Source of the DNA: a virus
Length of the DNA: 34,549 nucleotides
Reading direction: 5' to 3' (one strand)
IMG/VR virus record: IMGVR_UViG_3300045780_000006
Coordinates: 1 to 34,549 of that record
Shown piece by piece: positions 1-34,549 of this stretch (its first letter is position 1; the number at the start of each line of letters is the position of its first letter). The position numbers were made by a program, and so were the translations under genes. The notes under the pieces were generated by a model. It searched no databases and was not told the origin of the DNA. It worked only from the letters and a program-made list of their open reading frames with translations.

Positions 1-300
1 TAGGCTGGCTGGGGCATCAAGGCTGGCTGGGGCATCGAGGCTGGCGAGGGCATCGAGGCTGGCTGGGGCATCGAGGCTGGCTGGGGCATCGAGGCTGGCG
101 AGGGCATCGAGGCTGGCGAGGGCATCGAGGCTGGCGAGGGCATCGAGGCTGGCTTGGGCATCGAGGCTGGCTGGGGCATCGAGGCTGGCTTGGGCATCGA
201 GGCTGGCTTGGGCATCGAGGCTGGCTTGGGCATCGAGGCTGGCGAGGGCATCGAGGCTGGCTTGGGCATCGAGGCTGGCTGGGGCATCGAGGCTGGCTTT
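1..300. repeat. 18-bp tandem repeat (minisatellite), 16 full units plus a partial unit
   Basis: Sixteen complete 18-bp units run from 13 to 300, with a 12-nt partial unit at 1-12, so the array probably starts left of the window. Each unit is an almost invariant 15 nt (GGCATCGAGGCTGGC; the first unit has AAG for GAG) followed by a triplet that is TGG, GAG or TTG; the last unit ends TTT. Read in the plus frame this is GIEAG plus W, E or L. Read on the minus strand it is MPxPAS with x = Q, S or K, or CPxQPR. All these frames are open because the period is a multiple of three, so openness is no proof of coding. Confidence 0.95.
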
Positions 301-474
301 TCAATCCAATGCAAACTTTCAATCTCAGTAAAACTGCGCATCTTTGCTGGCCTCTGCATGTGGCGTCTACCGCGTCCCGAAGAGCAGGAGATTGTCTGCT
401 CCAAACTGACTTCTGGGACTGTGGCTTTCGGGACGCTGAAGATTTTGGAAGCACCGAAGAAAGAAGGTAAGTAG
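154..474 (+). CDS. doubtful ORF: GIEAGx repeats plus unique C-terminus
   Basis: The plus-strand frame through the repeat stays open to a TAG at 472-474 and would give about 106 residues from a TTG at 154: eight GIEAGx hexapeptides, then a unique tail of about 58 residues ending in a lysine-rich segment. There is no Shine-Dalgarno sequence before the TTG. A stop (TAG, positions 1-3) lies in frame at the window edge, and no ATG or GTG precedes the repeats. The stop overlaps the GTG of the next gene by one base, which is the only argument for translation. The stretch 301-473 may simply be the leader of the gene at 474. I do not recognise the sequence. Confidence 0.2.
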   Translation: MGIEAGWGIEAGLGIEAGLGIEAGLGIEAGEGIEAGLGIEAGWGIEAGFSIQCKLSISVKLRIFAGLCMWRLPRPEEQEIVCSKLTSGTVAFGTLKILEAPKKEGK

Positions 475-1661
475 TGGACAACCAGAATGCACTGCAAGTT
501 CAGGACACTGACAAACTGGCCGAGTACCAAGAGCAAAGCATCTCCATGGTGCAGCAGCGGGAAAAGGCTAAGATCGAATCCCGCTACATCATGGCGTTGC
601 GTCAACCGCGTGACCTGGAAGTGGTTCGCCAGAAGATGTTGCGTGAATGCAGCCGGCCGTCCTTCTGCGCTCCCGACATGAGCAAGAATGGATCGAGCGT
701 GGCAATCTACCGGGTCCCGCGCGGCGGCAGCAAGATCGAAGGCGTGACGATTCGGTTTGCCGAGATGGCTAAGCGCTGCTACGGTCACATCTTCGTCGAA
801 GTAACTCCGTTGGGCGAGGACGAGACACAGCAGATTTACCAAGTCGAAGCCACGGACTACCAGAACAACGACGGCGGCAGCGAGATCGTGATTGTCCCGA
901 AGCGCATTGAGCGCAGTTTTGCGAAAGACTCCGATGTGGTGTTGGGACGTCGTGAGAACAGCCAGGGAAAGACCACATTCACTATCGTCCCGACTGACGA
1001 TGACCTTCAGGTAAAGCGCAATGCGCTCAACTCTAAGGCTCGGCGCAACGTCATCATGCAGTGCATCGACGGCTGGCTTGTGGAAGAGTGCAAAGCAAAG
1101 ATTCGTGAGACGGCGGCGGCGAAAGATGCAGAGAATCCCGGAGCAGCAAAGACGGCAATCTTCGACGCGTTTGCATCTATCGGAGTATCGGCAGTTCAGT
1201 TGAATGACTACCTTGGACACGCAGATGCTTTGAGTCCTGCCGAGCTTGATGAACTGCGCAGTTTCTTCGGCGGCATCCAGCAGGGTTACACGACATGGGC
1301 TGAGATCGCGGCCAGCAAAGGTGAAGGAAAGGACGACGGTTCAGCCGAGCGCATCGAAGCACTCGTCAAGGAATTGGAGTACACGCCAGCCCAAGCCAGG
1401 ACCAAGAAGGCGAAGTATGCCGGGCGCCCCAAGGAACTGATTGAATGGCTTGAAGGTGAGGTTGCCAAGAAGCGCAATGACGGCAGCAAGCGCGAAGAGC
1501 CAAAGAAGGAAGAGCCCAAGCCGGAGCAGAAGACCACTCATCGCGAGTCGGCAGAACCGGAGCCACAGCAGGACACAAAGCAGTCGAATCCTGTTGAGCA
1601 AGAGAAGCCAGCCGAGACGAAGAAGAGCACGTCAGCCCCTCCGTCGTTTGAGAACTGGTAA
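474..1661 (+). CDS. conserved phage protein with EGVTIRFAE motif, possible recombination/ssDNA-annealing role
   Basis: A 395-residue soluble protein starting with GTG; AGAAGG sits six bases upstream, which supports this start. The N-terminal half has the segment ESRYIMALRQPRDLEVVR followed by a cysteine-containing stretch and the motif KIEGVTIRFAEMAKR near residue 90. I recall that pattern from phage early proteins next to recombination nucleases, but the family has no function I can name with certainty. The last 75 residues are a charged K/E/P-rich linker ending in FENW, a shape seen in proteins that use a flexible tail to dock partners. The position at the head of an operon with a Cas4/RecB-like nuclease and a Rad50-like ATPase fits a single-strand annealing or ssDNA-handling role. 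That role is inference from context. Confidence 0.8.
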   Translation: MDNQNALQVQDTDKLAEYQEQSISMVQQREKAKIESRYIMALRQPRDLEVVRQKMLRECSRPSFCAPDMSKNGSSVAIYRVPRGGSKIEGVTIRFAEMAKRCYGHIFVEVTPLGEDETQQIYQVEATDYQNNDGGSEIVIVPKRIERSFAKDSDVVLGRRENSQGKTTFTIVPTDDDLQVKRNALNSKARRNVIMQCIDGWLVEECKAKIRETAAAKDAENPGAAKTAIFDAFASIGVSAVQLNDYLGHADALSPAELDELRSFFGGIQQGYTTWAEIAASKGEGKDDGSAERIEALVKELEYTPAQARTKKAKYAGRPKELIEWLEGEVAKKRNDGSKREEPKKEEPKPEQKTTHRESAEPEPQQDTKQSNPVEQEKPAETKKSTSAPPSFENW

Positions 1662-1700
1662 TCAAGTTTCGGCCATCCCAAATGGGTAAGCTGGCCGGAA

Positions 1701-1791
1701 GGTGCGCGGAAGTGGTGAGCGATAGCGCTTCCGAGATACTGCCTATCTATGCTGGGCTGAAACCCCGGCGTTCGGATTCGGACCACGCACC
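1701..1791 (+). ncRNA. candidate structured RNA (closed four-hairpin junction) in the leader of the cold-shock gene
   Basis: The 158-bp gap 1662-1819 folds compactly by eye. GGTGCG (1701-1706) pairs with CGCACC (1786-1791). Inside are four consecutive hairpins with almost no unpaired bases between them: GGA/AGCG with CGCT/TCC (1708-1732), AGATA with TATCT (1734-1748), GCTGGG with CCCGGC allowing one G-U pair (1751-1769), and GTTCG with CGGAC with one G-U pair (1770-1783). Upstream, CCCAAATGGG and flanking GGCC copies can add more helices. The third loop, CTGAAAC, looks like a Phe anticodon loop and the 3' end reads ACGCACCA, but T-arm and D-arm features are absent, so it is not a normal tRNA. 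It could be a leader controlling the cold-shock gene or a free RNA. Confidence 0.45.
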
Positions 1792-1819
1792 ATAACATCA
1801 GGACACAGAAAGGAACGTC

Positions 1820-2023
1820 ATGCAAGGTCAAGTTATTTTGTTCAATTCGGGGCGAGGCTTCGGTTTCATCCAACGTCACGATGGAGAGAAAGACCTCTTC
1901 GTGCATCACTCCTGTATCAACATGGAAGGATACAGGACCCTCAAGGAAGGCCAGCGCGTGACCTTTGAAGTCGAGCAAGGGCCGAACGGCTTGCAAGCGG
2001 CCAACGTCACAGTGGAGGGATAG
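1820..2023 (+). CDS. cold-shock domain protein (CspA family)
   Basis: A 67-residue protein made of a single cold-shock (OB-fold) domain, the usual length of CspA-type proteins. The RNP1-like motif GFGFIQR is at residues 14-20 and the RNP2-like LFVHHS at residues 29-34; these aromatic residues stack on single-stranded nucleic acid. AGGAAC lies a few bases before the ATG. Known family members bind RNA or ssDNA and loosen secondary structure or act as antiterminators. In this operon it could help phage mRNA translation or transcription antitermination. The gene follows a highly structured 158-nt leader, reminiscent of the regulated 5' leaders of bacterial csp genes, though that similarity is architectural only. 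Two bases separate its stop from the next ATG, so the pair is probably co-translated. Confidence 0.95.
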   Translation: MQGQVILFNSGRGFGFIQRHDGEKDLFVHHSCINMEGYRTLKEGQRVTFEVEQGPNGLQAANVTVEG

Positions 2024-2025
2024 CG

Positions 2026-3330
2026 ATGAACGTCCCATCCCTGCGTCAAAGCATTTATGAGCAGATGAGTTGTGAATCAGGATACAAACTGGTTCACATC
2101 GACGGCGTGCGGTTCCCCGATACAGAACCAGGGGACCGTGGTACGGACGTTCACGCCATCCGGGCCGCATATGCCGAGCACTGCTCCAAGAAGCGCATTC
2201 CTGCTGACTTTGCTTTCCTCGAAAGTCTTACCTCATCTGCGACGGATGAGGTCGCGTCCATCATCGAAAACAATGGCCAGAGCTGGTCGATTGACTGGCA
2301 GAACTTTGCGGGTGCTGAGGTCCATTGGGGGCTGGACAGAAACTTCCGCCCAACTTGGAGTTATGACCACGACGGGAAACAGATCGAGATCAATCCTATC
2401 TGGGGCATTGAGGGAAGCGGAGAAGAGCCTGAGCACTGCGGAATCATTGACGAGATCTACCTATTCCCCGGCGGCAAGAGTGGGGCTATCAAGGACAGCA
2501 AGACACATCCGCGTCCGTTTCCTGCCGACACTTTTCAAGGGAAGGATTACTCCCTCGCGTTCCTGATGCACCTGCCTGAAGTGAATGAGGTCGAATTCAG
2601 TTTGAACTTCCTTCGCTATCAGAATTGTGCCAAGACGCAGAAGTATTTTCGCTCCGATGTTCCGGCACTGATGGATGAGGTTCGCCGGGTTCGTGCGCGC
2701 CAGGTTGCCATCCATAACAAGATGACCAATCTTGAACCGCTCAGGACTCATGGCGGCGCTCACTGTACTTATTGCCCTTGCACCTTGAACCCTGTCGCCT
2801 ATCCCTGCCCCATCATGAAGCTGAATCCGAATCTCAATATGAGGCCGGAAGAGCGGTTGAATTGGAAGCTGGTTTACGGCGCGATGGCGGCGGTAAACGA
2901 CAAAGTCCTGCACCAATTGGTGGACGGATCAGGACTCGAAATCTACTCCCAGGACGCCAACGGTAAGGTCTACAAGTACGGCCCGAAGGAATCCACTGAG
3001 ACCTCTGCCCCCCTGTTCGTTCAAGACCCAGATGGTGGATTCAAGATGCCTATCTTGGACGCTCTGACTGACTGGTTCAATGCCAACCCGAAAGACCTCA
3101 TTCCTCGCAAGGGAAGCCAGCCATGGTGCTGCAATCTGCGCATTGGATGGAGCCAGCTAAAGAGCTACATCAAAGCAAACAAGCGGGAACTAATCCACAA
3201 CAGGATCAAAGACCTTGTAACCGTCAAGACAACCGTAGAGTACGGCATCACCAAAGAAGCGGAAGTCGATGACGGCGTAGAAGAGAAGAAACCTTGGGAC
3301 GCTTCGGGTCCTGATGAGATGGAGTTCTGA
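2026..3330 (+). CDS. PD-(D/E)XK nuclease, Cas4/RecB-like
   Basis: A 434-residue protein with the layout of the PD-(D/E)XK superfamily. A GTDVH motif lies at residues 39-43. GIIDEIYLF carries a candidate metal-binding Asp142. A second strand, AIKDSKTH, gives Asp157-x-Lys159. A cysteine cluster, HCTYCPCTLNPVAYPC, around residues 246-261 resembles the Fe-S-binding cysteines of Cas4 and AddB nucleases. Such enzymes degrade or process DNA ends, often with a helicase or annealing protein. GGAGGG inside the end of the cold-shock gene can serve as its ribosome site. The neighbours (annealing-like protein upstream, Rad50-like ATPase downstream) fit an early recombination/replication cassette. The C-terminus is acidic. 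The superfamily is well supported; the exact subfamily is less sure. Confidence 0.8.
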   Translation: MNVPSLRQSIYEQMSCESGYKLVHIDGVRFPDTEPGDRGTDVHAIRAAYAEHCSKKRIPADFAFLESLTSSATDEVASIIENNGQSWSIDWQNFAGAEVHWGLDRNFRPTWSYDHDGKQIEINPIWGIEGSGEEPEHCGIIDEIYLFPGGKSGAIKDSKTHPRPFPADTFQGKDYSLAFLMHLPEVNEVEFSLNFLRYQNCAKTQKYFRSDVPALMDEVRRVRARQVAIHNKMTNLEPLRTHGGAHCTYCPCTLNPVAYPCPIMKLNPNLNMRPEERLNWKLVYGAMAAVNDKVLHQLVDGSGLEIYSQDANGKVYKYGPKESTETSAPLFVQDPDGGFKMPILDALTDWFNANPKDLIPRKGSQPWCCNLRIGWSQLKSYIKANKRELIHNRIKDLVTVKTTVEYGITKEAEVDDGVEEKKPWDASGPDEMEF

Positions 3331-3581
3331 TGACACGCGGGGCAAAAGTCGAAGTCATATGCGCCAACAAAAGGTGTCGCGTCAAGTTCATGGCTCGTGT
3401 TGCTGATCGCAAGCGTGGATGGGGTCGATTCTGCTCTAAATCATGTAAGGCTGCCGAGCGAGAAAACAGGACTCATCAGCACGTTAACCATGTCAATCAT
3501 CCCGGTCTTTCGTGGGACGAAGAAGCCCATGAAACGGCAATGGCAGATGCTGAGGCTGGGTGGGACGGTCACAAGTTTTAA
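3330..3581 (+). CDS. small zinc-ribbon protein
   Basis: An 83-residue basic protein whose ATG overlaps the stop of the nuclease gene (TGATG), indicating translational coupling. Two cysteine pairs, CANKRC near residue 10 and CSKSC near residue 34, are separated by a basic loop (RVADRKRGWGRF) and form a likely treble-clef or zinc-ribbon fold. The remainder is histidine-rich (HQHVNHVNH) and acidic toward the end. Small zinc-ribbon proteins of this type are common in phage early regions and are usually called DNA-binding or hypothetical; the role here is unknown. The gene is followed by a 151-bp structured gap. Confidence 0.75.
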   Translation: MTRGAKVEVICANKRCRVKFMARVADRKRGWGRFCSKSCKAAERENRTHQHVNHVNHPGLSWDEEAHETAMADAEAGWDGHKF

Positions 3582-3585
3582 CAAT

Positions 3586-3707
3586 TCGCGCGGCATCTTG
3601 GATGGACAAGACTGGCCAGCCTCGGGTTAGAGGGAGAGCGCCCGCAGTATACGAGGAACTGCTAGGAAGTGCCTTCAAAGAGCCGGAATCAAGCCCGGTC
3701 CGCGCGA
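3586..3707 (+). ncRNA. candidate structured RNA closed by an 8-bp GC stem
   Basis: TCGCGCGG (3586-3593) is the exact complement of CCGCGCGA (3700-3707). Between them lie successive hairpins: TCTTG/CAAGA (3596-3611), the self-complementary CTGGCCAG (3612-3619), CGGG/CCCG (3623-3644) or the alternative CCTC/GAGG (3620-3633), GCAGT/ACTGC (3644-3662), GAAG/CTTC (3666-3676), and CCGG/CCGG (3683-3698). Almost the whole intergenic gap 3582-3732 is thus pairable. The closing stem followed by an unpaired base resembles a tRNA acceptor, but the 122-nt length and the loop sequences do not fit a tRNA. The architecture matches the other candidate RNA at 1701-1791. No promoter or terminator is evident, so it may be part of the operon transcript. 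Confidence 0.45.
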
Positions 3708-3712
3708 TTCAA

Positions 3713-3725
3713 CCTTTCAGAAAGG
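3713..3725 (+). promoter_or_regulatory. hairpin occluding a Shine-Dalgarno site
   Basis: CCTTT (3713-3717) pairs with AAAGG (3721-3725) across a three-base loop. The AAAGG arm is the first part of the AAAGGAG ribosome-binding site of the gene starting at 3733, so the hairpin could reduce or gate initiation. It lies just after the closing stem of the structured RNA. Seen in sequence; regulation is inferred. Confidence 0.35.
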
Positions 3726-3732
3726 AGTCCGT

Positions 3733-3990
3733 ATGTCTCTTGAAGATGCAGTTTTTCAACTCGCGTCAGCCGTCTCCCGCAATCAACAAGGGGCGGCAGT
3801 TGCTGAAATCATCCGGCAACGTGACGCTTGGCAGGCACAGTCAGTGCGCGATGCTCGGGACGCTAAGTTCTACGAAGAGCGGCGCAATGAATACTGGAAA
3901 GAATTGCAGCACCATATTTGCGTCAACTCATCTCTTCGCGGCGTCATCACCCGCATGAAGAAGCAACGCAGTAAACCAGAAAGCGAGTAA
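3733..3990 (+). CDS. small helical hypothetical protein
   Basis: An 85-residue, highly charged, probably all-helical protein; the central part (IIRQRDAWQAQSVRDARDAK) looks like a coiled coil. The start is set by AAAGGAG eight bases before the ATG. A longer reading in another frame over the same stretch has no ribosome site. Three bases separate its stop from the next gene, the Rad50-like ATPase, so the two are probably co-translated. I do not recognise the family. A role as a partner or regulator of the ATPase is possible from position alone. Confidence 0.75.
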   Translation: MSLEDAVFQLASAVSRNQQGAAVAEIIRQRDAWQAQSVRDARDAKFYEERRNEYWKELQHHICVNSSLRGVITRMKKQRSKPESE

Positions 3991-3993
3991 GCC

Positions 3994-5916
3994 ATGAAAC
4001 TCAGCACTATCCATCTTGAGGACTTCGGCCCATACGTGGACCAAACCATCAACTTTGACCAGCCGCTCAACGTCATCCGCGGCGACCTTGCACAGGGCAA
4101 GACGAAGCTCTCCCAAGCCATCCAACTCAGCTTTGCCAAGATATGCGATGGCATCGACGGCAAAGGCTCAGGGTTCCGCGACAAGATTCGACTCGGCGAA
4201 GACAAGGCCATCATCACCGCTGGTCTGGAAACGGCCCAGGGAGCCATCCAAATCAGGACCACCTACGGACCCGGCAAGAGGGGACGCGACTCTGTTGTGA
4301 TTGCAGGAGAGGGCAGCAGTGCGGTGAATCTAGCGGCCGGCTTCGAGCAGTACCTTCAGCGCAGTGAAGAGCGGTTCTCTTGTGTCCTGGACTCGGAATA
4401 CTTCACACGTCCCGGTACAGATCAGCGCGCTATCCTCGCATCGCTGGTACTTCCCACGCATCACGACTTCGACGCGAAGATGGTTGCATTGGCCGAGAAG
4501 CATCTCGGCAAGATTATCGATTGGAATGCGAGTCCTGTTGCTGTCATCGACAAGGTATTCGGCGACAAGAGCAGCGGCGTCTACAACGCCAGGACGCAAG
4601 CCAAGGCGGCGGTAGGGGCCATATACATCCCACAGAAGCCGGTCCAGCCTCAGTATCCTGCCGAGTTGGTCCAGCAGAAGCTCTTGGCCTTGCGTGAGAA
4701 AGCCTCGCAGGAATCGAAGAAGGTCAAGCGCTCCGGCACAGCGCAAACCGGCCGGCTCGAACGGGAACTTGAGCAGGTAGCGGAAAAACTCGCTACGGCA
4801 TTCTCCGAGCGCACGGCGGCCATTGCCAAGCGCGGCGAGATTGAGGCCGAGATGGTGGACGGCGCGGCGCTCGCCAACCTCAAACAGATTGCTGGCCAGC
4901 GCTCAGCCTTCGCCACTCTTCAGACGGCCATCGATGCTTTTGCCGGCGAGATTCAGGACATGAAGGATGCCCGGGAGATTTACGAAGGTCTTCGGGACGA
5001 TTGCCTCTGCCCAACATGCAAGCAAGTCATCAAGCCCGAGTTTATCGCCGCCAAGATTGCCGAGCACAAAGGGCATGAACTGGAACTGACTGAGAGCCGC
5101 GCGCAACTTATCCAGCAGCAGAAAGCGCTTGGCGACATCAAGGCGTCCGAGGATGCCATCCAGAAGCAGGAGAGGGCCGTCGCGGCGAAGCTGGAGCAGG
5201 TCAAGAAGGTCACCGAAACCACCGAACGCATCGCCACACTGGAAAAGCAAAGCGGGGACGCCAAGGCTGCTTTGGACACCGCCAAGGCTGCCGAGTCAGA
5301 GCCGGTCGATACGACTGCGATCGATGCGGTCAACACTGAAATTAGCGAGTGGGAAGCACGGTTGGCGCCGGCCGTTCAGTACGAGTCAACCGTGAAACAG
5401 ATCGAGACGGCTACGAAGCAGTGGCAGGACCAAAAGAACGACGTTGACGAACTGGAAACACTCTGCGAACACTTCGGACCCAAAGGCATCAAGGCCACGC
5501 TTTTGCAGAAGCACATCGGCGGGTTCAATGAGTCCGTGAATCGGGTCCTGAACTGGTGGGGATACTCGGCAACGCTCTCTTTTGAGCCCTACAGTTTCGA
5601 CGTGGTGACGCCGGAGACTACACCAAAGACGCTGCCGGTCAAGGAGTTGAGCGGGTCCGAGTTGTTCCGGTTCCTGGTGGCCCTCCAGTGCGCCATCGCC
5701 GTCTACTCCAAGATCAAGATGGTCCTGATTGACAAGGCGGACATCCTGATCGACGCGCACCGCGGCAAACTCTTCGCCGGCGTCAAGCACCTGCTCGATA
5801 CCGGGATGCTGGAGAAGGCGTTCATCTTTGTCGCTGACAAGCGGCGTGAGGCTCCGCAGCAAGAGGGAGTCGGCTTCTACTTGGTGGAGAAAGGAAAGGT
5901 CGAACGCCTCTCATGA
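3994..5916 (+). CDS. Rad50/SbcC-like SMC-type ATPase
   Basis: A 640-residue protein with split ABC-type ATPase halves around a coiled coil. Walker A is GDLAQGKT at residues 30-37. A CPTC zinc-hook motif sits at residues 339-342 in the middle of long heptad-rich helices. The ABC signature ELSGSE is near residue 551 and Walker B MVLID at 576-580. The residue after the Walker B aspartate, normally the catalytic Glu, is Lys581 (IDKAD), which suggests altered ATP hydrolysis. Phage relatives (T4 gp46 type) work with an Mre11/SbcD-like nuclease in end processing and recombination. No such nuclease gene is in the window; instead an HNH nuclease overlaps its stop by four bases. The length is short compared with bacterial SbcC (about 1000 residues) but normal for phage versions. 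Confidence 0.88.
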   Translation: MKLSTIHLEDFGPYVDQTINFDQPLNVIRGDLAQGKTKLSQAIQLSFAKICDGIDGKGSGFRDKIRLGEDKAIITAGLETAQGAIQIRTTYGPGKRGRDSVVIAGEGSSAVNLAAGFEQYLQRSEERFSCVLDSEYFTRPGTDQRAILASLVLPTHHDFDAKMVALAEKHLGKIIDWNASPVAVIDKVFGDKSSGVYNARTQAKAAVGAIYIPQKPVQPQYPAELVQQKLLALREKASQESKKVKRSGTAQTGRLERELEQVAEKLATAFSERTAAIAKRGEIEAEMVDGAALANLKQIAGQRSAFATLQTAIDAFAGEIQDMKDAREIYEGLRDDCLCPTCKQVIKPEFIAAKIAEHKGHELELTESRAQLIQQQKALGDIKASEDAIQKQERAVAAKLEQVKKVTETTERIATLEKQSGDAKAALDTAKAAESEPVDTTAIDAVNTEISEWEARLAPAVQYESTVKQIETATKQWQDQKNDVDELETLCEHFGPKGIKATLLQKHIGGFNESVNRVLNWWGYSATLSFEPYSFDVVTPETTPKTLPVKELSGSELFRFLVALQCAIAVYSKIKMVLIDKADILIDAHRGKLFAGVKHLLDTGMLEKAFIFVADKRREAPQQEGVGFYLVEKGKVERLS

Positions 5917-6443
5917 TCGACCTGAAGCAGTACCAAAAGCGTGTAGCGCAGCTCTACAACGATGAGCGCAAGTGGTGGCGCAAGGAACTAGAGAAGCAAG
6001 CCACCAAGGCGGGATTCGTGCTTGATGTTGCCCTGGACGAAATCCTGCCCTACACGCAAGCGCAGTTCGGCAAATGGCTCTGGACACAGATTCAACTCGG
6101 GGTGATCCTTTGCCCCTACTGTGGCGCGCCGATTGACATACTAAGCATGGAGCTGGACCACAAGACACCAAAGCGGCGTCATGGGGGGCCTGAACTGGCC
6201 AACAAGCACTGCATCTGCAAAAAGTGCAACGGCAGCAAGGGCGACTTTACGCACGAGGAGTATGTCGAGATCGTCAAGTTCATGCAAGGCCCTGGTGCCC
6301 CGTTCCGGCAGCGATTGGAAGGCGTGATGAGGAACGGCGGCATCGGGAACATGATGAGGAACTTCCCGCGCAAGGATGCGAAGGGCGTCAAGAAACCCGC
6401 GAAGCAAGAGGCTATCTACTTCGCCGAACTTCCAGAATTCTAA
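5913..6443 (+). CDS. HNH endonuclease
   Basis: A 176-residue protein whose ATG overlaps the previous stop (ATGA). The HNH core is clear: CPYCGAPI (first zinc pair, about residue 69), MELDHKTPKRRHGG (catalytic DH and basic turn), ELANKHCICKKCNGSKGD (second zinc pair and the final N/H positions). The N-terminal 60 residues are helical and charged. HNH proteins nick or cut DNA. This one is not a free-standing homing gene by position, because it is translationally coupled to the Rad50-like ATPase, where an Mre11/SbcD-type nuclease would be expected. The C-terminus is basic. Family confidence is high; the target and function are unknown. Confidence 0.92.
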   Translation: MIDLKQYQKRVAQLYNDERKWWRKELEKQATKAGFVLDVALDEILPYTQAQFGKWLWTQIQLGVILCPYCGAPIDILSMELDHKTPKRRHGGPELANKHCICKKCNGSKGDFTHEEYVEIVKFMQGPGAPFRQRLEGVMRNGGIGNMMRNFPRKDAKGVKKPAKQEAIYFAELPEF

Positions 6444-6463
6444 CCAACCGAAAGAGGTGATTC

Positions 6464-7156
6464 ATGGCAGCAAAAGCGCAACCAACGATTCTCAAGCAGT
6501 TCTTTGAGGGGCACCGTCGCAAATGCTTCCTCGTGCAGTGGATTCAGCACTGCAACCGTGCCGGCGTCTCGACGATCAAGCTCGATATGCGGCTCCCGTT
6601 GTTCAACCAGGCGCTTATCGGGATGAACGAGGAGATCGGAGAGCCATTCGGTCTCATGGCGAAGGATGCATCCAAGACAGAGCGTTCGGCGATCAATGTC
6701 GAGATTGAGGGCATGACGCTGGACATCTTCTCAACCGACACCAGCAAAGACCACTGGGTATCGACTACCGGAGCCAAGCTCATGAAGCTGTATCTGGCCA
6801 CGGTGGGCGAAGGCGAGAAGAAGGAAGTCAACCTGCACATGGCGATCTATGTCCCGTTCACCAAAGAGATGATGGAATGGGCAGCGATCCACTTGCACAA
6901 AGACTTCTACATCGAAACGGTGTACTCCAACTCAGAATCGAAACTGGCATTCGCAACGGCCGATGAAACTGAGTTTGTGGACGAAGATGCGGAAGACGGA
7001 GATGGTTCTGAAGATGGCGAACCTGAAGGGGAGGGCGATGCTTTCACGGACGCCATTGAAGGCCAGGACGACATTCCATTCGACGCGCCGTCCGATGGTA
7101 AACCTCACAAATCAGGACCGAAAGAACTGGCCGCATTCCACGCCAAGCAGCACTAA
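6464..7156 (+). CDS. hypothetical phage protein with acidic DDIPF-containing tail
   Basis: A 230-residue protein preceded by AGAGGTGA. About 165 residues form a probable mixed alpha/beta domain, followed by a very acidic stretch (about residues 168-200), then DDIPFDAPSD and a basic end. DDIPF is the tip motif of bacterial SSB proteins, which docks repair and replication partners, but here it lies about 27 residues before the C-terminus rather than at the end. An ssDNA-binding or nuclease-inhibitor role would fit the neighbours, yet no OB-fold signature is obvious and I do not recognise the family. It is the last gene before the 404-bp gap. Confidence 0.75.
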   Translation: MAAKAQPTILKQFFEGHRRKCFLVQWIQHCNRAGVSTIKLDMRLPLFNQALIGMNEEIGEPFGLMAKDASKTERSAINVEIEGMTLDIFSTDTSKDHWVSTTGAKLMKLYLATVGEGEKKEVNLHMAIYVPFTKEMMEWAAIHLHKDFYIETVYSNSESKLAFATADETEFVDEDAEDGDGSEDGEPEGEGDAFTDAIEGQDDIPFDAPSDGKPHKSGPKELAAFHAKQH

Positions 7157-7163
7157 AAAGAAT

Positions 7164-7375
7164 GGGAATTATCCCTTTAACTCCAATGAAAGGAAACCCG
7201 AATGGAACGTAGCTTTTGGAACCGTTGCAAATTGGCGTGGTTGTTCATAACCACTACGCAGTTCGATAAACCAGCACAAATACACCGTTATAGCTCGCTG
7301 AAATGGTGGACTGGAGTCTGGAAAGACAGCCTTGTGCTCGGAAGAACTGAGTAGGGAGTCAAAGGGATAATTCCC
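7164..7375. repeat. 21-bp inverted repeat pair (7164-7184 and 7355-7375) flanking a small ORF
   Basis: The 21 bases at 7164-7184 are the reverse complement of 7355-7375 with one mismatch. Each arm contains the near-palindrome GGGA-TAAT-TCCC (or its complement), so each is a plausible site for a dimeric DNA-binding protein. The outer flank of both arms also carries AAAAGAAT on the plus strand. The right arm starts right after the stop of the 50-residue ORF between them. The gap 7157-7560 therefore holds this repeat pair, the small ORF and downstream hairpins. It could be paired operators, a long-range stem, or termini of a small inserted element. Confidence 0.8.
7202..7354 (+). CDS. small Trp-rich hypothetical protein (50 aa)
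   Basis: An ATG at 7202, eight bases after AAAGGAAA, opens 50 codons ending in TAG. The protein begins MERSFWNRCKLAWLF and is basic and rich in tryptophan (KWWTGVW in the second half). It may be a small membrane-associated or DNA-binding peptide. It lies exactly between the two arms of the 21-bp inverted repeat. It is short, so coding status rests on the ribosome site and composition only; no family is recognised. Confidence 0.5.
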   Translation: MERSFWNRCKLAWLFITTTQFDKPAQIHRYSSLKWWTGVWKDSLVLGRTE

Positions 7376-7430
7376 AAAAGAATCAAGATTGTCACCTTGA
7401 CAGGACTCATGACTATTTTTCTTGACTCCC
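7354..7430 (+). promoter_or_regulatory. 9-bp inverted repeat with internal TTGACA
   Basis: GGGAGTCAA (7354-7362) pairs with TTGACTCCC (7422-7430) across 59 bases. Inside are a GGGA/TCCC mini-hairpin (7364-7375) and TGTCA/TGACA around 7390-7402. TTGACA at 7397-7402 matches a sigma-70 -35 box, but no good -10 is found at 16-18 bp, so a promoter is not claimed. The region may carry operator or attenuator structure for the downstream AAA+ gene. Confidence 0.4.
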
Positions 7431-7483
7431 GAACTGGCCGGATTTACCTTTAATAAGTCCCGAGCGCCAGCAACGGACTCCAC

Positions 7484-7541
7484 CTCTGGGGTTGCCCCCA
7501 GAGTCAGGGGGCGGTAGTCCTTCACTGCCGCTCCCGCCCCC
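7484..7541 (+). promoter_or_regulatory. two strong GC hairpins in the leader of the AAA+ gene
   Basis: CTCTGGGG (7484-7491) and CCCCAGAG (7496-7503) form a perfect 8-bp stem with loop TTGC. GGGGGCG (7507-7513) pairs with CGCCCCC (7535-7541), or alternatively GCGGTAG (7511-7517) with CTGCCGC (7525-7531); the two pairings are mutually exclusive. No U-tract follows, so these are not standard terminators. They end 20 bases before the ATG at 7561, next to its AAGGAGGG ribosome site. Confidence 0.5.
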
Positions 7542-7560
7542 TTGAAGGAGGGATGCACGC

Positions 7561-8334
7561 ATGGCATATAGGCGAGAAGTCAGAACTTTACAGTCGATCA
7601 GTCTCCCGGTTGCTCCTATTATCCTGATTCGTGAAGAAACGCCGCTGCCTGAACGATACGTAGAACCATTTTGGGCGCGGGAACTCGTGGACGAATGGGG
7701 AAAGCGTCCTGAACTGGTTGCGGTTGGGGCCTATCCGACGCAATCTGTTCTTCTGCGCGGACCGAGCGGCGTTGGAAAGACGACCTCTGCGCGATGGATT
7801 TCGCAGAAATTGAAGATGCCACTTTTCTCGCTATCGATGGCCAGGACAATCGATAGCTATATGGGGGTTACGGGGAAAAACATTGAATCTGCTCTGCGGT
7901 ATGCCATGGACTCTCCGGTCATGATTCTAGTAGACGAAATCGACGCTATTGCTGCGTCTCGACAGATGAAGAATTCGGACGTGGGAGAAATTTGGCGCAT
8001 CACCAACACTTTCATTCAAGAGATGGACCGCTGGCATCAAGTCCCGCGCAATTCACTCCTGATCGCCACGACAAACATGAGTGACAAAGACATTGACACC
8101 GCGATCGTTCGGCGTTTTGAATTGCAAGTCGAGATTCCTCTCCCAAGCGCCAAGGAACTATCACGCATCTCTGGTGTAGCGTGGCCGGAGGAGTTCATTG
8201 TCAGTCATGCTGTTTGCCGCCGAATGGTTCTTCAGGCTAAACGCCGCTCAATTCTTGCTTCATCCGACTATGAACTCACTCTCGGGGCAATGATCTCAAG
8301 AGGAATTGCAGAGGCAAGCAATGACCCCTTCTGA
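7561..8334 (+). CDS. AAA+ ATPase (FtsH/Cdc48-like module)
   Basis: A 257-residue single AAA+ module with AAGGAGGG upstream. Walker A GPSGVGKT is at residues 67-74, Walker B MILVDEID at 121-128, sensor-1 IATTN near 168, and a conserved arginine pair in AIVRRFE near 185 that can act as arginine finger. The order and spacing follow the classic AAA clade. No protease or transmembrane segment is fused to it. Phage AAA+ proteins of this size serve as helicase loaders, packaging or remodelling factors. The two genes after it overlap closely, and a DnaB-like helicase lies 2.3 kb downstream, so a replication-loading role is reasonable but unproven. It is the first gene after a structured leader and may start its own transcriptional unit. 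Confidence 0.88.
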   Translation: MAYRREVRTLQSISLPVAPIILIREETPLPERYVEPFWARELVDEWGKRPELVAVGAYPTQSVLLRGPSGVGKTTSARWISQKLKMPLFSLSMARTIDSYMGVTGKNIESALRYAMDSPVMILVDEIDAIAASRQMKNSDVGEIWRITNTFIQEMDRWHQVPRNSLLIATTNMSDKDIDTAIVRRFELQVEIPLPSAKELSRISGVAWPEEFIVSHAVCRRMVLQAKRRSILASSDYELTLGAMISRGIAEASNDPF

Positions 8335-8809
8335 GCAGGAACGAGCGATCTATCTTGCCTATCCTCGCCACATCTCCCCACGCGCGGCGCTGAAGGCTAT
8401 CCAAAAGGCAGTAGACCGGCTGCGCAGAGGGTGCGACGAGTATGTCGCCATGGACTCCGAGACGGCCAGGCGGTTCCTGTGGAAGAAAGCAACCGAGTAC
8501 GCTCGCTCGCCGGCAGGACAAAAGCCGCCAGGACACGAAGACTTCCGCCCTCATCCCGCAACTTGGTTCAACCAAGAACGCTATTTTGATGATCCTGCCG
8601 AGTGGCAGAAACCGAACGGAGCAAGCAATGGTAGACTTCAACAAAGCATTGGCACGAAAGCAGACCGGACAGTTGATGCAGTCAGAGCCGCTGTCTCCCA
8701 AGCAGCAGATCATAGTCGCGCTCGGGACACTCGCACTGATGAGGGGCGGAGAGTACAGTCAAGCGACACTGACGGCCTTTTCGGAAGGACTATTGAGGGA
8801 ACCGTTTGA
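8321..8809 (+). CDS. replication-associated protein, long overlap with next gene
   Basis: The ATG at 8321 follows GAGG at good spacing and overlaps the end of the AAA+ gene by 14 bases. The first 100 residues look real: TPSEQERAIYLAYPRHISP, a helix with KAIQKAVDRLRRG, and HPATWFNQERYFDD, a pattern I know from C-terminal parts of phage replication/loader proteins. After about residue 105 the frame continues for 60 further codons opposite the next gene (8628-9158) with weak, arginine-rich sequence that looks like a shadow. Either the gene truly overlaps by 182 bases, or the end was extended by loss of an early stop. The exact function is unknown. Confidence 0.7.
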   Translation: MTPSEQERAIYLAYPRHISPRAALKAIQKAVDRLRRGCDEYVAMDSETARRFLWKKATEYARSPAGQKPPGHEDFRPHPATWFNQERYFDDPAEWQKPNGASNGRLQQSIGTKADRTVDAVRAAVSQAADHSRARDTRTDEGRRVQSSDTDGLFGRTIEGTV

Positions 8810-9158
8810 GGATGTGATTGCAACCATCCAAAAGATTGCAGAGCGCCCGCGGCGTGACCGGGAAACCGCGTGTCCTGACTTCGGTACGCTTCTGGTGGCC
8901 ATCCGGTCCATCCGGCACCCGCAAAGGCACCTGAGAGGCATTGTGGCGAAACTGGCGCGCATCTTTGGCGTGACGGCCGATGAGGAACTGCTCTCGCTGT
9001 ACGAGGAGCGCGCCGGACACAGGACAGATCAGGACATGGATACGGCTTATCGAGTCCTGAGCCAGGATGAAACGCTGAAGAGGATGCCGACGCCGGCCGC
9101 TTTTCTTTCCGCTTGCGGGATTCCTAAGGTCTACCGGGATGGGACGAGGCCAGAGTGA
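8628..9158 (+). CDS. hypothetical replication-region protein
   Basis: A 176-residue protein starting at ATG 8628, with GGAG seven bases upstream. The codons before this ATG in the same frame read as shadow sequence of the previous gene, so the longer reading is rejected. It is predicted mostly helical: a central part (SQATLTAFSEGLLREPFEDVI) and a C-terminal segment with MPTPAAFLSACG. The pattern of counting helices and a final PTPAAF resembles small phage replisome-organiser or helicase-loader-associated proteins. That is a weak similarity by eye. Its stop overlaps the GTG start of the methyltransferase gene (GTGA). Confidence 0.7.
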   Translation: MVDFNKALARKQTGQLMQSEPLSPKQQIIVALGTLALMRGGEYSQATLTAFSEGLLREPFEDVIATIQKIAERPRRDRETACPDFGTLLVAIRSIRHPQRHLRGIVAKLARIFGVTADEELLSLYEERAGHRTDQDMDTAYRVLSQDETLKRMPTPAAFLSACGIPKVYRDGTRPE

Positions 9159-9742
9159 ATGTGGATATACCTACCTATCTCAGTTTCTTCAGCGGCATCG
9201 GCGGACTCGACCTTGCCGTCCGACTCGTTGCTCCAGAGGCTCGTTGCTGCGGCTATGTGGAGATCGAAGTTCCTGCGGTTGGCATCTTGGCGGCGCGCAT
9301 GGAAGAAGGCTCCTTGGATGCGGCACCTGTCTGGAGTGACATTAGAACCTTCCCAACAGGACTCTATCGTGGCCGAGTGGCTGGAGCGGTTTTCGGTTTC
9401 CCCTGCACGGATTTGTCTGTCGCAGGAAAGCAAGCGGGCCTTGAAGGCGGAACCCGAAGCGGACTCTTCTACGAAGCCATGCGAGTCGTTCGCGAGGTTG
9501 GATGTGAATGGTGTTTTCTTGAAAACGTCCCTCCAGTCCTCGCTTTTCCCGCAGGACATTCCGTATTGCGAGAACTTGCCGAAAGCGGGTTCAATGCGGA
9601 GTGGGTATCTGTACGAGCGTCCGATGTTGGCGCTCCGCACAAGCGGGAAAGAGTCTTCATCTTGGCCACCGCACGAGCGGAGGACTCAGAGTCCTGCGGG
9701 AATCATCAAGGCGTGCAGGATTCACTGGGGGGCAACGCGTAA
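9155..9742 (+). CDS. C5-cytosine DNA methyltransferase, catalytic part (motifs I-VIII)
   Basis: Starts at GTG 9155 with GAGG upstream. It holds the catalytic half of a Dcm-type enzyme: motif I SFFSGIGGLDLAV, motif IV GFPCTDLSVAGKQAGLEGG with the catalytic Pro-Cys, motif VI FLENV, motif VIII RASDVGAPHKRERVFIL. The frame ends at TAA 9740-9742, eight bases after a G6 run (9727-9732). Motifs IX/X and the region before them are encoded 300-900 bases downstream, partly in the same frame (10046-10645). Reading with one G fewer gives GATRNWTSP and joins the W-x-TP repeat region. So the enzyme is broken, phase-variable, frameshifted, or affected by a homopolymer sequencing error. Without motif X (cofactor binding) this part alone should not be a complete enzyme. 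Confidence 0.85.
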   Translation: MNVDIPTYLSFFSGIGGLDLAVRLVAPEARCCGYVEIEVPAVGILAARMEEGSLDAAPVWSDIRTFPTGLYRGRVAGAVFGFPCTDLSVAGKQAGLEGGTRSGLFYEAMRVVREVGCEWCFLENVPPVLAFPAGHSVLRELAESGFNAEWVSVRASDVGAPHKRERVFILATARAEDSESCGNHQGVQDSLGGNA

Positions 9743-10031
9743 TTGGACAAGCCCAAACGCCAGAGATGCCGACAAGTGGCACAACCGAAGCGCAGAGGAT
9801 GGGCACCAGCAGAACCTAAGCGGTCAGACGCACAACTGGGGAACGCCAAGAGCCAACGATGCCGAGAAACGAGGAGCGATAGCAGGGGACCCAAGGAATG
9901 GAATTGTGGGACAGGCAGCGAACTGGCGTACTCCTGATACAAGAATGGACCATCCATCAGGTCCACGCAAAGACGCTAAGCAGCGGCAATTGACATTGGC
10001 GGATCAAATAGAACGAGGCTTGAATGAATAA
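9159..10031 (+). CDS. overlapping +1-frame ORF with W-x-TP repeats
   Basis: A 290-residue reading frame starting with ATG 9159, four bases after the methyltransferase GTG and usable by the same ribosome site. It stays open across the whole catalytic methyltransferase region, unlikely by chance at this length. Its own sequence is patterned: a stretch with SLFPQDIPYCENLPKAGSMR and SGYLYERPML, then repeats with WTSPNARDADKW, WGTPRANDAEKR and WRTPDTRMDHP. I recall phage proteins of this look next to cytosine methyltransferases, but cannot verify that here. It can be a separate protein or the middle segment of the methyltransferase reached by a +1 shift at the G6 run. It ends at TAA 10029-10031; a 16-codon frame continues WSTPHAHN from ATG 10024. 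Confidence 0.55.
   Translation: MWIYLPISVSSAASADSTLPSDSLLQRLVAAAMWRSKFLRLASWRRAWKKAPWMRHLSGVTLEPSQQDSIVAEWLERFSVSPARICLSQESKRALKAEPEADSSTKPCESFARLDVNGVFLKTSLQSSLFPQDIPYCENLPKAGSMRSGYLYERPMLALRTSGKESSSWPPHERRTQSPAGIIKACRIHWGATRNWTSPNARDADKWHNRSAEDGHQQNLSGQTHNWGTPRANDAEKRGAIAGDPRNGIVGQAANWRTPDTRMDHPSGPRKDAKQRQLTLADQIERGLNE
9727..9732 (+). other. G6 tract at methyltransferase frame break
   Basis: Six consecutive G in CACTGGGGGGCAACG. With six, the catalytic frame reaches TAA eight bases later; with five, it enters the frame of 9159 and the W-x-TP region. Loss of one G would therefore extend the enzyme by about 98 codons. Confidence 0.7.
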
Positions 10032-10045
10032 CTGGAGCACGCCAC

Positions 10046-10645
10046 ATGCGCACAACTCGCAAGGCCAACCGTGATCAGGACTCAAAGAACGCGGCGGCCG
10101 TCACCGGGATCTTGTCACGGAAGCAATGGCCTACACCGAACACACCATCGGGGGGGGGCAATTTGATGGCCACTCCTAAGCACACGGGCGGAGTCGATCT
10201 GGAAGGAGCAGCAGAACTATGGCAGACACCAGCAGTGGACTCGTTCAGGAGCAGGGGCGGCGACCGCAAGGACGAGATAGGATTGGACCAGCAAGCGCGA
10301 ATTGCCTGGGTCACGCCAGCTTCACGCGACTGGAAGGGCGCGAACTCGGAGATCCACGTAACGGAAACCGGGGGGGGGCAGACGCCACATGGATCAACTG
10401 AGCAACCAAGTCGAGCACTCTTTCCTCCCGGACCAGCAGACCGAGACGCTTGGAGAGACATCATCGCAGACCGCCCCGACCTCGCGCCGGCGGTTGAATA
10501 CGAAGTTTGTAGCGTGGCTGATGGGATTGCCCGAGGGTTGGACTTCACCCGCCCCGATCAACTCCGCGGACTTGGAAACATGGTCGTCCCACTCTCGGGA
10601 GCACTTGCGCTCCTTATTCTTCTCAATCGAGACACCGAAAGGTAG
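10046..10645 (+). CDS. C5-cytosine methyltransferase, target-recognition repeats and C-terminal motifs
   Basis: Same frame as the catalytic part at 9155 but separated by stops. It encodes W-x-TP repeats (QWPTPNTPSGGG, ELWQTPAVDSF, AWVTPASRDWKG), then FPPGPADRDAWRDI and ADRPDLAPAVE, and finally RGLGNMVVPLSGALAL, the motif X signature (GN-x-V) of cytosine-5 methyltransferases. The reading could start at ATG 10046, but no ribosome site supports independent start. More likely it is the C-terminal half of the enzyme, reached through three +1 steps: at the G6 run, near 10028 and near 10069. The net change is zero. Two G9 tracts (10150-10158, 10370-10378) lie inside and are in frame here as Gly-Gly-Gly. 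Ends at TAG just before the helicase GTG. Confidence 0.75.
   Translation: MRTTRKANRDQDSKNAAAVTGILSRKQWPTPNTPSGGGNLMATPKHTGGVDLEGAAELWQTPAVDSFRSRGGDRKDEIGLDQQARIAWVTPASRDWKGANSEIHVTETGGGQTPHGSTEQPSRALFPPGPADRDAWRDIIADRPDLAPAVEYEVCSVADGIARGLDFTRPDQLRGLGNMVVPLSGALALLILLNRDTER
10150..10158 (+). other. G9 homopolymer tract 1
   Basis: Nine consecutive G inside the methyltransferase W-x-TP region, read as part of PSGGGN in the frame of 10046. A one-base change would shift the C-terminal motifs out of frame. Such tracts are typical slip sites of phase-variable genes. Confidence 0.85.
10370..10378 (+). other. G9 homopolymer tract 2
   Basis: Nine consecutive G, read as GGG in the frame of 10046. A +1 shift here leads from the methyltransferase frame into the overlapping frame at 10389, which encodes the alternative C-terminus. 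The tract and its 3' CA are the same as in tract 1. Confidence 0.85.
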
Positions 10646-10652
10646 TAAGTGA
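10389..10652 (+). CDS. overlapping alternative C-terminus (WLMGLPEGWT frame)
   Basis: This frame, the same as 9159, reopens after a stop at 10359-10361 and runs 87 codons opposite the C-terminal methyltransferase motifs. It contains NTKFVAWLMGLPEGWT, a strong conserved-looking motif that I associate with the ends of phage W-x-TP proteins found with cytosine methyltransferases. The ATG at 10389 has no ribosome site, and the G9 tract at 10370-10378 lies just upstream, so expression by slippage on that tract is plausible. Both frames look constrained over the same DNA. The stop overlaps the GTG start of the helicase. Confidence 0.5.
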   Translation: MDQLSNQVEHSFLPDQQTETLGETSSQTAPTSRRRLNTKFVAWLMGLPEGWTSPAPINSADLETWSSHSREHLRSLFFSIETPKGSK

Positions 10653-12010
10653 AAGCAGATCTCCAGATAGACGGGCTACCTGCCAACATCGACGCCGAGA
10701 AGACCATACTCGGGGCGATCCTGCTCGACAATTCCGCCCACGCCGAATGCGCAGAGAAGCTGACGGCAGACGATTTCTTCCTCGACTCGCACCGCCGCAT
10801 CTTCCTGCGCATGACTGAGTTGATGAACGAGCAGCGGGCCGTGGACATTGTGACGCTGGCCAACGAGCTATCCAAGAACAAGGAAGTGGAGTCGATTGGC
10901 GGAGTGGCTTACCTGGCGTCGTTGACTGAGGGGTTGCCGCGCCGGCCGGTCATCGAAGAGTACATCCGCATCGTCAAGGACAAGAGCATGCTGCGCCGAC
11001 TGATGATCTTTTCCTCGCAGGCAATGTCGCGAGCCGCCGATCAAGAGATGCCGGCGCTTGAACTCGCTGGTCGGATGATAAAGCAGATCGAGAAACTGGT
11101 AGAGCCTTCGATGCAGTCAGGTAGCGCACTGGCAAGCACATTCATCGTCGAAACATTGGCGGACATTGACCGCGAGTACCAGACAGGGACAAGCCCGTGT
11201 ATCCCATCGGGGAATGCGTGGTTCGACGCGAAGACAGGAGGGGGTTACAGACAGTCAAACATCACGCTCATCTGCGCCAGGCCGAACGTCGGAAAAACGC
11301 CATTCGCCGTCATGAGCATCGCTCACAATCTCAAGTTAGGTCGCAAGTGTGTCCTGTTTTCGCTGGAAAAGAAGAAAGAATCTATCCTTCGAGATTTGAT
11401 TCCCTACTTCGTCAACGTCCCGAACCGCGTCGTCAACAACGCTTGGATGCAGACTCCAGAGCAGAATCGACTCATTCACGATGGTTTTGAGGCACTGGCA
11501 GGTTACAGCAACTTACTCAGCATATACGATCAGAAGATGGACCGGGAACAGATTTGCTGGGCCATTAAGCGCGAATCAAAGGGAGGACAAGAGGTCCTCT
11601 TCGAGATAGACCACTTCGGCATGATCAAAGGATCAGGACGCGGAGAAGATCCAGTCGAGCGCGACAACCTCACGTCGGCGTCCATCCGAGACACAATCAA
11701 GGACACTAAAAGCGCAGTGGTAGTCCTGCGGCAACTTAGAAAAGTCGCTCGCGAATTTGCAGACAAGGCACCCACTCCCGACGACGTGAAAGGTTCGAGC
11801 AACGCATGGGAGGACGCCTTTGCTGCTTTGATCATCCATCGTGAAATAGATGGCGAAACCAAACGTATGTCGCGAGTCACGAAGCTCAATCTTGCCAAGC
11901 TTCGGACTGGTGGCTCAACTGGATCAGCGGATGGTAACTTCAACGTTCAGAATCTTTGCTTCGAGACCGAAGCGGAACTTGAGTACGAAGGAAACGACTA
12001 CTATGCCTGA
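10649..12010 (+). CDS. replicative DNA helicase, DnaB-like
   Basis: A 453-residue DnaB-family helicase. The N-terminal domain (LPANIDAEKTILGAILLDN, DFFLDSHRRIF, VDIVTLANEL, GGVAYLASL) is typical. The RecA-like domain has Walker A ARPNVGKTPFAV near residue 210, a segment VLFSLEKKKESI (usual form SLEMS), and Walker B-like VLFEIDHFGMI near residue 320. The conserved region ends with SSNAWEDAF, corresponding to the GSSQIEQDAD position. GTG start with AAAGG upstream. It would unwind the fork during phage replication, possibly loaded by the AAA+ or small proteins upstream. The length is normal. The Walker A threonine is followed by Pro instead of the usual Ala, a small oddity. Confidence 0.93.
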   Translation: MKADLQIDGLPANIDAEKTILGAILLDNSAHAECAEKLTADDFFLDSHRRIFLRMTELMNEQRAVDIVTLANELSKNKEVESIGGVAYLASLTEGLPRRPVIEEYIRIVKDKSMLRRLMIFSSQAMSRAADQEMPALELAGRMIKQIEKLVEPSMQSGSALASTFIVETLADIDREYQTGTSPCIPSGNAWFDAKTGGGYRQSNITLICARPNVGKTPFAVMSIAHNLKLGRKCVLFSLEKKKESILRDLIPYFVNVPNRVVNNAWMQTPEQNRLIHDGFEALAGYSNLLSIYDQKMDREQICWAIKRESKGGQEVLFEIDHFGMIKGSGRGEDPVERDNLTSASIRDTIKDTKSAVVVLRQLRKVAREFADKAPTPDDVKGSSNAWEDAFAALIIHREIDGETKRMSRVTKLNLAKLRTGGSTGSADGNFNVQNLCFETEAELEYEGNDYYA

Positions 12011-12134
12011 ACAACAAAAGGTCTACACCGTTGATGAACTGATGTCCATGATACGAGAAAAACTCAACTCAGAAAGGAAAGCCAGTGCCGATAAAAAGGA
12101 AACCGAAGACGCCGGGGAGCGGAAGGCCGTCTGA
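12003..12134 (+). CDS. very small charged hypothetical protein (43 aa)
   Basis: ATG at 12003 overlaps the last eight bases of the helicase gene. The product begins MPEQQKVYTVDELMSMIREK and continues as a charged helix with many Lys and Glu; it looks like a short coiled coil. AGGAAA lies about eleven bases before the ATG. A longer reading of the same frame starting inside the helicase gene is rejected, since it would be helicase shadow. Function unknown; a helicase-associated peptide is possible. Confidence 0.55.
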   Translation: MPEQQKVYTVDELMSMIREKLNSERKASADKKETEDAGERKAV

Positions 12135-12285
12135 TGCCGTAATGGATGCGTATGCTCAACAGTACGGTTTATCCGTGAAGCAAAAGACGCTCCTCAACCG
12201 CTACATAGCTCAAGTGTCACTTTGCCAGAGCGACGAAGCGCGCCGATTGCTGTTAGGTGTGAGCCGGAAAGAAAAGGCGGCATGA
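12085..12285 (+). CDS. small basic protein, possible helix-turn-helix
   Basis: A 66-residue protein beginning with GTG at 12085, preceded by AAAGGAAA. It overlaps the previous small gene by 50 bases in another frame. Basic N-terminus (PIKRKPKTPGSGRPSDAV), then helices (DAYAQQYGLSVKQKTLLNRYI) that could form a helix-turn-helix, then LCQSDEARRLLLG. The phrase GSGRPS followed by helical sequence is common in phage DNA-binding proteins and small terminase-like N-termini. The function is not identified. Its stop overlaps the next ATG (ATGA). Confidence 0.6.
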   Translation: MPIKRKPKTPGSGRPSDAVMDAYAQQYGLSVKQKTLLNRYIAQVSLCQSDEARRLLLGVSRKEKAA

Positions 12286-12644
12286 TCGCCCGTAGGACTC
12301 CACTGAAACGCTACACGCCAGTACGCAAGAAGCGGCCAGGAGTACGCAAGGGGCAGCCGACCAGCGCGGAGAAGCAAGCGGCCAGGGTAATATGCTACTC
12401 GCGCGCCAATGGCATGTGCGAGCTTCACAACGGCCCTCACTGCCTCGGATATGCGCCGCTCGACGCGACGGAAGACGATGACCACCAAGGACAACTGAGC
12501 CATCTGAAGTCAAAGCAACGGTTCGGATGGTTTGAATCAGAAGAGACGGGCCAGAAGCATCGCTGGAGTTGTTGGAGATGCCACCAGTTTGAACATCAGC
12601 ACGGGACCAAACCACACATCGAAAGGAAAGATCATGAAGTATGA
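12282..12644 (+). CDS. HNH-like zinc protein
   Basis: A 120-residue protein with start overlapping the previous stop. The basic N-terminal segment RRTPLKRYTPVRKKRPG is a familiar opening of small phage HNH-like proteins. It is followed by MCELHNGPHC (first Cys/His pair), a GQLSHLKSKQRFGW segment where an HNH core histidine would lie, and WSCWRCHQFEHQHG (second zinc pair and final histidines). The usual catalytic DH is not obvious; DDDHQGQLSH is the best candidate. It may be a nuclease or a DNA-binding relic. The reading frame upstream of 12282 is not used because no ribosome site supports it. Confidence 0.7.
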   Translation: MIARRTPLKRYTPVRKKRPGVRKGQPTSAEKQAARVICYSRANGMCELHNGPHCLGYAPLDATEDDDHQGQLSHLKSKQRFGWFESEETGQKHRWSCWRCHQFEHQHGTKPHIERKDHEV

Positions 12645-14022
12645 AGAGTTTCTGGAGTCCAAAGCACAATACGGGGGAGATGCTGGATTCAAAGCTATCT
12701 CTATTCCTGATATGCTGTTCGACTTCCAAGGCGATACGGTTGAGCGGTCCCTGCGGAGAGGGCGCTCATCTATCTTCTTCGATTGCGGACTTGGCAAGAC
12801 TCCGATGGAATTGGCCTGGGCTGACAACGTGGTTCGCCATACAAACAAGAAAGTCCTGTATATCACTCCGCTAGGCGTGGCCAAGCAAACCATCCGCGAG
12901 TCTAATAAGTTCGGCATCGAAGCGCACCGCTCAAATGATGGGCATCTCATCTCTGGAATCAACGTCACCAACTATGAGAAGCTCCATCGTTTCAATCCGA
13001 ACGACTTCGCCGGCGCGGTGTGTGATGAGTCATCATTCATTAAGGCCATGAACGGCAAGCGGCGCGCACAGGTTACGGAGTTTCTGCGCACGCTACCTTT
13101 CCGCCTGCTGGCCACGGCAACAGCCGCCCCCAACGACTACGTCGAACTTGGAACATCCTCCGAAGCCTTGGGCGTGATGGGTCAGATTGACATGCTCAAT
13201 CGCTTCTTCAAGAACGACCAAAACACCAGCGACACACGCACGATGATTCGACGCGCGCCAAACCAAGGCGTTCCAGTTAGCGCAGGATGGCGATTCAAGG
13301 GACACGCCGAGGAACCGTTCTGGCGTTGGGTTTGCTCATGGGCACGAGCGGCCCGCAGACCGTCCGATGTCGGACCATACTCTGATTCTCGCTTTGTTCT
13401 GCCACGACTCATTGAGCGCGAGCACATCGTAGAAACGCGCACACTCCCCGATGGGATGCTCTTTCCGCTGGCGGCAACCAACATGCAAGAGGAGCGCGAA
13501 GAGCGCCGCCGCACCGTGCAGGAGCGCTGCGAAATGGCTGCTTCTTTGGTGTCTGGAACTGGCAAGCCTTTTGTGATTTGGTGCCAGTTGAATCCTGAAG
13601 GCGATTTGCTTGAGCGCATGATTCCTGATGCCGTTCAGGTTTCAGGGTCAGACAGCGACGAAGAGAAGGAAGAGAAGTACGAAGCCTTCGCAAGCGGTCA
13701 GGCTCGCGGCATCATCACAAAGCAGGTTATCGGCGGATGGGGGCTCAACTGGCAGCATTGCGCCCACGTAGTAGAGTTTGCGACGCATAGCTTCGAGCAG
13801 CACTATCAGGGTGTTCGCCGCTGCTGGCGTTTTGGACAAACACATGATGTAATCAACGACCTGATAGCAACTGAGGGCCAACGCGGAATCAAAGAGAACT
13901 TGCGGCGCAAGCAGGTTGCCGCCGACAAGATGTTTGACGAACTGGTACGCCACATGAACGAGTCAGTCCGCATCGAAGGCGGATACAAATTCGAGAAAGA
14001 GGTAACAACGCCATGCTGGTAA
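12634..14022 (+). CDS. SNF2/DEAD-like superfamily 2 helicase
   Basis: A 462-residue SF2 helicase. The ATG at 12634 follows AAAGGAAAG at good spacing, so a longer version starting inside the preceding gene is rejected. Motif I is FFDCGLGKTPMELAWA (K55-T56), motif II VCDESSF (Asp-Glu-Ser-Ser), motif III LLATATAAPND, motif V ITKQVIGGWGLNWQ, motif VI YQGVRRCWRFGQ. The short spacing between the two RecA lobes is typical of phage SNF2-like helicases. It overlaps the following DNA methyltransferase by 10 bases. Phage-encoded helicase/methyltransferase pairs are common, but their job (modification of own DNA, anti-restriction, recombination) is not settled. The C-terminal region has a basic helix, then an extension over the methylase start. 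Confidence 0.88.
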   Translation: MKYEEFLESKAQYGGDAGFKAISIPDMLFDFQGDTVERSLRRGRSSIFFDCGLGKTPMELAWADNVVRHTNKKVLYITPLGVAKQTIRESNKFGIEAHRSNDGHLISGINVTNYEKLHRFNPNDFAGAVCDESSFIKAMNGKRRAQVTEFLRTLPFRLLATATAAPNDYVELGTSSEALGVMGQIDMLNRFFKNDQNTSDTRTMIRRAPNQGVPVSAGWRFKGHAEEPFWRWVCSWARAARRPSDVGPYSDSRFVLPRLIEREHIVETRTLPDGMLFPLAATNMQEEREERRRTVQERCEMAASLVSGTGKPFVIWCQLNPEGDLLERMIPDAVQVSGSDSDEEKEEKYEAFASGQARGIITKQVIGGWGLNWQHCAHVVEFATHSFEQHYQGVRRCWRFGQTHDVINDLIATEGQRGIKENLRRKQVAADKMFDELVRHMNESVRIEGGYKFEKEVTTPCW

Positions 14023-15089
14023 TCGATCAGAAAATCACAGACAAATACGCGATTTACAACGGCGATTCAGTAGACATGCTCACCGCTTTGAAGGATGAGT
14101 CAATCCATTTTTCCGTCTACTCGCCTCCCTTTGCAACAGAGAACGGAGGGGCACTTTACCATTACAGCTCCTCTGACCGCGACCTTTCCAACTCTCGGAC
14201 CTATGAGGAGTTTTTCTCTCACTACGAGTTCATCGTGCGAGAGATTCACCGGGCCACGTTGCCAGGGCGCATGACCGCCGTGCATTGCATGGATGTGCCA
14301 AACAGCAACAGCGGAAACGGAGACTCCTACACCGACTTTCCCGGCGACATTATCCGGTTGCATGAGCGGTGCGGATGGAGAATGGCTTCCCCTCGCATCT
14401 CGATTTGGAAGGAGCCGCTTGCCGTCCGCAACAGGACCATGACTAAGGCGTTGGCCCATAAGTCGATTGTGGAAGACTCCTGCAATTGTGCTGTAGCTGG
14501 GGCCGACTATCTCCTGATCTTTCGGCGATCAGGAAAGAATAAAATCCCTGTCACTCACCGTCACGGCCTCATCAACTACGCCGGGACACGCAAGGTTCCG
14601 AAAGAACTTCTCAAGTACAAGGGGTGGACTGGAAACCAGATTGAGAATCGGTATTCGCAATGGATATGGAGACAGTACGCTTCGAGTGTATGGGACGACA
14701 TTCGCGGCAACATGGGTGACCGCAAAGAGAAAGGCGTATTGCCCTACCGCGAGGCCCGCGAAGAGGAAGACGAGAAACACTTGCATCCCCTTCAATTGGA
14801 CGTCATTACGCGCGCCGTGGAGCTTTGGTCGAACCCTAGCGAAACGGTTCTCACGCCGTTCATGGGAGTTGGTAGCGAAGTTTGTGCCTCACTCATGAGT
14901 GGTCGCCGGGCGATTGGTTGCGAACTCAAGCCGAGCTACTACCGTCAGGCCGTGCGCAACGTGGATGAGGTAGAAAAGAACGGATGGCACGACGATAGCG
15001 GCCAGGAGATGCTTTCTTTTCGTGAAGAGTTCGATGCCCCCGTAGAAGAAGATCAGGACTCGGAAGACTCATCTGAAATGTACCTATAA
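14013..15089 (+). CDS. DNA methyltransferase (amino-methylating, beta class)
   Basis: A 358-residue enzyme. The motif order is that of the beta class: the catalytic motif IV SPPF (residues 37-40) comes first, and the SAM-binding motif I TPFMGVGSEVCASL near residue 290 comes last, followed by GRRAIGCELKPSYY. SPPF can be N4-cytosine or N6-adenine; SPP forms are more often N4-cytosine, so I do not choose. The central part (residues 90-240) likely recognises the target. The C-terminus is acidic. Its start overlaps the helicase gene by ten bases. It would methylate phage or host DNA, protecting against restriction. Together with the cytosine enzyme at 9155 the phage carries two modification systems. 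Confidence 0.9.
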   Translation: MLVIDQKITDKYAIYNGDSVDMLTALKDESIHFSVYSPPFATENGGALYHYSSSDRDLSNSRTYEEFFSHYEFIVREIHRATLPGRMTAVHCMDVPNSNSGNGDSYTDFPGDIIRLHERCGWRMASPRISIWKEPLAVRNRTMTKALAHKSIVEDSCNCAVAGADYLLIFRRSGKNKIPVTHRHGLINYAGTRKVPKELLKYKGWTGNQIENRYSQWIWRQYASSVWDDIRGNMGDRKEKGVLPYREAREEEDEKHLHPLQLDVITRAVELWSNPSETVLTPFMGVGSEVCASLMSGRRAIGCELKPSYYRQAVRNVDEVEKNGWHDDSGQEMLSFREEFDAPVEEDQDSEDSSEMYL

Positions 15090-15095
15090 CCCAAC

Positions 15096-15128
15096 ACCCC
15101 GCAGGACTCAATCGAGTTTCTGCGGGGT
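15096..15128. terminator. bidirectional hairpin between convergent operons
   Basis: ACCCCGCAG (15096-15104) and CTGCGGGGT (15120-15128) form a perfect 9-bp stem, and ACTC/GAGT (15106-15117) extends it inside. It lies between the stop of the methyltransferase and the end of the convergent helicase gene, and overlaps the last codons of the latter. No U-tract follows on either strand, so it may block convergent transcription or protect 3' ends rather than be a full intrinsic terminator. Confidence 0.65.
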
Positions 15129-18100
15129 GACGTCTTTCTCCCAATCAAACTTCGCTGGCATCAAGATTCCCTGCTCTGTGCCGCCCTCATGCTTTGTGAA
15201 CGTGATAATTCTTCCCTTGCTGCCCGGCTTCAACTGCCCATAAGCTCCCAGTAGATTGCCGGTGATGACCTTTGCGCGCTGCCGGGTGTCACTCAGATAG
15301 TCCTGAAACAGTTCGGCAATATTCGCATTGCGTCCAAGGTTCGAGAGCGTGATTTTCTTGATTTGCGAACCCGGTACGCGCACCTCGCGCAAAGGCCCAT
15401 TCACTGCGATGTAGAACTTCAGCGAACTGGGAGCATAGGGGTTTCCGCTCACTTTCTTGCGACCGCGAATGTCGTAGATGATGCCGTTGTAGGTATCGCC
15501 GTTGATTTCGATTCTGAGTCCTGTTCCCATTCGGAAGTCGTTCAGGATCGTCCGCGACCATTCCCTAATGCGCTCAGTCCGCTCAATGATGTGCGGCGCT
15601 TCCATGGATGCGATGTACGGCTTGAACAGGCCCTCAAGGTGTGCGCTCAATGCCCGCGCATGGTACGTGTCCCGCTGCCATGGTTCGTACTTCATGAGAT
15701 CAGGACCATAAGTCTGCTCGATCAGCGTTTCTACCTCTTCCGGGGTGTACGACTTGCCTTGACGCTTGATTGAGTAGGTCCCAAAGATGGCATCTTCACC
15801 GAACGGCGACGAAGGGTCTGAGCCAACGTAAATGACATGCGAGGTCTTCTGCTCTGCATCGAAGTCGTAGGTTTTGGGCTCAAGGTCATTCTGCCCGGTT
15901 TCGTCAAGATACGCGATGTAGTCCGTATAGCTCTCGGTGATCGTCTCCATAAACTCGCGCTGCTCTTTGACGGGTAAGAGTGCTGAGCGTCCTGTTGCCG
16001 TGCGCGCCAGGTCTTCCTCTGGTGTACCGCCTTCCTCTTCCGACTTGTCCATCGTGAGCCCCATGAGTCGGGCAATCTGCTCGTTTTCGTGCAGCCACTC
16101 CGCGACGATCTTGTCGCCGTACTTGTTCATCATGTCTGGTGCCTCAATCGACATTGCGGAGCGAGTGTTGCTTGACGTGTTGGCGTTCAAGCTCTTCAGT
16201 TTCTTGGCGAGGCTGATGGCTGGGCGAATTTCGGCGGGGATGGCCAGGGAGAGCATCGTGTACCGTGGCAGGACCATCTGGCCAGTCCTGTTGCTGCGTC
16301 CAAGGATCTGCATGAACACGTTGACGTCGCCGGCCGGTTGCGCGACAATCATGTGCCGCTGGTGCTGATCTTTGAATTTCTCTGAGGCGTGGAGGCTGAT
16401 TCCCGTCGATCCAGCCTGGTTCAAGATGAGGCAGTCAACGCCGCCATTATTAAACAGGCTGCCGGTCTGCACGCGGTCCTTGCGCTCGATGGACGGGACC
16501 GAAGACAGGACCGGGACGGGACCCGCATAGTTGATTCGGTAGGAGCGGCCAGTGATCTCTGCCACGGTAAAGCCAGCTTGCGTGATGCGAGTCCTGATCC
16601 AGTCGATAGGCGACACTGGCAACGTCACCGCAAGGGCGTCCATCAGCCTCTCAGCCTCCCGGTACTTCGCTTCTGTCTCGACGTACAGCCGATGGCGCGG
16701 GAACTCTTGGCGGTCATTGCCCATTGAGGTCTTGATGGTATAGTGGAGGGTCCTGTCGAGCGCGCGCCTGAGTATGGTGGACCATGAGAGTTTATCAAGC
16801 ACTTCACCCTCGCTCATGTTCTCAGCGCTCACATAGCTGTCGAGGAATGCACCCATCGTGCTCTCAAGGGCGACAATCGGCTTTTCCCCGCGTCCGAGCG
16901 CTTCGATGGCGCAATCCGCCGCAGCGTCCGACTTCAAGGCCAGGAGGAACTGCTTCACGATGTTGTGGACGATGGCGCTGAACTTGTGATGGTAAATCTT
17001 GATGCGCCGCTTCTTGTATTGGAGTCTCAGCGTCTCGAAGTCGTTCTGATGATAGTCCTGATCTGCTTTGAAGATGGCCCGCAGGGCCTCCGTCACATCG
17101 TCGCATACCTGCTCTTGATAAAGCTGATTTCGGTCGTCAATGAAGTTCAGGATGCTGATGCCTTCAAAGGACCGCTCACGGCGCACAAGCTGGCCGGTCT
17201 GAGCGAGTTGGTGGCTCACGACGGTCTGTAGTGGTGGACCACCGGCGCGGATGGCGTCAGAGACACGCTGGTTGTCGGGAATGGCAATCGAGATGTCCGT
17301 CTTGGTGGCGTAGAGCGTCATGTTGTCCGGCCGCTTCGCCCACGTTGCCGACAGGAACATCACGCCGTGCGCCGCTGGAAGAACCTCTTGGAAGAACGCT
17401 CCCGTGTTCGACTCATCGCCGCCGGCATTGTGGGACTCGTCAAGGATGAAGACGGCTTTCGGCGCCAACCGTCTCAGTGCCTCCTGCTGGATGTTGATCG
17501 TATTGATCTGCGAATAGGTCAAGTACACGGCATTGCGGCCGCGGGGAAGTTCTCTGGACTCGGATATGCGGGTCAGGACTCCCTTCATACTGCTCTTGTT
17601 GGCGAATATTTTGCGTCCTGTTGCCTGTTCGGTTATCGACGCTCCGGCATTGAAGAGCAGCGGCCAGACGCTCGGGCCGAAGCCAATGTCGTCAAGATCG
17701 CGCTGGAAGTCGGTGAAAAGGGTATCTGTGTAGGTGACGAAGATCGGCATAAGGTCATGAAGGATCGTCCACCGGCAGACGGCCGCCGCTACTCTGCCCT
17801 TTCCAACGCCGGTCTGATCCGCGCACACCAGCGCCTTTTGTTTCCTGATTTGCCAGATAGCCAATGCAATGGCGTCTACCTGGAGGCCCATGAAGTAGCT
17901 CTGCATCTCCTTGACAGATGGGTACTCCAGCTCGCGGGCCACAAACTCGTCCAAGTCGCCAACCTCGCCCCGGACACGTTCCATGGCTTCCCGCATCGGC
18001 TCTTTCATCGACCGCGGGCACATCACCGCTTCGTCTTGGAGGCTGGAAAGTGAGGTGTAGACCTCTTGATAAGCGTTCAGGTTCTCGACAGGACGCTGAA

Positions 18101-18179
18101 TCCTGGTCCTGCGGTTGAGGAGCAATAGGCGGGTTGATAAGTCGATCATTTCTGCATTATAAATCAGATTTTGCTTCAC
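15108..18179 (-). CDS. Strawberry-notch-type SF2 helicase
   Basis: A 1023-residue protein, the largest in the window. Walker A is DQTGVGKGR at residues 121-129. Motif II is FILDESHNAGG near residue 245. Motif III-like FLSATWAKRPD follows. The C-terminal half has the Sno hallmark: QAGSTGISLHASEKF and GDVNVFMQILGRSNRTGQ. Strawberry-notch proteins in phages and plasmids often accompany methyltransferases and are thought to remodel DNA in anti-restriction or modification, but the biochemistry is unsettled. The GTG start (18179) has no ribosome site. An ATG ten codons later (18149) lies six bases after TATAAT, so leaderless translation from there is possible. It is convergent with the early operon and separated from the late genes by a terminator. 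Confidence 0.88.
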   Translation of the reverse strand: MKQNLIYNAEMIDLSTRLLLLNRRTRIQRPVENLNAYQEVYTSLSSLQDEAVMCPRSMKEPMREAMERVRGEVGDLDEFVARELEYPSVKEMQSYFMGLQVDAIALAIWQIRKQKALVCADQTGVGKGRVAAAVCRWTILHDLMPIFVTYTDTLFTDFQRDLDDIGFGPSVWPLLFNAGASITEQATGRKIFANKSSMKGVLTRISESRELPRGRNAVYLTYSQINTINIQQEALRRLAPKAVFILDESHNAGGDESNTGAFFQEVLPAAHGVMFLSATWAKRPDNMTLYATKTDISIAIPDNQRVSDAIRAGGPPLQTVVSHQLAQTGQLVRRERSFEGISILNFIDDRNQLYQEQVCDDVTEALRAIFKADQDYHQNDFETLRLQYKKRRIKIYHHKFSAIVHNIVKQFLLALKSDAAADCAIEALGRGEKPIVALESTMGAFLDSYVSAENMSEGEVLDKLSWSTILRRALDRTLHYTIKTSMGNDRQEFPRHRLYVETEAKYREAERLMDALAVTLPVSPIDWIRTRITQAGFTVAEITGRSYRINYAGPVPVLSSVPSIERKDRVQTGSLFNNGGVDCLILNQAGSTGISLHASEKFKDQHQRHMIVAQPAGDVNVFMQILGRSNRTGQMVLPRYTMLSLAIPAEIRPAISLAKKLKSLNANTSSNTRSAMSIEAPDMMNKYGDKIVAEWLHENEQIARLMGLTMDKSEEEGGTPEEDLARTATGRSALLPVKEQREFMETITESYTDYIAYLDETGQNDLEPKTYDFDAEQKTSHVIYVGSDPSSPFGEDAIFGTYSIKRQGKSYTPEEVETLIEQTYGPDLMKYEPWQRDTYHARALSAHLEGLFKPYIASMEAPHIIERTERIREWSRTILNDFRMGTGLRIEINGDTYNGIIYDIRGRKKVSGNPYAPSSLKFYIAVNGPLREVRVPGSQIKKITLSNLGRNANIAELFQDYLSDTRQRAKVITGNLLGAYGQLKPGSKGRIITFTKHEGGTEQGILMPAKFDWEKDVTPQKLD
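18156..18161 (-). promoter_or_regulatory. possible -10 box (TATAAT) of helicase gene
   Basis: Minus-strand TATAAT at 18161-18156, six bases before an ATG at 18149. A transcript starting at normal distance would begin at or next to this ATG (leaderless). No -35 match is seen at 16-19 bp, so this is tentative. Confidence 0.35.
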
Positions 18180-18190
18180 TTTTGACTATT

Positions 18191-18225
18191 TATCAAAAAG
18201 AAAAGGCCACCCCGAAAGGTGACCT
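18191..18225 (-). terminator. intrinsic terminator of the late/lysis operon
   Basis: On the minus strand AGGTCACC and GGTGGCCT (18225-18204, one A-C mismatch) form a stem with a six-base loop, followed by TTTTCTTTTT (18203 downward). This is a classical rho-independent terminator placed after the gene ending at 18276 and before the Strawberry-notch helicase. Confidence 0.85.
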
Positions 18226-18275
18226 CATCTTTGCTCTGGCTACTACCGCAATCCTCCTGTTGTTAAATTTGACTC

Positions 18276-19025
18276 CTAAGGGGTGTGCCGCGCGATGGCG
18301 GCTCCAATGTCGAAAACGTCTCCAGCGTGCTTGATGGGTTGCTGCCACCACGGAACAGGACGCAAATAGTCGGCCCGCGCCTTGTCTGCTACTTGTTGGA
18401 AGTCTATAGCAATGGCGTTGCCGTGCGCAGTGACTCCGGCCAAGTTGTCCAGCATCTCGCCCACCGCTTTGCGCTTCAGCGTGTCGTTCAGCGTGTCCGT
18501 GGTGGCCTGTAGGGATGCGCCATTCGCCGTGAGTTGCGCCAGGAGCGGCTGTGCGGCGGCGATGGTACGTTTCCCTTCTCCCAGCGTGTCGGTCGCGGCA
18601 TTGAGCGTCCCTGTGGCCGCATCCGCTGTTTTATTCAGGTGGCCAGCGGTGCCTTTGACGGATTCTCCCACCGTGCCCATCGTTCTTGCGGTTGCATCAA
18701 TAAGCTGGCCGGTCTGTTGCACTTGCTTCCCGCTTGCCGTGGTGATCTTGCGGATATCATGAATCGCCTGGTTCAGTTCGCATATTGGCCCGTCAGGAAG
18801 AAGGTGCCCGTCCTTGTCTACAGAGGCACATGGCCGGCGAATGAAGTCCAATAGGGCAGTCGTGGATTCCACTGCGGGCTTCGTGGGGCCAGGAGCAGAA
18901 TCGCCCCATTTCTCAATCGCGGTATAGGCCACTCGCGTCAGGCCAAAGCACCCGTAGACAGAAAGCGCCGCGAGAGTGATGGCCCCCGCGGCGATTGCGA
19001 CTTTGATGGTAGTGTTCACGCTCAT
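18276..19025 (-). CDS. membrane-anchored helical protein of lysis region
   Basis: A 249-residue protein from ATG 19025; a start further upstream would add a basic stretch read out of frame with the 31-aa gene and lacks a ribosome site. Residues 5-30 (IKVAIAAGAITLAALSVYGC) form one transmembrane helix. A cysteine-containing segment around residues 60-85 follows, then a long Ala/Thr/Gln-rich helical rod (residues 85-210) with heptad-like spacing, and a C-terminal WWQQP segment. The architecture, with a single N-terminal anchor and long periplasmic rod, resembles i-spanin-like or DUF948-like proteins, but its length is greater than spanins. It is the last gene of the late operon, with the intrinsic terminator right after. 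The role in lysis is inferred from neighbours. Confidence 0.7.
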   Translation of the reverse strand: MSVNTTIKVAIAAGAITLAALSVYGCFGLTRVAYTAIEKWGDSAPGPTKPAVESTTALLDFIRRPCASVDKDGHLLPDGPICELNQAIHDIRKITTASGKQVQQTGQLIDATARTMGTVGESVKGTAGHLNKTADAATGTLNAATDTLGEGKRTIAAAQPLLAQLTANGASLQATTDTLNDTLKRKAVGEMLDNLAGVTAHGNAIAIDFQQVADKARADYLRPVPWWQQPIKHAGDVFDIGAAIARHTP

Positions 19026-19117
19026 GTGGCTTTGTCGATTCCTGTGATTTTTGCGATGACAGCGCATATCGGTTTCAATATGCGCTGCCACAATGTCAGT
19101 TTGGGTTGAGTGTCCAT
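19022..19117 (-). CDS. small basic peptide (31 aa), translationally coupled
   Basis: ATG at 19117, one base after the TAG of the upstream gene, opens 31 codons and its TGA overlaps the ATG of the next gene (ATGA). The product starts MDTQPKLTLWQRILKPICAV and is basic and amphipathic, consistent with a membrane-associated peptide. No clear ribosome site; re-initiation would be needed. Position between two real genes without spare bases is the main support. Confidence 0.45.
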   Translation of the reverse strand: MDTQPKLTLWQRILKPICAVIAKITGIDKAT

Positions 19118-19118
19118 G

Positions 19119-19565
19119 CTAGGCGGTCGTTGTCGAGGTCGCTGTATCTGCGGTGTACAGACTCTCGATTTTCTTCGCGATCACGTCGAGCTCGGTCAAC
19201 ACCTTGGTCAGAGTTGCAAGAGTATCGGGGTTGCTGATATGGCCAACGGCGGCCAACGCCTTGAGGTTGGCAATGATCGCATCCAGATAGCTCGATATTG
19301 TTCCCGACGCGCCGGTATCATACAGCGCTGCCTGGAGAATCTTGATGTCGGATCGAACCTCGGTCAGCACCTTGACGGCTTCTTCCTCTGCGGCCATACC
19401 CGCCAACTTCTCCACGATGATCTCGATCAGGAGGCTGGCGTAGCTGAGAACGTCATCGATGACCGAAAGTGCGGTAGGGGCCACTTTCGCAACCTTGGTA
19501 AGTTCCTTTTCGATCCAAGCTGCGGTACTCTTGGCCGCGCCTGTAATGCCGCTGAAAATGCTCAT
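19119..19565 (-). CDS. helical hypothetical protein of lysis region (148 aa)
   Basis: The ATG at 19565 is preceded by AAGGAGG, a strong ribosome site, so the longer reading upstream is rejected. The protein begins MSIFSGITGAAKSTAAWIEK and is a chain of Ala-rich helices; a hydrophobic stretch (VLSYASLLIEIIVEKLAGMA) may associate with the membrane. A Ser/Thr-rich C-terminus ends the protein. I do not recognise the family. It sits between the holin candidate and a membrane-anchored protein, so a lysis-related function is possible. Confidence 0.7.
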   Translation of the reverse strand: MSIFSGITGAAKSTAAWIEKELTKVAKVAPTALSVIDDVLSYASLLIEIIVEKLAGMAAEEEAVKVLTEVRSDIKILQAALYDTGASGTISSYLDAIIANLKALAAVGHISNPDTLATLTKVLTELDVIAKKIESLYTADTATSTTTA

Positions 19566-19587
19566 GGTGTCTTGCGCCTCCTTGGCG

Positions 19588-19833
19588 CTACTTGTTTGCG
19601 TCACCGGGAAAGGTGGCGCCAGGGTTGTTGATTGTGGCGTTGGGTCCTGTGGAGTTGCTGGTTGCACTTGCGTGACCGGCAAAGGCTCCGAGGGCACCGC
19701 TGACGAGATTGGATGCGATTGCGAGGACGGCGGTTCCAACTGCGACCGGGTCCGGGTGAAAAAGGACGGCCAATGCAACGATCACCCCCAGAACTGCGAG
19801 TAGAACTGCCCAAAACGGCTCGGGAATCTTCAT
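19588..19833 (-). CDS. holin candidate (two transmembrane helices)
   Basis: An 81-residue protein from ATG 19833 with AAAGGGAA upstream. Two hydrophobic helices, AVLLAVLGVIVALAVLF (about residues 9-25) and VAVGTAVLAIASNLVSGALG (about 30-50), flank a short HPDP turn. The C-terminal third is hydrophilic with Asn and Gly. The size and topology are those of class II holins, and the endolysin gene lies just upstream, so pore formation at lysis is the best guess. Its start overlaps the stop of the small zinc-finger gene. A version starting ten codons earlier is less likely. Confidence 0.65.
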   Translation of the reverse strand: MKIPEPFWAVLLAVLGVIVALAVLFHPDPVAVGTAVLAIASNLVSGALGAFAGHASATSNSTGPNATINNPGATFPGDANK

Positions 19834-19970
19834 AGCGTTCCCTTTCCGCTGCAAACGCAGCATTTTATATGCTCCTGAATTTCTTCTCGATGGCCGACTT
19901 CAACCCAACCTTTACCGTCGCAAAGAGAACAAAAGCGCTTCCAAAACAGATTCCTGATAAACCAAATCAT
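19830..19970 (-). CDS. small DnaJ-like zinc-finger peptide (46 aa)
   Basis: A 46-codon gene between endolysin and holin. It holds two cysteine motifs, CSLCDGKGWVE and CCVCSGKGTL, which match the CxxCxGxG zinc-finger repeats of DnaJ; two such repeats make one zinc site. Its TGA overlaps the ATG of the holin (ATGA). No Shine-Dalgarno is seen before the ATG at 19970, and the frame is the same as the endolysin, so in-frame GTG or TTG codons a little upstream may also start it. Zinc-finger peptides like this are common in phages; function unknown. Confidence 0.65.
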   Translation of the reverse strand: MIWFIRNLFWKRFCSLCDGKGWVEVGHREEIQEHIKCCVCSGKGTL

Positions 19971-19997
19971 ATTGGAATCAGGATACACCAAACATCT

Positions 19998-20477
19998 TTA
20001 GCCATGCACGAACATTGCAGCATCATCGTGTGCGCGGGACCCTACCTGAGTCGCCCACTTTGATGCGAGCGCTTGTGATGCCACCTCTTCCCAGTCCTGA
20101 TTCCTAACGGCGATAATCATGTTGTGAAATTTGTTGAAGCTTCCCTCGCCCATGAATGCCATATCTACGAGGGCAGATTGGCGCGGAATCGAATATGAGG
20201 TGAAATCTGCAAAAACCTTCGACAGCCACTCGACTGCGGATATGATGCACTGCGAAAGTATCTGGTTGCACTGCTCATCGGTAAGTTCTTGAGTCCCGTT
20301 GAGCAATGCCTGATAGTTCGCACCGGCTCTTTCCACTACGGCTTGCGCTCCAGGCTGCTCCAGGTTAAATCCCACGCCGATGGTCCTGATCCCGAGCGTG
20401 TCGGCGTAGACCTTCAGCCTCTTCCCTTCATGCTTGATTAGCAATGGGGTTACAGTTTCGATCAAAGTGTCTGGCAT
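19998..20477 (-). CDS. endolysin, GH24 lysozyme family (T4-type)
   Basis: A 159-residue muramidase with AAGGAAGG upstream of the ATG. The catalytic triad of the GH24 family is in place: Glu17 (KHEGKRL), Asp26 (VYADTLG) and Thr32 (RTIGVGFN), with the E-8-D-5-T spacing of T4 lysozyme. There is no signal peptide, so a holin is needed to release it to the peptidoglycan. The middle region has LTDEQCNQIL, typical for the helical lobe. The size is normal. It is followed by the zinc-finger peptide and holin and preceded by a 26-residue membrane peptide. Confidence 0.93.
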   Translation of the reverse strand: MPDTLIETVTPLLIKHEGKRLKVYADTLGIRTIGVGFNLEQPGAQAVVERAGANYQALLNGTQELTDEQCNQILSQCIISAVEWLSKVFADFTSYSIPRQSALVDMAFMGEGSFNKFHNMIIAVRNQDWEEVASQALASKWATQVGSRAHDDAAMFVHG

Positions 20478-20502
20478 ATAAACCTTCCTTATGATCCGGT
20501 AG

Positions 20503-20583
20503 TTAGAACGGAAAACCGACGGCGAGCCAAATACAGAACAAAGTGAAGGTGGTCAGCCAGATAGCTGCGAAAGTGTACTTCAT
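20503..20583 (-). CDS. 26-residue single-pass membrane peptide
   Basis: A tiny gene whose ATG (20583) overlaps the TGA of the fibre gene upstream, with GGAAG as ribosome site. The product begins MKYTFAAIWLTTFTLFCIWL and is almost entirely one transmembrane helix ending VGFPF. The endolysin gene follows after 25 bases. A small pinholin-like or holin-regulating peptide is conceivable. It is short, but the exact stop-start overlap and the ribosome site argue for real translation. Confidence 0.6.
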   Translation of the reverse strand: MKYTFAAIWLTTFTLFCIWLAVGFPF

Positions 20584-21659
20584 AACTTTACTTCCAGCCA
20601 ACTTGTGATGGAGGTTGAGCCACCGCCGTCAACCTGTGTCGCCGTAACAGAAAAGGTTGCTCCTGGAGGAACCAAGAATGACACTCCCGCTATCCCGCTG
20701 CATTGGTTGTACACCCCGTTACCGTAGCCCTGGAATCCATTAACCGTGAAGCTGATCTCTGCATCAGCCCCCGAACATGAGCCAGTCTCAGTCATGCCCA
20801 CTTCTTCCATCACCGGCCTATCGCTCGAATTGGTATACGTGGACCCAGAGTGATAAGTCGAACCGCCAGCGCACACAGCGCTCAAGCAATTCAGTTGTGC
20901 AACTGAACTGCTGCTGCTCACTGAGGTAACTCGCCCTTGTGCGTCCGTTGTAATCGATGAGGGGTTGGCATAAGTTCCAGCCGTACCAGTGTTTGGGAGT
21001 CCGACATTAGTCATTCCAGTCCCATTTGAGGCGGAAATAGTACCGTCGAAATTGGTTATAGGCTGTTGAGGGAGCGCTGTCCCGGCCGTCTGCACGGTTT
21101 GGTAGTACAGAGTTTCCCCAGCCGGAAGCGCATTACATAGTGCATTGCCGTTGGCCGCGATTCCGTAGGCGAAATAGGATGAAGGATTGCAGGCTGAGGG
21201 AGTTGCTGCCAATGCGCTTGCCGTACTCGCGTTGCCTGTCAGTGGGCCAATGAATCCGGCAGCGTCAGTGAGAGCCCCGGTCATTGTTCCACCCTTCGAC
21301 CAATCGTCTACCAGTTCAATATCGGGAACAAAATACTGGCCATATGACGAGTTAATAAGCAACGCGTAGTCCCCTGCCGCTGCGCAGAAGAAGTAGTTTC
21401 CGCCGGCATCGGACGTAAACGGGTTTGTAGGTGTTGCGGTACTGAGCGCCGCTGAGGTGTAGATGCTGACCTTGTTCGCGACGCAATTGGCCGCCGTAGA
21501 CCCCGACGAGCAGAGCGCAACGGACGCGTAGGGGATAGGAGCAATGACGCCGTTTGAGATGGTCTGCGCGACGTTATTGAGGCAAACACCGGTCTGCGCT
21601 TGGGCAAATGCGGCGGCGACGAATAACCAAAGAGAAGTGAGGGAAAGAATGCGCTTCAC
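20580..21659 (-). CDS. fibre-like protein with N-terminal signal peptide
   Basis: A 359-residue protein starting at GTG 21659, with GGAGG upstream. The N-terminus MKRILSLTSLWLFVAAAFAQ is a Sec signal peptide with cleavage near AFA/QAQ. The mature part has a cysteine-bearing domain (GVCLNN, VALCSSG, NCVANK) with a YFFCAAAGDYALLIN segment resembling a small beta-sandwich, then GGTMTGALTDAAGF, typical for phage tail-fibre stalks, and a C-terminal beta-rich region ending in a WLEVKL strand. Fibre stalks of this kind sit at the tail tip and bind the host. A signal peptide on a virion protein is odd; it could be exported and displayed on the host surface. The neighbouring genes are tail and lysis genes. 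Confidence 0.75.
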   Translation of the reverse strand: MKRILSLTSLWLFVAAAFAQAQTGVCLNNVAQTISNGVIAPIPYASVALCSSGSTAANCVANKVSIYTSAALSTATPTNPFTSDAGGNYFFCAAAGDYALLINSSYGQYFVPDIELVDDWSKGGTMTGALTDAAGFIGPLTGNASTASALAATPSACNPSSYFAYGIAANGNALCNALPAGETLYYQTVQTAGTALPQQPITNFDGTISASNGTGMTNVGLPNTGTAGTYANPSSITTDAQGRVTSVSSSSSVAQLNCLSAVCAGGSTYHSGSTYTNSSDRPVMEEVGMTETGSCSGADAEISFTVNGFQGYGNGVYNQCSGIAGVSFLVPPGATFSVTATQVDGGGSTSITSWLEVKL

Positions 21660-21940
21660 ATGGCCTCCGGAGACTTTACCAACTGTGGGCCAGAAACTAC
21701 GGCCTCTTGAGGGTTAGAGTCCTGGCTTACTGTCTGTTGTTCAATGCGCCCAACGATCTGCGTTGAGATGATCTTCCGGCACTCAGGATTGCCACAAAAG
21801 ATGATGGCTCCTATCATGCCGCCAGGGAATATCTGATTCATGATCGAGAGCCTGGCTGGATCATCTGCGCAATACGGGCAGGCTGGCAGCATAACAGGAC
21901 TCACAATAGCGGTTTCGTTCGGTTCGTAAGGCGTTTCCAT
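21656..21940 (-). CDS. small zinc-ribbon protein (94 aa)
   Basis: ATG 21940 follows GGAGG by eight bases; a TTG start five codons upstream is less likely. Two zinc-ligand pairs, CPYC near residue 21 and FCGNPEC near residue 49, form a zinc ribbon. A hydrophobic loop (PGGMIGAIIF) lies between them. The C-terminus is Gln/Ser-rich. Its stop overlaps the start of the fibre gene. Such small zinc ribbons are common among tail-fibre genes; function unknown. Confidence 0.65.
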   Translation of the reverse strand: METPYEPNETAIVSPVMLPACPYCADDPARLSIMNQIFPGGMIGAIIFCGNPECRKIISTQIVGRIEQQTVSQDSNPQEAVVSGPQLVKSPEAM

Positions 21941-21973
21941 GGTTATATCCTCCAAGGCGATTGTAACGCACCA

Positions 21974-23107
21974 TCAATAGCGGTAAAAGGCCAGATGCGT
22001 TGCTGTGGGCGGCGGCGCAATGGTATATGTGATCGTTGCCCCGCTTAATGTAAAGTCGGTTCCATACTTCAGGAGTTGCCGTCCTCGGTAGAGGCGCAAA
22101 CTTGCTGCCGGGTTCGGTGCTTGCGGAAGCGTAAAGACCTTGTTGGTCCCGTTCAGCGTTCCTGTCGGCGTGATCCAATCCGCGAAGTTTGGCGCCGTCC
22201 CGCTCCCAGCGTAGGTGCCCCAAGCGAGGAATGATGCACTGCCAATCGGCACAGACGGGACGATAATGTTCCCGTCAATGATGTAGTAGTCCTCTCCAGA
22301 CTCAGAAATCACGGAGTCAAGTAGACAGCGCGCAGGCTTGAAAAAGTTGATTATTGAGGCCATATAACCGAGTTGATCTAGAGATGGGCCAAAGCTCTGA
22401 AACAGACCATTGCGGTAGAGTTCAATGGAAATCGGCGCTTCTGGAAGTACCAGATTCGACCCTGAGACGGTTGGCACCACAGCATCAAAGTATATAGGGG
22501 TTCCGTCTGTATCCTTCCGCATCAGGACACAAAGAGCAGAATGCAACGCGGGAGCAAAGGACATTGTGAGTCCTGTGCCAGATGACGTGTAATCAATGCC
22601 TGGGTCCTGCAAGAGTCCATTGTAAAAGACGCGCAGAGAACTTCCAACCGGGATAGATGGGAGATTGAATGACCGATTGTAGCCGTCGATGGCTCCGATT
22701 GGTGCTGTACCCGAGCCGCTCACTCCCACGCGGAATACGGCCCATCCCTGGTTGGAGGGATAAGAAGAGCCGCCCCATGATGCCTGCCCCTCGTATATTG
22801 TTGCGGTGAATCCGCACAAGCCAAGAGCTTGGACGATTGCGCCCGGTGTTCCCATGATTTTATGCAACGGAAGAGCATTTTGGGTAATGGTTTGGGGTGT
22901 GACGCCCAACGACTGCATCGGGACGCTGGGAATCATCATGTCGAGTTCCCATATGAGGTAGGGCAAGATGGATACCGGGAGGTTGTTTCCGAGCGTCCTG
23001 ATAAGCAATGGTGTCAAGTCTAGCGACTCAAGGCGCGCTGATAGCAGCATATGAGCCTGGGTCCGAAGGTCATTGATCGATGAAGCGGGCCTGAGATTGT
23101 TTGGCAT
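21974..23107 (-). CDS. tail protein I (P2 gpI-like) with repeated beta domains
   Basis: A 377-residue baseplate protein. The first 110 residues match the gpI pattern: LDLTPLLIRTLGNNLPVSILPYLIWELD, then LPLHKIMGTPGAIVQALGLCGF, as in P2 gpI where this segment links the baseplate wedge to the fibre. After it come repeated beta units with the pattern IDGYNRSFNLPSIPVGSSLRVFYNGLLQDPGIDY, seen again near residue 340 (RLYRGRQLLKYGTDFTLSG). These look like small sandwich domains used for fibre attachment. The protein is longer than P2 gpI (about 175 residues) because of this extension. It is separated from J by a large fibre gene and four small genes, unlike the compact P2 order. Confidence 0.82.
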   Translation of the reverse strand: MPNNLRPASSINDLRTQAHMLLSARLESLDLTPLLIRTLGNNLPVSILPYLIWELDMMIPSVPMQSLGVTPQTITQNALPLHKIMGTPGAIVQALGLCGFTATIYEGQASWGGSSYPSNQGWAVFRVGVSGSGTAPIGAIDGYNRSFNLPSIPVGSSLRVFYNGLLQDPGIDYTSSGTGLTMSFAPALHSALCVLMRKDTDGTPIYFDAVVPTVSGSNLVLPEAPISIELYRNGLFQSFGPSLDQLGYMASIINFFKPARCLLDSVISESGEDYYIIDGNIIVPSVPIGSASFLAWGTYAGSGTAPNFADWITPTGTLNGTNKVFTLPQAPNPAASLRLYRGRQLLKYGTDFTLSGATITYTIAPPPTATHLAFYRY

Positions 23108-23199
23108 GTTGATCTGGCCCTCTTTTGGCCTATCCCTCTATCGTAGTTTCCCGTTTCCTGGTCTGGCACCTGATGGTGAGATGCGATGGTCTATTACGC

Positions 23200-23361
23200 C
23201 TAGATCAGGTCATCCGGTCGAGGACGGTTGGTGTTGTCAATGATGGCCGGAGTTACATCCCCGGCATCTTCCGCTTTCTTTTCGATGCATGGCTGCGGTC
23301 TTTCCGGTTTTTTGTGGCCTGGGTCTGTTGGGTCGTCGGGCTGTGTTGGTTCGTTGGGCAT
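23200..23361 (-). CDS. small Pro/Asp-rich hypothetical protein (53 aa)
   Basis: A 53-codon gene whose ATG (23361) overlaps the stop of the upstream gene (TGATG) and is preceded by AAAGGAG, a very good ribosome site. The product begins MPNEPTQPDDPTDPGHKKPE and is disordered, rich in Pro and Asp, with a single Cys. No family recognised. It would be missed by a size cut-off of 60 codons. A longer ORF on the same strand in another frame (23237-23449) is rejected as a shadow. Confidence 0.65.
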   Translation of the reverse strand: MPNEPTQPDDPTDPGHKKPERPQPCIEKKAEDAGDVTPAIIDNTNRPRPDDLI

Positions 23362-23765
23362 CAAAATCTCCTTTCAGTTGCGGGGTTGATTCCCGCGTCC
23401 TGCGTCTGGTTACGCATGGCGTAAGCTGGGTTTTTTGTGGTTTGTCCAATGGGCGGAGGGACGATACTTTTTGCCTTTCCTCGTATTTCCAGAGACGTGA
23501 AGTACGCCACCGCTCCGGCGAAGAAAAGCGTAAGAATTCCAGCCACTACCTTGCCCCAAAAGATTGAGGTATCGAAGGCGGTGTCGATCCTGTCGAGCCT
23601 TCGACTTAGGTTGGTGTCGATCCTGTCGAGCCTTCGACTCGCCGTGACAACATCAGCCTCCAGACCCTGCTTACCGTTCCCTTTGACGCTTCCCCAGAGG
23701 TCGATTATTGCTTGCTTCATCACGGCTGCCTGCTCCTGGTGCGTACCTTCGATTCTCAACTCCAT
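23361..23765 (-). CDS. small membrane protein with coiled coil and one TM helix
   Basis: A 134-residue protein. An N-terminal helical part carries an 11-residue repeat, RRLDRIDTNLS then RRLDRIDTAFD, encoded by a 27-bp direct repeat. One transmembrane segment follows (VVAGILTLFFAGAVAYF, about residues 73-90), then a basic, Pro-rich tail. The build resembles XhlA- or holin-associated phage proteins. It lies between fibre and tail I genes, not in the lysis cassette, so I do not name it a holin. The start at 23765 has only a weak ribosome site. Confidence 0.65.
   Translation of the reverse strand: MELRIEGTHQEQAAVMKQAIIDLWGSVKGNGKQGLEADVVTASRRLDRIDTNLSRRLDRIDTAFDTSIFWGKVVAGILTLFFAGAVAYFTSLEIRGKAKSIVPPPIGQTTKNPAYAMRNQTQDAGINPATERRF
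23580..23639 (-). repeat. 27-bp direct repeat, period 33 bp, within coding sequence
   Basis: The 27 bases from 23580 recur exactly from 23613. The period of 33 bp keeps the frame and encodes the duplicated segment RRLDRIDT. Probably a recent in-frame duplication extending a coiled coil. Confidence 0.9.
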
Positions 23766-23815
23766 CTTTTCCCCTTGTGATCGTATTTTACTTCTGCGCC
23801 GTGCGATTCGTTGAG

Positions 23816-24031
23816 TTATGCAATCGGAACTGTGACTCCGGCGAGTACGCCACTTCCGGCATCAATAGTCAAAGAGCGCGGTGATGGCGCAGATGCTACC
23901 GAAAGAAAGTTTGTAAGCACAACGGAATTGTCTGTTGGTATTCCTCCGCCAATTTTGGAGCCAGCCGTGAGGTTGCAATCCATGACCGCCCCCAGCGCTG
24001 TCGCTGTAATCACGTTGTAATTCTTGGACAT
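23816..24031 (-). CDS. small hypothetical tail-region protein (71 aa)
   Basis: A 71-residue protein with GAGGAGG before its ATG. The sequence (NVITATALGAVMDCNLTAGS, VVLTNFLSVASAP) has short beta-prone stretches and ends with SGVLAGVTVPIA. It sits directly downstream of the large fibre, where P2-like phages often carry fibre-assembly or small structural proteins. No family recognised. Confidence 0.6.
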   Translation of the reverse strand: MSKNYNVITATALGAVMDCNLTAGSKIGGGIPTDNSVVLTNFLSVASAPSPRSLTIDAGSGVLAGVTVPIA

Positions 24032-24043
24032 TTTTGAACCTCC

Positions 24044-26404
24044 TCAGTTCAAGGTTATTTCGTACCAGAATTCGAGAGTGCCTGAGCTTGAATCACGAGT
24101 CATCTTATAATACTGTCCAGGATGAATCACTCCCATCATGGTGGCTGTATGACCTGATCCCGAAGAACTGGTAGAGAGAGTGTCAAGTCCGTTTGATACT
24201 GAAGAAGTCGATCCGACATTCAGCGAATATGCACCATCCGAAGATGACGGCCAGCCTGCAATAACTAGAATGTCTTTCGCACTCGTGTTCTGATAAACTG
24301 TTTCCAAAATACGGGTAGATGACAGGTTACCTAGGCTCGACGATGCTAGATTGATTGAATACTCAAACCAGTGGCTAAGGGTTCCCGATCCGCTCACGGC
24401 TTCGTAATACATGTTTGGCAACACAACGCCCAACATCGCCGCGTTTCCCCCGCCATCAGAAGACTGGTCCCACACCGGAGTAGTTAGGGAGGGAGAGGTA
24501 TCGCTGAGTATCTTATTGGCGCTGCCGTTCGATTCACCGGTCAGATCAACCATTACAAAAAGCAGATCAGAGGTTGTATTCTGGTATGCCGTAGAAAGAG
24601 ATTTTGAGCCGACAATATCTCCTGAGAAACTTCCTCCAGTGGGAAGTTGATATATCTGTCCCGGCGTTTGGGGGGTTGCTGAATTGGGATATTGAAAATA
24701 TTCTCCCGGCATTACAATGACGTGGCTATGGACAGAACCTGTTGTCGCGAGACCTTCGTAAGACGCCCAGCGAGTTGTGATTGTGGATGGGGAGCTTCCG
24801 GCAAGCCACAAAGTGTTTGGATTAACGGAATTTGACCCTACCAGCCAAAGTGGGTACGCCGATACATTTTGATATATCAAGTTCGACATATAAGCAGAAG
24901 TGCTTCCCTGGGAAAAGACGGACACTCCGGAGGGAGCCAAAGCAATGAGCGCTCCCCCGCCGCCCCCGCAGGCCGCACCAGTATTTGTGATGTGGCCGGT
25001 CGAGTCCTGCTGCAAGCAGTAAGGACCGCCGCTTGCCGGATGTGACCCGAACAGGTAAAGGCTCGTAATTGTAGGGTCTCCGATAACTGCCTGATACGAC
25101 GCTGAATTGTTCTGCATCCCTACGGCGATGGCATTTGTCAGAACCGCGCCCACGTTGTCGGCAGACCGGTGACCAATCTGAATCACATCTGAGGATGCTG
25201 CACCCAGGTTGTTTCCAACGTTTCGACCAATCCCGATAATATTATCCGAACCCGCACCAATTGTCGCAGCTACATGAGTGCCCACGCCGATAATCTCTGA
25301 ACTTCCCGCGCCGATACCTTCCACCGAATTATAGCCATACCCGAACACGTCATCACTCCCGCTGCTTACGGCGTCTGTAACATACGCACCAATCCCGATA
25401 ACATTGGCGCTGTTAGATACACCACCCCCGGCATTGGTCCCGATTGCGATGATTTCTCTATTACTGCCCGATGTTGATCCAGTCCAACCCTCTCCAGAGT
25501 TGTTACCGATGGCAATTCCGTTAGTGGTGTTGGTAGAAGTTGCTGCTGAATTAATCCCGATTGATACGAGATTTATGGAATTAGTGCAACCCGATGCTGA
25601 GTTATCTCCTATAGATGTAACCTCCTGGCAGCCATTCAGTCCTTCTGCCGAGTTACTGCCAATAGCTATTAAATCATTTACGTTGCTGCCTTGTACGTTA
25701 GGACAGGAATTACTGCCTATACATATCGGATTATCCACGCCGCCGGACGTTGCGTTGTGCAGCATGGAGCTTCCCGAATTATTGCCGATAAAAATAGGCT
25801 CGGCCACAGATCCACTTGTTGCGCCCCCCAACAAACCCCAACCAGCATAATTTCCAAGAACGATTGGAGCGTCAACAGCATGTGTTGTTGCGGTCAACGC
25901 ACCCCAACTCTGCGCAGAGGCGTTGCCGATGATTACCGCGTGTTGGCCATAACCAAGAGAGCCGGATGTTGCATTTTTCCCGAGAATTACATCGTCACTT
26001 CCCAGCGGCATGAGCATCTGGCTTTCGGTTGCACCGGATGAATCAAGGAAGTTGAGCGTGTTTAGTGGCGTGGTTGATGTTTGCTTGACAACAGAGTTCC
26101 CCAGCGATGTGTCCCCAGTCCACACGGGCAAGTACCCCGCCGTGCCGCTACCAGAGATATTCTTCACCCACCCAGAGGATGAGCATTTGTACTCGACATC
26201 GTTCGTCGTGTCCTGATAAGGCTGACCCCACTCTGCGCCGTAGGGGTAGACGGTATAGTTTCCATTCTGAGTGCAAGTGATCGAAGGCGCGCCAGGACCG
26301 GAAAGTTTATTCCATTGAATCTGGTAAGTCGGGTCAACCTGCGTCTGCGCAAAGCAGGTGATAACTGACAAGATCAAGAAAAGAAAGATCGCGATTCGTT
26401 TCAT
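24044..26404 (-). CDS. large fibre protein: signal peptide and YadA-like beta-roll repeats
   Basis: A 786-residue protein with AGGAGA upstream. The N-terminus MKRIAIFLFLILSVITCFAQ is a clear Sec signal peptide (cleavage near CFA/QTQ). From about residue 130 to 440 there are many repeats around the theme IGxNSxxG (AIGSNSAEG, SIGDNSASG, SIGINSAA, AIGNNSGEG, AIGTNAGGG), as in trimeric autotransporter heads and some phage fibres; they form a left-handed beta roll in trimers. The C-terminal 300 residues hold two related beta domains with GEYFQYPNS and GQYYKMTRDS. A phage fibre with such repeats is plausible; a signal peptide on it is unusual. It lies between J and I and may be an acquired module. 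Confidence 0.8.
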   Translation of the reverse strand: MKRIAIFLFLILSVITCFAQTQVDPTYQIQWNKLSGPGAPSITCTQNGNYTVYPYGAEWGQPYQDTTNDVEYKCSSSGWVKNISGSGTAGYLPVWTGDTSLGNSVVKQTSTTPLNTLNFLDSSGATESQMLMPLGSDDVILGKNATSGSLGYGQHAVIIGNASAQSWGALTATTHAVDAPIVLGNYAGWGLLGGATSGSVAEPIFIGNNSGSSMLHNATSGGVDNPICIGSNSCPNVQGSNVNDLIAIGSNSAEGLNGCQEVTSIGDNSASGCTNSINLVSIGINSAATSTNTTNGIAIGNNSGEGWTGSTSGSNREIIAIGTNAGGGVSNSANVIGIGAYVTDAVSSGSDDVFGYGYNSVEGIGAGSSEIIGVGTHVAATIGAGSDNIIGIGRNVGNNLGAASSDVIQIGHRSADNVGAVLTNAIAVGMQNNSASYQAVIGDPTITSLYLFGSHPASGGPYCLQQDSTGHITNTGAACGGGGGALIALAPSGVSVFSQGSTSAYMSNLIYQNVSAYPLWLVGSNSVNPNTLWLAGSSPSTITTRWASYEGLATTGSVHSHVIVMPGEYFQYPNSATPQTPGQIYQLPTGGSFSGDIVGSKSLSTAYQNTTSDLLFVMVDLTGESNGSANKILSDTSPSLTTPVWDQSSDGGGNAAMLGVVLPNMYYEAVSGSGTLSHWFEYSINLASSSLGNLSSTRILETVYQNTSAKDILVIAGWPSSSDGAYSLNVGSTSSVSNGLDTLSTSSSGSGHTATMMGVIHPGQYYKMTRDSSSGTLEFWYEITLN

Positions 26405-26415
26405 GCTTAAATCTC

Positions 26416-27702
26416 CTAGCTAACTGGTTGATTTTTTGTTCCCATTACAACCGCAAGATTTATATTTTCGCAGTTTGCCCATTGCCCTGATGTGAGCAAG
26501 AAACTGCCGTCTGAAGTTGGCGTAAGTGGAGTCCCTCCGATGTTTGCTGCGAGTGTCAGTTGCATATCGTATACCCCGGATACGCTGAGAGCTGATTGCC
26601 ACTGACTCAGGACTATGTCCTGCTCAATATTTGCAGCGAGCGTTAAGGCAAGATTCTGCGCCGCTGCGGTGATTCCAGCGGCAATCGTCGCATAGTTCGC
26701 GTTTGCATAGAGAGTGATCGCCCCGGTCACTGTGTAGTCAACTTCCGTCACAGCGGAGACAATCACGCTATCGCAAAGAGGACGGACATTTTGAGCACTC
26801 AAAGCCGATTGGACAGCAGAAAGCAGAGTGCCAGAGGCGATACCCGAGCTGTTAGGGGATGCGGAAGGCTGCGTTACGGGTCCTGTCAGGACATACACCT
26901 GCACCGTGCCCGGCGTGGTTGGTTGCGTCGGGACTTGCACATCAACGATCGTTGAACTCACGTCAAGCGCCAGTGATCGGTACTGTCCCGACGGCCCCGC
27001 TGTAGTGAGATTGTTCGGTGCCGCCTGAATGCGCGCACGGTAGTGGTTGTCTCCAGCGGTCGTTCCGGCTGGCTCGCCGTTGCTCCCATTGGCCGTCGTG
27101 GCAATGTTCGTGACGATGGCCACGAGCGGGAATGAGCCCAACAGGACGCTCACCTGCCCTGCAATGTAGCCGTTACCACTGAGGCCCGCCGTGGTGCATT
27201 GGACTCCCACCGTGCCCACCGTCTGTCCGACTGCAATCACGAGCGCCGCAGTGGTAGCGAAGATGTTGAGACCGTCTTGAGTCCCGATCTGCGTACCAGC
27301 GGGGATCGTCGTTGGCGTGAGTTGCGCCGCGGTGAGCGTGAATTGTTCAGTCGTCGTAGCGGGCTGCGCGGGGAGCCTGGTGCAGCCCAAATACTCGCCG
27401 ATGTAGTCCAGCATCGGGTAAACAGCGAAGGCGAGCAAGTTCTGAATACCGCAATACTGGATAGCGTTGCGCAGCAGGATTTCTCGGTAGGCATAGAGGT
27501 TGATAAGCAACTGCTCAACCTGGGCGGGGTAGAGAGTCCGGCTGGTGTAGCTCTCAAACAGCGTCACCATGTCGTTCAGGACACTCGTCGGGTCGAGGCC
27601 ATCTGAATCATTGACGAATGATGGCGTAGGCAGGTCAACAGGGACCGTCTGAGGGGTGCCGGTTGCGGATGGAAAAGAAGAATTTGGGACGATCACCGGC
27701 AT
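26416..27702 (-). CDS. baseplate assembly protein J (P2 gpJ-like)
   Basis: A 428-residue baseplate wedge protein. The N-terminal helical part (TSVLNDMVTLFESYTSRTLYP, QVEQLLINLYAYREILLRNAIQ) and the middle beta domain beginning TPTTIPAGTQIGTQDG are typical for gpJ/Mu gp47-like proteins. A segment EPAGTTAGDNHYRARIQ is the conserved turn before the second half. It assembles with gpW and gpI in the wedge that links sheath and hub. The order W then J is as in P2. The length is longer than P2 J (about 300), like many J proteins of other phages. It begins one base after the stop of gpW. Confidence 0.9.
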   Translation of the reverse strand: MPVIVPNSSFPSATGTPQTVPVDLPTPSFVNDSDGLDPTSVLNDMVTLFESYTSRTLYPAQVEQLLINLYAYREILLRNAIQYCGIQNLLAFAVYPMLDYIGEYLGCTRLPAQPATTTEQFTLTAAQLTPTTIPAGTQIGTQDGLNIFATTAALVIAVGQTVGTVGVQCTTAGLSGNGYIAGQVSVLLGSFPLVAIVTNIATTANGSNGEPAGTTAGDNHYRARIQAAPNNLTTAGPSGQYRSLALDVSSTIVDVQVPTQPTTPGTVQVYVLTGPVTQPSASPNSSGIASGTLLSAVQSALSAQNVRPLCDSVIVSAVTEVDYTVTGAITLYANANYATIAAGITAAAQNLALTLAANIEQDIVLSQWQSALSVSGVYDMQLTLAANIGGTPLTPTSDGSFLLTSGQWANCENINLAVVMGTKNQPVS

Positions 27703-27703
27703 A

Positions 27704-28159
27704 TCAGGACACTCCTCCGACTTTAATAACCGTCATCTGCGTCAAGTTTCCAAGAACGCTGTTCGCTTGGTTTATCAACCCAAGATTGGGCTGCCAAGTG
27801 ATCGCTACGTTCAACTCTCCGATGATCTCAAGGCTGGCCGTCACGTCGATATTCGTGACCAATATGCGCGGCTCCCATGTGGCAATTGCTGCGGAGACGG
27901 CACCGACTATGGCCGGGATTGCCGCAGTCAGAGGGCGGTCAAGGAATTGAGTGAGGTTGCATCCGAAAGTGGGGCGCCATGGGTCTTCTCCGGGGATGGT
28001 GCTGAAGATGATCTGCAAGGTCTGGTGTACGTCGCCGAGGGCTTGACAAACTTTTCCGAGTCCTGATCCCGCCACCCCTCCCGCCGTCGAGTCAAGCATC
28101 AGCTCCCAGCTCGACGACTGGATGTTGGTGAGGGTCGCGTATGGGAAAGTCGTTGCCAT
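27704..28159 (-). CDS. baseplate protein W (gp25-like)
   Basis: A 151-residue protein of the gpW/gp25 family. The conserved core is visible: LGDVHQTLQIIFSTIPGEDPWRPTFGCNL, with the short IPGExxxxPxFG turn typical of gp25-like wedge proteins, and a C-terminal beta hairpin. It starts the wedge around the hub and helps sheath assembly. Its ATG overlaps the stop of the spike gene (TGATG). The N-terminus is longer than in P2 W. No anomaly. Confidence 0.88.
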   Translation of the reverse strand: MATTFPYATLTNIQSSSWELMLDSTAGGVAGSGLGKVCQALGDVHQTLQIIFSTIPGEDPWRPTFGCNLTQFLDRPLTAAIPAIVGAVSAAIATWEPRILVTNIDVTASLEIIGELNVAITWQPNLGLINQANSVLGNLTQMTVIKVGGVS

Positions 28160-28788
28160 CAGTTGCTCACCTTTATGATGCTGCTCTCAATCGTTCCTAC
28201 AGTCCATGGGGCATCAGGGCCTGGACCACCACCATGTGTGTGCGCATTGAACGCTGTCACCAGTTTACTCACAAGTGCCAGCGCATCCGTCGCCGCGCCG
28301 CCGTTCGTAAGCGAGATACTGTTCGCGGCCTGAATCTCTACGTTGCCGCTCGAATCCAGCTCAATGCTGCCTCCTGATGGTTGGCTCAGCGTCATCTGTC
28401 CACCAGCCCCGAGTGACACCTGAAGCTGGTGCGATGACGTGTTGTAGTGAATGATCGTCCCGTCTGCAAACTGGATGTAGAAGTCTGAAGGCGTGAGTCC
28501 TGATGGCGCCGAGTCCACCTGTGACGGGACACTGCCAGTCACGATGCCGTTTTCGTCCCATTCATCCATGACTACCGAAACTTGCTCGCCTATGTCCGGT
28601 TGCCAAAAGAACTTGTCATTCTGCGTCTTCGGGACCTGAACCGGCAGCCACCACGACAGGACATTCGCCTGGTCCGGGAACTGCACGCGCACCCGGTAGG
28701 GCGGCACAGACTCAATCTGCGCGACGATACCCGTCCTGTAAGGCGGGTGGAACTGCTCGGTGTATGGTCCGCGTACTGAGTCTGGCAT
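28159..28788 (-). CDS. baseplate spike V (P2 gpV-like)
   Basis: A 209-residue protein. An OB-fold N-terminal domain (RTGIVAQIESVPPYRVRVQFPD, FFWQPDIGEQVSVVMDEWDENGIV) is followed by a triple-stranded helix region with short beta strands (GTIIHYNTSSHQLQVSLGAG). The C-terminal tip FNAHTHGGGPGPD contains the HxH motif that binds iron in spike tips. The protein forms the membrane-piercing needle at the tail tip. The length equals that of P2 V (about 211). It directly follows the stop of D. Confidence 0.92.
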   Translation of the reverse strand: MPDSVRGPYTEQFHPPYRTGIVAQIESVPPYRVRVQFPDQANVLSWWLPVQVPKTQNDKFFWQPDIGEQVSVVMDEWDENGIVTGSVPSQVDSAPSGLTPSDFYIQFADGTIIHYNTSSHQLQVSLGAGGQMTLSQPSGGSIELDSSGNVEIQAANSISLTNGGAATDALALVSKLVTAFNAHTHGGGPGPDAPWTVGTIESSIIKVSN

Positions 28789-29883
28789 CTACTCTCCGTA
28801 GTCATCCGAAACCGTCTGTGTACCCGTTCCGGCTCCGCTTGTTGCGATTGTGGTCCTGAGTTCCAATGATGTTTTGTACCCGTTCCGGTCCAATCGATGC
28901 TTGCCCTCATTGATAATCCATTTTACCGAATCAAGCGCTGTGCCGAATCCCGAGAGCATGACTGGATTGCCAGCCCGGTAGACCATCGAGCCTGGAATGA
29001 TGACCTCAGCCTTCAGGACGTGCATGTTGGCTGCGTGGAGATGTGCTTGCGCGCGCAGAGTGGCTTGCTGTGCGTTCTCTATCCGTTCCCGGACTAGTAG
29101 AGTGTCCTGAAGCCCTAAATCAACGCCTTGGGTAGCCGTGGCCGCCGCATTGGCCGTTGCCTGAAGCAGTTTCTTCGAGTGCGGGTCGAAATACATCACC
29201 ACGGCCTTCTTGTAGGTCTTGTCACCGTGGTGCTGTTGGTGAATCCTGAATCGCGTACTGTCGGTCTTGTAGATGTACTGCGCATTCTTGTCTTTCAGGC
29301 CCGTGATTTTCTTCGCGTCTAGTCCTGGCCGGCTGTAGAAGACGAGTTGATTCCCGCGGATCGTGAATTCGTAGTTGTGAGCGTTGGCGATGCGGTGCAG
29401 GAAGCCGAGGTCTGTCTCAAGCCGTTGCGTAAGTCGTTGATAAGGAACATCGGGACTCACCTCTGTCGAGTCCACGCTCATGCCGTACTGGTTGGCGATA
29501 GTGTTCGCTATCGAGATGAGGGACTGGCCCTCATAGGCGACTGATTTCGGAGTCCTGATGGCGTGAGTAACCCCGGCTTGAATGGCTCGAATCAGGAATG
29601 TGTCTGGCGGTCCCTCTGCTTCCCACTCGTCCACTTCAAAGTTCCCGCAGGACACGAGAGACTGGCCTTGATAACCGATAGAAAGGCTGAGCGCTGTGCC
29701 GATGACCGGGGGGCTGTTCGCCCACGCGCGCGCCGAGTCTTCCACTTGAATTTCCAGCACGTTGGCCTTGCCACCCAAAGCTTCGTCGTAGTGGATGTGC
29801 TGGGAATGGGTCAGCAAGTTGCCGGCAACCTGAGTACCGCCGATCTTGATTTGCCACGCCGGAATTTGTACGGATGCGCTCAA
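28789..29883 (-). CDS. tail hub protein D (late control protein D-like)
   Basis: A 364-residue protein of the P2 gpD/Mu gp44/T4 gp27 hub family. Typical parts are visible: KANVLEIQVEDSARAW, LSLSIGYQGQSLVSCGNFEVDEWEAEGPPDTFLIRA, PKSVAYEGQSLISIANTIANQYGM and QTDLGFLHRIANAHNYEF-like sequence (ETDLGFLHRIANAHNYEF). It forms the trimeric hub on which the spike V sits. The TTG start overlaps the stop of the small gene upstream (TTGA); AGGAAGA lies right before it. The C-terminus is Thr/Gly-rich. P2 calls it late control D for historical reasons; here it is structural. Confidence 0.9.
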   Translation of the reverse strand: MSASVQIPAWQIKIGGTQVAGNLLTHSQHIHYDEALGGKANVLEIQVEDSARAWANSPPVIGTALSLSIGYQGQSLVSCGNFEVDEWEAEGPPDTFLIRAIQAGVTHAIRTPKSVAYEGQSLISIANTIANQYGMSVDSTEVSPDVPYQRLTQRLETDLGFLHRIANAHNYEFTIRGNQLVFYSRPGLDAKKITGLKDKNAQYIYKTDSTRFRIHQQHHGDKTYKKAVVMYFDPHSKKLLQATANAAATATQGVDLGLQDTLLVRERIENAQQATLRAQAHLHAANMHVLKAEVIIPGSMVYRAGNPVMLSGFGTALDSVKWIINEGKHRLDRNGYKTSLELRTTIATSGAGTGTQTVSDDYGE

Positions 29884-30164
29884 TCTTCCTGCTCCGGTAA
29901 TTCAACTGTCTGCCCTGCGAGAGCGTGCGTGCAGTCGCCGAGAAACTGAATGCGCCCATCAGTCACAAAGGAATGACACACCATCGGATTGTCGCCGCCT
30001 TGATAGTGGATCAAGATTGACGGCGTGAAGGTGGGAGCATCGACGCTCCCATTCCATCCCCAGACTGGATGAGTATTGCCGCGAACTGGAATCCCGTGCA
30101 TACAGTCGCAGCCTGGACATTCAAATATCGCGAAATTGTCACTAGCTATGCTTACCTTTGCCAT
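29880..30164 (-). CDS. DUF6527-like small protein
   Basis: A 94-residue protein. The pattern ECPGCDCMHGIPV, HPVWGWNGSVDAPTFTPSIL, CHSFVTDGRIQFLGDCTHALAG is one I recognise from a widespread phage family, often misannotated as ammonia monooxygenase and, as I recall, now DUF6527. Cys and His residues (CPGCDCMH, CHSF, DCTH) suggest a metal site. It lies between tail genes X and D, where P2 has no gene, so it is an insertion into the tail operon. Function unknown. Confidence 0.75.
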   Translation of the reverse strand: MAKVSIASDNFAIFECPGCDCMHGIPVRGNTHPVWGWNGSVDAPTFTPSILIHYQGGDNPMVCHSFVTDGRIQFLGDCTHALAGQTVELPEQED

Positions 30165-30167
30165 TTA

Positions 30168-30455
30168 TCAACCCCACGGTGTGCTGCTGGTTGTGCTGGT
30201 CGACGGTGTGATCAGCGGGACAAATACCTGAACGCCTTGCGCCACATAGTCGCCAATCGGAATGCCAGGGTTGTTCTGAATCAGCGGCTCAATCTGCGTC
30301 GAGTCTCCGTACATTTTGTATGAAATCGCATCCCAGCGTTCCCCTTTGGACACGTAGATGATGCCCGATGAGGGCGGCGCCGGGTTCACGTACTTGCTGA
30401 TGAGTCCCGGCGTCAGGACCCCAAGACCACCTGAAGGTATCACGACATTCGGCAT
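30168..30455 (-). CDS. tail protein X (LysM-like)
   Basis: A 95-residue protein. The core YVSKGERWDAISYKMYGDSTQIEPLIQNNPGI is the LysM-like fold of P2 gpX: a WD-x-I turn, the YG-x-x element and an asparagine-rich loop. It attaches to the hub D protein or tail completion apparatus. The N-terminus holds a short Gly/Pro stretch, the C-terminus is Ser/Thr-rich. Its position next to U matches the P2 order apart from the small gene after it. Confidence 0.88.
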   Translation of the reverse strand: MPNVVIPSGGLGVLTPGLISKYVNPAPPSSGIIYVSKGERWDAISYKMYGDSTQIEPLIQNNPGIPIGDYVAQGVQVFVPLITPSTSTTSSTPWG

Positions 30456-31034
30456 CTAGGCAGCCCTCGCAATCGTGTTCAGCGGGACATTCGTATACGG
30501 CGTCTGTGCCGGTATGCCAGAAGGGGAAGCCGTGGCAGGACTCACGACAAGCGTCGAACCGGCCGCCGCGCTCTGTGATGTAGTGAGCCCTGGTGGATTG
30601 GTGTTGATTGTTGAGTTGCCGATGGTCCCGACCGTCATGGTGTTGCTTTGGAGCGTGGACGGTGCGACATACTCGGTTAGCTCAAGATCCATCTCCGCGG
30701 CGATTACAGAGCCGTCATCGGCCATCCACCGCTGCTTTAGCCGGTAGTTCGAGATGACGAAGGTCCCGAGGATGTTCTTGTTCCCAAAGACGAACTGCTG
30801 CGGAACGTGGAAGTCGGCAAGCTGTGTCAGTGCGTTGATGGCCGTCTGGGGTTTGCACCAAAAGTTATGAAGGTAGATCGACAGTTCAACGTGGCGCAGA
30901 TCGTCATAAGTCCACTGCAACACAGGAGGCGCACCGATCACGGTGATGGCTTCGTAGTGGTACTTCTTATCGATCTCCAGCTTTGTCGGACTGGCGAGAG
31001 GCTGAAACGAGATGGGACCGAAAGAGGCGAACAT
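30456..31034 (-). CDS. tail protein U (P2 gpU-like)
   Basis: A 192-residue protein. The N-terminal 140 residues have the gpU pattern: MFASFGPISFQPLASP, YHYEAITVIGAPPVLQWTYDD, QTAINALTQLADFHVPQQFVFGN, GTFVISNYRLKQRWMADDG. It works with the tape measure at the tail tip, setting or closing tail length. The C-terminal 50 residues are Thr/Ser/Pro-rich and probably flexible. Its ATG overlaps the tape-measure stop. Confidence 0.88.
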   Translation of the reverse strand: MFASFGPISFQPLASPTKLEIDKKYHYEAITVIGAPPVLQWTYDDLRHVELSIYLHNFWCKPQTAINALTQLADFHVPQQFVFGNKNILGTFVISNYRLKQRWMADDGSVIAAEMDLELTEYVAPSTLQSNTMTVGTIGNSTINTNPPGLTTSQSAAAGSTLVVSPATASPSGIPAQTPYTNVPLNTIARAA

Positions 31035-32809
31035 TAGCGTGCCCCCTCAAGTGCTGGACTACCAAAACTACGTCGAGCATCCTGATGCATCGCGTCACGT
31101 TGGAAGTTCATCCAATCATCCAAACTGTTTCTCAGGGCGCCATGAACCGCTCCCCCGATAGCTTGCGGGTCCGCATCCCCGCTTACGTGAACATGGACAG
31201 TGGGAGAATAACTTGAGCTTCCTGCTCCGGCCATGCCAACATCCACACCTGCTGCGCCGAAGTTTCCTGCGGCTACGTCACTGATGACATTTCCCCAGTC
31301 CTTCATCGTCCCAACGTGGAGGAAGTTTTCAACGGCCTCAGATGCTCCCTGGATTGCCTCTGTAATGTCCTGCCAGTGCTTGTAAATCTCATAGCTTCCA
31401 ATCGCAATGGCTGCAACTCCTGTGATGATCCATCCAAGTGGATTCGACTCGAATACAAGTCCAAACGCAAGTCCAATATCTTCCAGCCCCCCAGTGAAAA
31501 GTGCGACAGTCAAAGCCCATGCCCCTTGCATGGTTTTCAATAGAAGCATAAACCCGGAAACATGAGCCGCAAGTTCAATAAACGGCAACACCAGCTTCCC
31601 AACTCCTACTACTCCGGTGAGCGTAACAATTCCGGCTGCCATCAGCCCAAAGTCTGTTCCAATTTTGACAAGTTCCGGATGAGCTTTGGAGAATTCGGTA
31701 ACGGCCACCGTGAATCCTTTCAGCGAATCGGTGATTCCGTCCATCTGAGGTTTGAGTCCTGATCCCAACGCAACGCCTAGATTTTGCGCTGCATTGGTCA
31801 TCTCTTTGAAATGCGAAGACATAGTGTCACCCGCATCTTTTGCGCGCTTGGCCGCCTCCCCCTCATCGTCGTTGAACTGCGCCAGAATCTTATCCATGTC
31901 GCCGGTGTTCTGAATCAGTAGACCGAGGGCATCATTCTGCCCTTTCATTTGGTTTACGAGACTGGACCGGACAGATGGAGTAAGACCGGCGATCTGCTTC
32001 AGGGTTGCAATCAGGTCGAGATGCTTTTCTTTCGTGCGCTGGATGTGCAGACCGTACCGAGCTAGTTCGTTTGTCCCGTTCTTGTCCGATTCAGTGAGTT
32101 TGTCGATGATGCCTTTGACCACGATCGCGGCGCCAGCCCGGCCGCCCTGCCCTAGCTTGCTCAGTTCCGCCCACACCGTGAAGAGTTGGTCCACATCCAC
32201 GTGAGTCTTGCCGGCAACCTGCCCCAACTGCCGCAAGTCCCGCTCCATGTTGCCGACAGGAGCGTCAGACTTCAGGAACCCCGCGCGCAACAGCGCCAGG
32301 TTGTCGGAAAGCTTCTCAAGGGACTCGTTTGTGTCCTTGCCTTTCATCTTCAGGTTCTCGAATGCTGAGCCGAGGATGTTTGATCCTGTCGTCGCATCCA
32401 CCCGCAAGGCTGTTGCGAGCTGCGTGGCGATCTCCGTAGCCTTCAGGGTGGCGCCTACGTCCCCAAGCTTCTTGTACATGTTCTCTTGGGCTGTGGTGAT
32501 GTCCTCCGCGGACTTCGGGAACTTGATGGAAAGCTCTTCGGCTTGCTCCTGAAACTGCTTCAGAGCCTCTGCGCTGTCGTTCGTGACCATCCGCAGACCA
32601 ACCTGGGCATCTTCAAAGGCAGAGGCGGGCTCGATAATGCCCTTCAGCATCTCGTAGCCCGCTCCAATCTCCAACGCTGAATACCAGATGCCGTGAAGGC
32701 TGTCCGAGAACGCTTCGAAGCTCTCGCTCACCTTCTTCAGCGGCTCTGTGGCCTCGTCGCGGAGTTGGACGAGAACCTTCAGTATGGATGTTTGATCGTC
32801 TTCGCTCAA
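31034..32809 (-). CDS. tail tape measure protein T
   Basis: A 591-residue protein with long helices and a hydrophobic middle to late section (FGLMAAGIVTLTGVVGVGKL, ALTVALFTGGLEDIGLAFGL, GWIITGVAAIAIGSYEIY), the usual build of tape measure proteins. A TP901/P2-type core with alpha-helical repeats lies at residues 60-330. It sets tail length and is ejected with DNA. TTG start overlapping the stop of the E' frame (TTGA), with GGAGG six bases upstream; this overlap supports the unusual start. The C-terminal region is Gly-rich, then ends with basic helices. It is shorter than P2 T (about 815), implying a shorter tail. Confidence 0.9.
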   Translation of the reverse strand: MSEDDQTSILKVLVQLRDEATEPLKKVSESFEAFSDSLHGIWYSALEIGAGYEMLKGIIEPASAFEDAQVGLRMVTNDSAEALKQFQEQAEELSIKFPKSAEDITTAQENMYKKLGDVGATLKATEIATQLATALRVDATTGSNILGSAFENLKMKGKDTNESLEKLSDNLALLRAGFLKSDAPVGNMERDLRQLGQVAGKTHVDVDQLFTVWAELSKLGQGGRAGAAIVVKGIIDKLTESDKNGTNELARYGLHIQRTKEKHLDLIATLKQIAGLTPSVRSSLVNQMKGQNDALGLLIQNTGDMDKILAQFNDDEGEAAKRAKDAGDTMSSHFKEMTNAAQNLGVALGSGLKPQMDGITDSLKGFTVAVTEFSKAHPELVKIGTDFGLMAAGIVTLTGVVGVGKLVLPFIELAAHVSGFMLLLKTMQGAWALTVALFTGGLEDIGLAFGLVFESNPLGWIITGVAAIAIGSYEIYKHWQDITEAIQGASEAVENFLHVGTMKDWGNVISDVAAGNFGAAGVDVGMAGAGSSSYSPTVHVHVSGDADPQAIGGAVHGALRNSLDDWMNFQRDAMHQDARRSFGSPALEGAR

Positions 32810-33048
32810 GGTTTCCTCCGCTTCGGAATGCGCTTTTCAACGGCTCGGCTGTACTGTTGTAGAACTTGGTACCACCCTACTAAATCGCCTATTGACATGG
32901 AATCGATGGATTCAGGACTCACCCCCTCATGCACCATCGCGCCCAGTGCTTCCATGGTTAGGACGACTGGTCGGTTGCCGCGTCCTGTGCGGGTTTCGGC
33001 GCGTCCTGATCCGGTTTCAGGACACTCGAAATCCTCTGGAGCAAAGGG
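32806..33048 (-). CDS. E' extension of tail chaperone by -1 frameshift (49-codon ORF from ATG 32955)
   Basis: The -1 frame relative to gene E is open from the slippery site at 33048 to TGA 32808-32806. Its unique part (from ATG 32955, two bases after the E stop) has a helical domain, SPESIDSMSIGDLVGWYQVL, matching the style of P2 gpE' and Mu-like chaperone extensions (acidic turn, then W-Y helix). The free ATG has no clear ribosome site, which favours synthesis as an E-E' fusion. In P2 the fusion helps tape-measure folding. The stop overlaps the tape-measure TTG. Confidence 0.75.
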   Translation of the reverse strand, partial: PFAPEDFECPETGSGRAETRTGRGNRPVVLTMEALGAMVHEGVSPESIDSMSIGDLVGWYQVLQQYSRAVEKRIPKRRKP

Positions 33049-33341
33049 CGCAATACCTGAGAGACCTCGGCGCGAAACACCATCGCATCGTCGAAGTCCA
33101 TCTCGTCAACGTCTTCCATGCGGATGCGTTTGCCATCCACAAGGGACAGCCGGGAAGCCAAGGCGTCCTGAATCTTGATGCTGTCGGCATTCTCGCCAGC
33201 CACCGTAGCGGCCAGGCGCTGGTCACGGCCAGTGCCCTTCAGCAAGATCACGTGCTTGCCAGAGGGAAGGTCGAACTCGCGGCGAATCTGTTCGGGGGAG
33301 GGGGTTGTATCGGAAGTCAGTACGATGGGTCCTGTTGCCAT
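32958..33341 (-). CDS. tail assembly chaperone E (P2 gpE-like)
   Basis: A 127-residue protein from ATG 33341, preceded by GAGGTGA; a GTG three codons earlier is an alternative. The sequence (REFDLPSGKHVILLKGTGRDQRLA, ENADSIKIQDALASRLSLVDG, RIRMEDVDEMDFDDAMVFRAEVSQVLRPLL) resembles tail assembly chaperones located before tape measure genes. The tail KPDQDAPKPAQDAATDQSS is flexible. The heptamer at 33048-33042 in CGC-CCT-TTG allows a -1 shift to make E-E'. Position and frame relation both match the P2 arrangement. Confidence 0.85.
   Translation of the reverse strand: MATGPIVLTSDTTPSPEQIRREFDLPSGKHVILLKGTGRDQRLAATVAGENADSIKIQDALASRLSLVDGKRIRMEDVDEMDFDDAMVFRAEVSQVLRPLLQRISSVLKPDQDAPKPAQDAATDQSS
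33042..33048 (-). promoter_or_regulatory. -1 ribosomal slippery heptamer CCCTTTG
   Basis: On the coding (minus) strand C-CCT-TTG fits X-XXY-YYZ in the frame of E. A slip by one base gives CCC-TTT and enters the E' frame, which is open for 79 codons after it. Located 90 bases before the E stop. Confidence 0.65.
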
Positions 33342-33378
33342 TTGAATCACCTCACGCCAGTGCTTGGCTATGGTTGTG

Positions 33379-33392
33379 GCCGCTTAAGCGGC
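33379..33392. repeat. perfect 14-bp palindrome between tailspike and chaperone genes
   Basis: GCCGCTTAAGCGGC is fully self-complementary and sits in the short gap between the tailspike stop (33395) and gene E. No U-tract follows, so it is not a standard terminator. It may be a protein site or an mRNA-processing hairpin. Confidence 0.6.
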
Positions 33393-33394
33393 AG

Positions 33395-34549
33395 TTAGTT
33401 GCCCGTCCAACCCGCTCCGTAATAGCTTTCGACAGTCCACACTCCGGCAGTAGCCACCCTCAAGTTGACCCAATCTCCGATGGTCGTATCTTGGATGTGG
33501 CCTCCCGCTCCCCCCATAGTTCCGCCAGGGGTCTGTATTTTGTCAGTTCCTGCGGTTTGGATGTACATCACATTGGCCGCGCCTACCGCAAATTCCATCT
33601 GGAGACCAATCTTTGCGGCGGGCAAAATCAAAGGAGTAGCGCTGGGCCAGTTAGTCGCGTTGCTGTTCGTGTAAGCCGCCCACAACGGCGTAGCTCCCTT
33701 TGCTGACAGATCGCCATATCCGCCCGATGCCGTGGGCGTAGCGGCCCAGTAGTAGTAATTCCCGGAGATGTCTCTCTGTGTGCTGCTTGTCGAGTTAGTG
33801 ACTCTATTGCCATCTCTTCCCGGATTGCAAATATTCCGGTTCACGCCTCCGAGAAAATTTATCGGGACGAGCGTTGGACTTGTATACGCTTGGTTTACAT
33901 TCACATTCGTACATGTGTTTCCCTCGGAAATGTTCCCGAATATCAACCCGTAAGATGAGTTGGAACCTGTAGTGCATTGGATATTGTTGAAGCTATTATC
34001 CGTGGTAGCCCCTTGCGAACCTATATCGATACATCCAGAAGCGTTTGAGGCCATCCCAGTAAAGAAGATGTTATTGAATTGATTGTGATCTCCGTTGACG
34101 ATGCGAACTCCGTACTTACTTGCCGCCGCAAATCCAAATTCGCTGTTAGTAAACTCTCCATACGCGATATTGTAGAGCAGCACTTGCTGGCCCAGATTCT
34201 GCTGGATTTTGGAATTCGTCAACTTAAAACCGTGATCTACTTGTGCCACCGAAGCGGTAGGCGTAAATGTTTGCCCTCCACCAGAGACAACATGGGTTGC
34301 ATCAAATGCTGTGGCATTATTGGACACCACCAACATCGCAGTAGAAGCACTAGTCAGCGCGTTAGTGGTCACCACGCCCGCCGCACCGCTCGTGGCCTGG
34401 GTGACTGCCTGCCCGATGGAGAATGCACCGCTCGAAGTGCCCGTCAACTGGAACACATACTGGTCACTTTGTTGCAGCCCTTGACCGCCGCAAAACTCAG
34501 AAATCACATCGTCAGCAACGTATCCCCATCCGCCTACCACGTCAATGCA
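33395..34549 (-). CDS. tailspike-like right-handed beta-helix protein (5' end outside the window)
   Basis: The frame is open to the window edge, so the N-terminal part is missing; 384 codons are visible. The sequence has rungs typical of right-handed beta helices: ITNSKIQQ-like LTNSKIQQNLGQQVLLYN, GEFTNSEFGFAAASKYGVRI, NGDHNQFNNIFFTGMASNAS, NSFNNIQCTTGSNSSYGL. The C-terminal part (QMEFAVGAANVMYIQ, GDWVNLRVATAGVWTVESYYG) is a beta domain that closes or trimerises the spike. Such proteins bind or cleave surface glycans of the host. In P2 the sheath and tube genes lie upstream of E; a tailspike here is unusual. No catalytic residues can be assigned. Confidence 0.78.
   Translation of the reverse strand, partial: CIDVVGGWGYVADDVISEFCGGQGLQQSDQYVFQLTGTSSGAFSIGQAVTQATSGAAGVVTTNALTSASTAMLVVSNNATAFDATHVVSGGGQTFTPTASVAQVDHGFKLTNSKIQQNLGQQVLLYNIAYGEFTNSEFGFAAASKYGVRIVNGDHNQFNNIFFTGMASNASGCIDIGSQGATTDNSFNNIQCTTGSNSSYGLIFGNISEGNTCTNVNVNQAYTSPTLVPINFLGGVNRNICNPGRDGNRVTNSTSSTQRDISGNYYYWAATPTASGGYGDLSAKGATPLWAAYTNSNATNWPSATPLILPAAKIGLQMEFAVGAANVMYIQTAGTDKIQTPGGTMGGAGGHIQDTTIGDWVNLRVATAGVWTVESYYGAGWTGN

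Follow-up and report, generated by a model that had tools for sequence, protein, structure and literature searches.

Results

The window, by which we mean the whole 34,549-nt stretch that was analysed, is a partial record of a soil phage and carries two genes for fibre-like proteins inside a baseplate operon (Table 1). Both adjoin baseplate or tail genes, and the 786-aa product (fibre 1) is encoded between baseplate J protein (gpJ) and Tail_P2_I (gpI). Fibre 1 has an ATG start behind an AGGAG ribosome site, and the 359-aa product (fibre 2) has a GTG start that overlaps the stop of the preceding gene and is served by a GGAGG ribosome site. The intervening gpI lacks a signal peptide and is extended at its C-terminus by about 270 aa.

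Table 1. Features of the fibre locus, in window coordinates
Feature	Position	Strand	Match or score
Phage lysozyme, immediately downstream of the fibre genes	19998..20477	-	PF00959
Fibre 2, 359 aa: predicted signal peptide, tailspike-type attachment domain, shaft, C1q/TNF-like tip	20580..21659	-	
Fibre 2, residues 252-359: C1q/TNF-like beta-sandwich tip	20583..20906	-	
Fibre 2, residues 28-117: fold like Pan3, Sf6 and P22 tailspike head-binding domains	21309..21578	-	Z 8.8-7.7
Fibre 2, residues 1-19: signal peptide, predicted cut between AFA and Q	21603..21659	-	
Conserved 94-aa CPYC...CGNPEC protein, overlapping the fibre 2 start	21656..21940	-	
Tail_P2_I (gpI)	21974..23107	-	PF09684
Fibre 1, 786 aa: predicted signal peptide, conserved N-domain, beta-roll repeats, variable C-terminus	24044..26404	-	
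Fibre 1, beta-roll repeats (IGxx motif)	25217..25957	-	
Fibre 1, residues 20-82: conserved N-domain (QTQ.DPTYQIxW...C...YGQ.YQD...YxC...GW)	26159..26347	-	
Fibre 1, residues 1-19: signal peptide, predicted cut between CFA and Q	26348..26404	-	
Baseplate J protein (gpJ)	26416..27702	-	PF04865, E 7.6e-43
Baseplate wedge gp25-like	27704..28159	-	PF04965

The N-termini read MKRILSLTSLWLFVAAAFA followed by Q in fibre 2 and MKRIAIFLFLILSVITCFA followed by Q in fibre 1. Each has a positive n-region, an uncharged h-region and a small-x-Ala site preceding Gln, as expected for export through Sec and cleavage by a type I signal peptidase. Signal peptides were called with our own rule-based test, calibrated on shuffles and controls; among the called genes of the window both fibres pass, and the sole other to do so is a borderline 71-aa ORF. 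Any single sequence is weak evidence for a signal peptide, because 3.5% of shuffled N-termini pass by chance and, for shuffles of the two fibres' own N-termini, the pass rates are 23% and 8%.

Conservation across loci and in remote family members is what leads us to judge the signal peptides real. All 42 IMG/VR viral loci with relatives of fibre 2, found with patterns lying outside the signal peptide, match from residue 1. More remote relatives bear unrelated but valid signal sequences, and conservation begins at the point of predicted cleavage. In several further phage backbones the conserved N-domain of fibre 1 likewise recurs, preceded by signal peptides of unrelated sequence. Signal peptides are also encoded by unrelated fibre genes that occupy this locus (L027, L033, L044, L107, L110 and L112), and by nearly all complete fibre genes in the relatives' loci. 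The test found none in 148 neighbouring phage proteins, and none in ten fibre or spike proteins of seven proteobacterial phages that share this module. A lipoprotein signal was considered and rejected, as there is no conserved lipobox and L007 and L093 have another residue in place of the Cys of ...TCFAQ. Thus the proposal of the preliminary description that both proteins start with Sec signal peptides is borne out by the rule-based test, the conservation over 42 loci and the ribosome sites, and these establish at the level of sequence that both are made as precursors with a signal peptide of the working Sec type.

The dN/dS ratio is 0.18 in the signal peptide and 0.07 in the mature domain, a pattern indicating that purifying selection acts on the predicted signal peptides, which are kept while their sequence drifts. 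This retention in many lineages speaks against a recent capture of the fibre genes from host surface proteins, in which the signal peptide would be a functionless relic. Capture of fibre genes from host surface proteins had been raised in the preliminary description, and the signal peptides do resemble ordinary bacterial ones. When 84,980 bacterial and archaeal genomes were scanned twice, however, no relative of the 359-aa protein turned up, and we regard recent capture with a relic signal peptide as very improbable.

A second line of evidence comes from cysteines. Exported proteins are known to favour even numbers of cysteines, according to the passage of PMC7678975 that cites Dutton 2008. 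The mature proteins have even counts in 27 of 30 fibre clusters and odd counts in 3 (p 4e-6), in a set that includes one non-fibre protein (L149) and stands at 26/29 without it; an earlier count had taken in two other non-fibre proteins, L010 and L121. Clustering at 40% gives 20/23 even, and the complete sequences found later are even in 4/4. Among genes of the phages Tunturi_3, 4 and 5, which are considered below, the count is even in 10/22. Proteins lacking a signal peptide inside the fibre loci are even in 21 of 33 cases (Fisher p 0.018), a weaker contrast in part because this control still contained missed fibres. Median cysteine content is also high in the fibres, at 2.06% versus 0.80% (p 7e-9). 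Together, the conserved signal peptides and the cysteine parity support export, and they argue strongly that the fibres undergo oxidative folding outside the cytoplasm.

The same counts bear on whether the N-terminus is removed. It could instead serve as an uncleaved membrane anchor or as a hydrophobic plug in the virion, with fibres waiting at the inner membrane face or virions being finished at the membrane. Late membrane steps would presumably need a hydrophobic N-terminus just as export does, and cleavage here is predicted from sequence. But the small-x-Ala site with its following Gln persists in sequences that are otherwise unrelated, conservation starts there, and parity appears only once the signal peptide is removed, since precursor counts that include it are even in 16/30 clusters. 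We therefore consider an uncleaved anchor improbable.

We then asked what the mature proteins resemble. Residues 28-117 of fibre 2 superpose on tailspike head-binding domains with an rmsd of about 2.5-3 in most rows of the VIA-align comparison, from which the domain ranges were taken, Foldseek alone being noisy. A Z score near 8 is not decisive alone, and we take fold and profile evidence together. A direct profile search of this N-domain against PDB sequences gave nothing convincing, so the link runs via a set of tailspike N-domains: the fibre 2 N-domain is connected with those of Tunturi_1 gp12 and enterobacterial tailspikes (probability 90%), and that family matches the PDB entry 'Tailspike head-binding domain' 7eeq (E 2e-4). 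In the linked enterobacterial tailspikes 7-15 residues precede the matched part, and signal peptides are absent. Within the mature N-domain of fibre 2, C26, C50, C59 and C92 are invariant, and the C-terminal tip is swapped wholesale among relatives. Two relatives are apparently complete, their records bearing terminal repeats of 38 and 98 bp; neither has a fibre gene lacking a signal peptide, and neither gives an integrase match.

Fibre 1 had been likened to a YadA-type surface adhesin. Such trimeric adhesins do share with it a signal peptide and beta-roll-like repeats: residues 150-395 contain 11 IGxx motifs, mostly spaced by 17-23 residues, against 0.67 expected. In contrast to the adhesins, the 786-aa protein is encoded in a baseplate operon, matches no Pfam family even at E 10 and shows no YadA anchor; its identity as such an adhesin is not supported. 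Its AlphaFold model is poor (pLDDT 36) and unusable beyond residue 85.

These repeats, together with the export signals, could also suit an adhesin of lysogenic conversion or a superinfection-exclusion protein displayed on lysogens. A tyrosine integrase is matched in one of seven longer relatives (58-64 kb), and not in the other six or in Tunturi_1 and Tunturi_2; serine recombinases have no match in any of these nine. The late-operon position, the tailspike-type attachment domain and the lack of an anchor also count against display on lysogens, which we think highly doubtful. Hence, of the earlier suggestion that the proteins are exported to sit on the surface of lysogens or infected cells, export is supported and display on lysogens is not.

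Such genes also occur in isolated phages. Tunturi_1, a podovirus of an acidobacterium, has five signal-peptide proteins in its tail module (gp12, 13, 14, 16 and 17), with a tailspike-type N-terminus on gp12, and Tunturi_2 also carries fibre-type genes with signal peptides. The tail proteins tested from Tunturi_3, 4 and 5, which infect the same host genus, have none, and so the host does not require signal-peptide fibres. Tunturi_1 gp17 shares a 50% identical C-terminal stretch with the signal-peptide fibres L027, L028 and L009, and this stretch provides our indirect host assignment. Named phages and plasmids yielded no sequence relatives of the fibres tested. PMC11924767, on the Tunturi viruses, does not mention signal peptides, and a search of open-licence papers found no report of them on tail fibres.

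Discussion

Four features suggest that both proteins are virion tail fibres: in fibre 2, a tailspike-type attachment domain that immediately follows the signal peptide; the exchange of C-terminal tips; the position beside gpI and gpJ; and the lack of any further fibre gene in the two relatives that seem complete. The long C-terminal extension of gpI is a point against this reading, as it could itself be a tip. The preliminary description had reasoned that virion fibres need no signal peptide, which is true of the seven proteobacterial phages; for the present locus, the same four features make that inference probably wrong.

We propose, with a probability of roughly 0.6, that these are exported, disulphide-bonded, receptor-binding tail fibres that are attached to the particle at lysis. 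Fibre precursors would be exported through the host Sec channel and, after removal of the signal peptide, would fold with disulphide bonds in the periplasm. Once lysis has removed the inner membrane that separates them from the cytoplasm, the fibres would probably join finished tails via the tailspike-type N-terminal domain. Before lysis, exported fibres may have the added effect of occupying the receptors of the cell in which they are made.

Alternatively, the proteins might be exported during infection and not be (mainly) virion parts, staying in the periplasm, reaching the surface or being released, with a role in receptor masking, superinfection exclusion or the breakdown of surface polymers. 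Any exported protein could show such signal peptides and cysteine parity, sister proteins bear pectate-lyase-like and chitobiase C-terminal domains, and gpI has its own extension. However, the N-terminus of the mature protein looks like a domain for attachment to the virion, the genes lie within the baseplate operon, the two apparently complete genomes offer no other fibre, and no outer-membrane anchor is seen, making this alternative rather unlikely.

The fibres differ from the known tail fibres with which we compared them. The tailspikes of P22, Sf6 and Pan3 share the fold of fibre 2 residues 28-117, its N-terminal placement, a swapped receptor-binding C-terminus and adjoining tail or baseplate genes; fibre 2 departs from them by a predicted cleavable Sec signal peptide before the attachment domain, by four invariant N-domain cysteines, and by its cysteine-rich, even composition. 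The gpH fibres of P2/Mu-like phages stand beside gpI in the same late-operon order (baseplate J, tail I, fibre), but those compared lack signal peptides and contain few cysteines, and here a fibre gene is also found between gpJ and gpI. Use of host Sec by a tailed phage for a late protein has a precedent in exported endolysins (fOg44 Lys44 and SAR endolysins; PMC6116005). Those are lysis enzymes, whereas the fibres described here are putative virion receptor-binding proteins.

Tailed phages are taught to complete their particles in the cytoplasm. We would give about even odds to the broader view that several unrelated tailed-phage lineages, probably of Acidobacteriota, build heads, tails and baseplates there and mount Sec-exported, periplasm-oxidised fibres only at lysis, perhaps after a period of receptor masking. 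A widespread group with secreted, disulphide-bonded receptor-binding precursors would change the rule of cytoplasmic assembly and raise the question of how the fibre and particle halves meet; the advantage could lie in masking receptors until lysis or in the greater toughness of oxidised fibres. The proposal can be tested now with isolated phages, as Tunturi_1 and Tunturi_2 carry such genes and Tunturi_3-5, in the tail proteins tested, do not. Annotation pipelines may mistake fibres of this kind for secreted proteins of the host.

Two fibre-like proteins of the late operon

A late operon of the contractile-tail type lies on the minus strand of the window and includes genes for fibre 1 (786 residues, a beta-roll protein) and fibre 2 (359 residues, starting at GTG). 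The preliminary description gave the sequences and coordinates of both proteins correctly. Each N-terminus is a predicted Sec-type signal peptide behind a good ribosome site.

Genes of the late operon and neighboring open reading frames
Feature	Position	Strand	Remarks
Tape measure	31034-32809	-	
gpD/gpV-like genes	within late operon	-	
gp25	27704-28159	-	
Baseplate J (gpJ)	26416-27702	-	adjoins fibre 1
Fibre 1	24044-26404	-	Sec-type signal peptide, good ribosome site
Small genes	between fibre 1 and Tail_P2_I	-	
Tail_P2_I (gpI)	21974-23107	-	
94-aa CxxC protein	21656-21940	-	
Fibre 2	20580-21659	-	Sec-type signal peptide, good ribosome site
26-codon ORF	20503-20583	-	
Lysozyme	19998-20477	-	

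The 94-aa protein preceding fibre 2 and its relatives share a conserved, zinc-ribbon-like CPYC...CGNPEC pattern, and its stop codon overlaps the fibre 2 start codon, possibly reflecting translational coupling. The 26-codon ORF encodes one hydrophobic helix (MKYTFAAIWLTTFTLFCIWLAVGFPF), overlaps the fibre 2 stop codon and lies just before the lysozyme gene; it is either a holin-like peptide or a chance occurrence. gpI has ~270 additional C-terminal residues with repeated 'G.N..F.LP..P...L.....G......D.T.SG..' motifs and may serve as a short tip or as the docking site for a fibre.

Predicted signal peptides are conserved and absent from the non-fibre proteins compared

Because a lone hydrophobic N-terminus can occur by chance, we turned to relatives, using search patterns placed outside the signal peptide. 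Fibre 2 relatives, aligned from residue 1, are encoded by 42 IMG/VR loci. Close relatives have 4-9 of the 19 signal peptide residues changed and all pass our rule-based signal peptide test; neutral drift would lower the pass rate to 0.55 by 8 changes and to 0.19 by 13. The signal peptide has a dN/dS of 0.18, the mature domain one of 0.07. Remote members, at 37-49% identity, are unrelated over the first ~19 residues, and conservation begins at the cut (MWHKLVGLSLILTTGFALA|QAPGGVC, MKKLLSLALLFAAQLVAVA|APVGVC and MKRTLSAFVAFASFLAATCYA|QSAPGGVC). Same-locus fibre genes lacking any sequence relation to fibre 2 carry signal peptides too, and the fibre 1 N-domain is preceded by different signal peptides in records that span 37 to 231 kb and have other tail genes. 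No signal peptide was found among 148 distinct non-fibre proteins of the loci (gpI, gpJ, gp25, gpV and others), among ten annotated fibre or spike proteins of seven proteobacterial phages with gpJ-gpI modules, or in more distant gpJ relatives (28-35% identity). At the level of sequence, these comparisons show that predicted precursor-type signal peptides are maintained by selection.

A signal peptide joined to the fibre 1 N-domain recurs as a cassette in several other phage backbones (loci L159, L162, L163/L164, L166 and L160/L161), among them 140-kb and 231-kb records. Two loci (L152, record G006 46872-54773; L107, 9793-14780) hold three consecutive signal peptide-bearing fibre genes, of up to 1242 aa and 28 cysteines, a layout suggestive of fibre arrays that differ in specificity. 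In more distant relatives whose gpJ is 50-53% identical (L118, 10178-13075; L117, 11925-14693), one large cysteine-rich protein with a signal peptide lies downstream, and the remaining tail genes have none.

A predicted tailspike-type N-domain in fibre 2

An AlphaFold2 model of fibre 2, built with 20 relatives, has a mean pLDDT of 56 and two usable domains. In this predicted model, residues 28-117 align with the head-binding domains of Pan3 (Z 8.8, rmsd 2.6, 79 residues), Sf6 gp14N (Z 8.1) and P22 gp9 (Z about 7.7-8.0), and residues 252-359 with C1q/TNF-like trimeric heads (Z about 7-8); a Z near 8 by itself could reflect a common arrangement. The N-domain profile, however, also matches a set comprising gp12 of the isolated phage Tunturi_1 and enterobacterial tailspike N-domains (hhalign probability 90%), and this set matches the PDB entry 'Tailspike head-binding domain' 7eeq (E 2e-4) and Pan3. 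Structural match and sequence links thus agree on a tailspike-type N-domain. Unlike fibre 2, the enterobacterial tailspikes lack a signal peptide, and they start 7-15 residues ahead of the matched stretch.

Sister fibres with signal peptides end in pectate-lyase-like and chitobiase domains; a further match, to GDSL, is weak and falls below the cut-off. C-terminal domains are swapped among close relatives. In two records taken as complete from their terminal repeats (38 and 98 bp), all fibre genes seen bear signal peptides. Fibre 2 combines a tailspike-type attachment domain and a variable tip with a position in the baseplate operon.

The preliminary description had suggested that both proteins perhaps sit on the surface of lysogens or infected cells (for adhesion, receptor masking or superinfection exclusion), or that the fibre genes were captured from host surface proteins. 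An adhesin displayed by lysogens is unlikely, as an integrase match is absent in six of seven longer relatives, and genome scans give no support to capture from the host. The chief alternative to a mounted fibre is a protein that would be exported and act unmounted, by receptor masking or polymer degradation; the two roles may both be real.

Cysteine content and proposed export

Exported bacterial proteins are described as preferring even numbers of cysteines (PMC7678975, in a passage citing Dutton et al. 2008). Of 30 clusters of signal peptide-bearing fibres, 27 have an even number in the mature protein (p 4e-6); at 40% clustering the figure is 20 of 23 (p 2e-4). Since many signal peptides hold one cysteine, parity for whole precursors drops to 16 of 30. 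Four complete sequences found later are all even (32, 14, 14 and 6), and genes of Tunturi_3-5 are even in 10 of 22 cases. Cysteine content is 2.06% in fibres versus 0.80% in other proteins of the same loci, and four cysteines are invariant in the mature fibre 2 N-domain. Parity, enrichment and invariance, all read from sequence, argue for signal peptide cleavage and oxidative folding. In the reading that we consider most likely, fibre precursors would pass through Sec, lose the signal peptide, form disulphides and attach at lysis.

Tail fibres and tailspikes are already known, as is the use of Sec by tailed phages for endolysins (PMC6116005); in the openly licensed papers searched, we found no report that describes tail fibres, as a class, with Sec signal peptides.

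Signal peptides on tail-module proteins of a phage of Acidobacteriota

Tunturi_1 and Tunturi_2 are podoviruses of Tunturiibacter (Acidobacteriota; PMC11924767, where signal peptides of the Tunturi phages go unmentioned), and neither gives an integrase match. In the Tunturi_1 tail module, gp12, gp13, gp14, gp16 and gp17 have signal peptides and 20, 10, 20, 1 and 32 mature cysteines, respectively; the gp17 C-terminus is 50% identical to signal peptide-bearing fibres of the window's family. Among the tail proteins tested from Tunturi_3, 4 and 5, which infect the same host genus, none has a signal peptide, and the trait therefore belongs to phage lineages rather than to the host. On indirect evidence, the window's phage is likely to infect Acidobacteriota.
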